Shown one piece after another: positions 1-52,853 of a DNA stretch of 52,853 bases. The DNA is taken from positions 1 through 52,853 of the forward strand of contig NZ_QLOE01000011.1 in NCBI RefSeq assembly GCF_003264935.1. The letters are read 5' to 3'. This stretch comes from Methanothermobacter tenebrarum. GTDB taxonomy: Archaea; Methanobacteriota; Methanobacteria; Methanobacteriales; DSM-23052. How positions within the stretch are numbered: the first letter of the stretch is position 1; every line of letters begins with the position of its first letter. Both the position numbers and the translations under genes were made by a program. The notes under the pieces are model-generated. The model saw only the letters and a program-made list of their open reading frames with translations. It was not told the DNA's origin and ran no database searches.

Positions 1-216
1 CCATACATGGGTTTAGACGTTTTCGAGGGCAAAGTAGTTGACATGAAAGAGGCAGGAGTACTAGAACCACACAGAGTCAAAAGACAAGCCATACAATCAG
101 CAGCAGAAGCAGCAGAAATGATACTAAGAATCGATGATGTCATAGCCGCCGCAGGAGAAGAAGGCGAAGAAGAAGAGGGAATGGAGGGAATGGAAGGCGG
201 AATGCCACCAATGTAA
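1..216 (+). CDS. Thermosome (group II chaperonin) subunit, C-terminal end
   Basis: Only the last 71 codons are present; the frame is open at the window edge, beginning [10 protein letters not shown]. The tail of the equatorial domain ([20 protein letters not shown], then [20 protein letters not shown]) is typical of archaeal thermosome subunits, and it ends in the usual acidic stretch plus a GGM-type tail ([13 protein letters not shown]). The thermosome is a cytosolic ATP-driven folding chamber. The gene converges on the thiolase gene; the 26 bp between the two stops are T-rich and can end this transcript. Which subunit paralogue this is cannot be told from the fragment. Confidence 0.95.
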
Positions 217-225
217 ATTCTCCTA

Positions 226-242
226 AACTTTTTTCCTTTTTT

Positions 243-244
<2 letters not shown>
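226..244 (+). terminator. T-rich terminator after the thermosome gene
   Basis: Two runs of T (6 and 8) separated by CC lie 10 bp after the thermosome stop. Archaeal RNA polymerase terminates at such oligo-T tracts without needing a hairpin. The tract reaches the stop of the convergent thiolase gene. Confidence 0.5.
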
Positions 245-2446
<2,202 letters not shown>

Positions 2447-2597
2447 AAACATCACAACCTAAAATTTACACGATAAGGATTCGTCTATCATCTACTAGAT
2501 TATTTTAACATTCCCTCTCTATGCCTATAAAAAATTTTCCTCCGGATTTCAAATAAATACTAAGAAAAAGGATAGGAATTATGAAAGAACGAGTACA

Positions 2598-2748
<151 letters not shown>

Positions 2749-2813
2749 CAACCTCCTATTTTTTTGTATGTGAACTATTCCGTCTCCGCGGATAGAGTTT
2801 CGTGAAAGGTTTT

Positions 2814-2893
2814 ATGGTACTCTTATTTCCACTAACTGGTTCAAGCGGCCGCCACCCACATCCTTGGGGGATCCGGGGAGCTACCATTTTACA
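2814..2893. ncRNA. Possible structured RNA closed by a 9-bp stem, ACA 3 nt beyond
   Basis: In the non-coding gap between the tRNA-Gly pair and the gene at 3017, ATGGTACTC (2814-2822) pairs with GAG-C-TACCAT (2878-2887), a 9-bp stem with one bulged base. It encloses a locally GC-rich domain. On the plus strand ACA follows the stem after TTT (2891-2893), the spacing of a box ACA in archaeal H/ACA guide RNAs. Inside, CTGG (2836) can pair with CCGG (2873) and ATCC/GGAT make a small hairpin. The guide pocket is not convincing and the strand is open: a TATA-like CTTAAATACATC (2925-2914) would also fit a minus-strand transcript starting near 2895. I do not recognise a family. Confidence 0.3.
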
Positions 2894-3016
2894 GAATGTT
2901 TATTATTTGTAAGATGTATTTAAGTTTTTCCCATCCATTACCCGCTCGATGGAGGGTATTGTAAGTGACTGGAATATAAAATTTTCGATTAGAATTATTA
3001 TCTTGGGAGGGTATAA

Positions 3017-3775
3017 ATGGGGTGTATGATGTCGCTTCAAAGATTATATCATAGGTTTTGGGAGGTGGATGTGCTCCGGGGAATTGCAGTTTTGATGATG
3101 ATAACCTTCCACTTATTATTTGATCTTAACTATCTGGGGATGGTATCACTTAACATCCAAAGTGGCATTTTATGGTTTTTCGGAAGGTTAACAGCATTCA
3201 TTTTCATATTCTTGGTGGGAGTGTCACTCAAACTTAGTTATATGCGAAGCATACTCATAGGATATAAAGGTTTGCTCATTTTAAAGTATGTGAAGAGGGG
3301 TTTAAGGATACTATCATATGCTTTTATCATCACCATCATAACCTGGCTGGTAATCGGCGAGGGTTATATAATATTTGGGGTTCTGCATTTTATAGGAGTC
3401 GCAATAATACTCAGCTACCCTCTCCTACGCCATGAAAAACTAAATATCCCACTAGCTATCTTATTCATAGTAGTTGGTCTTTTCCTCTTAAATCAAAGAT
3501 TTGATATCAGTTATCTTTTCTGGCTTGGTATCATACCACCAAACTTTTATACACTCGACTATTTTCCTATCCTACCATGGATGGGTGTGGTCTCTCTTGG
3601 AATATATGCTGGTGGGAAACTGTACAAGGACTATAAAAGAAGATTCCATATCAAGGACCTTTCAAGGTATAAAATCGTGAAATTTTTAGCATTTATCGGA
3701 AGACATTCACTCTTCATATACTTCATCCATCAACTCATCATTATCGCCATTATTTTCATGATCAGAATATTTTAA
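3017..3775 (+). CDS. DUF1624/HGSNAT-like membrane protein
   Basis: 252 aa, about seven hydrophobic segments. The N terminus RFWEVDVLRGIAVLMMITFH followed by LLFDLNYLG is the signature of the DUF1624 family, whose eukaryotic relative is heparan-alpha-glucosaminide N-acetyltransferase; the conserved Asp, Arg and His in the first helix are present. The family moves acyl groups across membranes, but the archaeal substrate is unknown. The ATG has GGGAGGG 5 bp upstream, and a TATA-like TATTTAAG at 2917-2924 could serve it. It stands alone: tRNAs lie divergent upstream and a decayed region follows. Confidence 0.8.
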   Translation: MGCMMSLQRLYHRFWEVDVLRGIAVLMMITFHLLFDLNYLGMVSLNIQSGILWFFGRLTAFIFIFLVGVSLKLSYMRSILIGYKGLLILKYVKRGLRILSYAFIITIITWLVIGEGYIIFGVLHFIGVAIILSYPLLRHEKLNIPLAILFIVVGLFLLNQRFDISYLFWLGIIPPNFYTLDYFPILPWMGVVSLGIYAGGKLYKDYKRRFHIKDLSRYKIVKFLAFIGRHSLFIYFIHQLIIIAIIFMIRIF

Positions 3776-4240
3776 TGGATCTGTAGAAAAAAAAACTTTA
3801 ACTATATTCCGAGTTTTATAAATCTTGCAAGATCAGACGCCAAATTCCGACTTGAAGGCGGTTTCACTAGTGATTAAACGAAGTTAAATTTTTTTGTAAA
3901 AGATGAAAATGAGAGCATGTAGACAGAAGCGATGCGAGTCTCGGGAAAGATAGGCGATGTTAGAACAATAAGAGCATTAATAGGGAAATTGAAAGATAAA
4001 AATTAGCGGCTTCGAAAAATATCACAGAACTCTTAAAAATTAAACCACAGATTCTTCTCCTTTCCTTTATTATTTCCTTGTCACCGTCACATGATCTTAT
4101 TTTAATATTCTGCCATGATTTAACAATTCATCATAGATTATGGGAAGACATTCTCTTTTATTTTTTTATGGGAGCTGCATTTTTCCATTGGGCTTCTCCG
4201 AGGACTTCTCTGATTAAAAAGATGAAGGAGGTGAAAAAAT
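3776..4240. other. Gap of 465 bp: gene remnant, otherwise nothing seen
   Basis: This stretch is AT-rich and interrupted by stops in all frames. The only recognisable content is the HEAT-repeat remnant listed separately at 3896-4006. An open frame on the plus strand around 4078-4266 overlaps the SD and start of the small gene at 4241 in another frame and has no family resemblance, so I do not count it. No tRNA, repeat or clear promoter was seen beyond general A/T richness upstream of 4241. Confidence 0.5.
3896..4006 (+). pseudogene. HEAT-repeat (PBS lyase-like) protein remnant
   Basis: In one frame the DNA reads VKDENESM, a TAG stop at 3920-3922, then TEAMRVSGKIGDVRTIRA followed by LIGKLKDKN and a TAG stop. 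Apart from the internal stop this matches the consensus of one HEAT/PBS-lyase repeat (KDEN.SVR.EAA.ALGKIGD.RAI.PLI..LKD), a repeat common in proteins of this group. No second repeat is readable on either side. I infer a leftover of a larger HEAT-repeat gene. An expressed short peptide from ATG 3932 is possible, but no SD is visible. Confidence 0.55.
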
Positions 4241-4474
4241 ATGAGAGACATTGTGAAAGAATATGAAGGTTCCAATACTTGTTTTTTGGATTGGGTATTG
4301 CAACCCCTACTTGTCATATCATTTATTCTTTCCATACCTTTATATTCTTGCTCTTTTCGGAAGTGTGTGAAGTTTAAAATCTTGGCAAACATTTATAAAA
4401 GTCTGCACACCCCCATAATAGGGGTCCTTGTGATGGTCTTTTTGGCGCTTTTATTTCGTTATATCAAATCATAA
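4241..4474 (+). CDS. Small membrane protein, two helices, unknown function
   Basis: 77 aa. What makes it credible is the start: AAGGAGGTGA ends 6 bp before the ATG, a near-perfect complement of the 16S rRNA 3' end and one of the strongest SDs in the window. The protein has a short charged N terminus (MRDIVKEYEG), a hydrophobic segment around residues 19-41 (VLQPLLVISFILSIPLYSC), a basic loop (KCVKFKILANIYK) and a second helix around 58-72 (IGVLVMVFLALLF). I recognise no family. It sits between two decayed genes, so it may itself be truncated, but the frame is intact from the SD to the TAA. Confidence 0.5.
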   Translation: MRDIVKEYEGSNTCFLDWVLQPLLVISFILSIPLYSCSFRKCVKFKILANIYKSLHTPIIGVLVMVFLALLFRYIKS

Positions 4475-4550
4475 CCATATGGCTACAACAACACTAATTT
4501 TGAACCAATAAGATAGTATAAAACTGTAGAACCCTCCCTATTACATAAGA

Positions 4551-4978
4551 TTGTACACTCAAACATTACATAAGACACAACACAAAAAAGCCTCAGAGGA
4601 TTCCCCAAAAAACAAGAAATATTATCGAAGCCTTGCAAAAGGCCTTAGAAGGGTTTACCAAGAAAATATCGAGAATTTTGAAGGACTACTAAGAAACTGT
4701 TACCTAAGAAAAAATCGAACTGATATGCGTCGCCCTAGGATACTTCTTAACAGCCTACAATATACAGGCCGCAAGGTTACATCGATGACATATTCCTCTG
4801 CTCACTCATCATAGAGAAAATAGCAGAAAGCCTCGGCTATGATCGCCTTGAAATGTACTGGAAAGGCGAGGAGAACCTAAAATCTGTGATCAGAGAATGC
4901 CAGAGACGTTCGAAGGAAATACTATGGGGAGGACGTGAAAAAATACTATCATATACTGGCTTGGAAAATTTGGACTAA
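4551..4978 (+). pseudogene. Frameshifted gene remnant, family not recognised
   Basis: Protein-like sequence continues across different frames. One frame gives KIELICVALGYFLTAYNIQA then ARLHR and a stop near 4787. The next frame continues at once with IDDIFLCSLIIEKIAESLGY, then DRLEMYWKGEENLKSVIREC and QRRSKEILWGGREKILSYTG, ending LENLD-stop at 4976-4978. The join near 4780 reads as one protein broken by an indel. Upstream pieces (IIEALQKALEGFTKKISRIL around 4620-4690) are cut by further stops. An 87-codon open frame at 4551-4814 is a mixture of frames, not a gene. Its end overlaps the stop of the convergent radical SAM gene. The helical, charged C-terminal half resembles no family I can name. 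Confidence 0.5.
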
Positions 4979-6534
4979 AACTTTTCAATCTTGATATCCA
5001 TAGGCTCCAAGGGCTTTTTCAAGTTTAAACCATTTTTGGCGGCCCACTTTTCAATACTCTTTAACAAGAATCTTAAACCCAACTTTATCAAGGGTGAGAA
5101 CAAGGATGAAACGATACCAAGTTTCATGAGCTTGAAGCCATGTTCAACTTCCCAGAGGATGTGCCTCCAAGCATGATAAATGTGCAATAACCTGCCCTGG
5201 GTGAGCTGCTCTTCCACGTCAAAGAACTCCTCATCCCTTAGAAGTCCCATAGGCACGAAGGATAAAGGCACGACTATGAAGTGGGCCTTTTCACCCAATT
5301 CTTCCCTGAGCTTCTCCCTTATCGTGATTATGAGTCTAGCTGTGTCGATCTCATCATCTTCTGTCTCGCCAGGCAAGCCCACAATAGTTGTATAAGCTGG
5401 GAACCAGAAGTACTTGTTAAAGGCATAAGTCCCATTCAAGAGCACCCATGGCCATTCATTTGCATCAAAGGGCTTCACCTTGTTATTCCCAATCTTCTCT
5501 ATAAGTATGGGAGATGCCGTCTCTAACCCCACTTGTATACCCACCCACTTGTGTATGTTAGCATTGTTTAACTCTGCCACTTTCTCCAAGATCCTTGGCG
5601 CGGCCAGGGCCCCGCTAACATTCCCATGGGTTGGATTCGCATAATCCACCCTCTTTAAGACTTCTTCGAATAAATTGATGACAGCATCTTCGTTCGGATG
5701 ATAACGCCTTTTATCCTCTATCATATAATTGAATATGTCTTCGCTATGGAGCCACGCCGAAGTTTGACCGGCTTTCCTATTCACTTCTACTTCTCTGATT
5801 ATTTTCTCTAGCGGATAGAATCTGGCTTTCCTGATATTGGGGTCGCAGAATTTGCAGCCCCGGCCACAGCCTCTCATGACCTCTATCATCCCTTTATATG
5901 AAGGGTTTATGATGGTCGGTATCTCATCGATGGATGGCCATCCCCTGGTATAGATTATCTTCTCGGCGCTCCCCTCTTCTATCTCCTTGAAGATTTCGAT
6001 GATCTGATGTTCTGTCTCGCCTATTATTAGATGGTCTATCCCAAGTTTTTCCATTTCATCCTCTTTGGCTTCTAATTGCCAGGCTCCAGGGCCTCCGACA
6101 ACAATCTTGAAATCTAGTTTCTTTGCCTGTCTGTACTGGTCTATCTTTTTTATTAAGGATGTGAATTTTATTTTTGTATATGATGGCAGTCTTCCGCCGT
6201 CTGTAAATAACATTGTGACTGGTCCGAGGCCGAGGGGGTCCATGGTTGTTACGGCAACTATCGTAGTATTTTCTTTGATAAATTTTTTTATGTGTCTTGG
6301 ATGGGCAACTACAATATCGTCTTTCTTGTACTCTCTTAGGAGTGCTGCTTCGATTTTCCTGAGAGAATATGGTGCGAAGGTTAGTCTACCATTCTTGTCG
6401 GGTACTTGGGTGTCTATGATCTTGTAGAGGATTGGGGGTATTCTATTTGGGGGTGCGCATCCAAGGAAATCTGCAAGGGGTAGATCCCTATAGGTTGTTG
6501 TTAAGGTTTCATCGGCTGTTAGGATGATCTCCAA
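4975..6534 (-). CDS. Radical SAM protein with N-terminal B12-binding-like domain
   Basis: 519 aa. The radical SAM core starts near residue 215 with MRGCGRGCKFCDPNIRK, giving the CxxxCxxC that binds the 4Fe-4S cluster. The first ~200 residues (DIVVAHPRHIKKFI, VGGPGAWQLEA, LGIDHLIIGETEHQIIEIF) have the Rossmann-like pattern of B12-binding domains, but I see no clear DxHxxG, so cobalamin binding is uncertain. The end of the protein is amphipathic to hydrophobic (IVSSLFSPLIKLGLRFLL), which suggests membrane contact. The start is TTG, with GGGGGGAT 6 bp upstream. A second radical SAM gene lies directly upstream on the same strand (23 bp), so they probably form an operon. Reaction unknown. Confidence 0.85.
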   Translation of the reverse strand: MEIILTADETLTTTYRDLPLADFLGCAPPNRIPPILYKIIDTQVPDKNGRLTFAPYSLRKIEAALLREYKKDDIVVAHPRHIKKFIKENTTIVAVTTMDPLGLGPVTMLFTDGGRLPSYTKIKFTSLIKKIDQYRQAKKLDFKIVVGGPGAWQLEAKEDEMEKLGIDHLIIGETEHQIIEIFKEIEEGSAEKIIYTRGWPSIDEIPTIINPSYKGMIEVMRGCGRGCKFCDPNIRKARFYPLEKIIREVEVNRKAGQTSAWLHSEDIFNYMIEDKRRYHPNEDAVINLFEEVLKRVDYANPTHGNVSGALAAPRILEKVAELNNANIHKWVGIQVGLETASPILIEKIGNNKVKPFDANEWPWVLLNGTYAFNKYFWFPAYTTIVGLPGETEDDEIDTARLIITIREKLREELGEKAHFIVVPLSFVPMGLLRDEEFFDVEEQLTQGRLLHIYHAWRHILWEVEHGFKLMKLGIVSSLFSPLIKLGLRFLLKSIEKWAAKNGLNLKKPLEPMDIKIEKF

Positions 6535-6557
6535 ATTTTTATCCCCCCTTTAGGGGT

Positions 6558-7922
6558 TTATGTTAGGCTTTTGAGGAGGGTTTTCAATACAACTTTGATC
6601 ATGTGGGGATGTTTAATATAATAGGATAGTCTCCTATAGAATTTGAAGTAGGCTTCTAGTAGTTTTCTCTTCACAATTTCTCTGCTAAGACCCAGCTTTT
6701 CATATTTTATAACTGGCTCAAGTACTGTATACTTTTCCCAGTCTTTTTCGATGAGCCCCCTCTTTTCTAGTTTGTAGTAGATGGGCGTCCCTGGGAATGG
6801 TGTTAGAATAGAGTATTGTGCATAATCTGGGTCGAGTTTGATGGAGAAGTCTATTGTCTTATCCATTTCAGCTGGCGTCTCCCCAGGGTATCCGAACATG
6901 AATGATGCCATAACCTCTATCTCAAGGTCCTTCGCGATTTTAACAGCATCCTCTGACTGCTTTAATGTAATCTTTTTATTCATAAGGTCTAGGACGCGCT
7001 GTGAGCCTGATTCCACTCCATAGTATATTGATTGTAGGCCTGCGCTTTTAAGGTTGCTTAAAAGTTGCTTGTTGATGGTGTTCACCCTTGATGATGTGCT
7101 CCATCTGATGTCTAAGGATCTCTCCTTGATCTCCTCCGCTATTCTATGGGCTCTCCGCTTGTTTAATACAAAGGCGTCATCTATGAATCCTATCTCTCCG
7201 ATCTTGTATTTGTCGTAGAGTTCTTCTATTTCATCAACCACGTTTTCAGGGGATCGTGCCCTGAATTTTTTACCCATGATAAGAGAGGATGAACAATATT
7301 CACAGGAGTATATGCATCCTCTGCTTGTTATGATATGCGCTTGGTCGTTCTTTGTTGTTTCATATTCTTTGAATGGTACAAGGTGCCTTGCAGGGAATGG
7401 GAGGCTGTCAAGGTCTCGTATGAGGGGTCTTGGCTCGTTAACTCTTATCTTGGATTGGTCTCGGTATGCTATCCCTTTAACTTCTTCTAATCCCTTCTCG
7501 CCCTTTTTCTCATACTTTTCCGCGAGTTCCGTGAAAGTCTCTTCACCTTCACCTATCACGACAACATCTAATTCCTTCAAAGCCTTCAAGGTATCTATGG
7601 GTAAAAATGTTGGGTGAGGGCCTCCGATGATTGTTAGGACATCTGGTAATATGCGTTTAATGGATTTGATATATTCTAGACTATTTTTGATTGTTGCTGT
7701 GGTTGCGGTAACACCTATTATGAAAGGGTTGAGTTTTTCCACGAGCTTAGTTATTTGCTCATACCCCCACCTTTTAAGGTTATCATCTAAAATTTTAACA
7801 GAAAAGGATGCCTTCTCTAATGAGGCTCCAAGGTACATTAGATTAAGTGGAGGAGCCTGTAACTCTAACATTTCACTTACATGAGTCTTGTCAAGAGGAT
7901 TTATGAATATTATGTCTCTCAT
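6558..7922 (-). CDS. B12-binding domain radical SAM protein
   Basis: About 454 aa. The N-terminal cobalamin-binding-like domain begins [20 protein letters not shown], with [28 protein letters not shown], and later [12 protein letters not shown] and [15 protein letters not shown]. The radical SAM cluster motif is [15 protein letters not shown], followed by [34 protein letters not shown] and [16 protein letters not shown], the classic layout of this superfamily, members of which methylate, cyclise or rearrange unactivated carbons. I start at ATG 7922 because GGGGGTG lies 7 bp upstream; the 22 extra N-terminal codons match nothing. It is the upstream gene of the pair with the radical SAM gene at 4975. 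Substrate unknown. Confidence 0.88.
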
Positions 7923-8360
7923 TGTTATACACCCCCTTTTATGGGGCGCTTGAAGATGATCCTCCGACAAGTATGTAAGTACTTGCAATCACTTAAATGT
8001 TATCCCAGGTTATGAAAAATGCATATGGGAACATGAATTTTGCAATCGATATCGCCCCCAACCAAAAAAATCCGTTATGCATGGAAAAACAGAAAAAGGC
8101 TTAGTAAAGGATCCCTCTCTGGGGGGTAGGGGTTACGGATGGGATAACCTTTATACTTTTGGGTGGGCGGGTATAACAGCCTTTTAGTATTGTGAAGCTT
8201 ATTAGTTTGTCTAAGGTTAGGGGGTGTAAAAAGAGAGTAGGGGGGAAGATTCTCATTTGCATCGCTTCGCACGGGGGGGTGACGCAAATATGATATTCCC
8301 GTTCAGATTATCATATTAGTCCTTACTCTTATTTGGTGGTCGCGGATTGGGGGTGGGATT
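7923..8360. other. Gap of 438 bp between uvrA and the radical SAM operon
   Basis: Non-coding as far as I can see; a 70-codon minus-strand frame at 8075-8287 is proline-rich by chance and has no SD. Reading the minus strand from uvrA it contains an inverted repeat, ATTTGCATC (8255-8263) with GACGCAAAT (8281-8289), 9 bp with one mismatch, enclosing GCTTCGC and a run of seven G. Downstream on the minus strand are C runs and CTCTTTTTAC, so the hairpin could end the uvrA transcript. A role as regulatory RNA cannot be excluded. Several runs of five to seven G on the plus strand are unusual for this AT-rich genome. Confidence 0.45.
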
Positions 8361-11234
8361 TTAGTTTTTGACTTTATCTGCTTCTATGATTGTTGCCTCC
8401 AATGAGGGTTTTGTGGCTCCTATCACTTTTTTTAGGAATTTTCCGGTGTATGTTCCTGACTCTGCAACCTCTTCAGGTGTTCCTTCCGCGACTATCCTAC
8501 CCCCTTCTTCACCTCCTTCCGGTCCAAGGTCTATTATATGATCGGCCATTTTAATAACATCTAGATTATGTTCTATGACCACCACGGTGTTCCCCGCATC
8601 TACGAGCCGATTTAGCACGTCTAGAAGCTTTTTTATATCATCGAAGTGCAAGCCTGTGGTAGGCTCATCTAATATGTATAGTGTCTTGCCTGTGCTTTTT
8701 CTGCTTAGTTCTTTTGCAAGTTTGACTCTTTGTGCTTCGCCGCCAGATAATGTTGTTGCGGGTTGTCCCAATTTTATATAGCCTAGGCCGACATCATATA
8801 ATGTTTGGAGTTTATTCTTGGCTGATGGTATGTTATGGAAGAAATCTAATGCTTCTTCCACGGTCATGTCAAGTATTTCGGCAATGTTTTTACCCTTGTA
8901 TCTGATCTGTAGCGTCTCCTCATTGTATCTTTTACCTTTACACACTTCGCATGGGATGTAAACATCAGCTAGGAAATGCATTTCTATTTTTATGATCCCA
9001 TCACCGTTACAGGCTTCGCATCTACCCCCTTTAACGTTGAAACTGAATCTGCCAGGCTTGTATCCTCTTTTTTTCGCCTCGGCTGTTTGGGCGAAAAGTT
9101 CTCTTATATGTGTGAATACTCCAGTATATGTTGCAGGGTTAGAACGGGGTGTACGCCCAATAGGGGACTGGTCTATTATCACGACTTTGTCTAGATAATG
9201 TGCACCTTCTATGTCCTTGTGTTTACCAGGATTCATGTGCTTGTTGTTCAGTCTCTGATAGAGGCCCTTGTAGAGGATTTCATTCACTAGGGTGCTCTTA
9301 CCGGAACCTGAAACGCCCGTAACACATGTGAATACTCCTAATGGTATTTTAACGTCGATATTTTTCAAGTTGTTTTCACTAGCCCCTTTTATGGTGATGT
9401 ATTTGTTTTTCTGTCTTCTTTTAGGGGGTGTTGGTATTGTCTTCCGGCCTGATAGGTATGCTCCTGTGAGCGAATCCTTGTTTTCCATTATATCCGCGGG
9501 GGTTCCTGTTGCTATTATGCGTCCTCCATGTTCACCAGCCCCTGGACCAATATCAACAATATAATCAGCGGATAGTATGGTTTCAGGGTCGTGTTCAACT
9601 ACTATCAAAGTGTTCCCAAGGTCTCTGAGTTTTTTAAGGGTGTTGATTAATCGGATGTTGTCTCGTTGGTGGAGGCCTATGGTCGGCTCATCTAGAATGT
9701 AGAGCACTCCAACGAGCCTTGAGCCTATTTGCGTGGCTAGTCTGATCCTTTGGGCTTCTCCACCTGCGAGCGTCCCTGATGACCTGCTTAATGTCAAATA
9801 TTCTAATCCTACATCTACTAGGAATTTTAGACGTTCTTTTATCTCCCTTAGAACATCCTTGGCAATGTGTTCTTCTCTGGGTGTTAGTTTAAGTCTCTCG
9901 AAGAACTCTAATGCTTCTTTAATTGACATTTCAGTTATTTCATGGATTGATTTGCCATTGATTGTAACTGCAAGACTTTCGGGGCGGAGCCTGCTACCAT
10001 TACATGCAGGACAGGGCCTGTTGCTCATGAACTCTCCAATGTATTTTCTCATGTAATTGGATTTGGTTTCTAAGTATATTCTTTCTAGGCGGGGGATAAC
10101 ACCCTCGAATCTTCTATTGACCCGATATTTCCTATTCTTTCTTTTGAATACGAATTGTATTCTATCCTGGGAGCCGTATAATATGATTTTTTGGTGTTCT
10201 GGGGCGAGATCTTTGAATGGCGTGTCCATACTAAATTTATAATGTTTGGCTACTGCTTTAAGCATCTGATAATAGTAGTTTTCTTTTTTCAAGGATTTGC
10301 TCCATGGTATGATGGCTCCCTGGTTTAATGAGAGTTCTGGTTTTGGGACTACAAGGTTTGGGTCGATTTCCAGTTTGCTTCCAAGGCCGTTGCATTCTGG
10401 GCAAGCTCCATGTGGACTGTTGAATGAGAACATCCTTGGGCTGATTTCTTCGAAATTTATGCCACAGTCTGTGCATGCGAAGTGTTCGCTGAAAACCTTT
10501 TCTTCCATTTTATCAAGGTATAGGATTATTAGGGTGCCTTCGCCTAATTCTAGGCTTGTTTCGATGGAGTCTGCTAGTCTTTTTCTGAAGTTTGTATCTG
10601 AGCGTATTATGAGCCTGTCCACTACAACTTCTATTGTATGCTTACGGTTTTTTTCAAGGTCGAAATCTTCTTCTAGATCGCGTATTTCACCGTCTACTCG
10701 GACTCTTGCATAACCTTCCTTTTTGAGTTTTTCCAGGACTTTCTTGTGTTCTCCTTTTCTGTCTTTTATTATTGGGGCTAGGATGTAGATTCTTGTACCG
10801 TCTTCTTCTTCAAGTATCCTCTCAACTATCTGTGTGGAGGTTTGTTGTGAGATCTCTTTTCCGCAGATGTAACAATGTGGTTTGCCTATACGTGCAAAGA
10901 GTAATCTGAGGTAATCGTATATTTCTGTTATTGTCCCTACGGTGGATCTTGGGTTCATCTTAGTTGCTTTCTGGTCTATGGATATGGCTGGTGACAGTCC
11001 CTCTATATAGTCTACGTCTGGTTTTTTCATCTGTCCTAGGAATTGTCTTGCATATGCTGATAGGGATTCAACATATCTTCGTTGCCCTTCTGCGTATATT
11101 GTGTCGAATGCGAGTGATGATTTCCCTGACCCGCTTATCCCGGTTATAACGATGAATTTGCCCCTTGGGAGTTTGAGATTTATATTTTGGAGGTTGTGCT
11201 CCCTGGCACCTTTGATCACGATATTCTTTCCCAT
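8361..11234 (-). CDS. uvrA: Excinuclease ABC subunit UvrA
   Basis: 957 aa, full length. UvrA is the damage-sensing ATPase of nucleotide excision repair. It has two ABC ATPase modules: Walker [10 protein letters not shown] (about residue 32) and GVSGSGKST (about 645), with ABC signatures [20 protein letters not shown] and [20 protein letters not shown], each followed by YILDEPT. Zinc-finger cysteines are visible in [16 protein letters not shown]...CPECNGLG and CEACNGDG...CEVCKGK. The ATG has AGGGAT upstream. It follows uvrB by 14 bp on the same strand, so the order of transcription is uvrB-uvrA. UvrABC is a bacterial system found in only some archaea; transfer from bacteria is the accepted explanation. 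Confidence 0.98.
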
Positions 11235-11248
11235 GGTATCCCTAATTT

Positions 11249-13195
11249 TTATTTTGAGATGTTTTTAAGGGCTAGGATCCGGTCCCTGATCCTAGCAGCT
11301 TTTTCAAATTCGAGGTTTGATGCGGCTTCCCTCATCTCCTCTTCGAGATCTTTTATGATAACTTTAACTTCATCCTCTGGAAGATTACTGAAATCTTCCA
11401 CTCCTATCTTCTCCTTTTTGACTTTGAGGCTTCTCTTAGCACTCTCTGGGGTTATGCCATGTTTTCTGTTATATTCGAGTTGCATTTCCCTCCTCTTGTT
11501 GGTAGTTTCTACCGCTGCCTTTACTGAGTCTGTGAGTCTGTCGGCATATAATATGACTTCGCCTTTAACATGGCGGGCGGCCCTACCGATTGTTTGGATG
11601 AGTGATGTTTCAGATCTTAGGAAGCCTTCCTTGTCAGCGTCTAGTACAGCTACTAGGGAAACTTCTGGCAGGTCTAATCCTTCCCTTAGTAGGTTGACTC
11701 CGATGAGGCAATGGAATTCTCCTATTCGGAGATCGTTGATGATGTTAACCCTCTCGAGAGTGTCTATTTCAGAGTGTAGGTATCTTACCTTGATACCCAT
11801 TTTTGAATAATAATCTGTGAGGTCTTCTGCCATCCTCTTTGTAAGTGTGGTTACGAGTACGCGCTCACCCCTTTTAATGCGATTGTTTATCTCATCTAGG
11901 AGGTCATCTACTTGTCCTTTGACTGGTCTTACTATGACTTTGGGGTCTACGAGTCCTGTGGGCCTTATTATCTGTTCAACAACCTTTTGGCTCCTTAAAA
12001 GTTCATATTCTCCGGGGGTTGCCGACACATATATTATCTGTTTTATAGTGTCTTGGAATTCTTTGAATTTGAGTGGACGGTTTTCTCGTGCTGAGGGTAA
12101 TCTGAAACCATATTCGATGAGAGTTTCTTTACGTGATCTGTCACCCCTGTACATTCCCTTTATTTGTGGTATTGTAACATGTGATTCGTCTATGACTGTT
12201 AGGAAATCCTCTGGGAAATAATCTAATAGAGTGTAGGGCTTATCACCCCAGTTGCGCCCGCTAAGGTGTAAGGAATAGTTTTCGATACCTGGACAGTAGC
12301 CCATTTCCCTTAGCATTTCTATGTCAAACCTTGTGCGCTGCTCGAGTCTTTGAGCTTCTAAAAGTTTCCCCATACCCCTCAGTTCATCTAATCTTTCCTC
12401 AAGTTCCTCTTCTATGGACTCTATGGCCTTTTCCATGCGATCTTCTGATACTATGAAGTGCTTGGCTGGGAATATGGTTACTTTTTCTAGGTTTTTTATT
12501 CTTTCACCCTTGGTGGGGTGTATGAATGATATTGAGTCTATTTCATCTCCAAAAAATTCTATGCGTATTGGGGGCATCCCATGGACAGGATTAACCTCTA
12601 GTATATCCCCGCGAACTCTGAATTGTCCCCTGTCGAATTCTATATCATTTCTTTCATATTGCATGTGCACAAGCTCTGATAGGACTTCCTCCCTATCTAA
12701 TTGGGATCCCACGCTGAGTGAAAGTGCAGATTCGCCGTAGTCCCATGGGGCTCCTATACCATAGATACAGGATACGCTGGAGACCACGATAACATCATCC
12801 CTTGTGAGGAGGGATTGTGTGGTTGAATGTCTCATCAGATCTATCTCATCGTTTATTGAAGCTTCCTTGTCTATGTAAGTGTCTGTCTGTGGGATGTAGG
12901 CCTCTGGCTGGTAATAATCATAATAGCTTACAAAGTATTCCACGGCATTATCTGGAAAAAACTCTCTAAATTCTTCGTATAATTGGGCGGCTAGTGTCTT
13001 ATTATGGGAGATGACCAGGGTGGGCTTTTGAACCTCCTCTATGACATTTGCTATCGTGAATGTTTTACCAGACCCTGTAACCCCAAGAAGTGTCTGTTCC
13101 CTTAAACCTTCTTTTATCCCATCAACTAATGCTTTGATAGCCTTGGGTTGGTCCCCCCGGGGCTCGAAATTTGATTTTAATCTGAATTTCATCAT
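11249..13195 (-). CDS. uvrB: Excinuclease ABC subunit UvrB
   Basis: About 648 aa. UvrB is the helicase-like subunit that verifies damage and loads UvrC. Features: Walker [11 protein letters not shown] (about residue 40); the strand-separating beta-hairpin [20 protein letters not shown]; helicase motifs [22 protein letters not shown] and [27 protein letters not shown]; and a C-terminal UVR motif ([20 protein letters not shown]) that pairs with the same motif in UvrC. Starts at 13198 (TTG), 13195 and 13192 (both ATG) are consecutive; GTGAT just upstream favours one of the ATGs. First gene of uvrB-uvrA, divergent from uvrC across a ~100 bp AT-rich promoter region. Confidence 0.98.
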
Positions 13196-13250
13196 CAAAT
13201 CACTGACAAAAAAACTAAAAAATTATACTAAAAGACTATATTCACGGTAT

Positions 13251-13260
13251 CATATATAAT
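13251..13260 (+). promoter_or_regulatory. TATA box between uvrB and uvrC
   Basis: CATATATAAT lies in the divergent uvrB/uvrC space, 39 bp before the uvrC TTG. A start of transcription about 25 bp downstream would leave a short leader carrying the uvrC SD. The sequence is nearly symmetric and could in principle also serve the uvrB side. Confidence 0.45.
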
Positions 13261-13298
13261 CATTATGGGGTGTTGGTTCCATTAAGAGGGGGTTATAA

Positions 13299-15041
13299 TT
13301 GGCAGTGGCTGTTAAGAAGGTTGAGGATCTCCCAGATAAGACCGGAGTTTATATTCTAAAGGATAGGAAAGGTAACATACTCTATATTGGAAAGTCAATA
13401 TCTTTGAGAAAACGTGTTAGATCATATTTCCAGCCTACAGATAATCCAAAAATAAAAAACATGAGAAAACACTTAGACCATGTGGAGTATATCATAACAG
13501 ACACTGAAAGGGAGGCCTTGATACTCGAGAGCAACCTTATCAAGAAATATAAACCACCCTATAATATCCATCTCAAGGATGATAAAAGATACCCTTACCT
13601 TAAAATTACCAGTGAAGAATATCCGAGAATAACGATAACAAGGAGAATAACATCCGATGGAGCCTATTTTGGGCCATTCACGAGCGCATTTGCCGCGAAG
13701 AAGATGATTAAATTTCTAAAATCCTTATTCAAGATCAGGGATTGTAAGAGAATGGATGGACCATGCCTCAACAACCAAATGGGCCTATGCTACAGTCCAT
13801 GCACCGGTAATATTTCAAAGGATGAATACATTCGGATGGTCAGAAGAGTGGAGCTTTTCTTCCAGGGACAATACAAGGACATCCTAAAAGAATTGGAAGA
13901 GGAAATGGAGGATGCTGCATCAAAATTAGAATTTGAAAAAGCAGCAACACTAAGGGACCAGATAATATCATTAAAGGAGGTCATGGGAAAAGGACAAACC
14001 ACATTCACCAAGGGTATAGACAAGGATATTATAACCATTAGTTTCGATGATAAAGCCCATATCATGATATTACACGTCAAAGATGGGAAAATCATAGGTA
14101 AAAACGATTTCACCATGGATAGTATCAAGGAAGAAACGCCTAGGGGAATATTATCAGCATTTATCCAACAATACTATTCAACACCACATCAAATACCAGA
14201 AGAAATAATCACAGAATATGCCATAAACAAGAGGAGACTATTAGAGAAATGGTTATCCAACCTAAAGGGGGTTAAAGTTAAGATCAGAACCCCTATAGGG
14301 GGATCTGAACTAAAACTTTTAAAGGCGGCGGTTAAAAGCGTCCAGGAACTTTCAGAAGAGAAAACAGAAACCCATAAGATCCTAGCCGAACTGAAAAGGC
14401 AACTTAAACTCCCAGAGCATCCCCGGAGGATAGAAGGCTACGATATTTCGAATATTAGTGGAGAGGCGCCAGTAGGATCCATGGTAACATTCATAGATGG
14501 AAAGCCTGCAAAGGGCCTCTACAGACGATACAAGATACACACAAGGGGCCCCGACGATTATGCCATGCTCCGCGAAATCATCAAAAGAAGATACTCAAAG
14601 GATGAGACAAAAGCAGACCTTATAATAGTAGATGGCGGCCGAGGACAATTAAATTCAGCTTTAAGCGTCCTCGAATCATTAAACATTGAAATACCAGTTA
14701 TAGGAGTCGCTAAAGAGGATGAAAAAATATACACGCCCTATTCAATGAGTCCAATAAGACTACCAAGAGATTCTAAGGTTCTACATCTCATACAACATGT
14801 GAGGGATGAAGCCCACAGGTTCGCCATCGAATACCATCGCAAAATCAGGAATAAAAGATTTAAGGCTTCTCAACTCGATAAAATAAAAGGTATAGGGTCC
14901 AAGAGGAAAATGAGACTACTAAGGCACTTTAAGGGGATAGAAGCTATTAAAGGTGCTAGTATAGAGGAGCTGAGCCAAGTAGAGGGGATAAACAGGAAGC
15001 TCGCCGAAAAGATCCATAAACACTTCCACAACACCCAATAA
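13299..15041 (+). CDS. uvrC: Excinuclease ABC subunit UvrC
   Basis: 580 aa. UvrC makes the two incisions around the lesion. Domain order: GIY-YIG nuclease at residues ~12-95 (GVYILKDRKGNILYIGKSIS, RKRVRSYF, ESNLIKKYKPPYN); UVR motif ~200-235 (LEEEMEDAASKLEFEKAATL); RNase H-like endonuclease with IEGYDISNISGEAPVGSMV and LIIVDGGRGQLNSA; and C-terminal helix-hairpin-helix (IKGIGSKRKMRLLRHF, VEGINRKLAEKIHKHF). The start is TTG with GAGGGGG 6 bp before it. Divergent from uvrB-uvrA, completing the set. The DUF362 gene follows after 17 bp and may be co-transcribed. Confidence 0.97.
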   Translation: MAVAVKKVEDLPDKTGVYILKDRKGNILYIGKSISLRKRVRSYFQPTDNPKIKNMRKHLDHVEYIITDTEREALILESNLIKKYKPPYNIHLKDDKRYPYLKITSEEYPRITITRRITSDGAYFGPFTSAFAAKKMIKFLKSLFKIRDCKRMDGPCLNNQMGLCYSPCTGNISKDEYIRMVRRVELFFQGQYKDILKELEEEMEDAASKLEFEKAATLRDQIISLKEVMGKGQTTFTKGIDKDIITISFDDKAHIMILHVKDGKIIGKNDFTMDSIKEETPRGILSAFIQQYYSTPHQIPEEIITEYAINKRRLLEKWLSNLKGVKVKIRTPIGGSELKLLKAAVKSVQELSEEKTETHKILAELKRQLKLPEHPRRIEGYDISNISGEAPVGSMVTFIDGKPAKGLYRRYKIHTRGPDDYAMLREIIKRRYSKDETKADLIIVDGGRGQLNSALSVLESLNIEIPVIGVAKEDEKIYTPYSMSPIRLPRDSKVLHLIQHVRDEAHRFAIEYHRKIRNKRFKASQLDKIKGIGSKRKMRLLRHFKGIEAIKGASIEELSQVEGINRKLAEKIHKHFHNTQ

Positions 15042-15058
15042 ATGGGGGGGGACCATAA

Positions 15059-16192
15059 TTGACATCATTGATAGCAGTGAAGAAATGCACATCATACGAT
15101 CCTTCAAGGGTCATAGAAGCCATCAGAGAATGTATCAATAATATAAGTGGATTTGATGATTTAGAAAAAGGCGACAACGTACTCCTCAAACCAAACCTTC
15201 TAATGGGCGCATCACCAGAAGAGGGGATAACAACACACCCAACAATTGTAGAAGCCACGGCAAGAATATTACTCGAAAAAAATGTGAAAGTCATGATAGG
15301 TGACAGTCCAGGAAGCCCCTACACCAACCTAGAAAACCTATGGGAAAAAACTGGGATGAAAAGCATAAGCAAAAAACTAGGTATCAAACTATTAAATTTC
15401 GAATCAACAGGATCATACATCAAAAATTTCAAATCAGAAAAATATCCCATAGCAAAACCCATACTAGAATGCGATTTCATCATCAACCTCCCGAAGATAA
15501 AAACCCATAACCTAACAATATTAACATGCGCCATAAAAAACATGTACGGGGCCATCCCAGGAGCCAGAAAAACAGATTACCATAGAAGATACCCAAGCCC
15601 CTCAGAATTCAGTGAAAGAATAGTTGACATATATGAACTCACACAACCAAACCTGACCATCGTAGATGGTATAATTGGAATGGAAGGCAACGGCCCATCA
15701 GGAGGCAATCCAAGAAAACTTGGAATCATACTCGCATCAAATGATACAGTAGCATTAGACGTTTACATCTCCCACATCCTTGGAATGGATCCATATATGA
15801 TACCATCTAATAGGATAGCAATAGAAAGGGGACTCGGAAAAGGCTTAGGTAACATTAAAGTCATAGGGGATGAACCCACACTAATAGATGACTTCAAATG
15901 GCCCTCAAATATATATCATGCCCTTGAATTTTTACCTTTGAGGTTAGCTAAGACACTTTTAAGGTTTTGGTGGTCGAGGCCAGCCATTGATGATAGAAAT
16001 TGCAAAAATTGTGGGGTATGTGTAGAGGCTTGTCCCACCGGCGCCCTTACTCAGGGCATGTCATCTCCAGTATTTGATTATGAAAAGTGTGTGAATTGTT
16101 TATGCTGCATGGAACTCTGCCCTCATCATGCATTTTATCATGAGAAAAGCTTCCTTTACAAGTTGACCTCACGCTTATCCAACAGAAGATAG
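15059..16192 (+). CDS. DUF362 protein with C-terminal 2[4Fe-4S] ferredoxin domain
   Basis: 377 aa, start TTG behind a run of seven G. Residues ~1-290 are a DUF362 domain: GDNVLLKPNLLMGASPEEGI, VMIGDSPGSPYTNLENLW, INLPKIKTHNLTILTCAIKN, VDGIIGMEGNGPSGGNPRKL. At the C terminus, CKNCGVCVEACPTGAL and CVNCLCCMELCPHHAF each supply the cysteines for one 4Fe-4S cluster. This is a cytosolic iron-sulfur protein likely to pass electrons; the partner and reaction are unknown. It lies between uvrC and yjbQ on the same strand with very short spacers. Confidence 0.88.
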   Translation: MTSLIAVKKCTSYDPSRVIEAIRECINNISGFDDLEKGDNVLLKPNLLMGASPEEGITTHPTIVEATARILLEKNVKVMIGDSPGSPYTNLENLWEKTGMKSISKKLGIKLLNFESTGSYIKNFKSEKYPIAKPILECDFIINLPKIKTHNLTILTCAIKNMYGAIPGARKTDYHRRYPSPSEFSERIVDIYELTQPNLTIVDGIIGMEGNGPSGGNPRKLGIILASNDTVALDVYISHILGMDPYMIPSNRIAIERGLGKGLGNIKVIGDEPTLIDDFKWPSNIYHALEFLPLRLAKTLLRFWWSRPAIDDRNCKNCGVCVEACPTGALTQGMSSPVFDYEKCVNCLCCMELCPHHAFYHEKSFLYKLTSRLSNRR

Positions 16193-16206
16193 GAGGTTTG
16201 ATCATA

Positions 16207-16617
16207 GTGGAAATGTTTTCGGATGAAATAAACATAAAGACTTCAAAGAGGATGGAACTTGTGAACATAACACAGAAGGTGAAAGATATTGTGAAGGCTT
16301 CCGGTATCAGCGAGGGTATTGTGAATGTTTTCACGAGACACACTACTTCAGCTATTTTCATAAACGAGAATGAATCAAGGCTCCTTGGAGACTTTGAGAA
16401 GGTTATTGAAAAGTTGATACCTATGGGCGGATCCTATGGGCATAATGCCATTGATAATAATGCAGATTCCCATTTAAGGGCGATGATCATAGGGGGTAGT
16501 CAGAGCATACCCCTTATTGGTGGTTCCCTAGATCTTGGAACATGGCAGAGCATATTCTTTGTTGAATTTGATGGTCCAAGAAGGCGCAGAGTCAGGGTCA
16601 CAGTAATTGGAAGATAA
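16207..16617 (+). CDS. YjbQ/UPF0047 family protein
   Basis: About 136 aa, the usual family length. Motifs: GIVNVFTRHTTSAIFINENE, the metal-site histidines in GSYGHNAIDNNADSHLRAMI, LGTWQSIFFVEFDGPRRRRV at the C terminus. The family has been given a weak thiamine-phosphate synthase activity; the physiological role is not settled. AGGAGGT at 16191-16197 sets the start: the TTG at 16198 abuts it, whereas the GTG at 16207 has a 9-bp spacing. It follows the DUF362 gene closely and ends in a hairpin shared with pheT. Confidence 0.88.
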   Translation: MEMFSDEINIKTSKRMELVNITQKVKDIVKASGISEGIVNVFTRHTTSAIFINENESRLLGDFEKVIEKLIPMGGSYGHNAIDNNADSHLRAMIIGGSQSIPLIGGSLDLGTWQSIFFVEFDGPRRRRVRVTVIGR

Positions 16618-16634
16618 GCCTTGTGGCCTTATCT
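16612..16634. terminator. Shared hairpin between yjbQ and pheT stops
   Basis: AGATAAG (16612-16618) and CTTATCT (16628-16634) form a perfect 7-bp inverted repeat with a 9-bp loop, and GCC/GGC extend it with one bulged base. Both TAA stop codons lie inside the arms (plus strand 16615-16617, minus strand 16631-16629), so one element closes both convergent genes. Confidence 0.5.
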
Positions 16635-18272
16635 GCTAGGGAATGTTATTTCAAAGGCGATTATAGGGTACTCTAATTTGAAGTTGGTTATAACCTCTGG
16701 GTGTAATTCTCCGAAGAATCCTTTTAACCCATTATCTTCTATTTTTGCGCATCTGCCTTTTATGAAAGATGGATGATCCATGGGTTCTATTTGGAATTTG
16801 TATCCAAGATTTTCTATTATAGCTGCTACTGTGGATTTTATTTCGGTGAAGTTGGCATTTGAGTGTATTATAGCACCTGCAAGTTTCTTAACTAGTCGGG
16901 TGTTTGTCTCCTGGGTCTTGTCAATGTATACTACATCACCTATTTCAAATATCTTCTGTGGCAGGTCTTCGTGCCTGTTAGCTTCTAGGAATTCCAGCAG
17001 GCCATTAAGTAAGCTTTTTCTTATCATTGTCCTATCAGTGGATATTGGCTGTGCCACTTCAACTCTTTCATCTTCTTCGAGTCTCATTTTCAGGTAATGG
17101 TTTTCTTCGTTGGTTAACATTAAACTCATGATCTCTTGGAAGCCGAGGCCTATCATGATTTCTCTTATGAACTTGTCAATCGCATACCATGGGTCTTCCT
17201 CTCCTATGGTTGGGATTGCCGGGATCTCAGGTTTAATATTATTGAAACAGTATTGTATTGCTATGTTTTCGATGATGTCGACTTCATGGAGTATATCAAC
17301 CCTGTAGGGTGGAATTTTAACTTTGATTTCATCCTCTGATATGATCTCCGCGTCCATCCTAGCTTTTCCTAGAAGATCTATTATGGTCTTTGAGTCGAGT
17401 TTTATCCCTGTTATCCTTGTAACATTTGAAGCCTTTAATTTTTTTGTTTTGGCTGTTAGATCTGGTGTTTCAAGTTCTTTTTCTGGGCGGAGTATCTTAA
17501 GGCTTTCTATTCTGCCATTGGATTCTGCGAAGGAAGTGCAGATTATATTCAATGTTTGCATGACAGCGCGCTCGTCAATCCCTGTGACGTCTATGAGGAT
17601 GTTGCTGGTATCATCTGTGAGTTTTGTAAGCTCCCCATTAATTATGGGCGGCATTGAGAGGACGTTATCGTCCTTGTCAAGGATGAGGGGATAACGATCA
17701 AATTTTTCCAAGAGATGGGCGTATTCCACGCCTTTTGGATGTTCTCTGAGTATTTGGGCTGGTGTCATTTCATGGTCACAGTCGAGTGGGGTGAACTTCA
17801 CCTCATCTGGTTTAACAGCCTTGTAAGTGAATGGAGCCTCCACCACATCAAGGTTATGTATGCCTATGGCCACCTTTTTCCTGTCTCTTCCTATGACCCA
17901 ATGCAGATCCTCTTGGAACTCCATAACCTGCTTTAACCTTTTATCGTTAAAATTAACATTCTTAACAACGCCCATCCCAATATGGGGTCTTATACTCGTC
18001 ACGCTCTTGTCCACATACAGTTTCATCTGAGATTTTTTAACCTTATAGGATGGTAAGCCTTTCTCAAGGCCTAGGAAACCTTTAAGGCTTCTTGCAACAC
18101 CTTCCACCGAAAGTTGATCTGGCCTGTTAGGGAAAAATTCCACTTTTACACTTTTTTCATCAAATTCTTCGATGTCACTGCCCATCATAGGGAGAATCTC
18201 AATAAGTTTGTCTTTGCTTATATCTACTCCCAGTTCTTTCAGATCCTCATATTCAACTGTTATAACTGGCAT
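16629..18272 (-). CDS. pheT: Phenylalanyl-tRNA synthetase beta subunit
   Basis: 547 aa, the archaeal/eukaryotic size (bacterial PheT is ~800). With PheS it charges tRNA-Phe. Visible features: [20 protein letters not shown] near residue 47, the B3/4 editing region with [20 protein letters not shown] and [20 protein letters not shown], the B5 region [20 protein letters not shown] and [20 protein letters not shown], and the catalytic-like core [20 protein letters not shown] with [20 protein letters not shown]. pheS is not adjacent. The ATG at 18272 is followed by a normal [15 protein letters not shown] start. About 330 bp of non-coding DNA lie upstream. Confidence 0.96.
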
Positions 18273-18606
18273 TATAGAACACCAATGAGATTTCTATGAA
18301 CCTAATATAGTAACATGAAATATAAAAATTACTGAATATAAGTCCAATTTTTAGATCATGGTCTTTAGAATTCAGAATAATCCTTTATCTTATTCTGTTG
18401 CCTGAGGATCCGTCGTGAGAAAGTGGATAGAAGAAGGGGGCTGGTATGTTAAGTTTAAATATGTCCAAAAATAAAATATAATCCAGTGTCTTAATGGACG
18501 GCAAAGGATAGAAAGCTTTGTGAAATCCCAGCAGTTACGGATTTGAGAGATTAAACCCCCCACTTAATATTAGAAAAACCCCATGAGATGCGGATGGTGA
18601 AGAGTG
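18273..18606. other. Gap of 334 bp with a perfect 8-bp hairpin
   Basis: Divergent space between pheT and the ATP-cone gene. CAGAATAA (18373-18380) and TTATTCTG (18390-18397) are a perfect inverted repeat with a 9-bp loop; it may be an operator or a leader structure of pheT, about 100 bp from its start. A short readable stretch at about 18415-18475 (VRKWIEEGGWYVKFKYVQK, then stop) looks coding-like but has no start or SD and may be a gene remnant. AGTTTAAATATG at 18450-18461 is a possible TATA region for the ATP-cone gene, though far upstream. Nothing else recognised. Confidence 0.45.
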
Positions 18607-18879
18607 ATGAGGGTTATAAAGAGAAGAGGGAGATTGGAGCCATATAAGCCTTGGAAGATCAGAGCATCTCTCGAAAAGGCTACTATCGATGCGGGTTATA
18701 GTCTTGAAGAGAAAAAGGAGATAATAGACAAGATATATGAGAGTGTAACCAAGAAATTGGAGGGTAAAGAGGAGATAAAGACCGACACTATAAGAATGTG
18801 TCTACTCACTGAACTTGATAAGTGTGAACCATACATTGCAAAGTCTTGGAGGAGATTTGAGAAGAAATACAAATCATAG
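18607..18879 (+). CDS. Stand-alone ATP-cone domain protein
   Basis: About 90 aa and consisting of nothing but an ATP-cone: MRVIKRRGRLEPYKPWKIRA, SLEKATIDAGYSLEEKKEII, DKIYESVTKKLEGKEEIKTD, ending in a short helix ([11 protein letters not shown]). ATP-cones bind ATP/dATP and act as allosteric switches, usually fused to ribonucleotide reductases or to NrdR. The VIKR.GR.E....KI..SL start is the standard signature. There is no zinc ribbon, so it is not NrdR. The ATG at 18607 is preferred to the GTG at 18604 because GGTGA lies 6 bp before it. The gene converges on and overlaps the methyltransferase by 6 bp. A regulatory link to the reductase at 42028 is only inference. Confidence 0.7.
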   Translation: MRVIKRRGRLEPYKPWKIRASLEKATIDAGYSLEEKKEIIDKIYESVTKKLEGKEEIKTDTIRMCLLTELDKCEPYIAKSWRRFEKKYKS

Positions 18880-19914
18880 AAAGTTGACAAACTTTAAGGG
18901 TTTATAGGTTATTTCGAATCTGTTTCCATCATCTTTTCTGATTTCTTTTATTATCTGGAATAATATATCCTGTTCTTGTTTTGTCATAACATTAAAGCCG
19001 TAATATTTCGATCTATATCTAGTATTTTTCATTTTGATCAATTTTGCATGTTTTTTCAAGCGTTCCCTGATGAGTTCCCTTGATAATCTTTTAATCTCTT
19101 TTATTCGCGCTTCTATTATATTCTTAAATTTGGTGTCGATCTCATATCCTATTGAATTACGGGCAGCGCACATTGCAGCTATCATGGTTGTCCCAGTGCC
19201 CAAGAAGGGGTCTAAAATGGTGTCGCCTTGGATTGAGTACATGCTTATCAGCCTATATGCCAATCTTAAAGGGTATGCTGCTGTCTTTCTTTCTATATCA
19301 TCTAATTTTTGTGGTGTGCCCTTTAAGTCGGCCCATATATCCGAGAACCATTCATTTCTCTCTTCCCAAAAGTATGCACTATTCCTCCTTTTCTCTTTTT
19401 CTTTTTCTGTTTTGAATTGACGGGGGCCATTTTTACGAAATATTAGTATGTATTCATGTTCGTGTGTGACATAGGCATTTGGTGGTAGCATCCCAGAGCC
19501 CATGAACTTTGTCGGCTTATTTGAATGTTTCTTCCAAATAATAAGTGGTAGAATATTGTAGCCTTTCTTTTCGAAATAGTATATTATACGGGAATGGTTT
19601 GCGTAAACTTTGAAAGAATCTCCTATTTTCCGCGTGGCATCCCCTATATTAATGCAAACAATCCCCCCAGGACATATTACCCGATCTATTTCATCCCAGA
19701 CACTATTCAGTTCTTTGTGCATGAGATCATATGCTCTCATCCCATCCCCGTCTTCGAGGGCTTCACCTATCCGAGGATTAAACGATGAGAATAGACTATC
19801 CCATATCTCTATCATCGGATATGGTGGTGATGTGAGTACAAAGTTCACACTCTCGTTAGTAATTTCATCCATATCCTTCGAATTTTTAAAAATTATTCTA
19901 TGAACAGTTTTCAT
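18874..19914 (-). CDS. Orphan DNA methyltransferase, beta-class (m4C type)
   Basis: About 346 aa. Motif IV is [19 protein letters not shown] near the N terminus and motif I is [20 protein letters not shown] near residue 240. That order is the beta class, and the S-P-P-Y form is typical of N4-cytosine enzymes, with N6-adenine still possible. The region between ([34 protein letters not shown]) is also usual for the class. The start MKTVHRIIF at 19914 has GGGGGGAT just upstream. No restriction gene lies nearby, so it is an orphan or has a distant partner. Its 5' end faces the promoter of the divergent transporter gene. Confidence 0.88.
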
Positions 19915-19947
19915 ATCCCCCCTCATAGGAAGTTTTTCATGGAAACA

Positions 19948-19957
19948 TTTATATATA
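19948..19957 (+). promoter_or_regulatory. TATA box for the DASS transporter gene
   Basis: TTTATATATA lies inside what would be the N-terminal part of the longest reading frame at 19900-21360. Transcription would start about 25 bp downstream, near 19978. The real start codon must therefore be downstream, which supports the GTG at 19990. Confidence 0.55.
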
Positions 19958-19989
19958 AAAAAGGATACCAACTTAAAGTTGGTGTCCAT

Positions 19990-21360
19990 GTGGCCAGCAG
20001 AAAGAATTATTTTTATCTTTTGATAAGCATACTATTAGCTTTAATAGTTTATCTTATACCATTGCCTGGGATTGGATCTTCTGGCCATGCAGCCTTGTCA
20101 TTATTAGTTTTCGCCGTCAGCATGTGGATTAGTGAGGTTGTACCATTAGCTGTGACTTCCATGATCATATTATTTATACAACCATTAATGGGTATTCAGA
20201 GTTTTGAAGATGCGGTTATAGGATTTGCAAATCCTATAATATTTCTCATAATAGGCGGCTTTATAATGGCGAATGCGATAAGAGAGAGTGGACTCGCCCT
20301 CAGGTTAACCTACACACTCCTCTCAAAACTTGGAATTTCCCCTAAACGGACATTATTTGTGAGCATATTCTCAACAGGCCTCTTATCGGCTTGGATCGAA
20401 AATGTTGTGGCATTTGCAATGCTACTCCCAGTCATAAAAGAGATAATCGACTTAATGGGCTGTGAAAATGCCAAGAATGGTGAAAGCAATTTCGCCAAGA
20501 GCATGGTCCTCGGAGCATCATTTGGCTCCCTGGCAGGTGGACTCGCAACAGAGATAGGAACAGCCCCCAACCTCATGGCAGCAGCCTACACAAAAATACC
20601 ATTCCTAAACTGGATGATATTCGGCTTCCCACTTTCAATAATACTCATGTTGATAGTCTGGAAGATTTTACTGCGAATTTTCCCACCAGAAGTCCATGAC
20701 ACCAGGAACAAAACCGTGGATGATAAACTCGATTTACTCGGGCCAATGAAACGTAATGAAAAGATAACCCTATTAATATTATTCTTTGCAATAGTACTTT
20801 GGGTTACAGCTGGTTGGACTGGCATAGATAGTTATTCTGTGGCACTCATAGCTGGTGTGCTCTTCCTCTTCACGGGTGTGATAAGTTGGAGAGATGCGCA
20901 GAAGAACATTGACTGGGGGCTTATAATATTCTTTGGGGGTGCTCTTTCACTCGGATCCGCCCTCTTAAATACTGGGGCTGCTAAGTGGCTTATAAAGGAT
21001 ATAATAGTGGCCTTAGGATCCCCCAGCCCCTTAATCATAACCCTTGTCCTTATAGTTTTAGCTGTTAGTATAACGCAGGTTATGTCTAATATAGCATTGG
21101 CAGCTATACTTGTGCCTTTATCTGTCACCCTTGCCCATACGCAACATTTACCTGTTGGTATTTATGCCGTGCCTGTTGCAATAGCATGTTCACTCTCTTT
21201 CATGTTACCTACAGCAGATCCTACGGTGGCCATGGCCCATGGGACTGGTTTTGTGAAGTTGCGGGATATTCCAAGGAGTGGGATTCCAATTATTATCTCG
21301 GGGATAATCGTGACGATCTTCGTCCTTTTCACGATAGCAAGGCCTTTTCTAGGGGCTTGA
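19990..21360 (+). CDS. DASS (SLC13) family anion transporter
   Basis: About 456 aa, 11-12 hydrophobic segments. Family features: [40 protein letters not shown], the first SNT-like site around [40 protein letters not shown], and the repeat [14 protein letters not shown] with [19 protein letters not shown] near the C terminus. Members carry sulfate, phosphate or di/tricarboxylates with Na+; the substrate cannot be read here. The frame is open to 19900, but a TATA box at 19948 and GGTG 5 bp before GTG 19990 indicate the shorter protein, which begins [15 protein letters not shown]. Its last 12 bp overlap the convergent cobyric acid synthase gene. Confidence 0.88.
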
Positions 21361-22863
21361 TTCTATTAGTTTTTCTATGAATTCTAGGTTGATGTTTTCT
21401 TCCACGGTCTTTGCTAGTCTTTCAATGGAAAATCTTGTATTGTATTCGTCTATATTGTAGGGTATTTTTTCTAGGCCTTTTCTTTCGCGGAGTATGTTTG
21501 TGAAGTATCTTCGGAATTTTAGGTTATGGAATATGCCATGTAGGTATGTTCCTGCAATGTTTCCTTCAACTGCCCCATCCAATTTCTTTCCTGGCATGTT
21601 ACCGCAGCCCCTTTTTAGGAGTATTAGAGGTTTGGAGTCTCCTAGGATTGTTATGCCTTCATGGAGTTCGTAGCCTTTGACTTGGGCGCCCTTTAATCCC
21701 TGGAATATTCCTTGGCCTATTATTTTTCCCTGGCTCTGTGTTATTATCTTTGGGGCGCCTGTGAATTCTGTTTTACAGTCTAATAGTCCTAGGCCTTCTA
21801 TGCTCCCATGTCGTGATTCTCTATGGTCTTCATCTATTATTTTTTTGCCTAGCATTTGGAATCCTCCACAGATCCCAAATATTAGACTTTCATCCTTAAG
21901 ATCGTTTATTTCGTCGTGGAATCCTTTTTCTTTTAGGAATAGAAGGTCGTTTATCGTGTTCCTGGTCCCTGGTATTATTATGGCATCTAATCCGTGGAGT
22001 GTATCTTCTGCTTCTATGAATCTTATTGAAACGTTTTCTTCATACTCTAGGGGGTCTATGTCTGTGAAGTTGGATATTCTCGGCAGCCTTAGGACTCCTA
22101 TTTTTATTTTTCCTTTACTTTTGTATTTTCTCTCTGATAGCGAGGCTGAGTCTTCTTCTGGCAATTTGAGGTTTTCATCATAAGGTATGACCCCAAGTAC
22201 TGGGACTTTGGTTATTTCTTCTATCCTTTTGATGCCTGGTAATAGTATGTCCAAGTTTCCCCTGAATTTGTTTATAACCACTCCTTTTATCCTTTTTCTG
22301 TCTTTCTTGTCTAGTAGCATGAATGTGCCTGCGATTGATGCGAATACGCCTCCCTTGTCTATGTCGGCTACTAGTATCACGTCAGCGTCTGCTAGGTGTG
22401 CTATTTCCATATTTGCTAGGTCGTATTGGCGCATGTTGATTTCTGCTGGCGAACCCGCACCTTCAATGATTATAAGATCATAATTTTTTCTTAGATGGTC
22501 TAAGGATTCTTTTATGGCCTTTAAGGCTTTTTTTCGGAATTTTCTCTGGTAATCATAGAAGTTCATGTCCCCTGCTGGTTTTCCATGGACTATAACATGT
22601 GATATGAACTCTTCCTTGGGTTTTAATAGTATGGGATTCATGTGATGTGATGGTTCGACGCCTGCGGCCTCTGCTTGCAGAACCTGTGCCATTGCTATCT
22701 CTCTGTTCTCATTTGTTGTGTAGGAGTTGAGTGACATGTTCTGTGATTTGAATGGCGCCACTCTGTATCCTTTCTTTGCGAATATCCTGCAGAGTGCAGC
22801 TACCATAACGCTTTTACCAGCATTTGATGATGTTCCCTGGATCATTATACACTTTGCGCTCAT
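21349..22863 (-). CDS. cobQ: Cobyric acid synthase (CbiP/CobQ)
   Basis: 504 aa, full length. It amidates carboxylates b, d, e and g of adenosylcobyrinate a,c-diamide using glutamine and ATP, in cobamide synthesis. N-terminal synthetase domain: [20 protein letters not shown] (P-loop-like), [55 protein letters not shown]-terminal type 1 glutaminase: [12 protein letters not shown], the nucleophile region [17 protein letters not shown], and [10 protein letters not shown] with the His. GGGGGAT lies upstream of the ATG. Cobamides are needed here for methyl-H4MPT:CoM methyltransferase and for the class II ribonucleotide reductase at 42028. Divergent from the PAS gene. Confidence 0.96.
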
Positions 22864-22891
22864 ATGATGACTATCCCCCAGTGACTGTTAG

Positions 22892-22901
22892 GTATATATA
22901 T
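22892..22901 (+). promoter_or_regulatory. TATA box for the PAS-domain gene
   Basis: GTATATATAT sits 38 bp before the ATG at 22939 in the short divergent space with cobQ. A start 25 bp downstream would leave a leader of about 15 nt holding the SD GAGGTTGAT. Confidence 0.5.
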
Positions 22902-22938
22902 CCAATACTTTAGATAAAAAAGTAGTGAGGTTGATTTC

Positions 22939-23697
22939 ATGGAATCCCCTAGCCTTGAAGATATCTTCTTTGAATATTCTAAAAGTGCTAATCTCATAGC
23001 AAAAGATTCTGTCATAGAAGAATATAATAATGAATTCATAAAATTAACTGGCCTACCAGAGGATAGGTTAAAAGGGGTTAATCTTAAGGATATTTTGGAT
23101 ACTAGGATTTCAGGGAGGTTTGTTGAGGATCTACATACAAATCTCAAGGTTGATGGTTCAATTATACCTGTGCTTGTGACATGCATCCCACTCAAGGATG
23201 GGAGGATATTCCTATCAATGAAACCCAGCGAAAAACTATTAGAAGGGTTCAAATCCGTCTTTGAATCCACTGCTGATGCCATACTCATAGTCGATGAGAA
23301 TGGTAGGATTTTCGAGGCGAACCCCTCATTTTATAGGGTATTCGGGTATGAGCGTGATGAAATCATAGGCCGGGAACTTACCCTTATAATACCATCCGAG
23401 TTTCATGAAGATTTTAAGAAGATGATGGACAAATTCAAGAGGGAGGGTGAACATCCCCTCGCAGGCAAAATATTCGAAACTAAAAGTCGAAGGGCTGATG
23501 GAACTATCATCTCAGTTGAAATGTCATTAACCCCCTGGACCTTCAATGGGGAAAACTATACTACATCCATTATAAGGGATATCACTGAGAAGAAGAAGAT
23601 GGAGGAGGAGTTAAGGGCCAGGGAAGAGAAGTATCGTAGGATAGTCGAAAAATTCATACAGAATGCACTTGCACTTATAGCTGAGATAAAAAAATAA
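22939..23697 (+). CDS. Two-PAS-domain sensor protein without output domain
   Basis: 252 aa, soluble. PAS 1 spans about residues 5-95 (IEEYNNEFIKLTGLPEDRLK); PAS 2 spans about 105-220 and is canonical: AILIVDENGRIFEANPSFYR, VFGYERDEIIGRELTLIIPS, SRRADGTIISVEMSLTPW, IIRDITEKKKMEEEL. A short coiled coil (EEELRAREEKYRRIVEKFIQ) ends the protein just where a histidine kinase or second PAS would normally follow, but the frame stops with TAATAA. PAS domains sense ligands, redox or oxygen. GAGGTTGAT precedes the ATG. The output partner is unknown; truncation of a longer kinase gene is possible, although the 100 bp that follow show no kinase sequence. Confidence 0.88.
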   Translation: MESPSLEDIFFEYSKSANLIAKDSVIEEYNNEFIKLTGLPEDRLKGVNLKDILDTRISGRFVEDLHTNLKVDGSIIPVLVTCIPLKDGRIFLSMKPSEKLLEGFKSVFESTADAILIVDENGRIFEANPSFYRVFGYERDEIIGRELTLIIPSEFHEDFKKMMDKFKREGEHPLAGKIFETKSRRADGTIISVEMSLTPWTFNGENYTTSIIRDITEKKKMEEELRAREEKYRRIVEKFIQNALALIAEIKK

Positions 23698-23798
23698 TAA
23701 AATAAATAAATGTTAGAAAAATATTTAACTTATGAAAAACATCCTAGTATCATAGTGATTATTTTTTTAATTTAAATAGGGGAGGAATCTGGATAAAC

Positions 23799-25694
23799 AT
23801 GACAAGCGAGGTTAAAAAAGCTAACATGAAAGAATCATTTTCATATGAAACTTCAAAAGACATACCAGTACCCAAAAGATTAATAGATCAGATAATAGGC
23901 CAGGAAGAAGCGGTTGAAACGATAAAAAAGGCTGCTGAGCAACGTCGTAATGTACTACTCATCGGAGAACCTGGAGTAGGAAAATCAATGCTCGCAAGGG
24001 CGATGGCAGAACTATTACCAAGAGAAGAACTCAAAGATATACTGGTCTATCCCAACCTCGACGACCCAAACAATCCCGTGATCAGCACAGTACCCGCCGG
24101 TGAAGGTAAAAGGATTGTGATGAGCCACAAAAACAGGGCAAGAGCCCAAGAAGAAAAGAAAAACCTCTTCATGATCGCTATAATAAGTTTCATACTCCTC
24201 ATGGGATTCATGCTCAAACAATTCCTCGCAGCAATAATAGCAGCGGGGATAATATTCCTAGCACTACAACAAGTAAGACCACAGAAAACAATAATGGTAC
24301 CAAAATTATTAATAAACAATGAAGGGAAAAAAACAGCACCATTCGTCGACGCAACCGGAGCCCATGCAGGAGCACTACTAGGAGACGTAAGACACGACCC
24401 ATACCAGTCAGGAGGCCTAGGAACCCCAGCACACGAAAGAGTAGAGGCAGGGATGATACACAAAGCCCACAAAGGAGTACTATACATCGACGAAATAGGT
24501 ACAATGAAAATGAAAACACAACAAGAACTCCTAACGGCAATGCAAGACAAGAAATACTCAATCACAGGACAAAGCGAAACCAGCAGCGGCGCCATGGTAA
24601 GATCACAAGCAGTACCCTGTGACTTCGTGCTCGTAGCCTCAGGTAACCTACATGTACTCAAAGGAATGCACCCAGCGTTACGTTCAAGGATAAGAGGCTA
24701 TGGATATGAGGTCTACATGAAAGACACCATGCCAGACACCCCAGAGAACAGAGAAAAACTTGTACAATTCGTGGCACAAGAAGTGGAAAAGGATGGAAGG
24801 ATACCCCATTTCAACAAGGATGCCATAAAAGAGATCATAAGGGAAGCCCAGCGAAGAGCAGGTAAGAAAGATTCACTAACCCTAAAATTAAGGGATCTTG
24901 GAGGCCTTGTAAGAGCAGCTGGTGATATTGCAAAGAGCGAGGGCGCGGAACTCGTATCCAAAAAGCACGTGCTAAAGGCGAAGAAATTTGCAAGAACCCT
25001 CGAACAACAGATAGCGGACAGGTACATCACCCAGAAGAAGAAATATAGCGTCTTCAAATCCCATGGAAGTGAAATCGGTAGAGTGAATGGATTGGCAATC
25101 ATAGGGGATCGTAGTGGTATAATATTGCCCATAGCCGCTGAAGCCGCCCCCGCACAGAGCAAAGAAGAAGGTAGAATCATAGCAACCGGTAAACTGGGTG
25201 AGATAGCCAAGGAAGCCGTCCAGAATGTAAGTGCACTTATCAAAAAATATACCGGTACCGACATCTCCAACTATGACATACACATACAATTCCTACAAGC
25301 CTACGATGGCGTGGAGGGTGACAGTGCAAGCGTATCAGTCGCCACAGCAGTAATATCAGCCCTTGAAGAGATACCAGTGGATCAGTCCGTGGCGCTTACA
25401 GGATCATTAAGCATAAGAGGGGATGTATTACCCGTTGGCGGCGTTACAGGTAAGATAGAAGCCGCGGCAGAAGCAGGGATAAAAAAAGTGCTCATCCCAA
25501 AGGCTAACATGGATGATGTGATGATCGAGAAGAAATATGAGGATAAAATAGAAGTAATACCCGTGAAAAGCCTAGGAGAGGTCCTGGAACATGCTCTCAT
25601 TGGTAAGGGTAAGGAGAGTCTCATAGAGAAGATGCAGAGGATAAGCAGCGATATCATGCCAAAGGGTATAATAAAGAATCCCACAACCCATTAA
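23799..25694 (+). CDS. lon: Archaeal LonB membrane protease
   Basis: 631 aa. Walker A is GEPGVGKS (about residue 57). An insertion with two membrane helices (LFMIAIISFILLMGFMLKQF and AAIIAAGIIFLALQQV, about 123-165) anchors the enzyme at the inner face of the membrane. Walker B/sensor regions are VLYIDEIGTMKMKTQQELLT and ALRSRIRGYGYEVYM. The C-terminal S16 protease has the Ser-Lys dyad: Ser509 in GVEGDSASVSVATA and Lys552 in VGGVTGKIEAAAEAG, the same numbers reported for Archaeoglobus fulgidus Lon. LonB degrades damaged and regulatory proteins in place of FtsH. GGGGAGGAAT lies upstream of the ATG. The 3' end overlaps the PRPP synthetase gene by 4 bp, convergent. Confidence 0.97.
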   Translation: MTSEVKKANMKESFSYETSKDIPVPKRLIDQIIGQEEAVETIKKAAEQRRNVLLIGEPGVGKSMLARAMAELLPREELKDILVYPNLDDPNNPVISTVPAGEGKRIVMSHKNRARAQEEKKNLFMIAIISFILLMGFMLKQFLAAIIAAGIIFLALQQVRPQKTIMVPKLLINNEGKKTAPFVDATGAHAGALLGDVRHDPYQSGGLGTPAHERVEAGMIHKAHKGVLYIDEIGTMKMKTQQELLTAMQDKKYSITGQSETSSGAMVRSQAVPCDFVLVASGNLHVLKGMHPALRSRIRGYGYEVYMKDTMPDTPENREKLVQFVAQEVEKDGRIPHFNKDAIKEIIREAQRRAGKKDSLTLKLRDLGGLVRAAGDIAKSEGAELVSKKHVLKAKKFARTLEQQIADRYITQKKKYSVFKSHGSEIGRVNGLAIIGDRSGIILPIAAEAAPAQSKEEGRIIATGKLGEIAKEAVQNVSALIKKYTGTDISNYDIHIQFLQAYDGVEGDSASVSVATAVISALEEIPVDQSVALTGSLSIRGDVLPVGGVTGKIEAAAEAGIKKVLIPKANMDDVMIEKKYEDKIEVIPVKSLGEVLEHALIGKGKESLIEKMQRISSDIMPKGIIKNPTTH

Positions 25695-26554
25695 TCCCCT
25701 TTTAGGGCTTCTACTATAAGTGGAGCCACTGATACTCTGCTAACCTCTGATTTTATGGTATCAGTGGCTATAACATCATCCACGCCAACTGAGAATATCC
25801 TTAATAGAGCATCATCAACGAGCACAGCATGTACACAAGCCACTTTGATATCATTAGCGCCTTGACTGCGTAATATCCTAGCTGCATTGACAATTGTACC
25901 CCCTGTACTGATAATATCATCAACTATTATAGCACTTCTACCCTCCACATCAAAGCTTTTAAGGCGTGTCTCCACCTTTTCGGGTGAAATACGCACTTTT
26001 TCCATGTAATCGTATTCACAGCCTATTATCTCAGCCATTGTCTTGGCGTGGGCCAAGGCACCTTTATCAGGCGCGACTATGATAGGATCATCAACTATTG
26101 GGGATAAATGTTTTGCAAGTAGCGGTATGGCTGAAAGCTCATGAGCCGGTATGTTGAAAAATTTGATTATATTATGTTCATGCAAGTTGACGGAGAATAC
26201 TTCATCAGCACCCGCAGCTTCTAGTAGTTCTGCTATTATCTTCACAGAAACGGCTTCGCCGGGTTTAAACCTTTTATCCTGTCTTGAATATCCAAGGTAT
26301 GGTATCACAGCCTTCACTTTATCGGCGCCAATATCCTTAAGGGTTTTTATTATTAAAAATAACTCCATAAAATTTTCATCCTGAGGATACCCTGTTGATT
26401 GGATGACAACAACCTCATCGGGGATTTCACCCTTTATCCTAATGTATCTTTCACCATCAGGGAACTTGTGTGTTTCTATTGGACACAATCGATCATGGAG
26501 TAGATTAGCAACCTTAGCCGCCAAATTTTGAGATGCAGAACCCCCTATTATCAA
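25691..26554 (-). CDS. prs: Ribose-phosphate pyrophosphokinase (PRPP synthetase)
   Basis: About 287 aa. It makes PRPP from ribose 5-phosphate and ATP for purine, pyrimidine, His, Trp and methanopterin synthesis. Motifs: GGSASQNLAAKVANLL, FPDGERYIRIKGEI, TLKDIGADKVKAVIPYLGYS, RQDKRFKPGEAVSVKIIAEL, the PRPP loop SAIIVDDIISTGGTIVNAAR. The frame runs open to 26614, but AAGGGTGATC directly precedes a TTG at 26554, giving an N terminus (M)IIGGSASQ like other archaeal enzymes; a GTG at 26563 lies inside that SD. Divergent from hypA. Confidence 0.95.
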   Translation of the reverse strand: MIIGGSASQNLAAKVANLLHDRLCPIETHKFPDGERYIRIKGEIPDEVVVIQSTGYPQDENFMELFLIIKTLKDIGADKVKAVIPYLGYSRQDKRFKPGEAVSVKIIAELLEAAGADEVFSVNLHEHNIIKFFNIPAHELSAIPLLAKHLSPIVDDPIIVAPDKGALAHAKTMAEIIGCEYDYMEKVRISPEKVETRLKSFDVEGRSAIIVDDIISTGGTIVNAARILRSQGANDIKVACVHAVLVDDALLRIFSVGVDDVIATDTIKSEVSRVSVAPLIVEALKGD

Positions 26555-26663
26555 GATGATCACCCTTGCAAGGAATATTTTAATATTCACATAGACTATA
26601 TTAACTCCTTTCATAGATAATATAAATCCATACCATTATTAGACTCTGAGAGGTGTGATCCCT

Positions 26664-27035
26664 TTGCATGAACTTTCAATGGCTGATGCTATTATAAAAA
26701 CAGTTATTGACTCTGCCGAGAAGAACAATGCCATAGAAGTATTAGAGGTTACAATCGAGATTGGAGAGTTAACACTTCTTAACCCAGAGCAGATAAAATT
26801 CATATTAGAAGTTTTAAGTGAAGACACTATACTAGAGGGTGCGAAATTTAACATTGAAGTAATACCCGCCAAGATAGAATGTTCCTGCGGATATAAAGGT
26901 GGAATAGGATCCAATGATGAATTAGACCATTATAATCCGATAATTTCATGCCCATCTTGTGGCAGGGGCAACTTTAAGATAATTGATGGGAGAGAATGCA
27001 ACATCAAGAACATAAAAATTGAACAGGAGGAATAA
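26664..27035 (+). CDS. hypA: Hydrogenase nickel insertion protein HypA
   Basis: About 123 aa. HypA delivers Ni to [NiFe] hydrogenase large subunits together with HypB. The start matters: AGAGGTGATC (26650-26659) precedes a TTG at 26664 that gives MHELSMADAII, the invariant HypA start whose His2 binds nickel. The longer GTG start would bury this His. The zinc site is visible as CSCGYKG near residue 73 and CPSCGRG near 97. In this organism hydrogenases are the main electron source for methanogenesis. hypB follows after 4 bp. Confidence 0.95.
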   Translation: MHELSMADAIIKTVIDSAEKNNAIEVLEVTIEIGELTLLNPEQIKFILEVLSEDTILEGAKFNIEVIPAKIECSCGYKGGIGSNDELDHYNPIISCPSCGRGNFKIIDGRECNIKNIKIEQEE

Positions 27036-27039
27036 TATT

Positions 27040-27687
27040 ATGCACAAGATTGCAGAGGTGGAAATACAAAATGATATACTGATAGCCAACAAAAAACTTG
27101 CAAAACGTAATCAAAGACTACTTGACAAGGCAGGGGTCTTTGCAATAGACTTCCTCGGAGCGGTAGGTTCAGGCAAAACCACGCTCATAGAGAAACTCAT
27201 AGAAAATATGGATTATTCCATAGGCGTGATAGCAGGTGACATTATAAGCAAGTTTGATGCTGAAAGAGTTAAAAAGTATAACATCCCAGTAGTGGGTCTT
27301 AACACAGGCAAAGAGTGCCATCTTGACGCCCACCTCGTAGAACACGGCCTTGAAGACCTCCCACTTGATAAAATAGACCTATTATTCATAGAAAATGTGG
27401 GAAACCTCATATGTCCAGTCGATTTTGATCTTGGTTCGCATATGAGGATAGTTATCATAAGCGCCACAGAAGGTGATGACACCGTCCAGAAACACCCACT
27501 GATCTTCAAAGAGGCCGACCTCGTAATAATAAACAAGGTGGACCTTGCAGATGCAGTTGGCGCAGACATTGACAAAATGGTGGAAGACGTATCAAGGATC
27601 AACCCCCATGTAAAGGTTATAAAAACCAGCCTAAAAAATGATGAAGGGATTAAAGAGGTTATAGAAGCCATACTAGAGGCCATGTAA
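27040..27687 (+). CDS. hypB: Hydrogenase nickel insertion GTPase HypB
   Basis: About 215 aa SIMIBI GTPase. P-loop is FLGAVGSGKTTLIEKL (about residue 35), then GVIAGDIISKFDAERV, GKECHLDAHLVEHGLED (metal-site Cys and His), LLFIENVGNLICPVDFDLG, and the base-recognition motif VIINKVDLADAVG. No N-terminal His-rich nickel store. Start at 27040 (MHKIAEVEIQND) is fixed by AGGAGGAAT 6 bp upstream, just before the hypA stop. GTP-driven release of Ni to HypA follows the known scheme for this family. Confidence 0.95.
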   Translation: MHKIAEVEIQNDILIANKKLAKRNQRLLDKAGVFAIDFLGAVGSGKTTLIEKLIENMDYSIGVIAGDIISKFDAERVKKYNIPVVGLNTGKECHLDAHLVEHGLEDLPLDKIDLLFIENVGNLICPVDFDLGSHMRIVIISATEGDDTVQKHPLIFKEADLVIINKVDLADAVGADIDKMVEDVSRINPHVKVIKTSLKNDEGIKEVIEAILEAM

Positions 27688-27708
27688 TCCTCTCCTTTTG
27701 GTGATCAT

Positions 27709-28737
27709 GTGAAGGTATGGATTGACATAACAAACGCACCCCATGTAAGATTTTTCAAGAATATCATTGAATACTTACAAGGGGAAGGGGAAGATGTCAT
27801 TATAACCATCCGCAAATTTGGGGACATACACAAATTAATGAGATTATTCGGATTCGATTTCATATCAATAGGCAAACATGGAGTCTCATTAGCTGAAAAA
27901 TTAAAGGAGAGCACTAAAAGGGCTTATAAGCTCTCAAAGCTGATAATAGAGGAGAAACCTGATGTTGGAGTGTCAAAGCATTCAATAGAACTTCCAAGGG
28001 TAACATTCGGCCTTAAAATCCCCAGTGTCTACATACTCGATAATGAACATGCAATAGCCGCTAATAAACTCACACTACCATTATGCGAGAAAATAATAAT
28101 GCCAGAAGTCATAGACCTTTGGGATGTTATAAAAACAGGCGCGGACCCAAACTCCATAATACGTTACAGGGGCACATCAGAGATCCTACATTTCCAAAAT
28201 TTCAAATACAATGATAAAATATTCCATGATCTTAAACTGGAACTAAAAAAAGAAAAGACCATCCTAATGCGGCCGGAACCGGCCTTAGCATCATATTTGG
28301 ATGCAGACTGTCACAAATCAGTTTTAACGCCCATAGTTGAAATGCTCAAGGATCATGCTAACATACTAGTCATACCAAGATTCAAAGAACAAGCCGAATT
28401 GTTCAAAGGCTATGAGAATGTGACAATCCTTAAACCGCCAGTGGATACCTTTAGTCTGATGAAAAAATGTGACCTCATGATAGGGGCTGGGGGTACCATG
28501 AACCGTGAAGCCGCACTCCTAGGAACGCCTGTCATATCATGTTACCCTGGTAAACCATTAGCAGTAGATAAATTCTATATAGAGAATGGTCTAATGCACA
28601 GATCAACTGAAACGGATGAAATAGTAAAACTAGCCCTGAAATTGTTATTAGATGATAAAAAGCCGCCAAAAATAGAAACAGATGACCTATTTAAGATAAT
28701 AATCGAAAACATTTACAATGCAGCTAATAAGGGTTAG
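27709..28737 (+). CDS. DUF354 family glycosyltransferase-like protein
   Basis: 342 aa, starts with GTG two bases after GGTGATC. Recognisable as DUF354: MKVWIDITNAPHVRFFKNII, IISIG-type DFISIGKHG, KPDVGVSKHSIELPRVTFGL, and near the C terminus MIGAGGTMNREAALLGTPVI with SCYPGKPLAVDKFYIENGLM. The fold is that of two-domain GT-B enzymes such as UDP-GlcNAc epimerase; a role in cell-surface or coenzyme glycan synthesis is inference. It follows hypB by 21 bp on the same strand. The stop codon ends at 28737, one base from the 3' end of the convergent tRNA-Ala gene. Confidence 0.85.
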   Translation: MKVWIDITNAPHVRFFKNIIEYLQGEGEDVIITIRKFGDIHKLMRLFGFDFISIGKHGVSLAEKLKESTKRAYKLSKLIIEEKPDVGVSKHSIELPRVTFGLKIPSVYILDNEHAIAANKLTLPLCEKIIMPEVIDLWDVIKTGADPNSIIRYRGTSEILHFQNFKYNDKIFHDLKLELKKEKTILMRPEPALASYLDADCHKSVLTPIVEMLKDHANILVIPRFKEQAELFKGYENVTILKPPVDTFSLMKKCDLMIGAGGTMNREAALLGTPVISCYPGKPLAVDKFYIENGLMHRSTETDEIVKLALKLLLDDKKPPKIETDDLFKIIIENIYNAANKG

Positions 28738-28811
<74 letters not shown>

Positions 28812-28875
28812 CCATTATACAAGGAATTATTGGATATTATATTATTTAAATTTAACCCTACATTAGGGTGATATA

Positions 28876-29355
28876 TTGAATATTAGGAATGTTAAGGAAA
28901 GGGATTTCATTAAGATAGCGGAACTCGCATTGAAATGCAAACCAATGGCCACAGAGAGAAACTCTATATATCATCTGTTCACAAAATTTTTCTCAAACAC
29001 ATCATTTGTAGCCGAAGAAGACCATAGGATGATAGGATTCCTTCTAGGATTCATATCACAGGACAATCCAAAGGAGGCATATATACATCTTTTATGTGTT
29101 CATCCAAGATTTAGAGGCTATGGCATAGCATCCAAACTCTTAAAAGAATTTATAGAGAATGTTAAAAGGAAGAATATTAGGAGAATATCCCTTATAACAA
29201 AACCAATAAACAAGAGAGCAATATCATTTTACAAGAAACACGGATTTAAGGACTACAAAGGCCCTGAAACCAAGAAAATTGGGGATGTGAATGTTTTCAA
29301 AGGGTATAATGGTGAGGGAGAGGATATGGTACTCTTTGAAAAGTTTGTAAAATAA
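28876..29355 (+). CDS. GNAT family N-acetyltransferase
   Basis: 159 aa. Start TTG three bases after GGGTGAT. The acetyl-CoA binding site is LLCVHPRFRGYGIASKLLKE (motif A, R-x-x-G-x-G/A form), preceded by RMIGFLLGFISQ and followed by KRAISFYKKHGFKDYKGPE (motif B). Substrate unknown: the first half, ELALKCKPMATERNSIYHLF, is not one of the RimI or Ard1 types I can name. Divergent from tRNA-Ala; followed by a membrane protein gene after 57 bp. Confidence 0.85.
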   Translation: MNIRNVKERDFIKIAELALKCKPMATERNSIYHLFTKFFSNTSFVAEEDHRMIGFLLGFISQDNPKEAYIHLLCVHPRFRGYGIASKLLKEFIENVKRKNIRRISLITKPINKRAISFYKKHGFKDYKGPETKKIGDVNVFKGYNGEGEDMVLFEKFVK

Positions 29356-29412
29356 AATTATTTATGTGAGGTTAATCCATATGGGGATTAAAGTTACAAG
29401 GGAGAGGATAGA

Positions 29413-30492
29413 TTGCAATTAATCCCTCAAAACCACCTTCAACTAATAATTGAAGTAGCGATAATATTATATGCTGGTATGATATTCCTATTTAATCTCG
29501 CCCCTATTTCACTAGGATTTGTACTCTTCCTTTGCCTCCTTCTTGGTGTTATCTTCAATGTAATATTTGGAATAGATATAATCTCCCTTTTCACATCATT
29601 TGGACAACAAGAGTACACTCACCCCTTCGGGTCCCTGGCACTTATGACGATGATAACAGCATTAGCAGCTATAAACATGATGGAGGATGCAGGTGTTGAT
29701 GTTAGAGGTTTGAGAGGATTCTTATACCTTCTCATAGGTGGTATAACAATATTTGGGGGGCTGATGCACCGTTCATTCCTCCTTTTATGGCTTCTTGGAT
29801 TATTCATGGGCCTGATCATAATTTCAAAATCATTCCGGAGGGAATCAGTCCTCACATTTAAAAGGGTCATATTATTCATTCTAATCGTTATAATAGCATT
29901 CGGCTCCCTTGAATTAGTTTCAAGGATTTTTCAAATGACCATTTTAAGCCCTTATCTTCGGATAACAAGGATAGAGGAAAATGCTATCCCAAGCATAAAA
30001 ATGGTTCTTAAGAACACTTACCTTATTGGACACAATCCATCTTCATCCTATTGGGGGGATGCGTCCCAAGGTTTCGCAGATGGATACATTTCGCTGCCAT
30101 TATCATTAATATTATTCTTCGGGTTCCCATTACCCATATTCTATGGTATACTAGTAAGCAAGAAGGATATAATAGATTATATGCTACCTGGGATATTCGG
30201 TTGGGCTTATGATTTCGGATACCTTACATTGTTCTTTTTCTTGGTCTGGTGTCTTGGTATCATAATATTAGGCTTCAAATTACTTCAAATCTACAGGTCT
30301 AAGAGGGAAGAGGGATTGAAAAGTTATCTTGGAAGGGAGGCCATCCTTATAGGTTCTCTGACAGCATTTATATCCCAGGCTATTATAGGCCTTTTCATTG
30401 TTAACAGGAGCATTAATGGAACAGCACTTTTAACATTCATATTTTTAAGTTCATTGATAGTTGCCCATGTAGTTAAAATAAAGGAAGTGTAA
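29413..30492 (+). CDS. Multi-pass membrane protein, unknown function
   Basis: 359 aa with about nine or ten hydrophobic helices and one larger hydrophilic loop around residues 180-225 (SPYLRITRIEENAIPSIKMV, GHNPSSSYWGDASQGFADGY). TTG start with GGAGAGGAT 3 bp upstream. No family recognised; the helix-loop layout recalls polysaccharide polymerase or ligase proteins, but that is no more than a resemblance. It precedes DUF1890 by 3 bp, so all of 29413-31264 is probably one transcript. Confidence 0.75.
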   Translation: MQLIPQNHLQLIIEVAIILYAGMIFLFNLAPISLGFVLFLCLLLGVIFNVIFGIDIISLFTSFGQQEYTHPFGSLALMTMITALAAINMMEDAGVDVRGLRGFLYLLIGGITIFGGLMHRSFLLLWLLGLFMGLIIISKSFRRESVLTFKRVILFILIVIIAFGSLELVSRIFQMTILSPYLRITRIEENAIPSIKMVLKNTYLIGHNPSSSYWGDASQGFADGYISLPLSLILFFGFPLPIFYGILVSKKDIIDYMLPGIFGWAYDFGYLTLFFFLVWCLGIIILGFKLLQIYRSKREEGLKSYLGREAILIGSLTAFISQAIIGLFIVNRSINGTALLTFIFLSSLIVAHVVKIKEV

Positions 30493-30495
30493 CTG

Positions 30496-30957
30496 ATGAA
30501 AGAGGCTTTAATATTCTTAGGATGCCCTGAATCTCCTATACAAGCACCACTCGCCCTATACCTCTCACATAAGCTCAGGGAAAAGAACTATGGGGTAACA
30601 GTAACTGCTAATCCAGCCACTTTAAGATTGCTTGAAGTGGCAGATCCTGCCAGATCATACTTGGATAAGACTTCAGATCTTGATTCAACCCTTGATAGCC
30701 TTTCAAAGGGTGAATATGATCTATTATTCGGTTTTATACACAATGACGCCGCCCTAACATACTTCATAACATTTAAGAGTATACTGGAGATTCCATCTAT
30801 AGCAATAATATTTGAAAGAGATGCGAAGATTTTAAACACACTTGAAAAAGAGGTTAAAGAGAACACAGACTCTCACATAGTATCTGCAAGAGCTCATCAC
30901 AACCCCAACCCATTGAAAGTGCGCATAGATAAACTCCTAGAAGAATTGGAGGATTAA
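30496..30957 (+). CDS. DUF1890 protein (methanogen-specific)
   Basis: 153 aa. MKEALIFLGCPESPIQAPLA, LYLSHKLREKNYGVTVTANP and GFIHNDAALTYFITFKSILE are features of DUF1890, a Rossmann-like family that I know only from methanogens, regularly next to DUF1894. Function unknown; its distribution suggests a role linked to methanogenesis or its cofactors. ATG 3 bp after the membrane protein stop; the next gene starts 1 bp after its own stop. Confidence 0.82.
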   Translation: MKEALIFLGCPESPIQAPLALYLSHKLREKNYGVTVTANPATLRLLEVADPARSYLDKTSDLDSTLDSLSKGEYDLLFGFIHNDAALTYFITFKSILEIPSIAIIFERDAKILNTLEKEVKENTDSHIVSARAHHNPNPLKVRIDKLLEELED

Positions 30958-30958
30958 A

Positions 30959-31264
30959 ATGTCATTTTGTCTCGAAACTTATCTACAGCAATCAGAAGAT
31001 TATAAAATCCATATTTCAAAGGCCGGATTCAGAGAATGTGCAAAATTGATCAAGGAAAGAGCCCGGAAAGTTCTATATGTTAAGGCTGGTGAAAAAATCC
31101 TTGGAGCGAGAGTTATAGGAATACCCCCAATACCCATCGGTATCAACAAGGAAAAGAACACAGTCATGATACCCTATACAAAACCTTGTTATGGGACGGC
31201 CGTAGTCGAAATACCTGTAAAAGGGGAAGAAATAGAAAAAATAGAGAAGGTTGCGATAAAATAA
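30959..31264 (+). CDS. DUF1894 protein (methanogen-specific)
   Basis: 101 aa. MSFCLETYLQQSEDYKIHIS, then LGARVIGIPPIPIGINKEKN and VMIPYTKPCYGTAVVEIPV. The family DUF1894 accompanies DUF1890 in methanogens; function unknown. The SD GGAGGAT lies 4 bp before the ATG, inside the end of the DUF1890 gene, so translation of the pair is likely coupled. metE follows after about 18 bp. Confidence 0.82.
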   Translation: MSFCLETYLQQSEDYKIHISKAGFRECAKLIKERARKVLYVKAGEKILGARVIGIPPIPIGINKEKNTVMIPYTKPCYGTAVVEIPVKGEEIEKIEKVAIK

Positions 31265-31282
31265 ACCTCCCTGGGGGCTGCA

Positions 31283-32224
31283 ATTATATTAACGACAGTA
31301 GTTGGAAGTTATCCAAGCCAACCATCCAAACCAAGAAACTGGAGAGAAAAACTACTCCAAATCCTAGGATCCTATGACCCCTACAAAAATGCAATTGAAA
31401 TAGCAGTTAAAGACCAATTAAAAGCAGGTATAGATATAATCTCCGACGGACAAGTACGAGGGGACATGATAAGCATCTTCGCGTCAAAAATCCCAGGGAT
31501 GAAAGTCGACAATGGCACATCAAAGATAATAACAAGAATACTACCACCCCAGAACCCTATAGGCGCTCAAGACCTCAAATTCTCCCAGAAAATCATTAAA
31601 AGACTTGGAGGCGAACAAGAGATTAAGGGTATAATCACAGGCCCCAGCACACTAGTCTATTCATCAAGAATTGAGGGCTTCTATGATCCAGAAGATAAAA
31701 AAAGGGCTATAATGGACATGTCAGAAGCCCTAAAGAGAGAAGCATCATACCTTGAAGAGTCTGGAGCTTCTATGATACAAATTGACGAACCATTCCTGTC
31801 CACTGGTATCGTCGATATTAAAACGGCCAAAAAAGCAGTTAAAAGGATATCAAATGTTATAAGCGTGCCAGTAGCCCTACACGTTTGCGGGGATATAGAA
31901 GAAGTCTTCGAGGACCTTCTAAAGTTCAACGTGGAAATAATAGATTGTGAATTCGCAGGAACTCCCAAAAATTTAGAAATCATCAAAGACTTTGAAATAA
32001 AAGACAAGAAAATAGGATTCGGATGCATCAACACAAAAAGCCAAAAAATAGAAACCATACAAGAAATAAAAAAGTTCATCAAAAAAGGTATAAAAATAAT
32101 TGGAGAAGAAAAAATCATCATAGACCCAGACTGTGGGATGAGAAAACTTCCAAGGAATGTGGCATTCTCCAAACTCAAAAACATGGTGGAGGCAGCTAAT
32201 GCCCTACAAGATAAAAGCCAATGA
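31283..32224 (+). CDS. Core-MetE methionine synthase, non-AUG/GUG/UUG start
   Basis: About 313 aa, C-terminal (core) half of cobalamin-independent methionine synthase only. Reading from the first ATG (31466) would lose the N-terminal LTTVVGSYPSQPSKPRNWRE and DQLKAGIDIISDGQVRGDMI, which are conserved in the family. Zinc ligands are visible as VALHVCGDIEE (His, Cys) and IIDPDCGMRKL (Cys). Back to the stop at 31262-31264 the frame has no ATG, GTG or TTG; candidates are ATT 31283 or ATA 31286, with GGGGG 5 bp before the ATT. Methanogen enzymes of this type take methyl from methylcobalamin or a corrinoid protein rather than a folate. The 3' end overlaps thyA by 23 bp. Confidence 0.88.
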   Translation: MILTTVVGSYPSQPSKPRNWREKLLQILGSYDPYKNAIEIAVKDQLKAGIDIISDGQVRGDMISIFASKIPGMKVDNGTSKIITRILPPQNPIGAQDLKFSQKIIKRLGGEQEIKGIITGPSTLVYSSRIEGFYDPEDKKRAIMDMSEALKREASYLEESGASMIQIDEPFLSTGIVDIKTAKKAVKRISNVISVPVALHVCGDIEEVFEDLLKFNVEIIDCEFAGTPKNLEIIKDFEIKDKKIGFGCINTKSQKIETIQEIKKFIKKGIKIIGEEKIIIDPDCGMRKLPRNVAFSKLKNMVEAANALQDKSQ

Positions 32225-32849
32225 AATCAAAGACGGATGGCAAAAACTCCTAAAAAAAATACTCAAAGAAGGCAAACCAATAAAAGACGAAAGAGGCTCC
32301 ATGACATTAGAAATCCTCAACGCAATAGTAGAAATCCAGACACCATTCAAAACAAACTTCTACCACATAAGCGAAGAAGTCGAAGTCCCAAAAGGATACT
32401 TCTGGACCGGTGAAAAACTCAAAGAATACGCAAACCAATTCCTCACACCCGAAAACCCAGGCTTCACATACACCTATGGTAACAGACTAAGAGGCCACTT
32501 CCAAGTCGACCAAGTAAAAGAGGCCATAAAAAGGCTTAAAAAATTCAAAAAGACCAGAAGAGCCACAATGATAACATGGGATCCCAAAATAGATTCAAAA
32601 GAAGATGAAATACCATGCATGATACTCATAGACTTCAAAATCAGGGAAGGTAAACTGCACACAACAGGAGTTTGGAGATCCCACGACATCTACGGCGCAT
32701 GGTTCCCCAACGCAGTAGGCCTAGCATACCTTACCAGGCATGTCGCGGAAAAAACGGGAACCCAAGTAGGCCCAATAACAATCCACTCCATAAGCGCCCA
32801 CATATACGAAACAGACCTTGAAGAAGCGCAAAAAATGATATCGAGGTGA
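32202..32849 (+). CDS. Archaeal-type thymidylate synthase
   Basis: About 215 aa. It converts dUMP to dTMP with a one-carbon-loaded pterin, in methanogens probably methylene-H4MPT. Motifs: PFKTNFYHISEEVEVPKGYF, FTYTYGNRLRGHFQ, the catalytic Cys in DEIPCMILIDFKIREGKLHT, and TTGVWRSHDIYGAWFPNAVG with the dUMP-binding residues. Start at MPYKIKANEI (32202), with GGTGGAGG 6 bp upstream inside metE; 15 extra upstream codons fit metE, not thyA. Its stop overlaps the SD of mch. Confidence 0.93.
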   Translation, partial: PYKIKANEIKDGWQKLLKKILKEGKPIKDERGSMTLEILNAIVEIQTPFKTNFYHISEEVEVPKGYFWTGEKLKEYANQFLTPENPGFTYTYGNRLRGHFQVDQVKEAIKRLKKFKKTRRATMITWDPKIDSKEDEIPCMILIDFKIREGKLHTTGVWRSHDIYGAWFPNAVGLAYLTRHVAEKTGTQVGPITIHSISAHIYETDLEEAQKMISR

Positions 32850-32854
32850 TTAGT

Positions 32855-33817
32855 ATGGTAAGTGTAAACTTAAGGGCTAAAAAAATAGTTGATGAGATGA
32901 TATCCAAGTCAGATGACCTTAAAATTAAAATACAAAGATTAGATAATGGTTCAACAGTCCTAGATTGTGGAGTGAACGTGGAAGGGAGTATAAAAGCCGG
33001 TGAACTTTACACCAAAGTTTGCCTTGGAGGGCTTGCGAGTGTGGGCATATCAATACCAGCAGACCTCTCCAAGAGGTTAGCTCTACCATCAGTAAAAGTG
33101 AAGACAGACTTCCCAGCCATTTCAACTCTAGGATCCCAGAAGGCAGGATGGGCTGTAAACGTCGGAGACTTTTTTGCACTGGGCTCAGGCCCGGCCCGCG
33201 CATTATCCAAGAAACCAAGTGAAACATACGAAGAGATAGATTATGAGGATGATGCTGAGATCGCGATAATAGCCCTTGAAAGTGACAAATTACCAGACGA
33301 GGACGTTACAGAGAATATAGCCGAAGAATGTGGAGTTTCAACCGAGAATGTCTATGCATTGGTAGCCCCAACTGCATCAATTGTAGGTTCAATACAAATT
33401 TCAGGTAGAGTTGTTGAAAACGGCACTTATAAAATGCTGGAGGCTCTAGATTTTGATGTTAAAAAGGTGAAGTATGCTGCTGGCATAGCACCAATAGCAC
33501 CAGTAGACCCTGATGGACTGAAAGCAATGGGTAAAACAAATGATGCTGTGCTCTTCGGAGGCCGTACATACTATTATATCCAATCAGAAGATGGCGACGA
33601 TCTGAAATCCCTCGCAGAGAATCTTCCATCATCAGCCTCCAAAGACTATGGCAGACCATTCTATGAAATATTTAAGGAGGCTGATTACGATTTCTACAAG
33701 ATAGATAAGGGCATGTTCGCCCCGGCTGAGGTTTTCATCAACGATCTTCGCACAGGCGAAGTATTCAGGGCAGGTTTCGTCAACGAAGAACTACTCATAA
33801 AATCCTTCAATTTATAA
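32855..33817 (+). CDS. mch: Methenyltetrahydromethanopterin cyclohydrolase
   Basis: About 320 aa, full length. Mch interconverts formyl-H4MPT and methenyl-H4MPT, step three of CO2 reduction to methane, in the cytosol. Recognised by MVSVNLRAKKIVDEMI, LDCGVNVEGSIKAGELYTKV, CLGGLASVGISIPADL, GWAVNVGDFFALGSGPARAL and the C-terminal KIDKGMFAPAEVFINDLRTG. Start ATG 32855 is set by GAGGTGAT six bases earlier, overlapping the thyA stop. A terminator hairpin follows. Confidence 0.97.
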   Translation: MVSVNLRAKKIVDEMISKSDDLKIKIQRLDNGSTVLDCGVNVEGSIKAGELYTKVCLGGLASVGISIPADLSKRLALPSVKVKTDFPAISTLGSQKAGWAVNVGDFFALGSGPARALSKKPSETYEEIDYEDDAEIAIIALESDKLPDEDVTENIAEECGVSTENVYALVAPTASIVGSIQISGRVVENGTYKMLEALDFDVKKVKYAAGIAPIAPVDPDGLKAMGKTNDAVLFGGRTYYYIQSEDGDDLKSLAENLPSSASKDYGRPFYEIFKEADYDFYKIDKGMFAPAEVFINDLRTGEVFRAGFVNEELLIKSFNL

Positions 33818-33828
33818 AAACATGGAAA

Positions 33829-33848
33829 ATGGGGGGATAATCCCCCAT
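33829..33848. terminator. Hairpin terminator between mch and the zinc-ribbon gene
   Basis: ATGGGGG (33829-33835) and CCCCCAT (33842-33848) are a perfect 7-bp inverted repeat with loop GATAAT, 12 bp after the mch stop and 12 bp before the stop of the convergent gene. It suits both directions. Confidence 0.55.
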
Positions 33849-33859
33849 AAAATCCTCAT

Positions 33860-34225
33860 CTAGCCGTATATGCGATATCCACAGTTTGAACAATAGCCGT
33901 TTGGGTCTCCATAGCCAGCAGTACCTGTAGCATGGTAACTATAGGATCCACAGTTTGGACAGACTAATAAGCCATCGTCGTCTCCATATCCACACTGTGG
34001 ACACCTTGTACCCACATACCATGGATAATATCCACAGTTTGGACATTCTTGGGCTCCTGAGGATCCTGAATTCCCAGAGGATCCATCACCGGTGTGAATA
34101 ACTACGGGCGGATTTGTGGTATTATTCTGTGGGTTAGTGAATGGCCATTGAATTTGAATGCATCCAAAACAAGAAGTTACAAGCACCATCACAGCAAATA
34201 TGGAAAGTAAAAACTTCTTATCCAT
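33860..34225 (-). CDS. Exported zinc-ribbon protein
   Basis: About 121 aa. MDKKFLLSIFAVMVLVTSCF with GCIQ is a signal peptide with a cysteine at its end, possibly lipidated. A low-complexity Asn/Thr/Gly/Ser linker follows, then four CxxC knuckles: CPNCGYYPWY, CPQCGYGDDDG, CPNCGSYSYH, CSNCGYRIYG, enough for two zinc ribbons. Zinc ribbons outside the cell membrane are uncommon. Start at 34225 with GAGGGTGGGG upstream. A perfect palindrome (34247-34261) lies in its 5' region. It is followed upstream, same strand, by two other exported or anchored proteins. Function unknown. Confidence 0.8.
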   Translation of the reverse strand: MDKKFLLSIFAVMVLVTSCFGCIQIQWPFTNPQNNTTNPPVVIHTGDGSSGNSGSSGAQECPNCGYYPWYVGTRCPQCGYGDDDGLLVCPNCGSYSYHATGTAGYGDPNGYCSNCGYRIYG

Positions 34226-34246
34226 TTTCCCCACCCTCTAATTTTA

Positions 34247-34261
34247 TGAGTATGATACTCA
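34247..34261. promoter_or_regulatory. 15-bp palindrome upstream of the zinc-ribbon gene
   Basis: TGAGTAT-G-ATACTCA is a perfect 7-bp inverted repeat around one base, 21 bp before the start codon of the minus-strand gene. Such a site fits a dimeric regulator binding just downstream of a promoter. No second copy was seen in the window. Confidence 0.4.
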
Positions 34262-34447
34262 CATTTTGAGAAGTAGATATTCTAAGATATGATAAACCCT
34301 AGCATTTATCATTCCTAGAAGCCCTTCTCTTATAAATGTTCTCACGTTTTATTATATATGTTTTTTCTTGGGATAATATCTAAGACCTTTTTATGTAATA
34401 TCTAGTCTGACAAGTGGGACTTTCTCATGACCATTACACTTTTTTTG

Positions 34448-34960
34448 TTAGGTCCATGTGTATGGGTCGAATTCTGAAGGGGGTATGTACATTATTTCGG
34501 CGTATCCTCTTCTGAGCAATTCTGCGTTTAAGTTCATACCATCCACGTAAACTACAGCGAGTATTCTACCATATTTGTCACGGTTTTTAGCATCGTCAAT
34601 GTCTAAGTGGACTGTTTTACCCAAGCACATTTCCTCTACGAAATCTTTTGCTTCCTGGTATCCTGGCTGTCCACGTTCCGGGGTGTTAACACCAACTAAG
34701 CGTATGCGTCCAACGCCTTCAACATCTATTGTATCCCCATCCACTACATGATAACAGTAGCCACTCGCCTCATATATGTTCTGTCCACTTGTATTATTAG
34801 CAGGTAGAGTGGTTTCATTGCCTTTATCAATGTCAGATGTGATATTGTCCCCGGTATCTGACTCAGGTAAAAGACCCCCAATAACAACCAATATCAAAAT
34901 TCCAAGGCAACATAATCCTATTAGTGCGGCTGATATAGTATCATCCTTTTTGGATGCCAT
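34448..34960 (-). CDS. Membrane-anchored thermonuclease (SNase) family protein
   Basis: 170 aa. Residues ~10-31 form a membrane anchor (ISAALIGLCCLGILILVVIG), followed by a polar linker, then an SNase domain from ~65: YHVVDGDTIDVEGVGRIRLV, GVNTPERGQPGYQEAKDFVE, DKYGRILAVVYVDGMNLNAE, LLRRGYAEIMYI. The Arg (IRLV), Glu (NTPER) and second Arg (KYGR) that catalyse phosphodiester cleavage are all present, so it should be active outside the membrane and Ca2+ dependent, possibly for DNA uptake as nutrient. Lies 9 bp after the DJ-1 gene. Confidence 0.9.
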   Translation of the reverse strand: MASKKDDTISAALIGLCCLGILILVVIGGLLPESDTGDNITSDIDKGNETTLPANNTSGQNIYEASGYCYHVVDGDTIDVEGVGRIRLVGVNTPERGQPGYQEAKDFVEEMCLGKTVHLDIDDAKNRDKYGRILAVVYVDGMNLNAELLRRGYAEIMYIPPSEFDPYTWT

Positions 34961-34969
34961 TATGGACCA

Positions 34970-35560
34970 CTATCTTCCGAGTTTTTCGGCTATTGCCTTC
35001 GCGAATTCATCAGCCACGTTAGGATTTTTTGCAGTTATTATATTCCCGGAGACTACAACATCCCTTTTCACATATTTTGCGCCGTTTTCAGTTAGTATAT
35101 ATTCGAGGCCAGGGTATATGGTGGCTTCTTTACCATTTAGTATCCCTGCTTTTGCTAGTATTGCAGGGGCCGCGCAGATTCCACCTATAATTTTACCTTG
35201 CCTGTTGGCTTCTTTAACGAGTTCGATAACTTTCTCCATATTTGGATCATCTATTTTTCCTGTTACTCTGTCGTATACTCCACTTCCACCGATGAGTATT
35301 AAAGCATCATATTGGCCTATATCCTTTAGGTTCATATCCTCGATGTAGATGTCATAGTCTCTGTTTATCCTGTCAGCAGCTATGATGGTATAATTTTCAC
35401 TTATTTTTTCCGCAGCCTCTAATTCTATGGGATTGTATCTGTCAAATATTATAATGGCAACTCTCTTATCAGTTAAAGGCTTTTCGCTGGTCGTGTAAAA
35501 TGCTAGGATAGCTATAATTGCAAGGGCTGCTACAAGTATTATAAAGTACTCTTTCCGCAT
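34970..35560 (-). CDS. Membrane-anchored DJ-1/PfpI family protein
   Basis: About 196 aa. An N-terminal helix (MRKEYFIILVAALAIIAILA) precedes the DJ-1/PfpI domain: RVAIIIFDRYNPIELEAAEK, ALILIGGSGVYDR, and the nucleophile elbow GGICAAPAILAKAGILNGKE with Cys followed by Ala rather than His. DJ-1 relatives include proteases, glyoxalases and chaperones; the activity cannot be read here. Start at 35560 with GGGGGT 4 bp upstream. Most members are cytosolic; the anchor is unusual and would place the domain outside if the helix is N-in. First gene of a minus-strand set with the nuclease. Confidence 0.85.
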   Translation of the reverse strand: MRKEYFIILVAALAIIAILAFYTTSEKPLTDKRVAIIIFDRYNPIELEAAEKISENYTIIAADRINRDYDIYIEDMNLKDIGQYDALILIGGSGVYDRVTGKIDDPNMEKVIELVKEANRQGKIIGGICAAPAILAKAGILNGKEATIYPGLEYILTENGAKYVKRDVVVSGNIITAKNPNVADEFAKAIAEKLGR

Positions 35561-35751
35561 CAAAACCCCCAGCGACATTATAGGATATACAACTATTTTT
35601 AATCTTTTTCATTGATAAGTTTAAAGGTTGTGGAAGTCTTAATTATATCCATTTTTTTATGATGGGACACTTTGGGTTAATCTTTTTTATGATACACTGG
35701 TAAAATATAATACAAACGATTTTTTTATAAGAAGTTTTTCCAGGTGATCAT

Positions 35752-36327
35752 GTGATAGCCAAGGCCACCATTGGTGAAAAGATAAAAAAGCTTAGAAAGG
35801 ACAAGGAGATAAGTCTTGAAGAACTTTCCAAGAATAGTGGAGTTAAAAAGGATCTTATAAAGGATATAGAAGAGGGTGAGATCATACCATCACTCGCCCC
35901 CCTCATCAAGATTTCAAGATCCCTCGGAGTCAGATTAGGGACGCTATTAGATGATACAATAGAAGAAGGCCCAGTGATCGTAAGGGAGGGGAAAGCCGGG
36001 AAGGTCATACACTTTTCCGGGCAGGAGGATGAAACAAGTGAAAGTCACCTTGATTTTTATTCCCTCGCAGCTGGGAAGGTTGACAGACACATGGAACCAT
36101 TCATAGTCCAAGTTGAACCCCACAAGGATAAATTCAAACTTTCATCCCATGAAGGCGAAGAATTCATATACGTGCTTGAAGGAGAAATCGAAATATTATA
36201 TGGTAAAGAAAAATATCACCTCAGGGAAGGGGACAGCATCTATTATGATTCTGTAGTACCACATCATCTACATACACGATACGATAAACCAGCAAAGATA
36301 CTGGCAGTAGTCTACACACCATTCTAA
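35752..36327 (+). CDS. HTH (XRE)-cupin transcription regulator
   Basis: 191 aa, GTG start two bases after AGGTGATC. N-terminal XRE helix-turn-helix at residues ~5-65 ([40 protein letters not shown]); C-terminal cupin ~115-190 ([40 protein letters not shown]). The cupin His and Glu can bind a metal or small effector. It lies 19 bp before the acyl-CoA synthetase gene on the same strand, so it probably regulates that operon in response to the substrate. Confidence 0.9.
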
Positions 36328-36346
36328 CAGAGAATGGGGGAATTTT

Positions 36347-38005
36347 ATGGTTTTCACAGAAGATACAATCGGCGAATTCCTAGAAAAACAGGTGAAGAAA
36401 TATCCCGACAAAGAATTTATAGTCTATCCTGACCGGGATCTGAGATTCACATATCATGAATTCAATGAAAGAGTCAACCTGTTAGCGAAAGGACTTTTAG
36501 CCATCGGCCTCAAAAAGGGCGACCATCTAGGTATTTGGGCGACTAACGTCCCTGATTGGTTAACGTTCCTCTTCGCCACGGCAAAAATAGGAGTCGTACT
36601 CGTCACAATAAACACAGCCTATAAGAGCCATGAACTAGAATATGTGATGAAACAATCCGATATGAATGCCATAGCTATCATAGACGGTTTCCGTGATGTT
36701 GATTATATAAGGACAATCTACGAATTAGTACCTGAACTTAAAAGCCATGAAAGGGGCAACCTTAAAAGTAAGAGGTTCCCAAAGCTCGAAAGTGTCATTT
36801 ATATTGGAGCCGCTAAACATCGCGGAATGTATAACATCCATGAACTGATGTTACTAGGGAAACACATCCCAGATAGTGAACTGGAAAAAGTGAAAAAGAC
36901 CCTCAACAATGACGATGTTATAAATATGCAATATACTTCCGGTACAACAGGATTTCCAAAGGGCGTGATGCTAACACATCGAAACATCCTCAACAATGGC
37001 TACTATATCGGTGAAAGGCAAAAGTTCACAGAAAAAGATAAACTATGCCTCCCAGTGCCACTATTCCATTGTTTTGGGATAGTACTTGGCGTGCTCGCAA
37101 TTTTAACCCACGCAGGGACCCTTGTAATCCTGGAAGAATTCGATCCGCTATTAGTATTGGCCGCAGTTGAAAAAGAAAAGTGCATAGCACTATATGGCGT
37201 CCCCACAATGTTCATAGCAGAATTCACACATCCGATGTTCGACATGTTCGATCTCTCCTCCCTTAGAACAGGGATCATGGCAGGATCGCCCTGTCCAATC
37301 GAGGCCATGAAACGTGTTATCAATGACATGCACATGAAGGAGGTTACCATTGTCTATGGGCTTACAGAAGCATCCCCGGGTATTACGCAGAGTAGTGTGG
37401 ATGATCCTATAGAAAAAAGGGTTGAAACTGTGGGAAAACCACTCCCACACATAGAAGTTAAGATAGTGGATCCTGAAACAGGAGAAGAACTCGGACCCGG
37501 ACAGATAGGAGAGATATGTTGCAGAGGATACAATGTAATGAAGGGCTATTATAAAATGCCGGAGATGACAAAGGAGGTCATAGATGAAGATGGTTGGCTT
37601 CACAGTGGCGACTTGGCTGTCATGGACGAGGACGGTTATTATTCTATTGTTGGACGTATCAAGGACATGATCATAAGAGGCGGTGAAAACATTTACCCAA
37701 GGGAGATCGAAGAATTCCTACATACCATGCCAGGGATCAAAGATGTCCAAGTAGTGGGAATACCAGATGAAAAATATGGTGAAATCGTCGGAGCCTTCGT
37801 CATAAAAGAGAAAGGCGCTGACATAAAGGAAGAGGATGTTAGAGATTATGCAATAGAAAGGATAGCCCGTTACAAGGTGCCCAAACATGTTTTCTTCGTG
37901 GAGGAGTTTCCATTAACAGCCAGTGGCAAAGTACAAAAATTCAAATTACGAGAAATGGCAATTGAACTACTAAAAAAGAAGAGAGAAAATGATAGTACTA
38001 AATAG
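36347..38005 (+). CDS. AMP-forming acyl-CoA synthetase
   Basis: 552 aa, ANL superfamily. AMP-binding motif [20 protein letters not shown] (about residue 190), then [15 protein letters not shown], the hinge [40 protein letters not shown], and the C-terminal catalytic lysine in [18 protein letters not shown]. Activates a carboxylic acid to acyl-CoA through acyl-AMP. The sequence is most like medium/long-chain fatty acyl-CoA ligases of bacteria; in a methanogen that makes no fatty acids the substrate is open (branched short-chain or aryl acids are likely, by inference). GGGGGAAT precedes the ATG. Confidence 0.93.
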
Positions 38006-40490
38006 GAAAAAAAGGATAATAGAATTACTACCCATAGGAAAAGCCAAAGGGGCTTTAAATTCTCGCAGAAGACCATTATTTCAGGGTCACATCCGCCTAA
38101 CAAGAACTAGTAAAGGGCCTAGGATAAAACGCTTCATCATAAAAAAGGGTAAAAAAGAAAAACCAACACCCCCAGCAGAGGCCATAAAGCTTCTCAGAAA
38201 ACAGCTAATATTCCTTCCAAGGAAAGACAAGGAAATAGAAGAATTTCTAGAGTCCCTTAATATTAAAAACCGTTATGCCAGGATATGTCAACATTGCCTC
38301 CTTGAGGGATATGTTACAATCATCACGCCAAGATCATCATTCCAATATAATAAACAGTGGATATGCAAACAATGCGCTGATGAAGTGATAAAAAGAGAGA
38401 TCAAATACAATAGAATGGACAAAACAACATTCAAAAACTTTAAAAGACTCCTCCAGAGGACAAAAGACTTGGAAAAAGTTTTAAAAGTCTTCGAACCCCG
38501 CTTCGACCCACTAAAGAACCCCAATCTAACATTATTTGATAAAATAACCTCATCAACAGGTGAAAAAAACCCAATTTTTGTGGATGAATTACAGATACCC
38601 CAACGATTTAAAACCATATTAAAAAAGCATGGTAACAGAAAACTTTTACCCGTGCAAAAACTCGCAATAGAAGAAGGCCTCCTAGAAGGCGAAGACCTCC
38701 TAATAGTATCAGCCACTGCAAGTGGAAAAACCCTAATAGGGGAACTAGCCGGGATACCCAAAGCCCTAGAGGGTAAAAGGTTCATGTTTTTAACACCCCT
38801 TGTAGCCCTTGCAAACCAGAAATACCACGACTTTAAATCCAAATACGAGAAAATAGGCCTTAAAACAGCTATAAAAGTTGGGATGAACAGGGTGAAGGCT
38901 AGAGGAGAGCTTGTAATACCAGACACTGACATCAAGGGTGCTGATATAATCGTGGGCACCTATGAAGGCATAGACTTCATACTAAGATCTAACAAATCCA
39001 ACATCCTAAAAGAGCTTGGTGTTGTGGTCATCGATGAAATACACACACTAGATGATGAGGAAAGGGGTTCAAGATTAAATGGGATGATATCGAGGTTAAA
39101 GAGAATATTCCCAGAAGCTCAGATCATCGCATTATCAGCTACCATTGACAACCCGAAGGAGATAGCATCAGAATTCAATTTGAAATTAATTGAATATGAT
39201 AAAAGGCCCGTCACATTAGAGAGACATCTTGCATTCCCAAGAAACGAAGAAGAAAAAAAAGATCTCATCACAAGACTAACCACCAGAGAATTTAAAAACA
39301 TTTCGAATAAAGGATTCCATGGGCAAAGCATAATCTTCACGAATTCCAGGAGGAAAACAAGACTAATCGCAGATTACCTCCAAAGAAGAGGAATAAAAGC
39401 TGAAGCATACCATGCAGGGTTACCCTATCGACAAAGAAGAAAGATCGAGAAGAAATTCGCATCCCAACAATTGGCTGCGGTGGTCACAACAGCCGCACTA
39501 GCAGCAGGCGTTGACTTCCCAGCCTCCCAGGTAATATTCGAAACACTACTCATGGGCAACAGGTGGATAACCCCCAACGAGTTCTCCCAAATGCTTGGAA
39601 GGGCTGGAAGACCATCATATCATGACAGGGGCATAGTATACCTACTACCAGAAGTTGGAATGTCATTTGATGGAGAAACCGAAGAATCAAAGGCCATAGA
39701 ATTGCTTGAGACAAGTTTAGACCCTGTCAACGTCTATTACACCAAAGAGGATGTTACAGAGCAATTATTAGCTGATATAAGTTCAGGCGCGATTAAAAAC
39801 ATCAAAGACCTTGAAGAAAAACCTACATGGCCCATTAGCCCAAAAGAGGCTCTTGAAATACTAGAATCATATGGTCTTATAATAGAGGATGATGGAAGAT
39901 TAAAGGTTACAGATTACGGCATGGCAGTCTCCAAATCCTTCTTAAAATGTGAAGAAGCCGATTATATAAAAGAAAACTTGGATAGTATGAACCCCCTTGA
40001 AATAGCCCTTTCTATGGAACCATTTGAAAATGCTTACCTTTCCAATCGTCTGCACAACCAATTAACCCACAGGTTAAAAGTTAAATTTTCAAATAAGCTA
40101 TTCGCAGATTCAACACTAGACATAATCTCTAATGGTGACAATATCATAAAATTAGATGAAAAACTCCAAGAAGCTCTTATCAATATACAAATTGACTTCT
40201 TATCCTGCGAATGTAAAGAGAGACCATTCTGTGATTGCATACAAGATAAACTTTCAGAGTATATTGTTAAAATGAGATTAAGGGGGAAAGACCCCGCCGA
40301 TATAAGTAGACTACTCCTTAAAAGATACCAGATACAAGCATACTCTGGGGATATATTCAACTGGCTCGACTCACTACTAAGAATACTTGAAAGTATAAAG
40401 AGGATAGCCTCAGCATCCCAAAAACATGATAAAGTGAAAGAATCTTCCATAATATTACAGGCGATTGAAACTGGTGAAAAATGTCCATGA
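37989..40490 (+). CDS. DUF5814 / Ski2-like DEAH helicase
   Basis: 833 aa. Overlaps the end of the synthetase gene by 17 bp; the SD is weak (AGAAGAGAG). N-terminal ~200 residues carry a zinc finger ([10 protein letters not shown] and [10 protein letters not shown]) and belong to DUF5814. The helicase core follows: Q-motif region [14 protein letters not shown], Walker [21 protein letters not shown] box [20 protein letters not shown], motif [17 protein letters not shown], motif [21 protein letters not shown], motif [22 protein letters not shown]. The C-terminal region has another Cys cluster, [12 protein letters not shown] nucleic-acid helicase peculiar to euryarchaea; role unknown, probably RNA or repair. 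Confidence 0.9.
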
Positions 40491-42031
40491 GAAGAATTCT
40501 TGAGTGGTACCATCCCCTGGATAAAAATAAACTGGCTTATATTATCCCTTCATTGGTTATCTTCATAATCTGTCTTTGGACAACCCTAAACTATAAATGG
40601 CCACTTGGATGGGATATCTTTTATCATATACACCTTGCACAGATTTATATGAGTAAGGGTTTCACCTTCTTTGACCCTCTTTATAATGTACCTGGAGGCA
40701 GGCTCATCAATTATCCCCCACTTTTCCACCTTTTATTAGCTTTTTTCTCCTTAATTTCGGGTTGGAGCCCATTCGAGATTGCAAGGATCATGCAACCATT
40801 CTTCGCGGCTTTTATAGTCTTATCAATTACTATTATAGGCGCGCGCTTCTATAATAGGCTTGCAGGGGTTTTTGCCGGGATTCTCCTAATCTCGGCTTTT
40901 ATAGCTACGAGGATAATTTTACCATTACCAGAGAACATGGCACTGATATTTTTACCAGTTAGCATCTATTTTTATTATAAGTCCATTAAAATTCCCAGAT
41001 TAAAATTTGCATGTGCTTCAGGGGCTTTAATGGGGATTATAGCACTTATACATCCAGCAGCCACGCTTTGCCTTTTCATTTCAATCACATTCATAACATT
41101 TAGTTTACTAGTGGCTGCTTTAAAAGGGGGTATTAACCTTAAGACTGTGATATCTGATTATGGGATTTTCATTTTGACTGGTTTTATTATTGCAAGTGTT
41201 TGGTGGTTGCCCTCATTGTATCTTAAAAGCCTTGGAGCCTCTGGGGGGGTTGCAACAGCTCTGCCAATTTCCGTGAGGACTAGTATCTTGAATTATCCGA
41301 AGGCCCTAGGTTATCTTGTCTGTGGTTTTGCTATTATAGGATTGGCCCGGGCCCATAAAGGTTTTGGTTTGAGGGATCTTTTTATCATATCATGGATCTT
41401 TTCGATGTTTTTACTCTCGAAGGCTTATTATTTTGGAATTAATGTCATCTCATATAGGGTTCTTATTTATATCTTGTTGCCTTTATCTATATTGGCCGGT
41501 TCTGGTTTAGAATTTGCTTTCAGAGCTTTTAGAGAAATGAATAAAAGTGCTGCTAGTGTCTTTTTAATTTTAATTTTTTCATTTTCATTATTCCAGGGTG
41601 TTGCGAATTTTTCAAGTTCGAAGATTGCTGATTTTGGCGTTTTAACAGCCTATGGGAAGGTTTCTATTGCACCGCCCACAGAGGGGGAAGTGGAGCTTGC
41701 TGAATGGTTTGAAGAAGAGGCTGACAAGCCCAAAGTTGCATCGTTTTCAAATTATTATACTGGGATTTTTATAATGGCTTATTCAAGACAACCTGTTAAT
41801 CCCTTGTTAGAACATTCTCAGGGGATCCCAAGGGAGGATGAGCTTCGCAAGGACAGTATAGGGTATCTTGTATATGATAAAAGGTTGAGAATGTATGATA
41901 ATCTTCCATTTGCATGTTCTAAGAATCTTTTATACTACAATCCTAATATGGTTAATTTAAGTGATTTGGGCTGTGATTATCTAGAGAAGGTTTATGAGAA
42001 TGAGGAGTTTGTAGTTTATGCGGTAATCTAA
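40481..42031 (+). CDS. GT-C-like polytopic membrane protein
   Basis: 516 aa, about 11-12 membrane helices. The first loop GWDIFYHIHLAQIYMSKGFT with an acidic residue and histidine after helix 1, then LINYPPLFHLLLAFFSLISG, resembles GT-C lipid-linked glycosyltransferases such as STT3 and PMT families. After the last helix, ~100 hydrophilic residues (EVELAEWFEEEADKPKVASF, IPREDELRKDSIGYLVYDKR) form an extracellular domain. It would move sugars from a polyprenyl carrier; acceptor unknown. GGTGA precedes ATG 40481, within the helicase stop region (10-bp overlap). Converges on nrdJ with a 4-bp overlap. Confidence 0.8.
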   Translation: MSMRRILEWYHPLDKNKLAYIIPSLVIFIICLWTTLNYKWPLGWDIFYHIHLAQIYMSKGFTFFDPLYNVPGGRLINYPPLFHLLLAFFSLISGWSPFEIARIMQPFFAAFIVLSITIIGARFYNRLAGVFAGILLISAFIATRIILPLPENMALIFLPVSIYFYYKSIKIPRLKFACASGALMGIIALIHPAATLCLFISITFITFSLLVAALKGGINLKTVISDYGIFILTGFIIASVWWLPSLYLKSLGASGGVATALPISVRTSILNYPKALGYLVCGFAIIGLARAHKGFGLRDLFIISWIFSMFLLSKAYYFGINVISYRVLIYILLPLSILAGSGLEFAFRAFREMNKSAASVFLILIFSFSLFQGVANFSSSKIADFGVLTAYGKVSIAPPTEGEVELAEWFEEEADKPKVASFSNYYTGIFIMAYSRQPVNPLLEHSQGIPREDELRKDSIGYLVYDKRLRMYDNLPFACSKNLLYYNPNMVNLSDLGCDYLEKVYENEEFVVYAVI

Positions 42032-44445
42032 TTTGGACAGGTCATGTCACGGCATGTACCAGCATATTCGATGGATTCTGGGAACTTTAGAACCTCCCTT
42101 TTTTTACTCCCATAACGATAGACTGTTATGCCTTTGCATCCGAGTTTATAGGCTGCTTTGAAAATCCTCTCCACATCTTTTGGTTTTGCACTTGGCGGGA
42201 GGTTCACTGTTTTTGAAACAGCATTGTCCACGTGTTTCTGGAATGTTGCCTGGATTTTCACATGGAAGATTGGATCTATTTCATGGGCTGTTACAAAAAG
42301 ACGTTTTATATCAGCTGGTATACCCTTAATCCTTCTAATGGATCCTTCCTTGGCGATTCTTTCCATGAGTTCTTTATCATAGAATCCTCTTTTCTTCGCC
42401 TCAACCTCGAAGAGTGGGTTTACATCTACAAGTTTTCTGTCGATAATCTCCCTTATGAATGATACGGCAAATATAGGTTCTATGCTACTTGTAACACCTG
42501 CTATTATGCTGAGCGAACCTGTTGGGGCTATGGTTGTGAGTGTGGCGTTCCTCATATAATCAAAACCTTCCTGGTACCATCTACTATCCTTGAATGCTGG
42601 GAATGAGCCCCTTTCAAGTGCCAGTTCCATTGAAGCTTTCTGGGCTTCAACTTTTATATGTGACATGATTTTATCAGCTACTTGGAGGGCGGATTTGGAA
42701 TTGTAGGGTATCTCTAATTTTATTAGCATGTCAGCGAATCCCATAACACCGAGGCCGATCTTACGGGTCTTTTTTGTAGTTTCTTCGATTTTTTTTATGG
42801 GGTAATTGTTAACATCGATTACGTTATCAAGGAAATGAACCGCTATTTTAACTGTTCTTGATAATTTTTCCCAGTTTATTTTACCGTTCTCTACCATGAG
42901 TTTAAGGTTTATTGATCCAAGGTTACATGATTCATATGGTAGTAGGGGTTGTTCCCCGCAATTGTGCACATAGAATCCGTTGGCATCAAAAGCATTTACA
43001 CCAGGGACTTGGATATCATAGACTGTCTCTATAGTATCTGGTATTATATCTTTAACGGTTGCAAAGGCTCCTTTGGGTTTAACCATTTCTAGTCTGTATT
43101 GTGATGAATCTTCCCGGATCTTTGTGTATATCCCTGATCGTAGGAGCATCCTTTGCAATGTTTTCGCGATTCCAATATCTCCCTCAAATAATATTCTATT
43201 TGGATTAGAGTCGAGAAGGCCTTTGAATAATCCTATGTAGAATCTTGATGAAGCTTTTTCCATTTCATCTGTGATTTTCAAGCCCTCTTCATTGATTGCG
43301 AGGCCCGTGAGGTAACCATCATCCTCCGTGAATTTACCATCCCATTCTAAACTTTTATGCTCATTTAGGACTATTTTATCCCCTATTTTTAGTTCTGATA
43401 ATCTTCTCCATTCAAGTTCGCCATCAGAGGACAATCTGAGGATCCTATGATCTGCTGTGAGGCGTAGGTTGAAGCCTTCAACTGTTTCTAGTCTATATAA
43501 TCTTTTTGCACCGGTTGGGAAGAATCCCGTATATGATTTCCATTCTCTGCCGTTTAATATTATATTACAAGTTTTTCCTGTTAATTCTTTGACTTGTCTT
43601 GGGCCATTGGATGTCATCACCCATGTTTCTGGGCCAACACAAGGGTTTGTGGCTTCTATGCTACCTAGGGCTGGGGTGGGGTTTGTCCTATTTATCGCGT
43701 CCTTGAATAGTATTCCTGGGTCGCCTCTTTTCCATGCCATTTTAACCATCCTATTAAATATTTCTCTGGCCGGCACTGAAGCAGTGACTTCTCCTGTACG
43801 TGGATTTATGAGTTCATATTCAATATTGGAGTCTATACCATCCATGAAACTATCGGTCACCATCACTGAAAGGTTAAAGTTGCTGAATGCGCCCTCTTCT
43901 TTTTTTGCTTCTATAAATTCGATAATGTCTGGATGGTTAACATCTAATATGCCCATGTTGGCCCCTCTTCTCCTTCCACCTTGTTTTATAACTTCTGTCG
44001 CGACATCAAATATTCTCATGAATGATACTGGGCCAGAGGCGACGCCCATGGTTGAGCCTACAATGTCTCCTTTAGGTCTGAGATGGGAGAATGAGAAGCC
44101 GACTCCGCCACCTGATTTGTGGATGAGTGCCATGTATTTAAGTGCGTCGAATATGCTGTCCATTGAGTCTTCTATGGGTATGACGAAGCATGCTGATAGT
44201 TGGTTTATTGGGGTGCCAGCGTTCATTAGGGTTGGTGAATTTGGAAGGAATTCGAGTTTGCTCATTATATCATAGAATTTTTTTGCTGTGGTTTCAGCGT
44301 CGCCACCATATTTTTCTTCTGCCTGTGCAACTGCAAGGGCAACTCTCCTGAACATTCCCTTGGGGGTTTCTAATATTTTCCCTTTTTCGTCTCTGAGGAG
44401 ATATCTTTCCTTGAGGACTTTCAAGGCGTTTTGGGTTAATTTCAT
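42028..44445 (-). CDS. Adenosylcobalamin-dependent (class II) ribonucleotide reductase, intein-containing precursor
   Basis: 805 aa precursor; 578 aa after splicing. Makes deoxyribonucleotides with a B12-derived radical. N-extein 1-268: LEFLPNSPTLMNAGTPINQL, first active-site Cys in SACFVIPIEDS, KSGGGVGFSFSHLRPKGD, GGRRRGANMGILDVNHPDII. The intein (residues 269-495) interrupts NP/CGEQPLLPYESCNLGSI, a conserved site carrying active-site cysteines, so activity depends on splicing. C-extein 496-805: GLGVMGFADMLIKLEIPYNS, TIAPTGSLSIIAGVTSSIEP, C-terminal CRDMTC pair that reduces the active site. No ATP-cone at the N terminus. It is third in a PUA-arfB-nrdJ minus-strand set (26-bp gap). Confidence 0.95.
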   Translation of the reverse strand: MKLTQNALKVLKERYLLRDEKGKILETPKGMFRRVALAVAQAEEKYGGDAETTAKKFYDIMSKLEFLPNSPTLMNAGTPINQLSACFVIPIEDSMDSIFDALKYMALIHKSGGGVGFSFSHLRPKGDIVGSTMGVASGPVSFMRIFDVATEVIKQGGRRRGANMGILDVNHPDIIEFIEAKKEEGAFSNFNLSVMVTDSFMDGIDSNIEYELINPRTGEVTASVPAREIFNRMVKMAWKRGDPGILFKDAINRTNPTPALGSIEATNPCVGPETWVMTSNGPRQVKELTGKTCNIILNGREWKSYTGFFPTGAKRLYRLETVEGFNLRLTADHRILRLSSDGELEWRRLSELKIGDKIVLNEHKSLEWDGKFTEDDGYLTGLAINEEGLKITDEMEKASSRFYIGLFKGLLDSNPNRILFEGDIGIAKTLQRMLLRSGIYTKIREDSSQYRLEMVKPKGAFATVKDIIPDTIETVYDIQVPGVNAFDANGFYVHNCGEQPLLPYESCNLGSINLKLMVENGKINWEKLSRTVKIAVHFLDNVIDVNNYPIKKIEETTKKTRKIGLGVMGFADMLIKLEIPYNSKSALQVADKIMSHIKVEAQKASMELALERGSFPAFKDSRWYQEGFDYMRNATLTTIAPTGSLSIIAGVTSSIEPIFAVSFIREIIDRKLVDVNPLFEVEAKKRGFYDKELMERIAKEGSIRRIKGIPADIKRLFVTAHEIDPIFHVKIQATFQKHVDNAVSKTVNLPPSAKPKDVERIFKAAYKLGCKGITVYRYGSKKREVLKFPESIEYAGTCRDMTCPN
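42961..43641 (-). mobile_element. Intein in NrdJ with degenerate endonuclease
   Basis: 227 aa. N-terminal splice block starts with Cys1 (CVGPETWVMTSNGPRQVKEL); block B has the T-x-x-H in LRLTADHRILRL (Thr62, His65); the C-terminal block is VYDIQVPGVNAFDANGFYVH with His226-Asn227, then Cys +1 of the extein. All catalytic splicing residues are present. Between them, residues 110-120 (YLTGLAINEEG) and 134-148 (FYIGLFKGLLDSNPN) sit where LAGLIDADG motifs belong, but the acidic residues and glycines are altered, so homing activity is probably lost. M. thermautotrophicus has a 134-aa mini-intein in its reductase; this copy is about 93 aa longer. Confidence 0.93.
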
Positions 44446-44471
44446 TGGGGTGCACCTATCTTATGGGGGGT

Positions 44472-45179
44472 TTAATCATCTAGTAATAATTTTATGTCTT
44501 TTATAATATCTTCTAGGGCTTCTTCTAGGAGTGATTTTCCAAGTATTGGATCTGCATTAATACCCTCATTTTCTAGTTGTTTTGCACTTTCATCTATTTT
44601 TTTGTCCCGTTCACGAGCTTCTTTTAGGCCTATCATCCCTATCTCCGGATATTCTCTAATGTTTTCACATTCTCGGAGTCTTTTGGGGTCTGTTATCCCT
44701 AGGATTAGGCCTATTGAAAGTTCACCGGATCCGGCGTGTGGGCCTTCTATTTCAACTATCCTGTTATTTAATTTTATCTTTATTCCGGTTTCTTCTGCGA
44801 TGGTGGGTAGATATTTTTTTATTTTTGTGTTGCCTCCGTGTCCATTCACTATAAGAACCTTTTGGATTTTCAGGGATCTTTTTGCACATTTTAGGATTGG
44901 TTTTAGGTGTTTGTCAACGAGTTCTATGGGTTTTATGTGTATTCCATGTTTTATATATGGGTGTTCTGTTGCGGCATAGATTATGCCTAGGAATTTTGCC
45001 CCTGTCCTATTACTTGCTTCAAGGGCGAGGTATGAAGCGATTTTGGCGTCTGTATCTATGGGAAGTGCCGGGCCATGGTTTTCGAGGTGGGATCCTATGG
45101 CGAGTATTCCTATCTTGTGGATCTCGGGTGATATTATGTTACCTGAATCATAATTTAATCTTATATTTTTAGATTCCAT
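44472..45179 (-). CDS. arfB: FAPy deformylase ArfB (creatininase family)
   Basis: 235 aa. Family of creatininase-like metal hydrolases: [20 protein letters not shown] (Glu, His, Asp ligands), [49 protein letters not shown] (Glu). In methanogens this subgroup is the 2-amino-5-formylamino-6-ribosylaminopyrimidinone 5'-phosphate deformylase of riboflavin and F420 synthesis. Length fits that enzyme better than creatininase (~260). The SD GGAGAT lies inside the upstream PUA gene, which it overlaps by 19 bp. Confidence 0.85.
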
Positions 45180-45637
45180 ATTTTATCTCCGATATAATGT
45201 ATGTTTTTTATTGCTTTCCCTTTTCTGTTTTTTACCATGGAAGGGCCATCTATTAGACTCACTCCTATTGTTATAGGCTTTTTGTACTTTTCATCTACTA
45301 CTATTACCAGGTCTCCTTTTTTTATCTTGGGGTCTGCATCGACTATACCTGGACTCATCACATCAGCACCATTTGTAAGGAATTTAACAGCCCCCATATC
45401 AACTATAACACGATTAGATTTTATACTAGTTTTGAGGGCTCCTTTGAGGGTGGGGAAAGGCTTGTTATCGACTAACATGATTAATGGTTCGCCATCAATT
45501 AATATTAAAGGGTAAGGTTCTGCTTCGAGGAATTCTATTATTGCTTTTTCTGGGATTAGATCAGAATAGTCGGCTAATCCTTCTTTTATCTTTTTAGCCT
45601 CCCTTTTTTTCAGATGGTATCTTCTTTTCACCTTCAA
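45161..45637 (-). CDS. PUA-domain RNA-binding protein (MCT-1/Tma20-like)
   Basis: 158 aa. The N-terminal ~75 residues ([40 protein letters not shown]) are a DUF1947-type domain and the C-terminal half is a [58 protein letters not shown]. This is the architecture of eukaryotic MCT-1/Tma20, which acts in translation initiation and ribosome recycling; an archaeal role there is inference. The start is TTG with GGTGAGG 4 bp upstream. First gene of the PUA-arfB-nrdJ set. Confidence 0.88.
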
Positions 45638-46562
<925 letters not shown>

Positions 46563-46611
46563 TGTTAATAGGAAATATTTAAAAGCTTATTTTTCAGGAG
46601 GGATTCAACCC

Positions 46612-46794
46612 ATGAAAGGCACTCCATCATTTGGTAAAAGGAATAAGAGTCTTCATATAAGATGTAGACGTTGTGGAAGAAACGCTTATCATATACGTAA
46701 GAAGGTATGTGCTGCTTGCGGATTTGGAAGATCCAAGAGGATAAGACGTTATAGTTGGCAGAATAAGAAAGTTAATGGTCGAAGGTTGAAATAA
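46612..46794 (+). CDS. rpl37e: 50S ribosomal protein eL37
   Basis: 60 aa, the family size. [20 protein letters not shown] is diagnostic; the zinc finger is [10 protein letters not shown] plus [10 protein letters not shown] (two CxxC), followed by a basic tail [19 protein letters not shown]. Part of the large subunit in archaea and eukaryotes only. AGGAGGGAT precedes the ATG. The next start codon follows its TAA directly. Confidence 0.97.
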
Positions 46795-47634
46795 ATGTTA
46801 GATAATCGCGGCCCCATTGATGTTCGTATAATTGTTGAGGGAGCATCTGACGTGGAGAGTGTTTCAAAGGCTCTTCAAGATGTTTCGTTAGGCTCTGAGT
46901 ATCATATCACAATCTCTTCGATAATACCAACCACTAGCCTAGAAATAGCTAAAAGGGCCGTTGAAGGCGCTGATATAGTGCTCATAGCCACGGATGCTGA
47001 TGCTACTGGCAGAGAACTTGCAGAGAAGTTCCAGAAAAGCCTTAAGGGGAATGTGGGGCACGTTGAAAGGGTGAAATTACCCTATGGCCATGATGTAGAA
47101 TATATTGACCCCCGGCTCATGATGGAAGAGATAAAAAATGCTATTATAAGAGCCGGTTTATCCTCAATCGCAAACATAAGAAAACTAAGAAAACTTGAAG
47201 AAAAAGTGCTCCAATTCAAGTCTGAAATAGATGAATTAGCCAATGAAAACAGCACATTAAAAGATGAGAACAACAGATTATCAAATGAATTGGAGAAAAT
47301 CATAGAAGAGAAGGAGGAATTGAACTCTAAATTAGAGGAATTAGAAGAGAAGTTCACCAACCTTCAGGAAGACTACCGGAAAATTAAGGAAAAATACAAG
47401 GAACTTAAAAGTAAAAGCTTCCTTGAAATGTTTCCCCTACATGAATTATGGAAAGACCTCTTTGATGAAGAACTTGAAGATGAAGAGAAGATTGTAAAAG
47501 TGGCGGATACTCTTAAATCCGAAAATCTGATCATAGGACAAGGTCATATTGCAGCACCCTCAAAAGAGGATGCGATAGCTTGTTTGAGAACCATAAGGAC
47601 AATCCTATTTTTAATGAGCAGGACAGAAGAGTGA
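46795..47634 (+). CDS. Toprim domain protein with long coiled coil
   Basis: 279 aa. Residues ~1-125: a Toprim domain with the glutamate in VRIIVEGASDVESVSKALQD and the D-x-D in IVLIATDADATGRELAEKF. Residues ~140-215: an unbroken heptad-rich coiled coil (LEEKVLQFKSEIDELANENS, ELEKIIEEKEELNSKLEELE). The C-terminal ~60 residues form a small globular part. Toprim domains act in topoisomerases, primases, RNase M5 and OLD nucleases; which applies is unknown. Its ATG abuts the eL37 TAA and uses AGGTTGA within that gene, so it is co-translated with SmAP-eL37, hinting at RNA or ribosome work. Confidence 0.85.
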   Translation: MLDNRGPIDVRIIVEGASDVESVSKALQDVSLGSEYHITISSIIPTTSLEIAKRAVEGADIVLIATDADATGRELAEKFQKSLKGNVGHVERVKLPYGHDVEYIDPRLMMEEIKNAIIRAGLSSIANIRKLRKLEEKVLQFKSEIDELANENSTLKDENNRLSNELEKIIEEKEELNSKLEELEEKFTNLQEDYRKIKEKYKELKSKSFLEMFPLHELWKDLFDEELEDEEKIVKVADTLKSENLIIGQGHIAAPSKEDAIACLRTIRTILFLMSRTEE

Positions 47635-47658
47635 TAAACAGTGGGGGGAGAATCTAAG

Positions 47659-49026
47659 TTGAAGGACAAATGTGGTATAGTGGGCATATACTCTTCTGAT
47701 AAGAACAAAAATATAGCCCCCCACATTTATTATGGACTCTACGCACTCCAACATCGCGGACAAGAATCAGCAGGGATATCAACTTCGGATGGCAAAAGGT
47801 TCTACACACACAAGGGGATGGGATTAGTATATGAAGTCTTCAACGGCAAAAAATTGAAAAAACTCAAAGGTAACATTGGAATCGGACATGTAAGATACTC
47901 CACAACAGGAAAATCCAGGATAGAAAATTCACAACCATTCCATAATAAAATAGACGGCTTAGATATTGCCATAGCCCACAATGGGGACATAATAAACTCA
48001 AGGGAACTTCGAAGAGAATTGGAAAAGGAAGGCTACACCTTCAAATCAACCACAGATTCCGAGGTTATCAGTTACTTGATCAGGAGGGAATATCAAAAGG
48101 ACAACAACATGATAAAAGCCATTGAAAGAACATCAAAACAGCTCATAGGATCATACTCCCTCGTAATACTCTTTAACCATGAATTATATGTTGTAAGAGA
48201 CCCCCTAGGAATAAAACCATTAGCATTAGCAGAGAAGGATAGTACAAGGATGGTGGCATCCGAGAGCGTGGCATTCGATGTTATAGGCGCCGAATACCAA
48301 AGAGACGTCAAACCAGGGGAAATAATCCACCTAAACAATGAAGAGTCACATATCATCAAAGGCTCCGAGAAAATGAGAAGAGCCCACTGCATGTTCGAAT
48401 ACGTATATTTCGCACGACCAGACAGCATCATCGACGGCAGAAACGTCTACGAAGTAAGATTAAAAATAGGAAGAGCACTCTACAGAGAACACCCAGTAGA
48501 CGTGGACGTGGTGATGCCAGTACCAGACTCCGCCATAACAGCCGCAATTGGCTACTCGCGAGAATCAGGGATACCCTATGGTGAAGGCCTTATAAAGAAC
48601 CGTTATGTAGGCCGCACGTTCATCATGCCAACCCAAGAAGAAAGAGAGACCGCAGTCAAACTCAAAATGAACCCTATAAAATCAGAACTCAAAAACAAGA
48701 GGATAGTGCTAATAGATGATAGTATAGTCCGGGGCACAACATCCAAAGCCCTCATAGACGTCCTTAAAGGGGCTGGAGCACGTGAAATACACCTTAGGAT
48801 AGGATGCCCCCCTATAAAATCGCCTTGTTATTATGGTATTGCAATGGCAACAAAAAAGGAACTTATAGCATCCAATAAAACAATCAAAGAAATAAGGGAC
48901 ATACTAGGCGTCGACTCACTAGGTTATCTGAGCATAAAATCCCTAGTGGAGGCTATTGGCATCAGCAAAGAAGATCTGTGCACCGGATGCCTCGATGGAA
49001 AATATCCCACCCCCATACCACTTTAA
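47659..49026 (+). CDS. purF: Amidophosphoribosyltransferase
   Basis: About 455 aa. First committed step of purine synthesis: PRPP + glutamine to phosphoribosylamine. N-terminal glutaminase with Cys shortly after the start, (M)[17 protein letters not shown], preceded by three residues that would be removed; [52 protein letters not shown] motif is [21 protein letters not shown]-terminal cysteines ([11 protein letters not shown]) with the upstream [14 protein letters not shown] fit the 4Fe-4S ligands of Fe-S type PurF. The frame opens at GTG 47641, but GGGGGGAGAAT then TTG 47659 gives the usual N terminus. Confidence 0.97.
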
Positions 49027-49057
49027 ATAGTGAAATTATTTTCACCCTGGTGAGTTT

Positions 49058-50245
49058 ATGGTCGAACTTTTAGCACCTGCCAGAGATTTCCCCTCAATCT
49101 CTGCAGCCCTTAAAAATGGTGCCGACGCAATCTATATTGGCATGGAAGGTTGTAACTTACGTGCTAACATATCCAATTTCAGCCTAGAGGAGATAAAAGA
49201 AGCCACTAAGATAATCCATGACAACAACGCAAGGGTATATGTTTGTACAAATACCATCCTCAAGGACAAGGATCTTGAAGATCTAGAATCGAAACTACCA
49301 TCACTACACAGCTTTGAAGTAGACGCCGTAATAGTATCAGATCTCGGAGCCATTGACCTGGCCATAGATAATGGGCTTAACGTCCATGTAAGCGTCCAAG
49401 CCAACATATCCAATACTAGAAGTTTGAATGTGCTCAAAAAAATAGGGGCAAAAAGGGTTATATTATCAAGGGAACTGTCACTTGATGAGATAAAAGAGAT
49501 CGTGAAGAAATCCCCCTTGGAGGTTGAGGTCTTCGTTCATGGAGCCCTTTGCATGGCAATATCTGGGCGCTGCCTCCTAAGCTACTACCTTTATGGTAAA
49601 AGTGCGAATAATGGGGAATGCCTCCAACCATGCAGAAAACCATGGAAGCTAACATCAGAAGATGAGACACTAATACTAGAATCTGGCCAAGGGAATATCA
49701 AAACTTATATTTTAAGTCCAAGAGACCTTTGCATGATAAAACATATACCTTCATTGATTGATGCTGGCATCCACGCCCTTAAAATCGAGGGGAGGGCAAG
49801 ACCAGCAGACTATGTTGCAACAGTAACACGAGTTTACAGAGAAGCTATAAACTCCCACCTTCAAGGTTCATGGAAATTCAAAAAAGAATGGATAGATGAA
49901 CTTAGAAAAGTATTCAACAGAGGATTCGAAGAAGGCTTCTACTTTAAAAAACCAAAACAAGGCCCTCCACAGAACCAAGCTAAGTATGTTAAAAAGGACA
50001 TAGGCCAAGTCCTAAATTATTATAGGAAAGTTGGCGCGGCTGAAATCAGACTCTGGGACAAAATCAAGATAGGAGATGAGATAATAATCCAAGGGAAAAC
50101 CACAGGTTCATTAACAGATAAGGTCAAATCATTACAGATAAATGGAAGGGACGTTAAAAAAGCCGAAAAATGCAGAGTCGGGGTCAAAGTAAAAAGTAGG
50201 GTAAGACCCGGAGATTTGGTATATAAAAGAGTAAAAAGAGAATAG
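49058..50245 (+). CDS. Peptidase U32 family protein
   Basis: 395 aa. [60 protein letters not shown] and the family signature [20 protein letters not shown], then [29 protein letters not shown]. The conserved cysteines may bind an Fe-S cluster. Bacterial relatives (TrhP, RlhA) hydroxylate tRNA or rRNA; others were described as collagenases. An RNA-modification role is the better guess beside translation genes. Start ATG with GGTGAG 3-5 bp upstream. Confidence 0.9.
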
Positions 50246-50254
50246 GTGAGAAAT

Positions 50255-50731
50255 TTGATAAAAGTAGAAGATGCGATGCAAAAAAATGTTATAACGATCA
50301 AAAACGACATGAAGATAGAAGAAGCCGCTAGAATATTAAGGGAGAATAAGATAAGTGGCGCCCCAGTTATAGACAAGAAGAATAGACTAGTTGGCATGCT
50401 AAGTGAAGGAGACATCATAAGACTCTTGGAAGTACACTCACCCAAATTAAACTTAATATTACCATCACCCCTAGACCTCATAGAACTCCCCATCAGAATG
50501 AAACATGAATATGATGAGATAGTAAAGGGGATAAAAAAGGCATCATTAACATTAGTTGATGAGATAATGACGCGAAAGCTCATCACAGTAAAACCAGACC
50601 AATCAATATCAGATGCTGCTGAACTCATGGACAAGCATAAAATAAAAAGACTACCAGTAGTGGACGATGAAGGCAACCTCATAGGGATCATCACAAGAGG
50701 CGATATTATAGGAGCACTAGTAAAAACATAG
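50255..50731 (+). CDS. Paired CBS domain protein
   Basis: About 158 aa, two CBS domains and no other. CBS 1 at ~1-70: VEDAMQKNVITIKNDMKIEE, SGAPVIDKKNRLVGMLSEGD. CBS 2 at ~95-155: MTRKLITVKPDQSISDAAEL, IKRLPVVDDEGNLIGIITRG. Such pairs bind AMP, ATP or SAM and act as sensors. AGGTGA is followed by TTG 50255; the GTG of the longest frame overlaps that SD. It follows the U32 gene without a gap and precedes cfbC by 17 bp. Confidence 0.9.
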   Translation: MIKVEDAMQKNVITIKNDMKIEEAARILRENKISGAPVIDKKNRLVGMLSEGDIIRLLEVHSPKLNLILPSPLDLIELPIRMKHEYDEIVKGIKKASLTLVDEIMTRKLITVKPDQSISDAAELMDKHKIKRLPVVDDEGNLIGIITRGDIIGALVKT

Positions 50732-50748
50732 ACTGTGAGGTCCCTTAA

Positions 50749-51561
50749 TTGACAAAAAAGATAGCAATCTATGGAAAAGGCGGTATCGGTAAATCAACCA
50801 TCGTCGCTAACATTGCAGCATCCTATTCCCAAGAATACAATGTACTCGTTATAGGCTGCGACCCAAAAGCCGACACCACCAGAACACTATATGGTTCAAG
50901 AATACCCACAGTATTATCTGTTTTAAAGGAAAACAAAGAACCCCGCACTGAAGAGGTAGTATACCATGGCTATAATAATATTTCATGTGTTGAGAGCGGC
51001 GGCCCCGAGCCTGGAGTTGGTTGCGCCGGCCGTGGAGTTATAGTTGCCATGAACCTCCTTGAAAGACTTGGCGTTTTCAAAGAACCCTTTGACGTGATCA
51101 TATATGATGTGCTTGGTGACGTTGTATGTGGGGGCTTCGCAGTACCTTTAAGGGAAGAATTCGCAGACGAAGTCTACATTGTAACATCAGGAGAATACAT
51201 GTCACTATATGCGGCTAATAATATAGCTAAGGGTATAAAAAAGCTTAACAGCAAACTTGGGGGGATAATCTGCAACTGTAAGGGCATCAAGGATGAAGCC
51301 CAGATCGTGGAATCATTCGCGGAGAAAATAGGGTCAAGGGTTATCGGTGTTATACCAAGGAGTGAACTTGTACCTGAAAGCGAAATTGAAGCCATGACTG
51401 TTATAGAAAAATTCCCAGATTCGAAACAGGCCATGGTCTATCATGAACTTGCTAGGAGAATTTATGAAAACAAGGATTTCACGGTACCAGAGCCGCTTAC
51501 CACGGATGAATTTGAAGGATTCTTCAAAGAGCTTAAAAATATGGGATTTTTAGAATTTTAG
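50749..51561 (+). CDS. cfbC: NifH-like reductase CfbC (coenzyme F430 biosynthesis)
   Basis: 270 aa. P-loop IAIYGKGGIGKSTIVANIAA; cysteines for the bridging 4Fe-4S cluster in GVGCAGRGVIVAM and DVVCGGFAVPLR. Methanogen NifH homologues of this short type (group IV) reduce CfbD, which carries out the six-electron reductive cyclisation of Ni-sirohydrochlorin a,c-diamide to F430. No nif genes or cfbD are adjacent, and residues match CfbC better than NifH of diazotrophs. TTG start with GAGGT upstream. Overlaps the convergent DUF123 gene by 12 bp. Confidence 0.85.
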   Translation: MTKKIAIYGKGGIGKSTIVANIAASYSQEYNVLVIGCDPKADTTRTLYGSRIPTVLSVLKENKEPRTEEVVYHGYNNISCVESGGPEPGVGCAGRGVIVAMNLLERLGVFKEPFDVIIYDVLGDVVCGGFAVPLREEFADEVYIVTSGEYMSLYAANNIAKGIKKLNSKLGGIICNCKGIKDEAQIVESFAEKIGSRVIGVIPRSELVPESEIEAMTVIEKFPDSKQAMVYHELARRIYENKDFTVPEPLTTDEFEGFFKELKNMGFLEF

Positions 51562-51981
51562 ATCTTCAAGTGACATGATTTTAGTCCCTAATTCTTCCAT
51601 AACATTTAAAATTTCATTTTTAGCAGCCTCAAAATTCTCATAATAGTGCAAATGAGATTTGCATCTACAATCAGAACATCCAAAACCTTCTATGGATTTT
51701 CGATTTTCTAATCTTTTGGAGATCAAACATTCAAGCCGTCTTTCATCTGTTGTGAATATCACATCCTCTATCATCGTATTTTCATGGGCTAGAAGATAAT
51801 CAACATGCCAATGGATCCTCTTATTTTCTGAAAGATGCCTCATAATCCTAGCCTCTAATGAATTAAAAGCTGAACCCACGTATACATAACATCCACGTTC
51901 AATTTTAACCTTACCAAGGGAGCCAACATTCAAATATGAAGTTTCCCCTACCCTAATAATTAGACAATAGGTTCCCCTCAT
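51550..51981 (-). CDS. DUF123 (GIY-YIG-like) protein
   Basis: 143 aa. MRGTYCLIIRVGETSYLNVG, RGCYVYVGSAFNSLEARIMR, HLSENKRIHWHVDYLLAHEN and GFGCSDCRCKSHLHYYENF are the DUF123 pattern, a small nuclease-like fold related to GIY-YIG, sometimes fused to endonuclease III. The two Tyr/Gly elements (GTYCL and YVYVGS) and the Cys/His cluster near the end are visible. Single-gene; divergent from DUF371 across 51 bp. Confidence 0.85.
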   Translation of the reverse strand: MRGTYCLIIRVGETSYLNVGSLGKVKIERGCYVYVGSAFNSLEARIMRHLSENKRIHWHVDYLLAHENTMIEDVIFTTDERRLECLISKRLENRKSIEGFGCSDCRCKSHLHYYENFEAAKNEILNVMEELGTKIMSLEDLKF

Positions 51982-52032
51982 AACCTATAATATGGTTACT
52001 GAGTTAAAAAACCTATTTCAGGATGTGATATC

Positions 52033-52473
52033 ATGAAATATGTATTTTATGCTAAGGGCCATCCTAATGTGACTTCAAGGCATAAATCCACATTTGAAAT
52101 CACCATGGATGATGAAATTGGGAAAACAGCTGATTGTATTATAGGCGTTGATTCATCAGTTTCCATGAAAGATTTTCCAAAGAAGCTCAAAAAAGCGATT
52201 GCAAAAGAAAATGCTATAATCAAAGTTATATTAAAAACAGAGAATGCAAAGGATGAAATAACAGGTAGAGGTCATCCTAATTTGACCTTGGATCATCCAA
52301 GGGACATGGTCTGCCGTAAAAGCGACTACATATGCGACAGAACCCTCATGATAAAAGCTGATAAGGCCGCTTGTGACCTTAAAAGAGAATTGATAGAAGA
52401 CCTAAAACAAGGTTCTAATCTTAAGGTTGAAATAATAGTGAGCTATCCTCCCTCTAAGGATAGTACCTCATGA
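52033..52473 (+). CDS. DUF371 protein
   Basis: 146 aa. The repeated element is striking: YAKGHPNVTSRHKSTFEITM near the start and ITGRGHPNLTLDHPRDMVCR in the middle, both with GHPN. Then SDYICDRTLMIKADKAACDL. Family DUF371 is archaeal and of unknown function; conserved His and Cys could bind metal. SD GGATGTGAT lies 3 bp before the ATG. No operon partner. Confidence 0.85.
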   Translation: MKYVFYAKGHPNVTSRHKSTFEITMDDEIGKTADCIIGVDSSVSMKDFPKKLKKAIAKENAIIKVILKTENAKDEITGRGHPNLTLDHPRDMVCRKSDYICDRTLMIKADKAACDLKRELIEDLKQGSNLKVEIIVSYPPSKDSTS

Positions 52474-52738
52474 AAAATTTACCCATGGAGAGGGAACTTT
52501 CCATTCCACGTCTTGGTTCGCAGGAACCATTAGCCATTATAGGATTGAAAGCTAAACTTTATATCCGCGGACAAACCGAGTTTTGTGAAGTTGTATATTT
52601 CATTTATCGCAGTTGATCTAATTACTTTCTGTAGACTTTAAACGTATTTATCTGGGCAGTTCATCTCTCTTTTGAAAATTTGAGATTTTTCTTTTGTAAA
52701 ATATAAAAAAATAGAATATGAGGGGGCGTATAGAGGGC
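52474..52738. other. Non-coding end region with a small hairpin
   Basis: TGGTTC (52514-52519)/GAACCA (52524-52529) is a perfect 6-bp hairpin with loop GCAG, about 40 bp after the DUF371 stop. CTTTATATCC near 52558 is TATA-like, but no gene follows it on the plus strand. The rest, up to the stop of the partial minus-strand gene, is AT-rich and shows nothing else. Confidence 0.4.
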
Positions 52739-52853
52739 CTAGAATGGTAGGCTTGCGTAGGTTCCTAGTATTTTCCCGGTTGCTGTGTTCCAATTGTTTA
52801 TTACACCTAGACTGTTTCTACTGCTTGTTGCATCTGCGCTATACCACTTGCCA
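52739..52853 (-). CDS. Transglutaminase-like surface protein, C-terminal end
   Basis: Only the last 37 codons are in the window: [37 protein letters not shown], then TAG. The W-Y-x-x-D-A-T-S element carries the catalytic Asp of transglutaminase-like cysteine proteases, and the ending resembles Methanothermobacter cell-surface proteins and pseudomurein endoisopeptidases of that fold. The His and Cys would lie beyond the window edge. Assignment is from this short piece only. Confidence 0.55.

Follow-up and report, generated by a model that had tools for sequence, protein, structure and literature searches.

An intermediate-size intein in an archaeal class II ribonucleotide reductase, with a conserved remnant of an apparently dead homing endonuclease

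Background

Inteins that carry degenerate endonucleases are known and are predicted by the homing-cycle model, and the intein described here, with such an endonuclease at a much-used insertion site, is of a kind already known. The PhoVMA intein offers a close parallel: neither active-site residue of its endonuclease is present, part of block E is truncated, and the enzyme is dead (PMC8966425). In the MjaTFIIB intein, a degenerate endonuclease has been proposed to set how the two HINT halves are oriented, and efficient splicing was found to depend on it (PMC6801210). In M. marburgensis and M. thermautotrophicus, NrdJ was reported to be the only protein with an intein (PMC3087415); a limited literature search for the present intein returned only this mention of a NrdJ intein, and an earlier description may exist.

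The present copy resembles the PhoVMA and MjaTFIIB inteins in its degenerate endonuclease but resides in a different host gene, and PhoVMA, unlike it, keeps almost the entire endonuclease fold. The RIR1 mini-intein of M. thermautotrophicus shares the host gene, the NP/C...HN/CGEQ site and the splicing blocks, with 46% identity over the aligned residues; it has no endonuclease remnant, however, whereas about 95 residues of endonuclease are retained here. Full-length NrdJ inteins of Thermoproteota occupy the same site and are 46-50% identical over 226-227 aligned residues, but their two motifs are intact (GDG, DADG/DSDG), and they possess 69+10+19+34 aa more of endonuclease. The intein of Methanothermus fervidus shares the site, the type of truncation and the LQRMLLRLG helix, although both of its motif helices are further reduced or lost. 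What is added by the present analysis is a single site at which the inteins of related archaea represent several stages between full length and 133 aa, together with evidence of purifying selection on a dead endonuclease remnant. The same-site series offers a good setting for the later stages of the intein life cycle, and makes testable the question of whether a remnant joins the splicing machine before its final loss.

Host Gene, Insertion Site and Splicing Elements

The host gene, nrdJ, lies on the minus strand at 42028..44445 of the window (the whole 52,853-nucleotide stretch of DNA that was analysed), and encodes an adenosylcobalamin-dependent (class II) ribonucleotide reductase of 805 aa, intein included. 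Profile searches matched this open reading frame to TIGR02504 (5.8e-214) and PF02867 (5.7e-142), as well as to PF00317, in agreement with the host assigned by an earlier reading made from the sequence only. The N-extein (268 aa; 43642..44445, minus strand) ends in ...EATNP and is alignable with intein-free NrdJ as far as NP, and the C-extein (310 aa; 42031..42960, minus strand) begins with Cys+1 (CGEQPLL...) and is alignable with NrdJ models from CGEQ on. Translation of the plus strand between them is stop-rich, while the minus strand at 42961..43641 gives a 227-aa intein (CVGPETWV...GFYVHN), exactly the coordinates and length that had been proposed. Intein-free alleles reading ...NPCGEQPL... 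or ...NPCGETPL... (L006-L014, L076, G141 and G142) span other archaea, bacteria and one viral contig, and therefore place the insertion exactly between NP and CGEQPL, bearing out the earlier claim that the intein sits directly before the Cys of NPCGEQPL. In one genome (G143:C1:960868-961655), the N-terminal half of NrdJ was found in two reading frames, owing to a frameshift or a sequencing error.

The insert is in frame and contains blocks A, B, F and G with the nucleophiles Cys1, TxxH, HN and Cys+1, which identify it as an intein. Block A (43603..43641, minus strand) includes Cys1, whose codon is 43639-43641; block B (43441..43482, minus strand) contains Thr62-Ala-Asp-His65 (LTADH), of which Thr62 and His65 are invariant in the intein alignment; and the C-terminal blocks F/G (42961..43026, minus strand) end in His226-Asn227. 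The PF14890 intein-splicing model matched at 44.3 bits (cut-off 35.8), and both ends of the intein were matched by TIGR01443 and TIGR01445, with TIGR01443 covering the F/G region. All of the splicing residues named in the sequence-only reading (Cys1, Thr62/His65, His226-Asn227 and Cys+1) are present as stated, and since they are intact, the intein is predicted to be splicing-active. Splicing would follow the Cys1 / Cys+1 / His-Asn route that is standard class 1 intein chemistry, in which an N-S acyl shift would be begun by Cys1, the chain would be passed to Cys+1, and cyclisation of Asn227 with the help of His226 would free active NrdJ.

The Endonuclease Remnant

The region between the splicing blocks had been suggested to contain recognisable but altered LAGLIDADG motifs. 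Curated models gave faint signals, with LAGLIDADG_3 (PF14528) matching the window intein at E=0.063, below the cut-off, and its best counterpart in the genus at 0.017, compared with 6.9e-26 and 1.6e-22 for two full-length relatives (G219 and G330). A model of the endonuclease regions of three full-length same-site Thermoproteota inteins (G219, G330 and G256) scored 38.7 bits on residues 98-192 (43066..43350, minus strand), against at most 11.0 bits in 2000 shuffles, and a chance likeness to LAGLIDADG proteins was thus ruled out. The Pfam match is weak by itself, and it is the comparison with allelic full-length relatives, the alignment check that had been proposed, that makes the LAGLIDADG assignment certain. 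Judged by this homology, residues ~98-192 are a true remnant of a LAGLIDADG homing endonuclease, and the result named beforehand as refuting the earlier reading, a lack of relation between residues 100-195 and LAGLIDADG domains, was not obtained. A mini-intein has no endonuclease, or a short linker in its place; with a recognisable remnant of ~95 residues, the window intein is not of this type.

Both motifs are altered. Motif 1 (43285..43317, minus strand) reads GYLTGLAINEE, where full-length relatives have GYLMGLMIGDG, so that IGDG has become INEE and the catalytic Asp is replaced; the corresponding residues are INNE in one other species of the genus (G001) and unrecognisable in a second (G002). 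Motif 2 (43201..43245, minus strand) reads RFYIGLFKGLLDSNP, compared with AFYKGFLRGFFDADG in full-length relatives, and here DADG has become DSNP, the catalytic Asp being replaced by Asn (DSN) in 4/4 species of the genus. Downstream, a helix of endonuclease repeat 2, DIGIAKTLQRMLLRSGI (43129..43179, minus strand), is retained, as it is in Methanothermus fervidus. Alignment with G219 and G330 revealed that 69 aa are missing between the motifs, followed by 10+19+34 aa within and beyond repeat 2, and that the splicing part is shorter by a further 4 aa. The two hallmarks of a functional LAGLIDADG enzyme, a catalytic Asp in both motifs and a DNA-binding saddle built from two complete repeats, are therefore both lacking. 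Loss of the catalytic Asp together with such deletions is expected to abolish LAGLIDADG cleavage, and because of the 69+10+19+34 aa deletions and the replacements in both motifs, homing by this intein is, as far as its sequence tells, almost certainly dead.

Selection on the Remnant

The endonuclease had been described in the sequence-only reading as decaying, and this view did not hold. The remnant is conserved in 4/4 species of the window genus, and its dN/dS over residues 98-192, estimated from these four species, was 0.170 (95% bootstrap 0.093-0.249; ratio summed over six species pairs), far from the value of ~1 that is expected under neutral decay, which indicates that it is maintained rather than decaying. 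The ratio is on par with that of the N-terminal splicing half (0.191), the C-terminal splicing part giving 0.070 and the exteins 0.05-0.10 in the same genus. Within the remnant, where the sub-region intervals are wide, values of 0.078 (residues 98-118), 0.065 (119-147) and 0.184 (148-176) were obtained, and only residues 177-192 (43066..43113, minus strand) were near neutral (0.81, wide interval). Codon-position counts agreed with the low dN/dS, in that changes in residues 98-147 fall mainly on third positions, and synonymous divergence among the species reaches ~0.9. The remnant is maintained by purifying selection, the loop at 177-192 excepted.

These data bear on three other accounts of the remnant. 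The conservation of both recognisable motif helices would be accounted for if the endonuclease were still active, for instance by pairing of two shortened units into a homodimer, but this is very improbable, given that the catalytic Asp is replaced in both motifs, at motif 2 in all four species, and that ~130 aa are gone, including much of the DNA-binding part. Passive decay, in which the intein would be passing through a transient stage toward a mini-intein and the remnant would persist merely for lack of time to be deleted, agrees with the reduced size, the loss of both catalytic Asp residues, the near-neutral loop and the graded series of sizes at one site. It is nevertheless unlikely, as the motif helices evolve as slowly as the enzyme itself despite considerable synonymous divergence, and intein size is steady at 227-231 aa throughout the genus. 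The strong constraint on non-catalytic residues, and a host enzyme that supplies DNA precursors, would also suit a new role going beyond that of a strut, such as nucleic-acid binding or temperature- or redox-responsive splicing of NrdJ; half of the DNA-binding sheet has been deleted, however, and the idea is considered quite improbable.

Proposed Role of the Remnant

The reading preferred here is that the window intein is probably a fixed, immobile and still-splicing element, whose dead endonuclease remnant is retained, most likely, as a structural part of splicing. The LAGLIDADG endonuclease has been reduced by four in-frame deletions and by loss of Asp from both motifs, leaving an intein that almost certainly neither cuts nor homes, and the surviving two motif helices and the next helix of repeat 2 are kept by purifying selection. 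The remnant may pack on the splicing (HINT) fold and keep the HINT halves in position; by analogy with MjaTFIIB, such a strut role has close to an even chance of being correct. AlphaFold2 predictions from a single sequence had a pLDDT of 40, and those from six sequences gave a fair HINT part (pLDDT ~66-83, residues 1-90) and a poor remnant (~25-60), and owing to this low confidence, the predicted model does not establish packing of the remnant on HINT. The top 50 Foldseek matches to the model were inteins and hedgehog domains, with Mxe GyrA first and TliVMA and PhoVMA included. A somewhat more tentative suggestion is that the remnant has been co-opted, being required for, or regulating, splicing of the reductase, so that intein size became fixed at an intermediate value throughout the genus, whereas in sister lineages reduction continued to the mini-intein.

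Distribution and Origin

The intein was found in 4/4 genomes of the window genus, at 227 aa in three and 231 aa in one; the copies of the three genomes besides the window's own are 91, 85 and 73% identical to that of the window. In the sister family, eight genomes carry an intein at the NrdJ site; in seven its length is 133-137 aa and in the eighth 211 aa. The 134-aa intein of M. thermautotrophicus (G148) is the known RIR1 mini-intein of strain deltaH. Together with the 203-aa intein of Methanothermus fervidus (G151), this makes 13 NrdJ in the thermophilic families, every one of which carries an intein at the identical site. Clear NrdJ was detected in only two genomes of family f2, both intein-free. 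A search of 398 Thermoproteota genomes yielded same-site NrdJ inteins with both LAGLIDADG motifs intact (G330, 366 aa; G219, 363 aa; G256, 379 aa) and two with altered motifs (G185, 307 aa; G201, 311 aa). For Thermococcales, the NCBIfam profile PRK08332 implies a same-site intein of ~380 aa (N-extein end 859; C-extein start ~1241, extrapolated). The sizes observed at this site thus run from 379-363 and 311-307 aa through 231-227 (window genus) and 203 (Methanothermus fervidus) to 137-133 aa (Methanothermobacter), and the earlier statement that the window copy (227 aa) is intermediate between full-length inteins (363-379 aa) and the M. thermautotrophicus mini-intein (134 aa) was confirmed.

It had further been proposed that this copy is a stage on the way to the mini-intein, showing how the latter arose. 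The intermediate size stands, but the lineage is sister to Methanothermobacter, which makes the copy a cousin, not an ancestor, of the mini-intein. The extein tree was orderly, grouping the window genus with Methanothermobacter at 99, and placing Methanothermus fervidus next at 92. In intein trees the methanogen inteins did not form a group of their own; in the best of these trees they fell in a polytomy with Thermoproteota inteins, and single vertical descent was not rejected (AU p 0.11-0.34), so that the trees neither show nor reject it. A special kinship of the window intein to the Thermoproteota intermediates G185 and G201 was not supported (AU p 0.08-0.12). Inheritance of the intein together with its gene would imply its presence in the common ancestor of the window genus, Methanothermobacter and M. 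fervidus. M. fervidus and the window genus have deletions at similar places in the alignment, although the aligner may itself place gaps alike; under the same proviso of inheritance, these shared places would point to a shortened form in the common ancestor, and it is plausible that the mini-intein descended from such a form. The failure of the methanogen inteins to unite, and their polytomy with Thermoproteota, would be expected had the window genus acquired its intein on its own, by transfer from a Thermoproteota-like source, with a shrinkage independent of that of the Methanothermobacter mini-inteins. This account has appreciable though lesser probability, in view of the orderly extein tree and of the full occupancy of one site in the thermophilic families, and one vertical descent is not rejected by the intein trees.

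Several further inteins were noted. In G185 and G201 (L107, L108), motif 2 reads DAN/DIN, apparently an earlier stage of loss in a separate lineage. The 211-aa Methanothermobacter intein (G150:C1:967954-968586; L037) contains an 84-aa linker without endonuclease similarity, in which PINDKQE occurs twice as a short direct repeat; this linker is absent from the other genomes among the eight of Methanothermobacter. A plasmid search returned no relevant intein relatives, and viral contigs contained only distant inteins. The Moorella phage MTATph1 (L075:2281-4632) encodes a NrdJ, annotated as reductase only, with a 282-aa same-site intein and a degenerate motif, YASNG. The window's genome has two further inteins with LAGLIDADG-like stretches in its MCM/Cdc21 helicase gene (L142, G000:C1:64500-71500; L143, G003), and motif 2 of the first is FDSNG, with the same Asp-to-Asn change as in the NrdJ intein.
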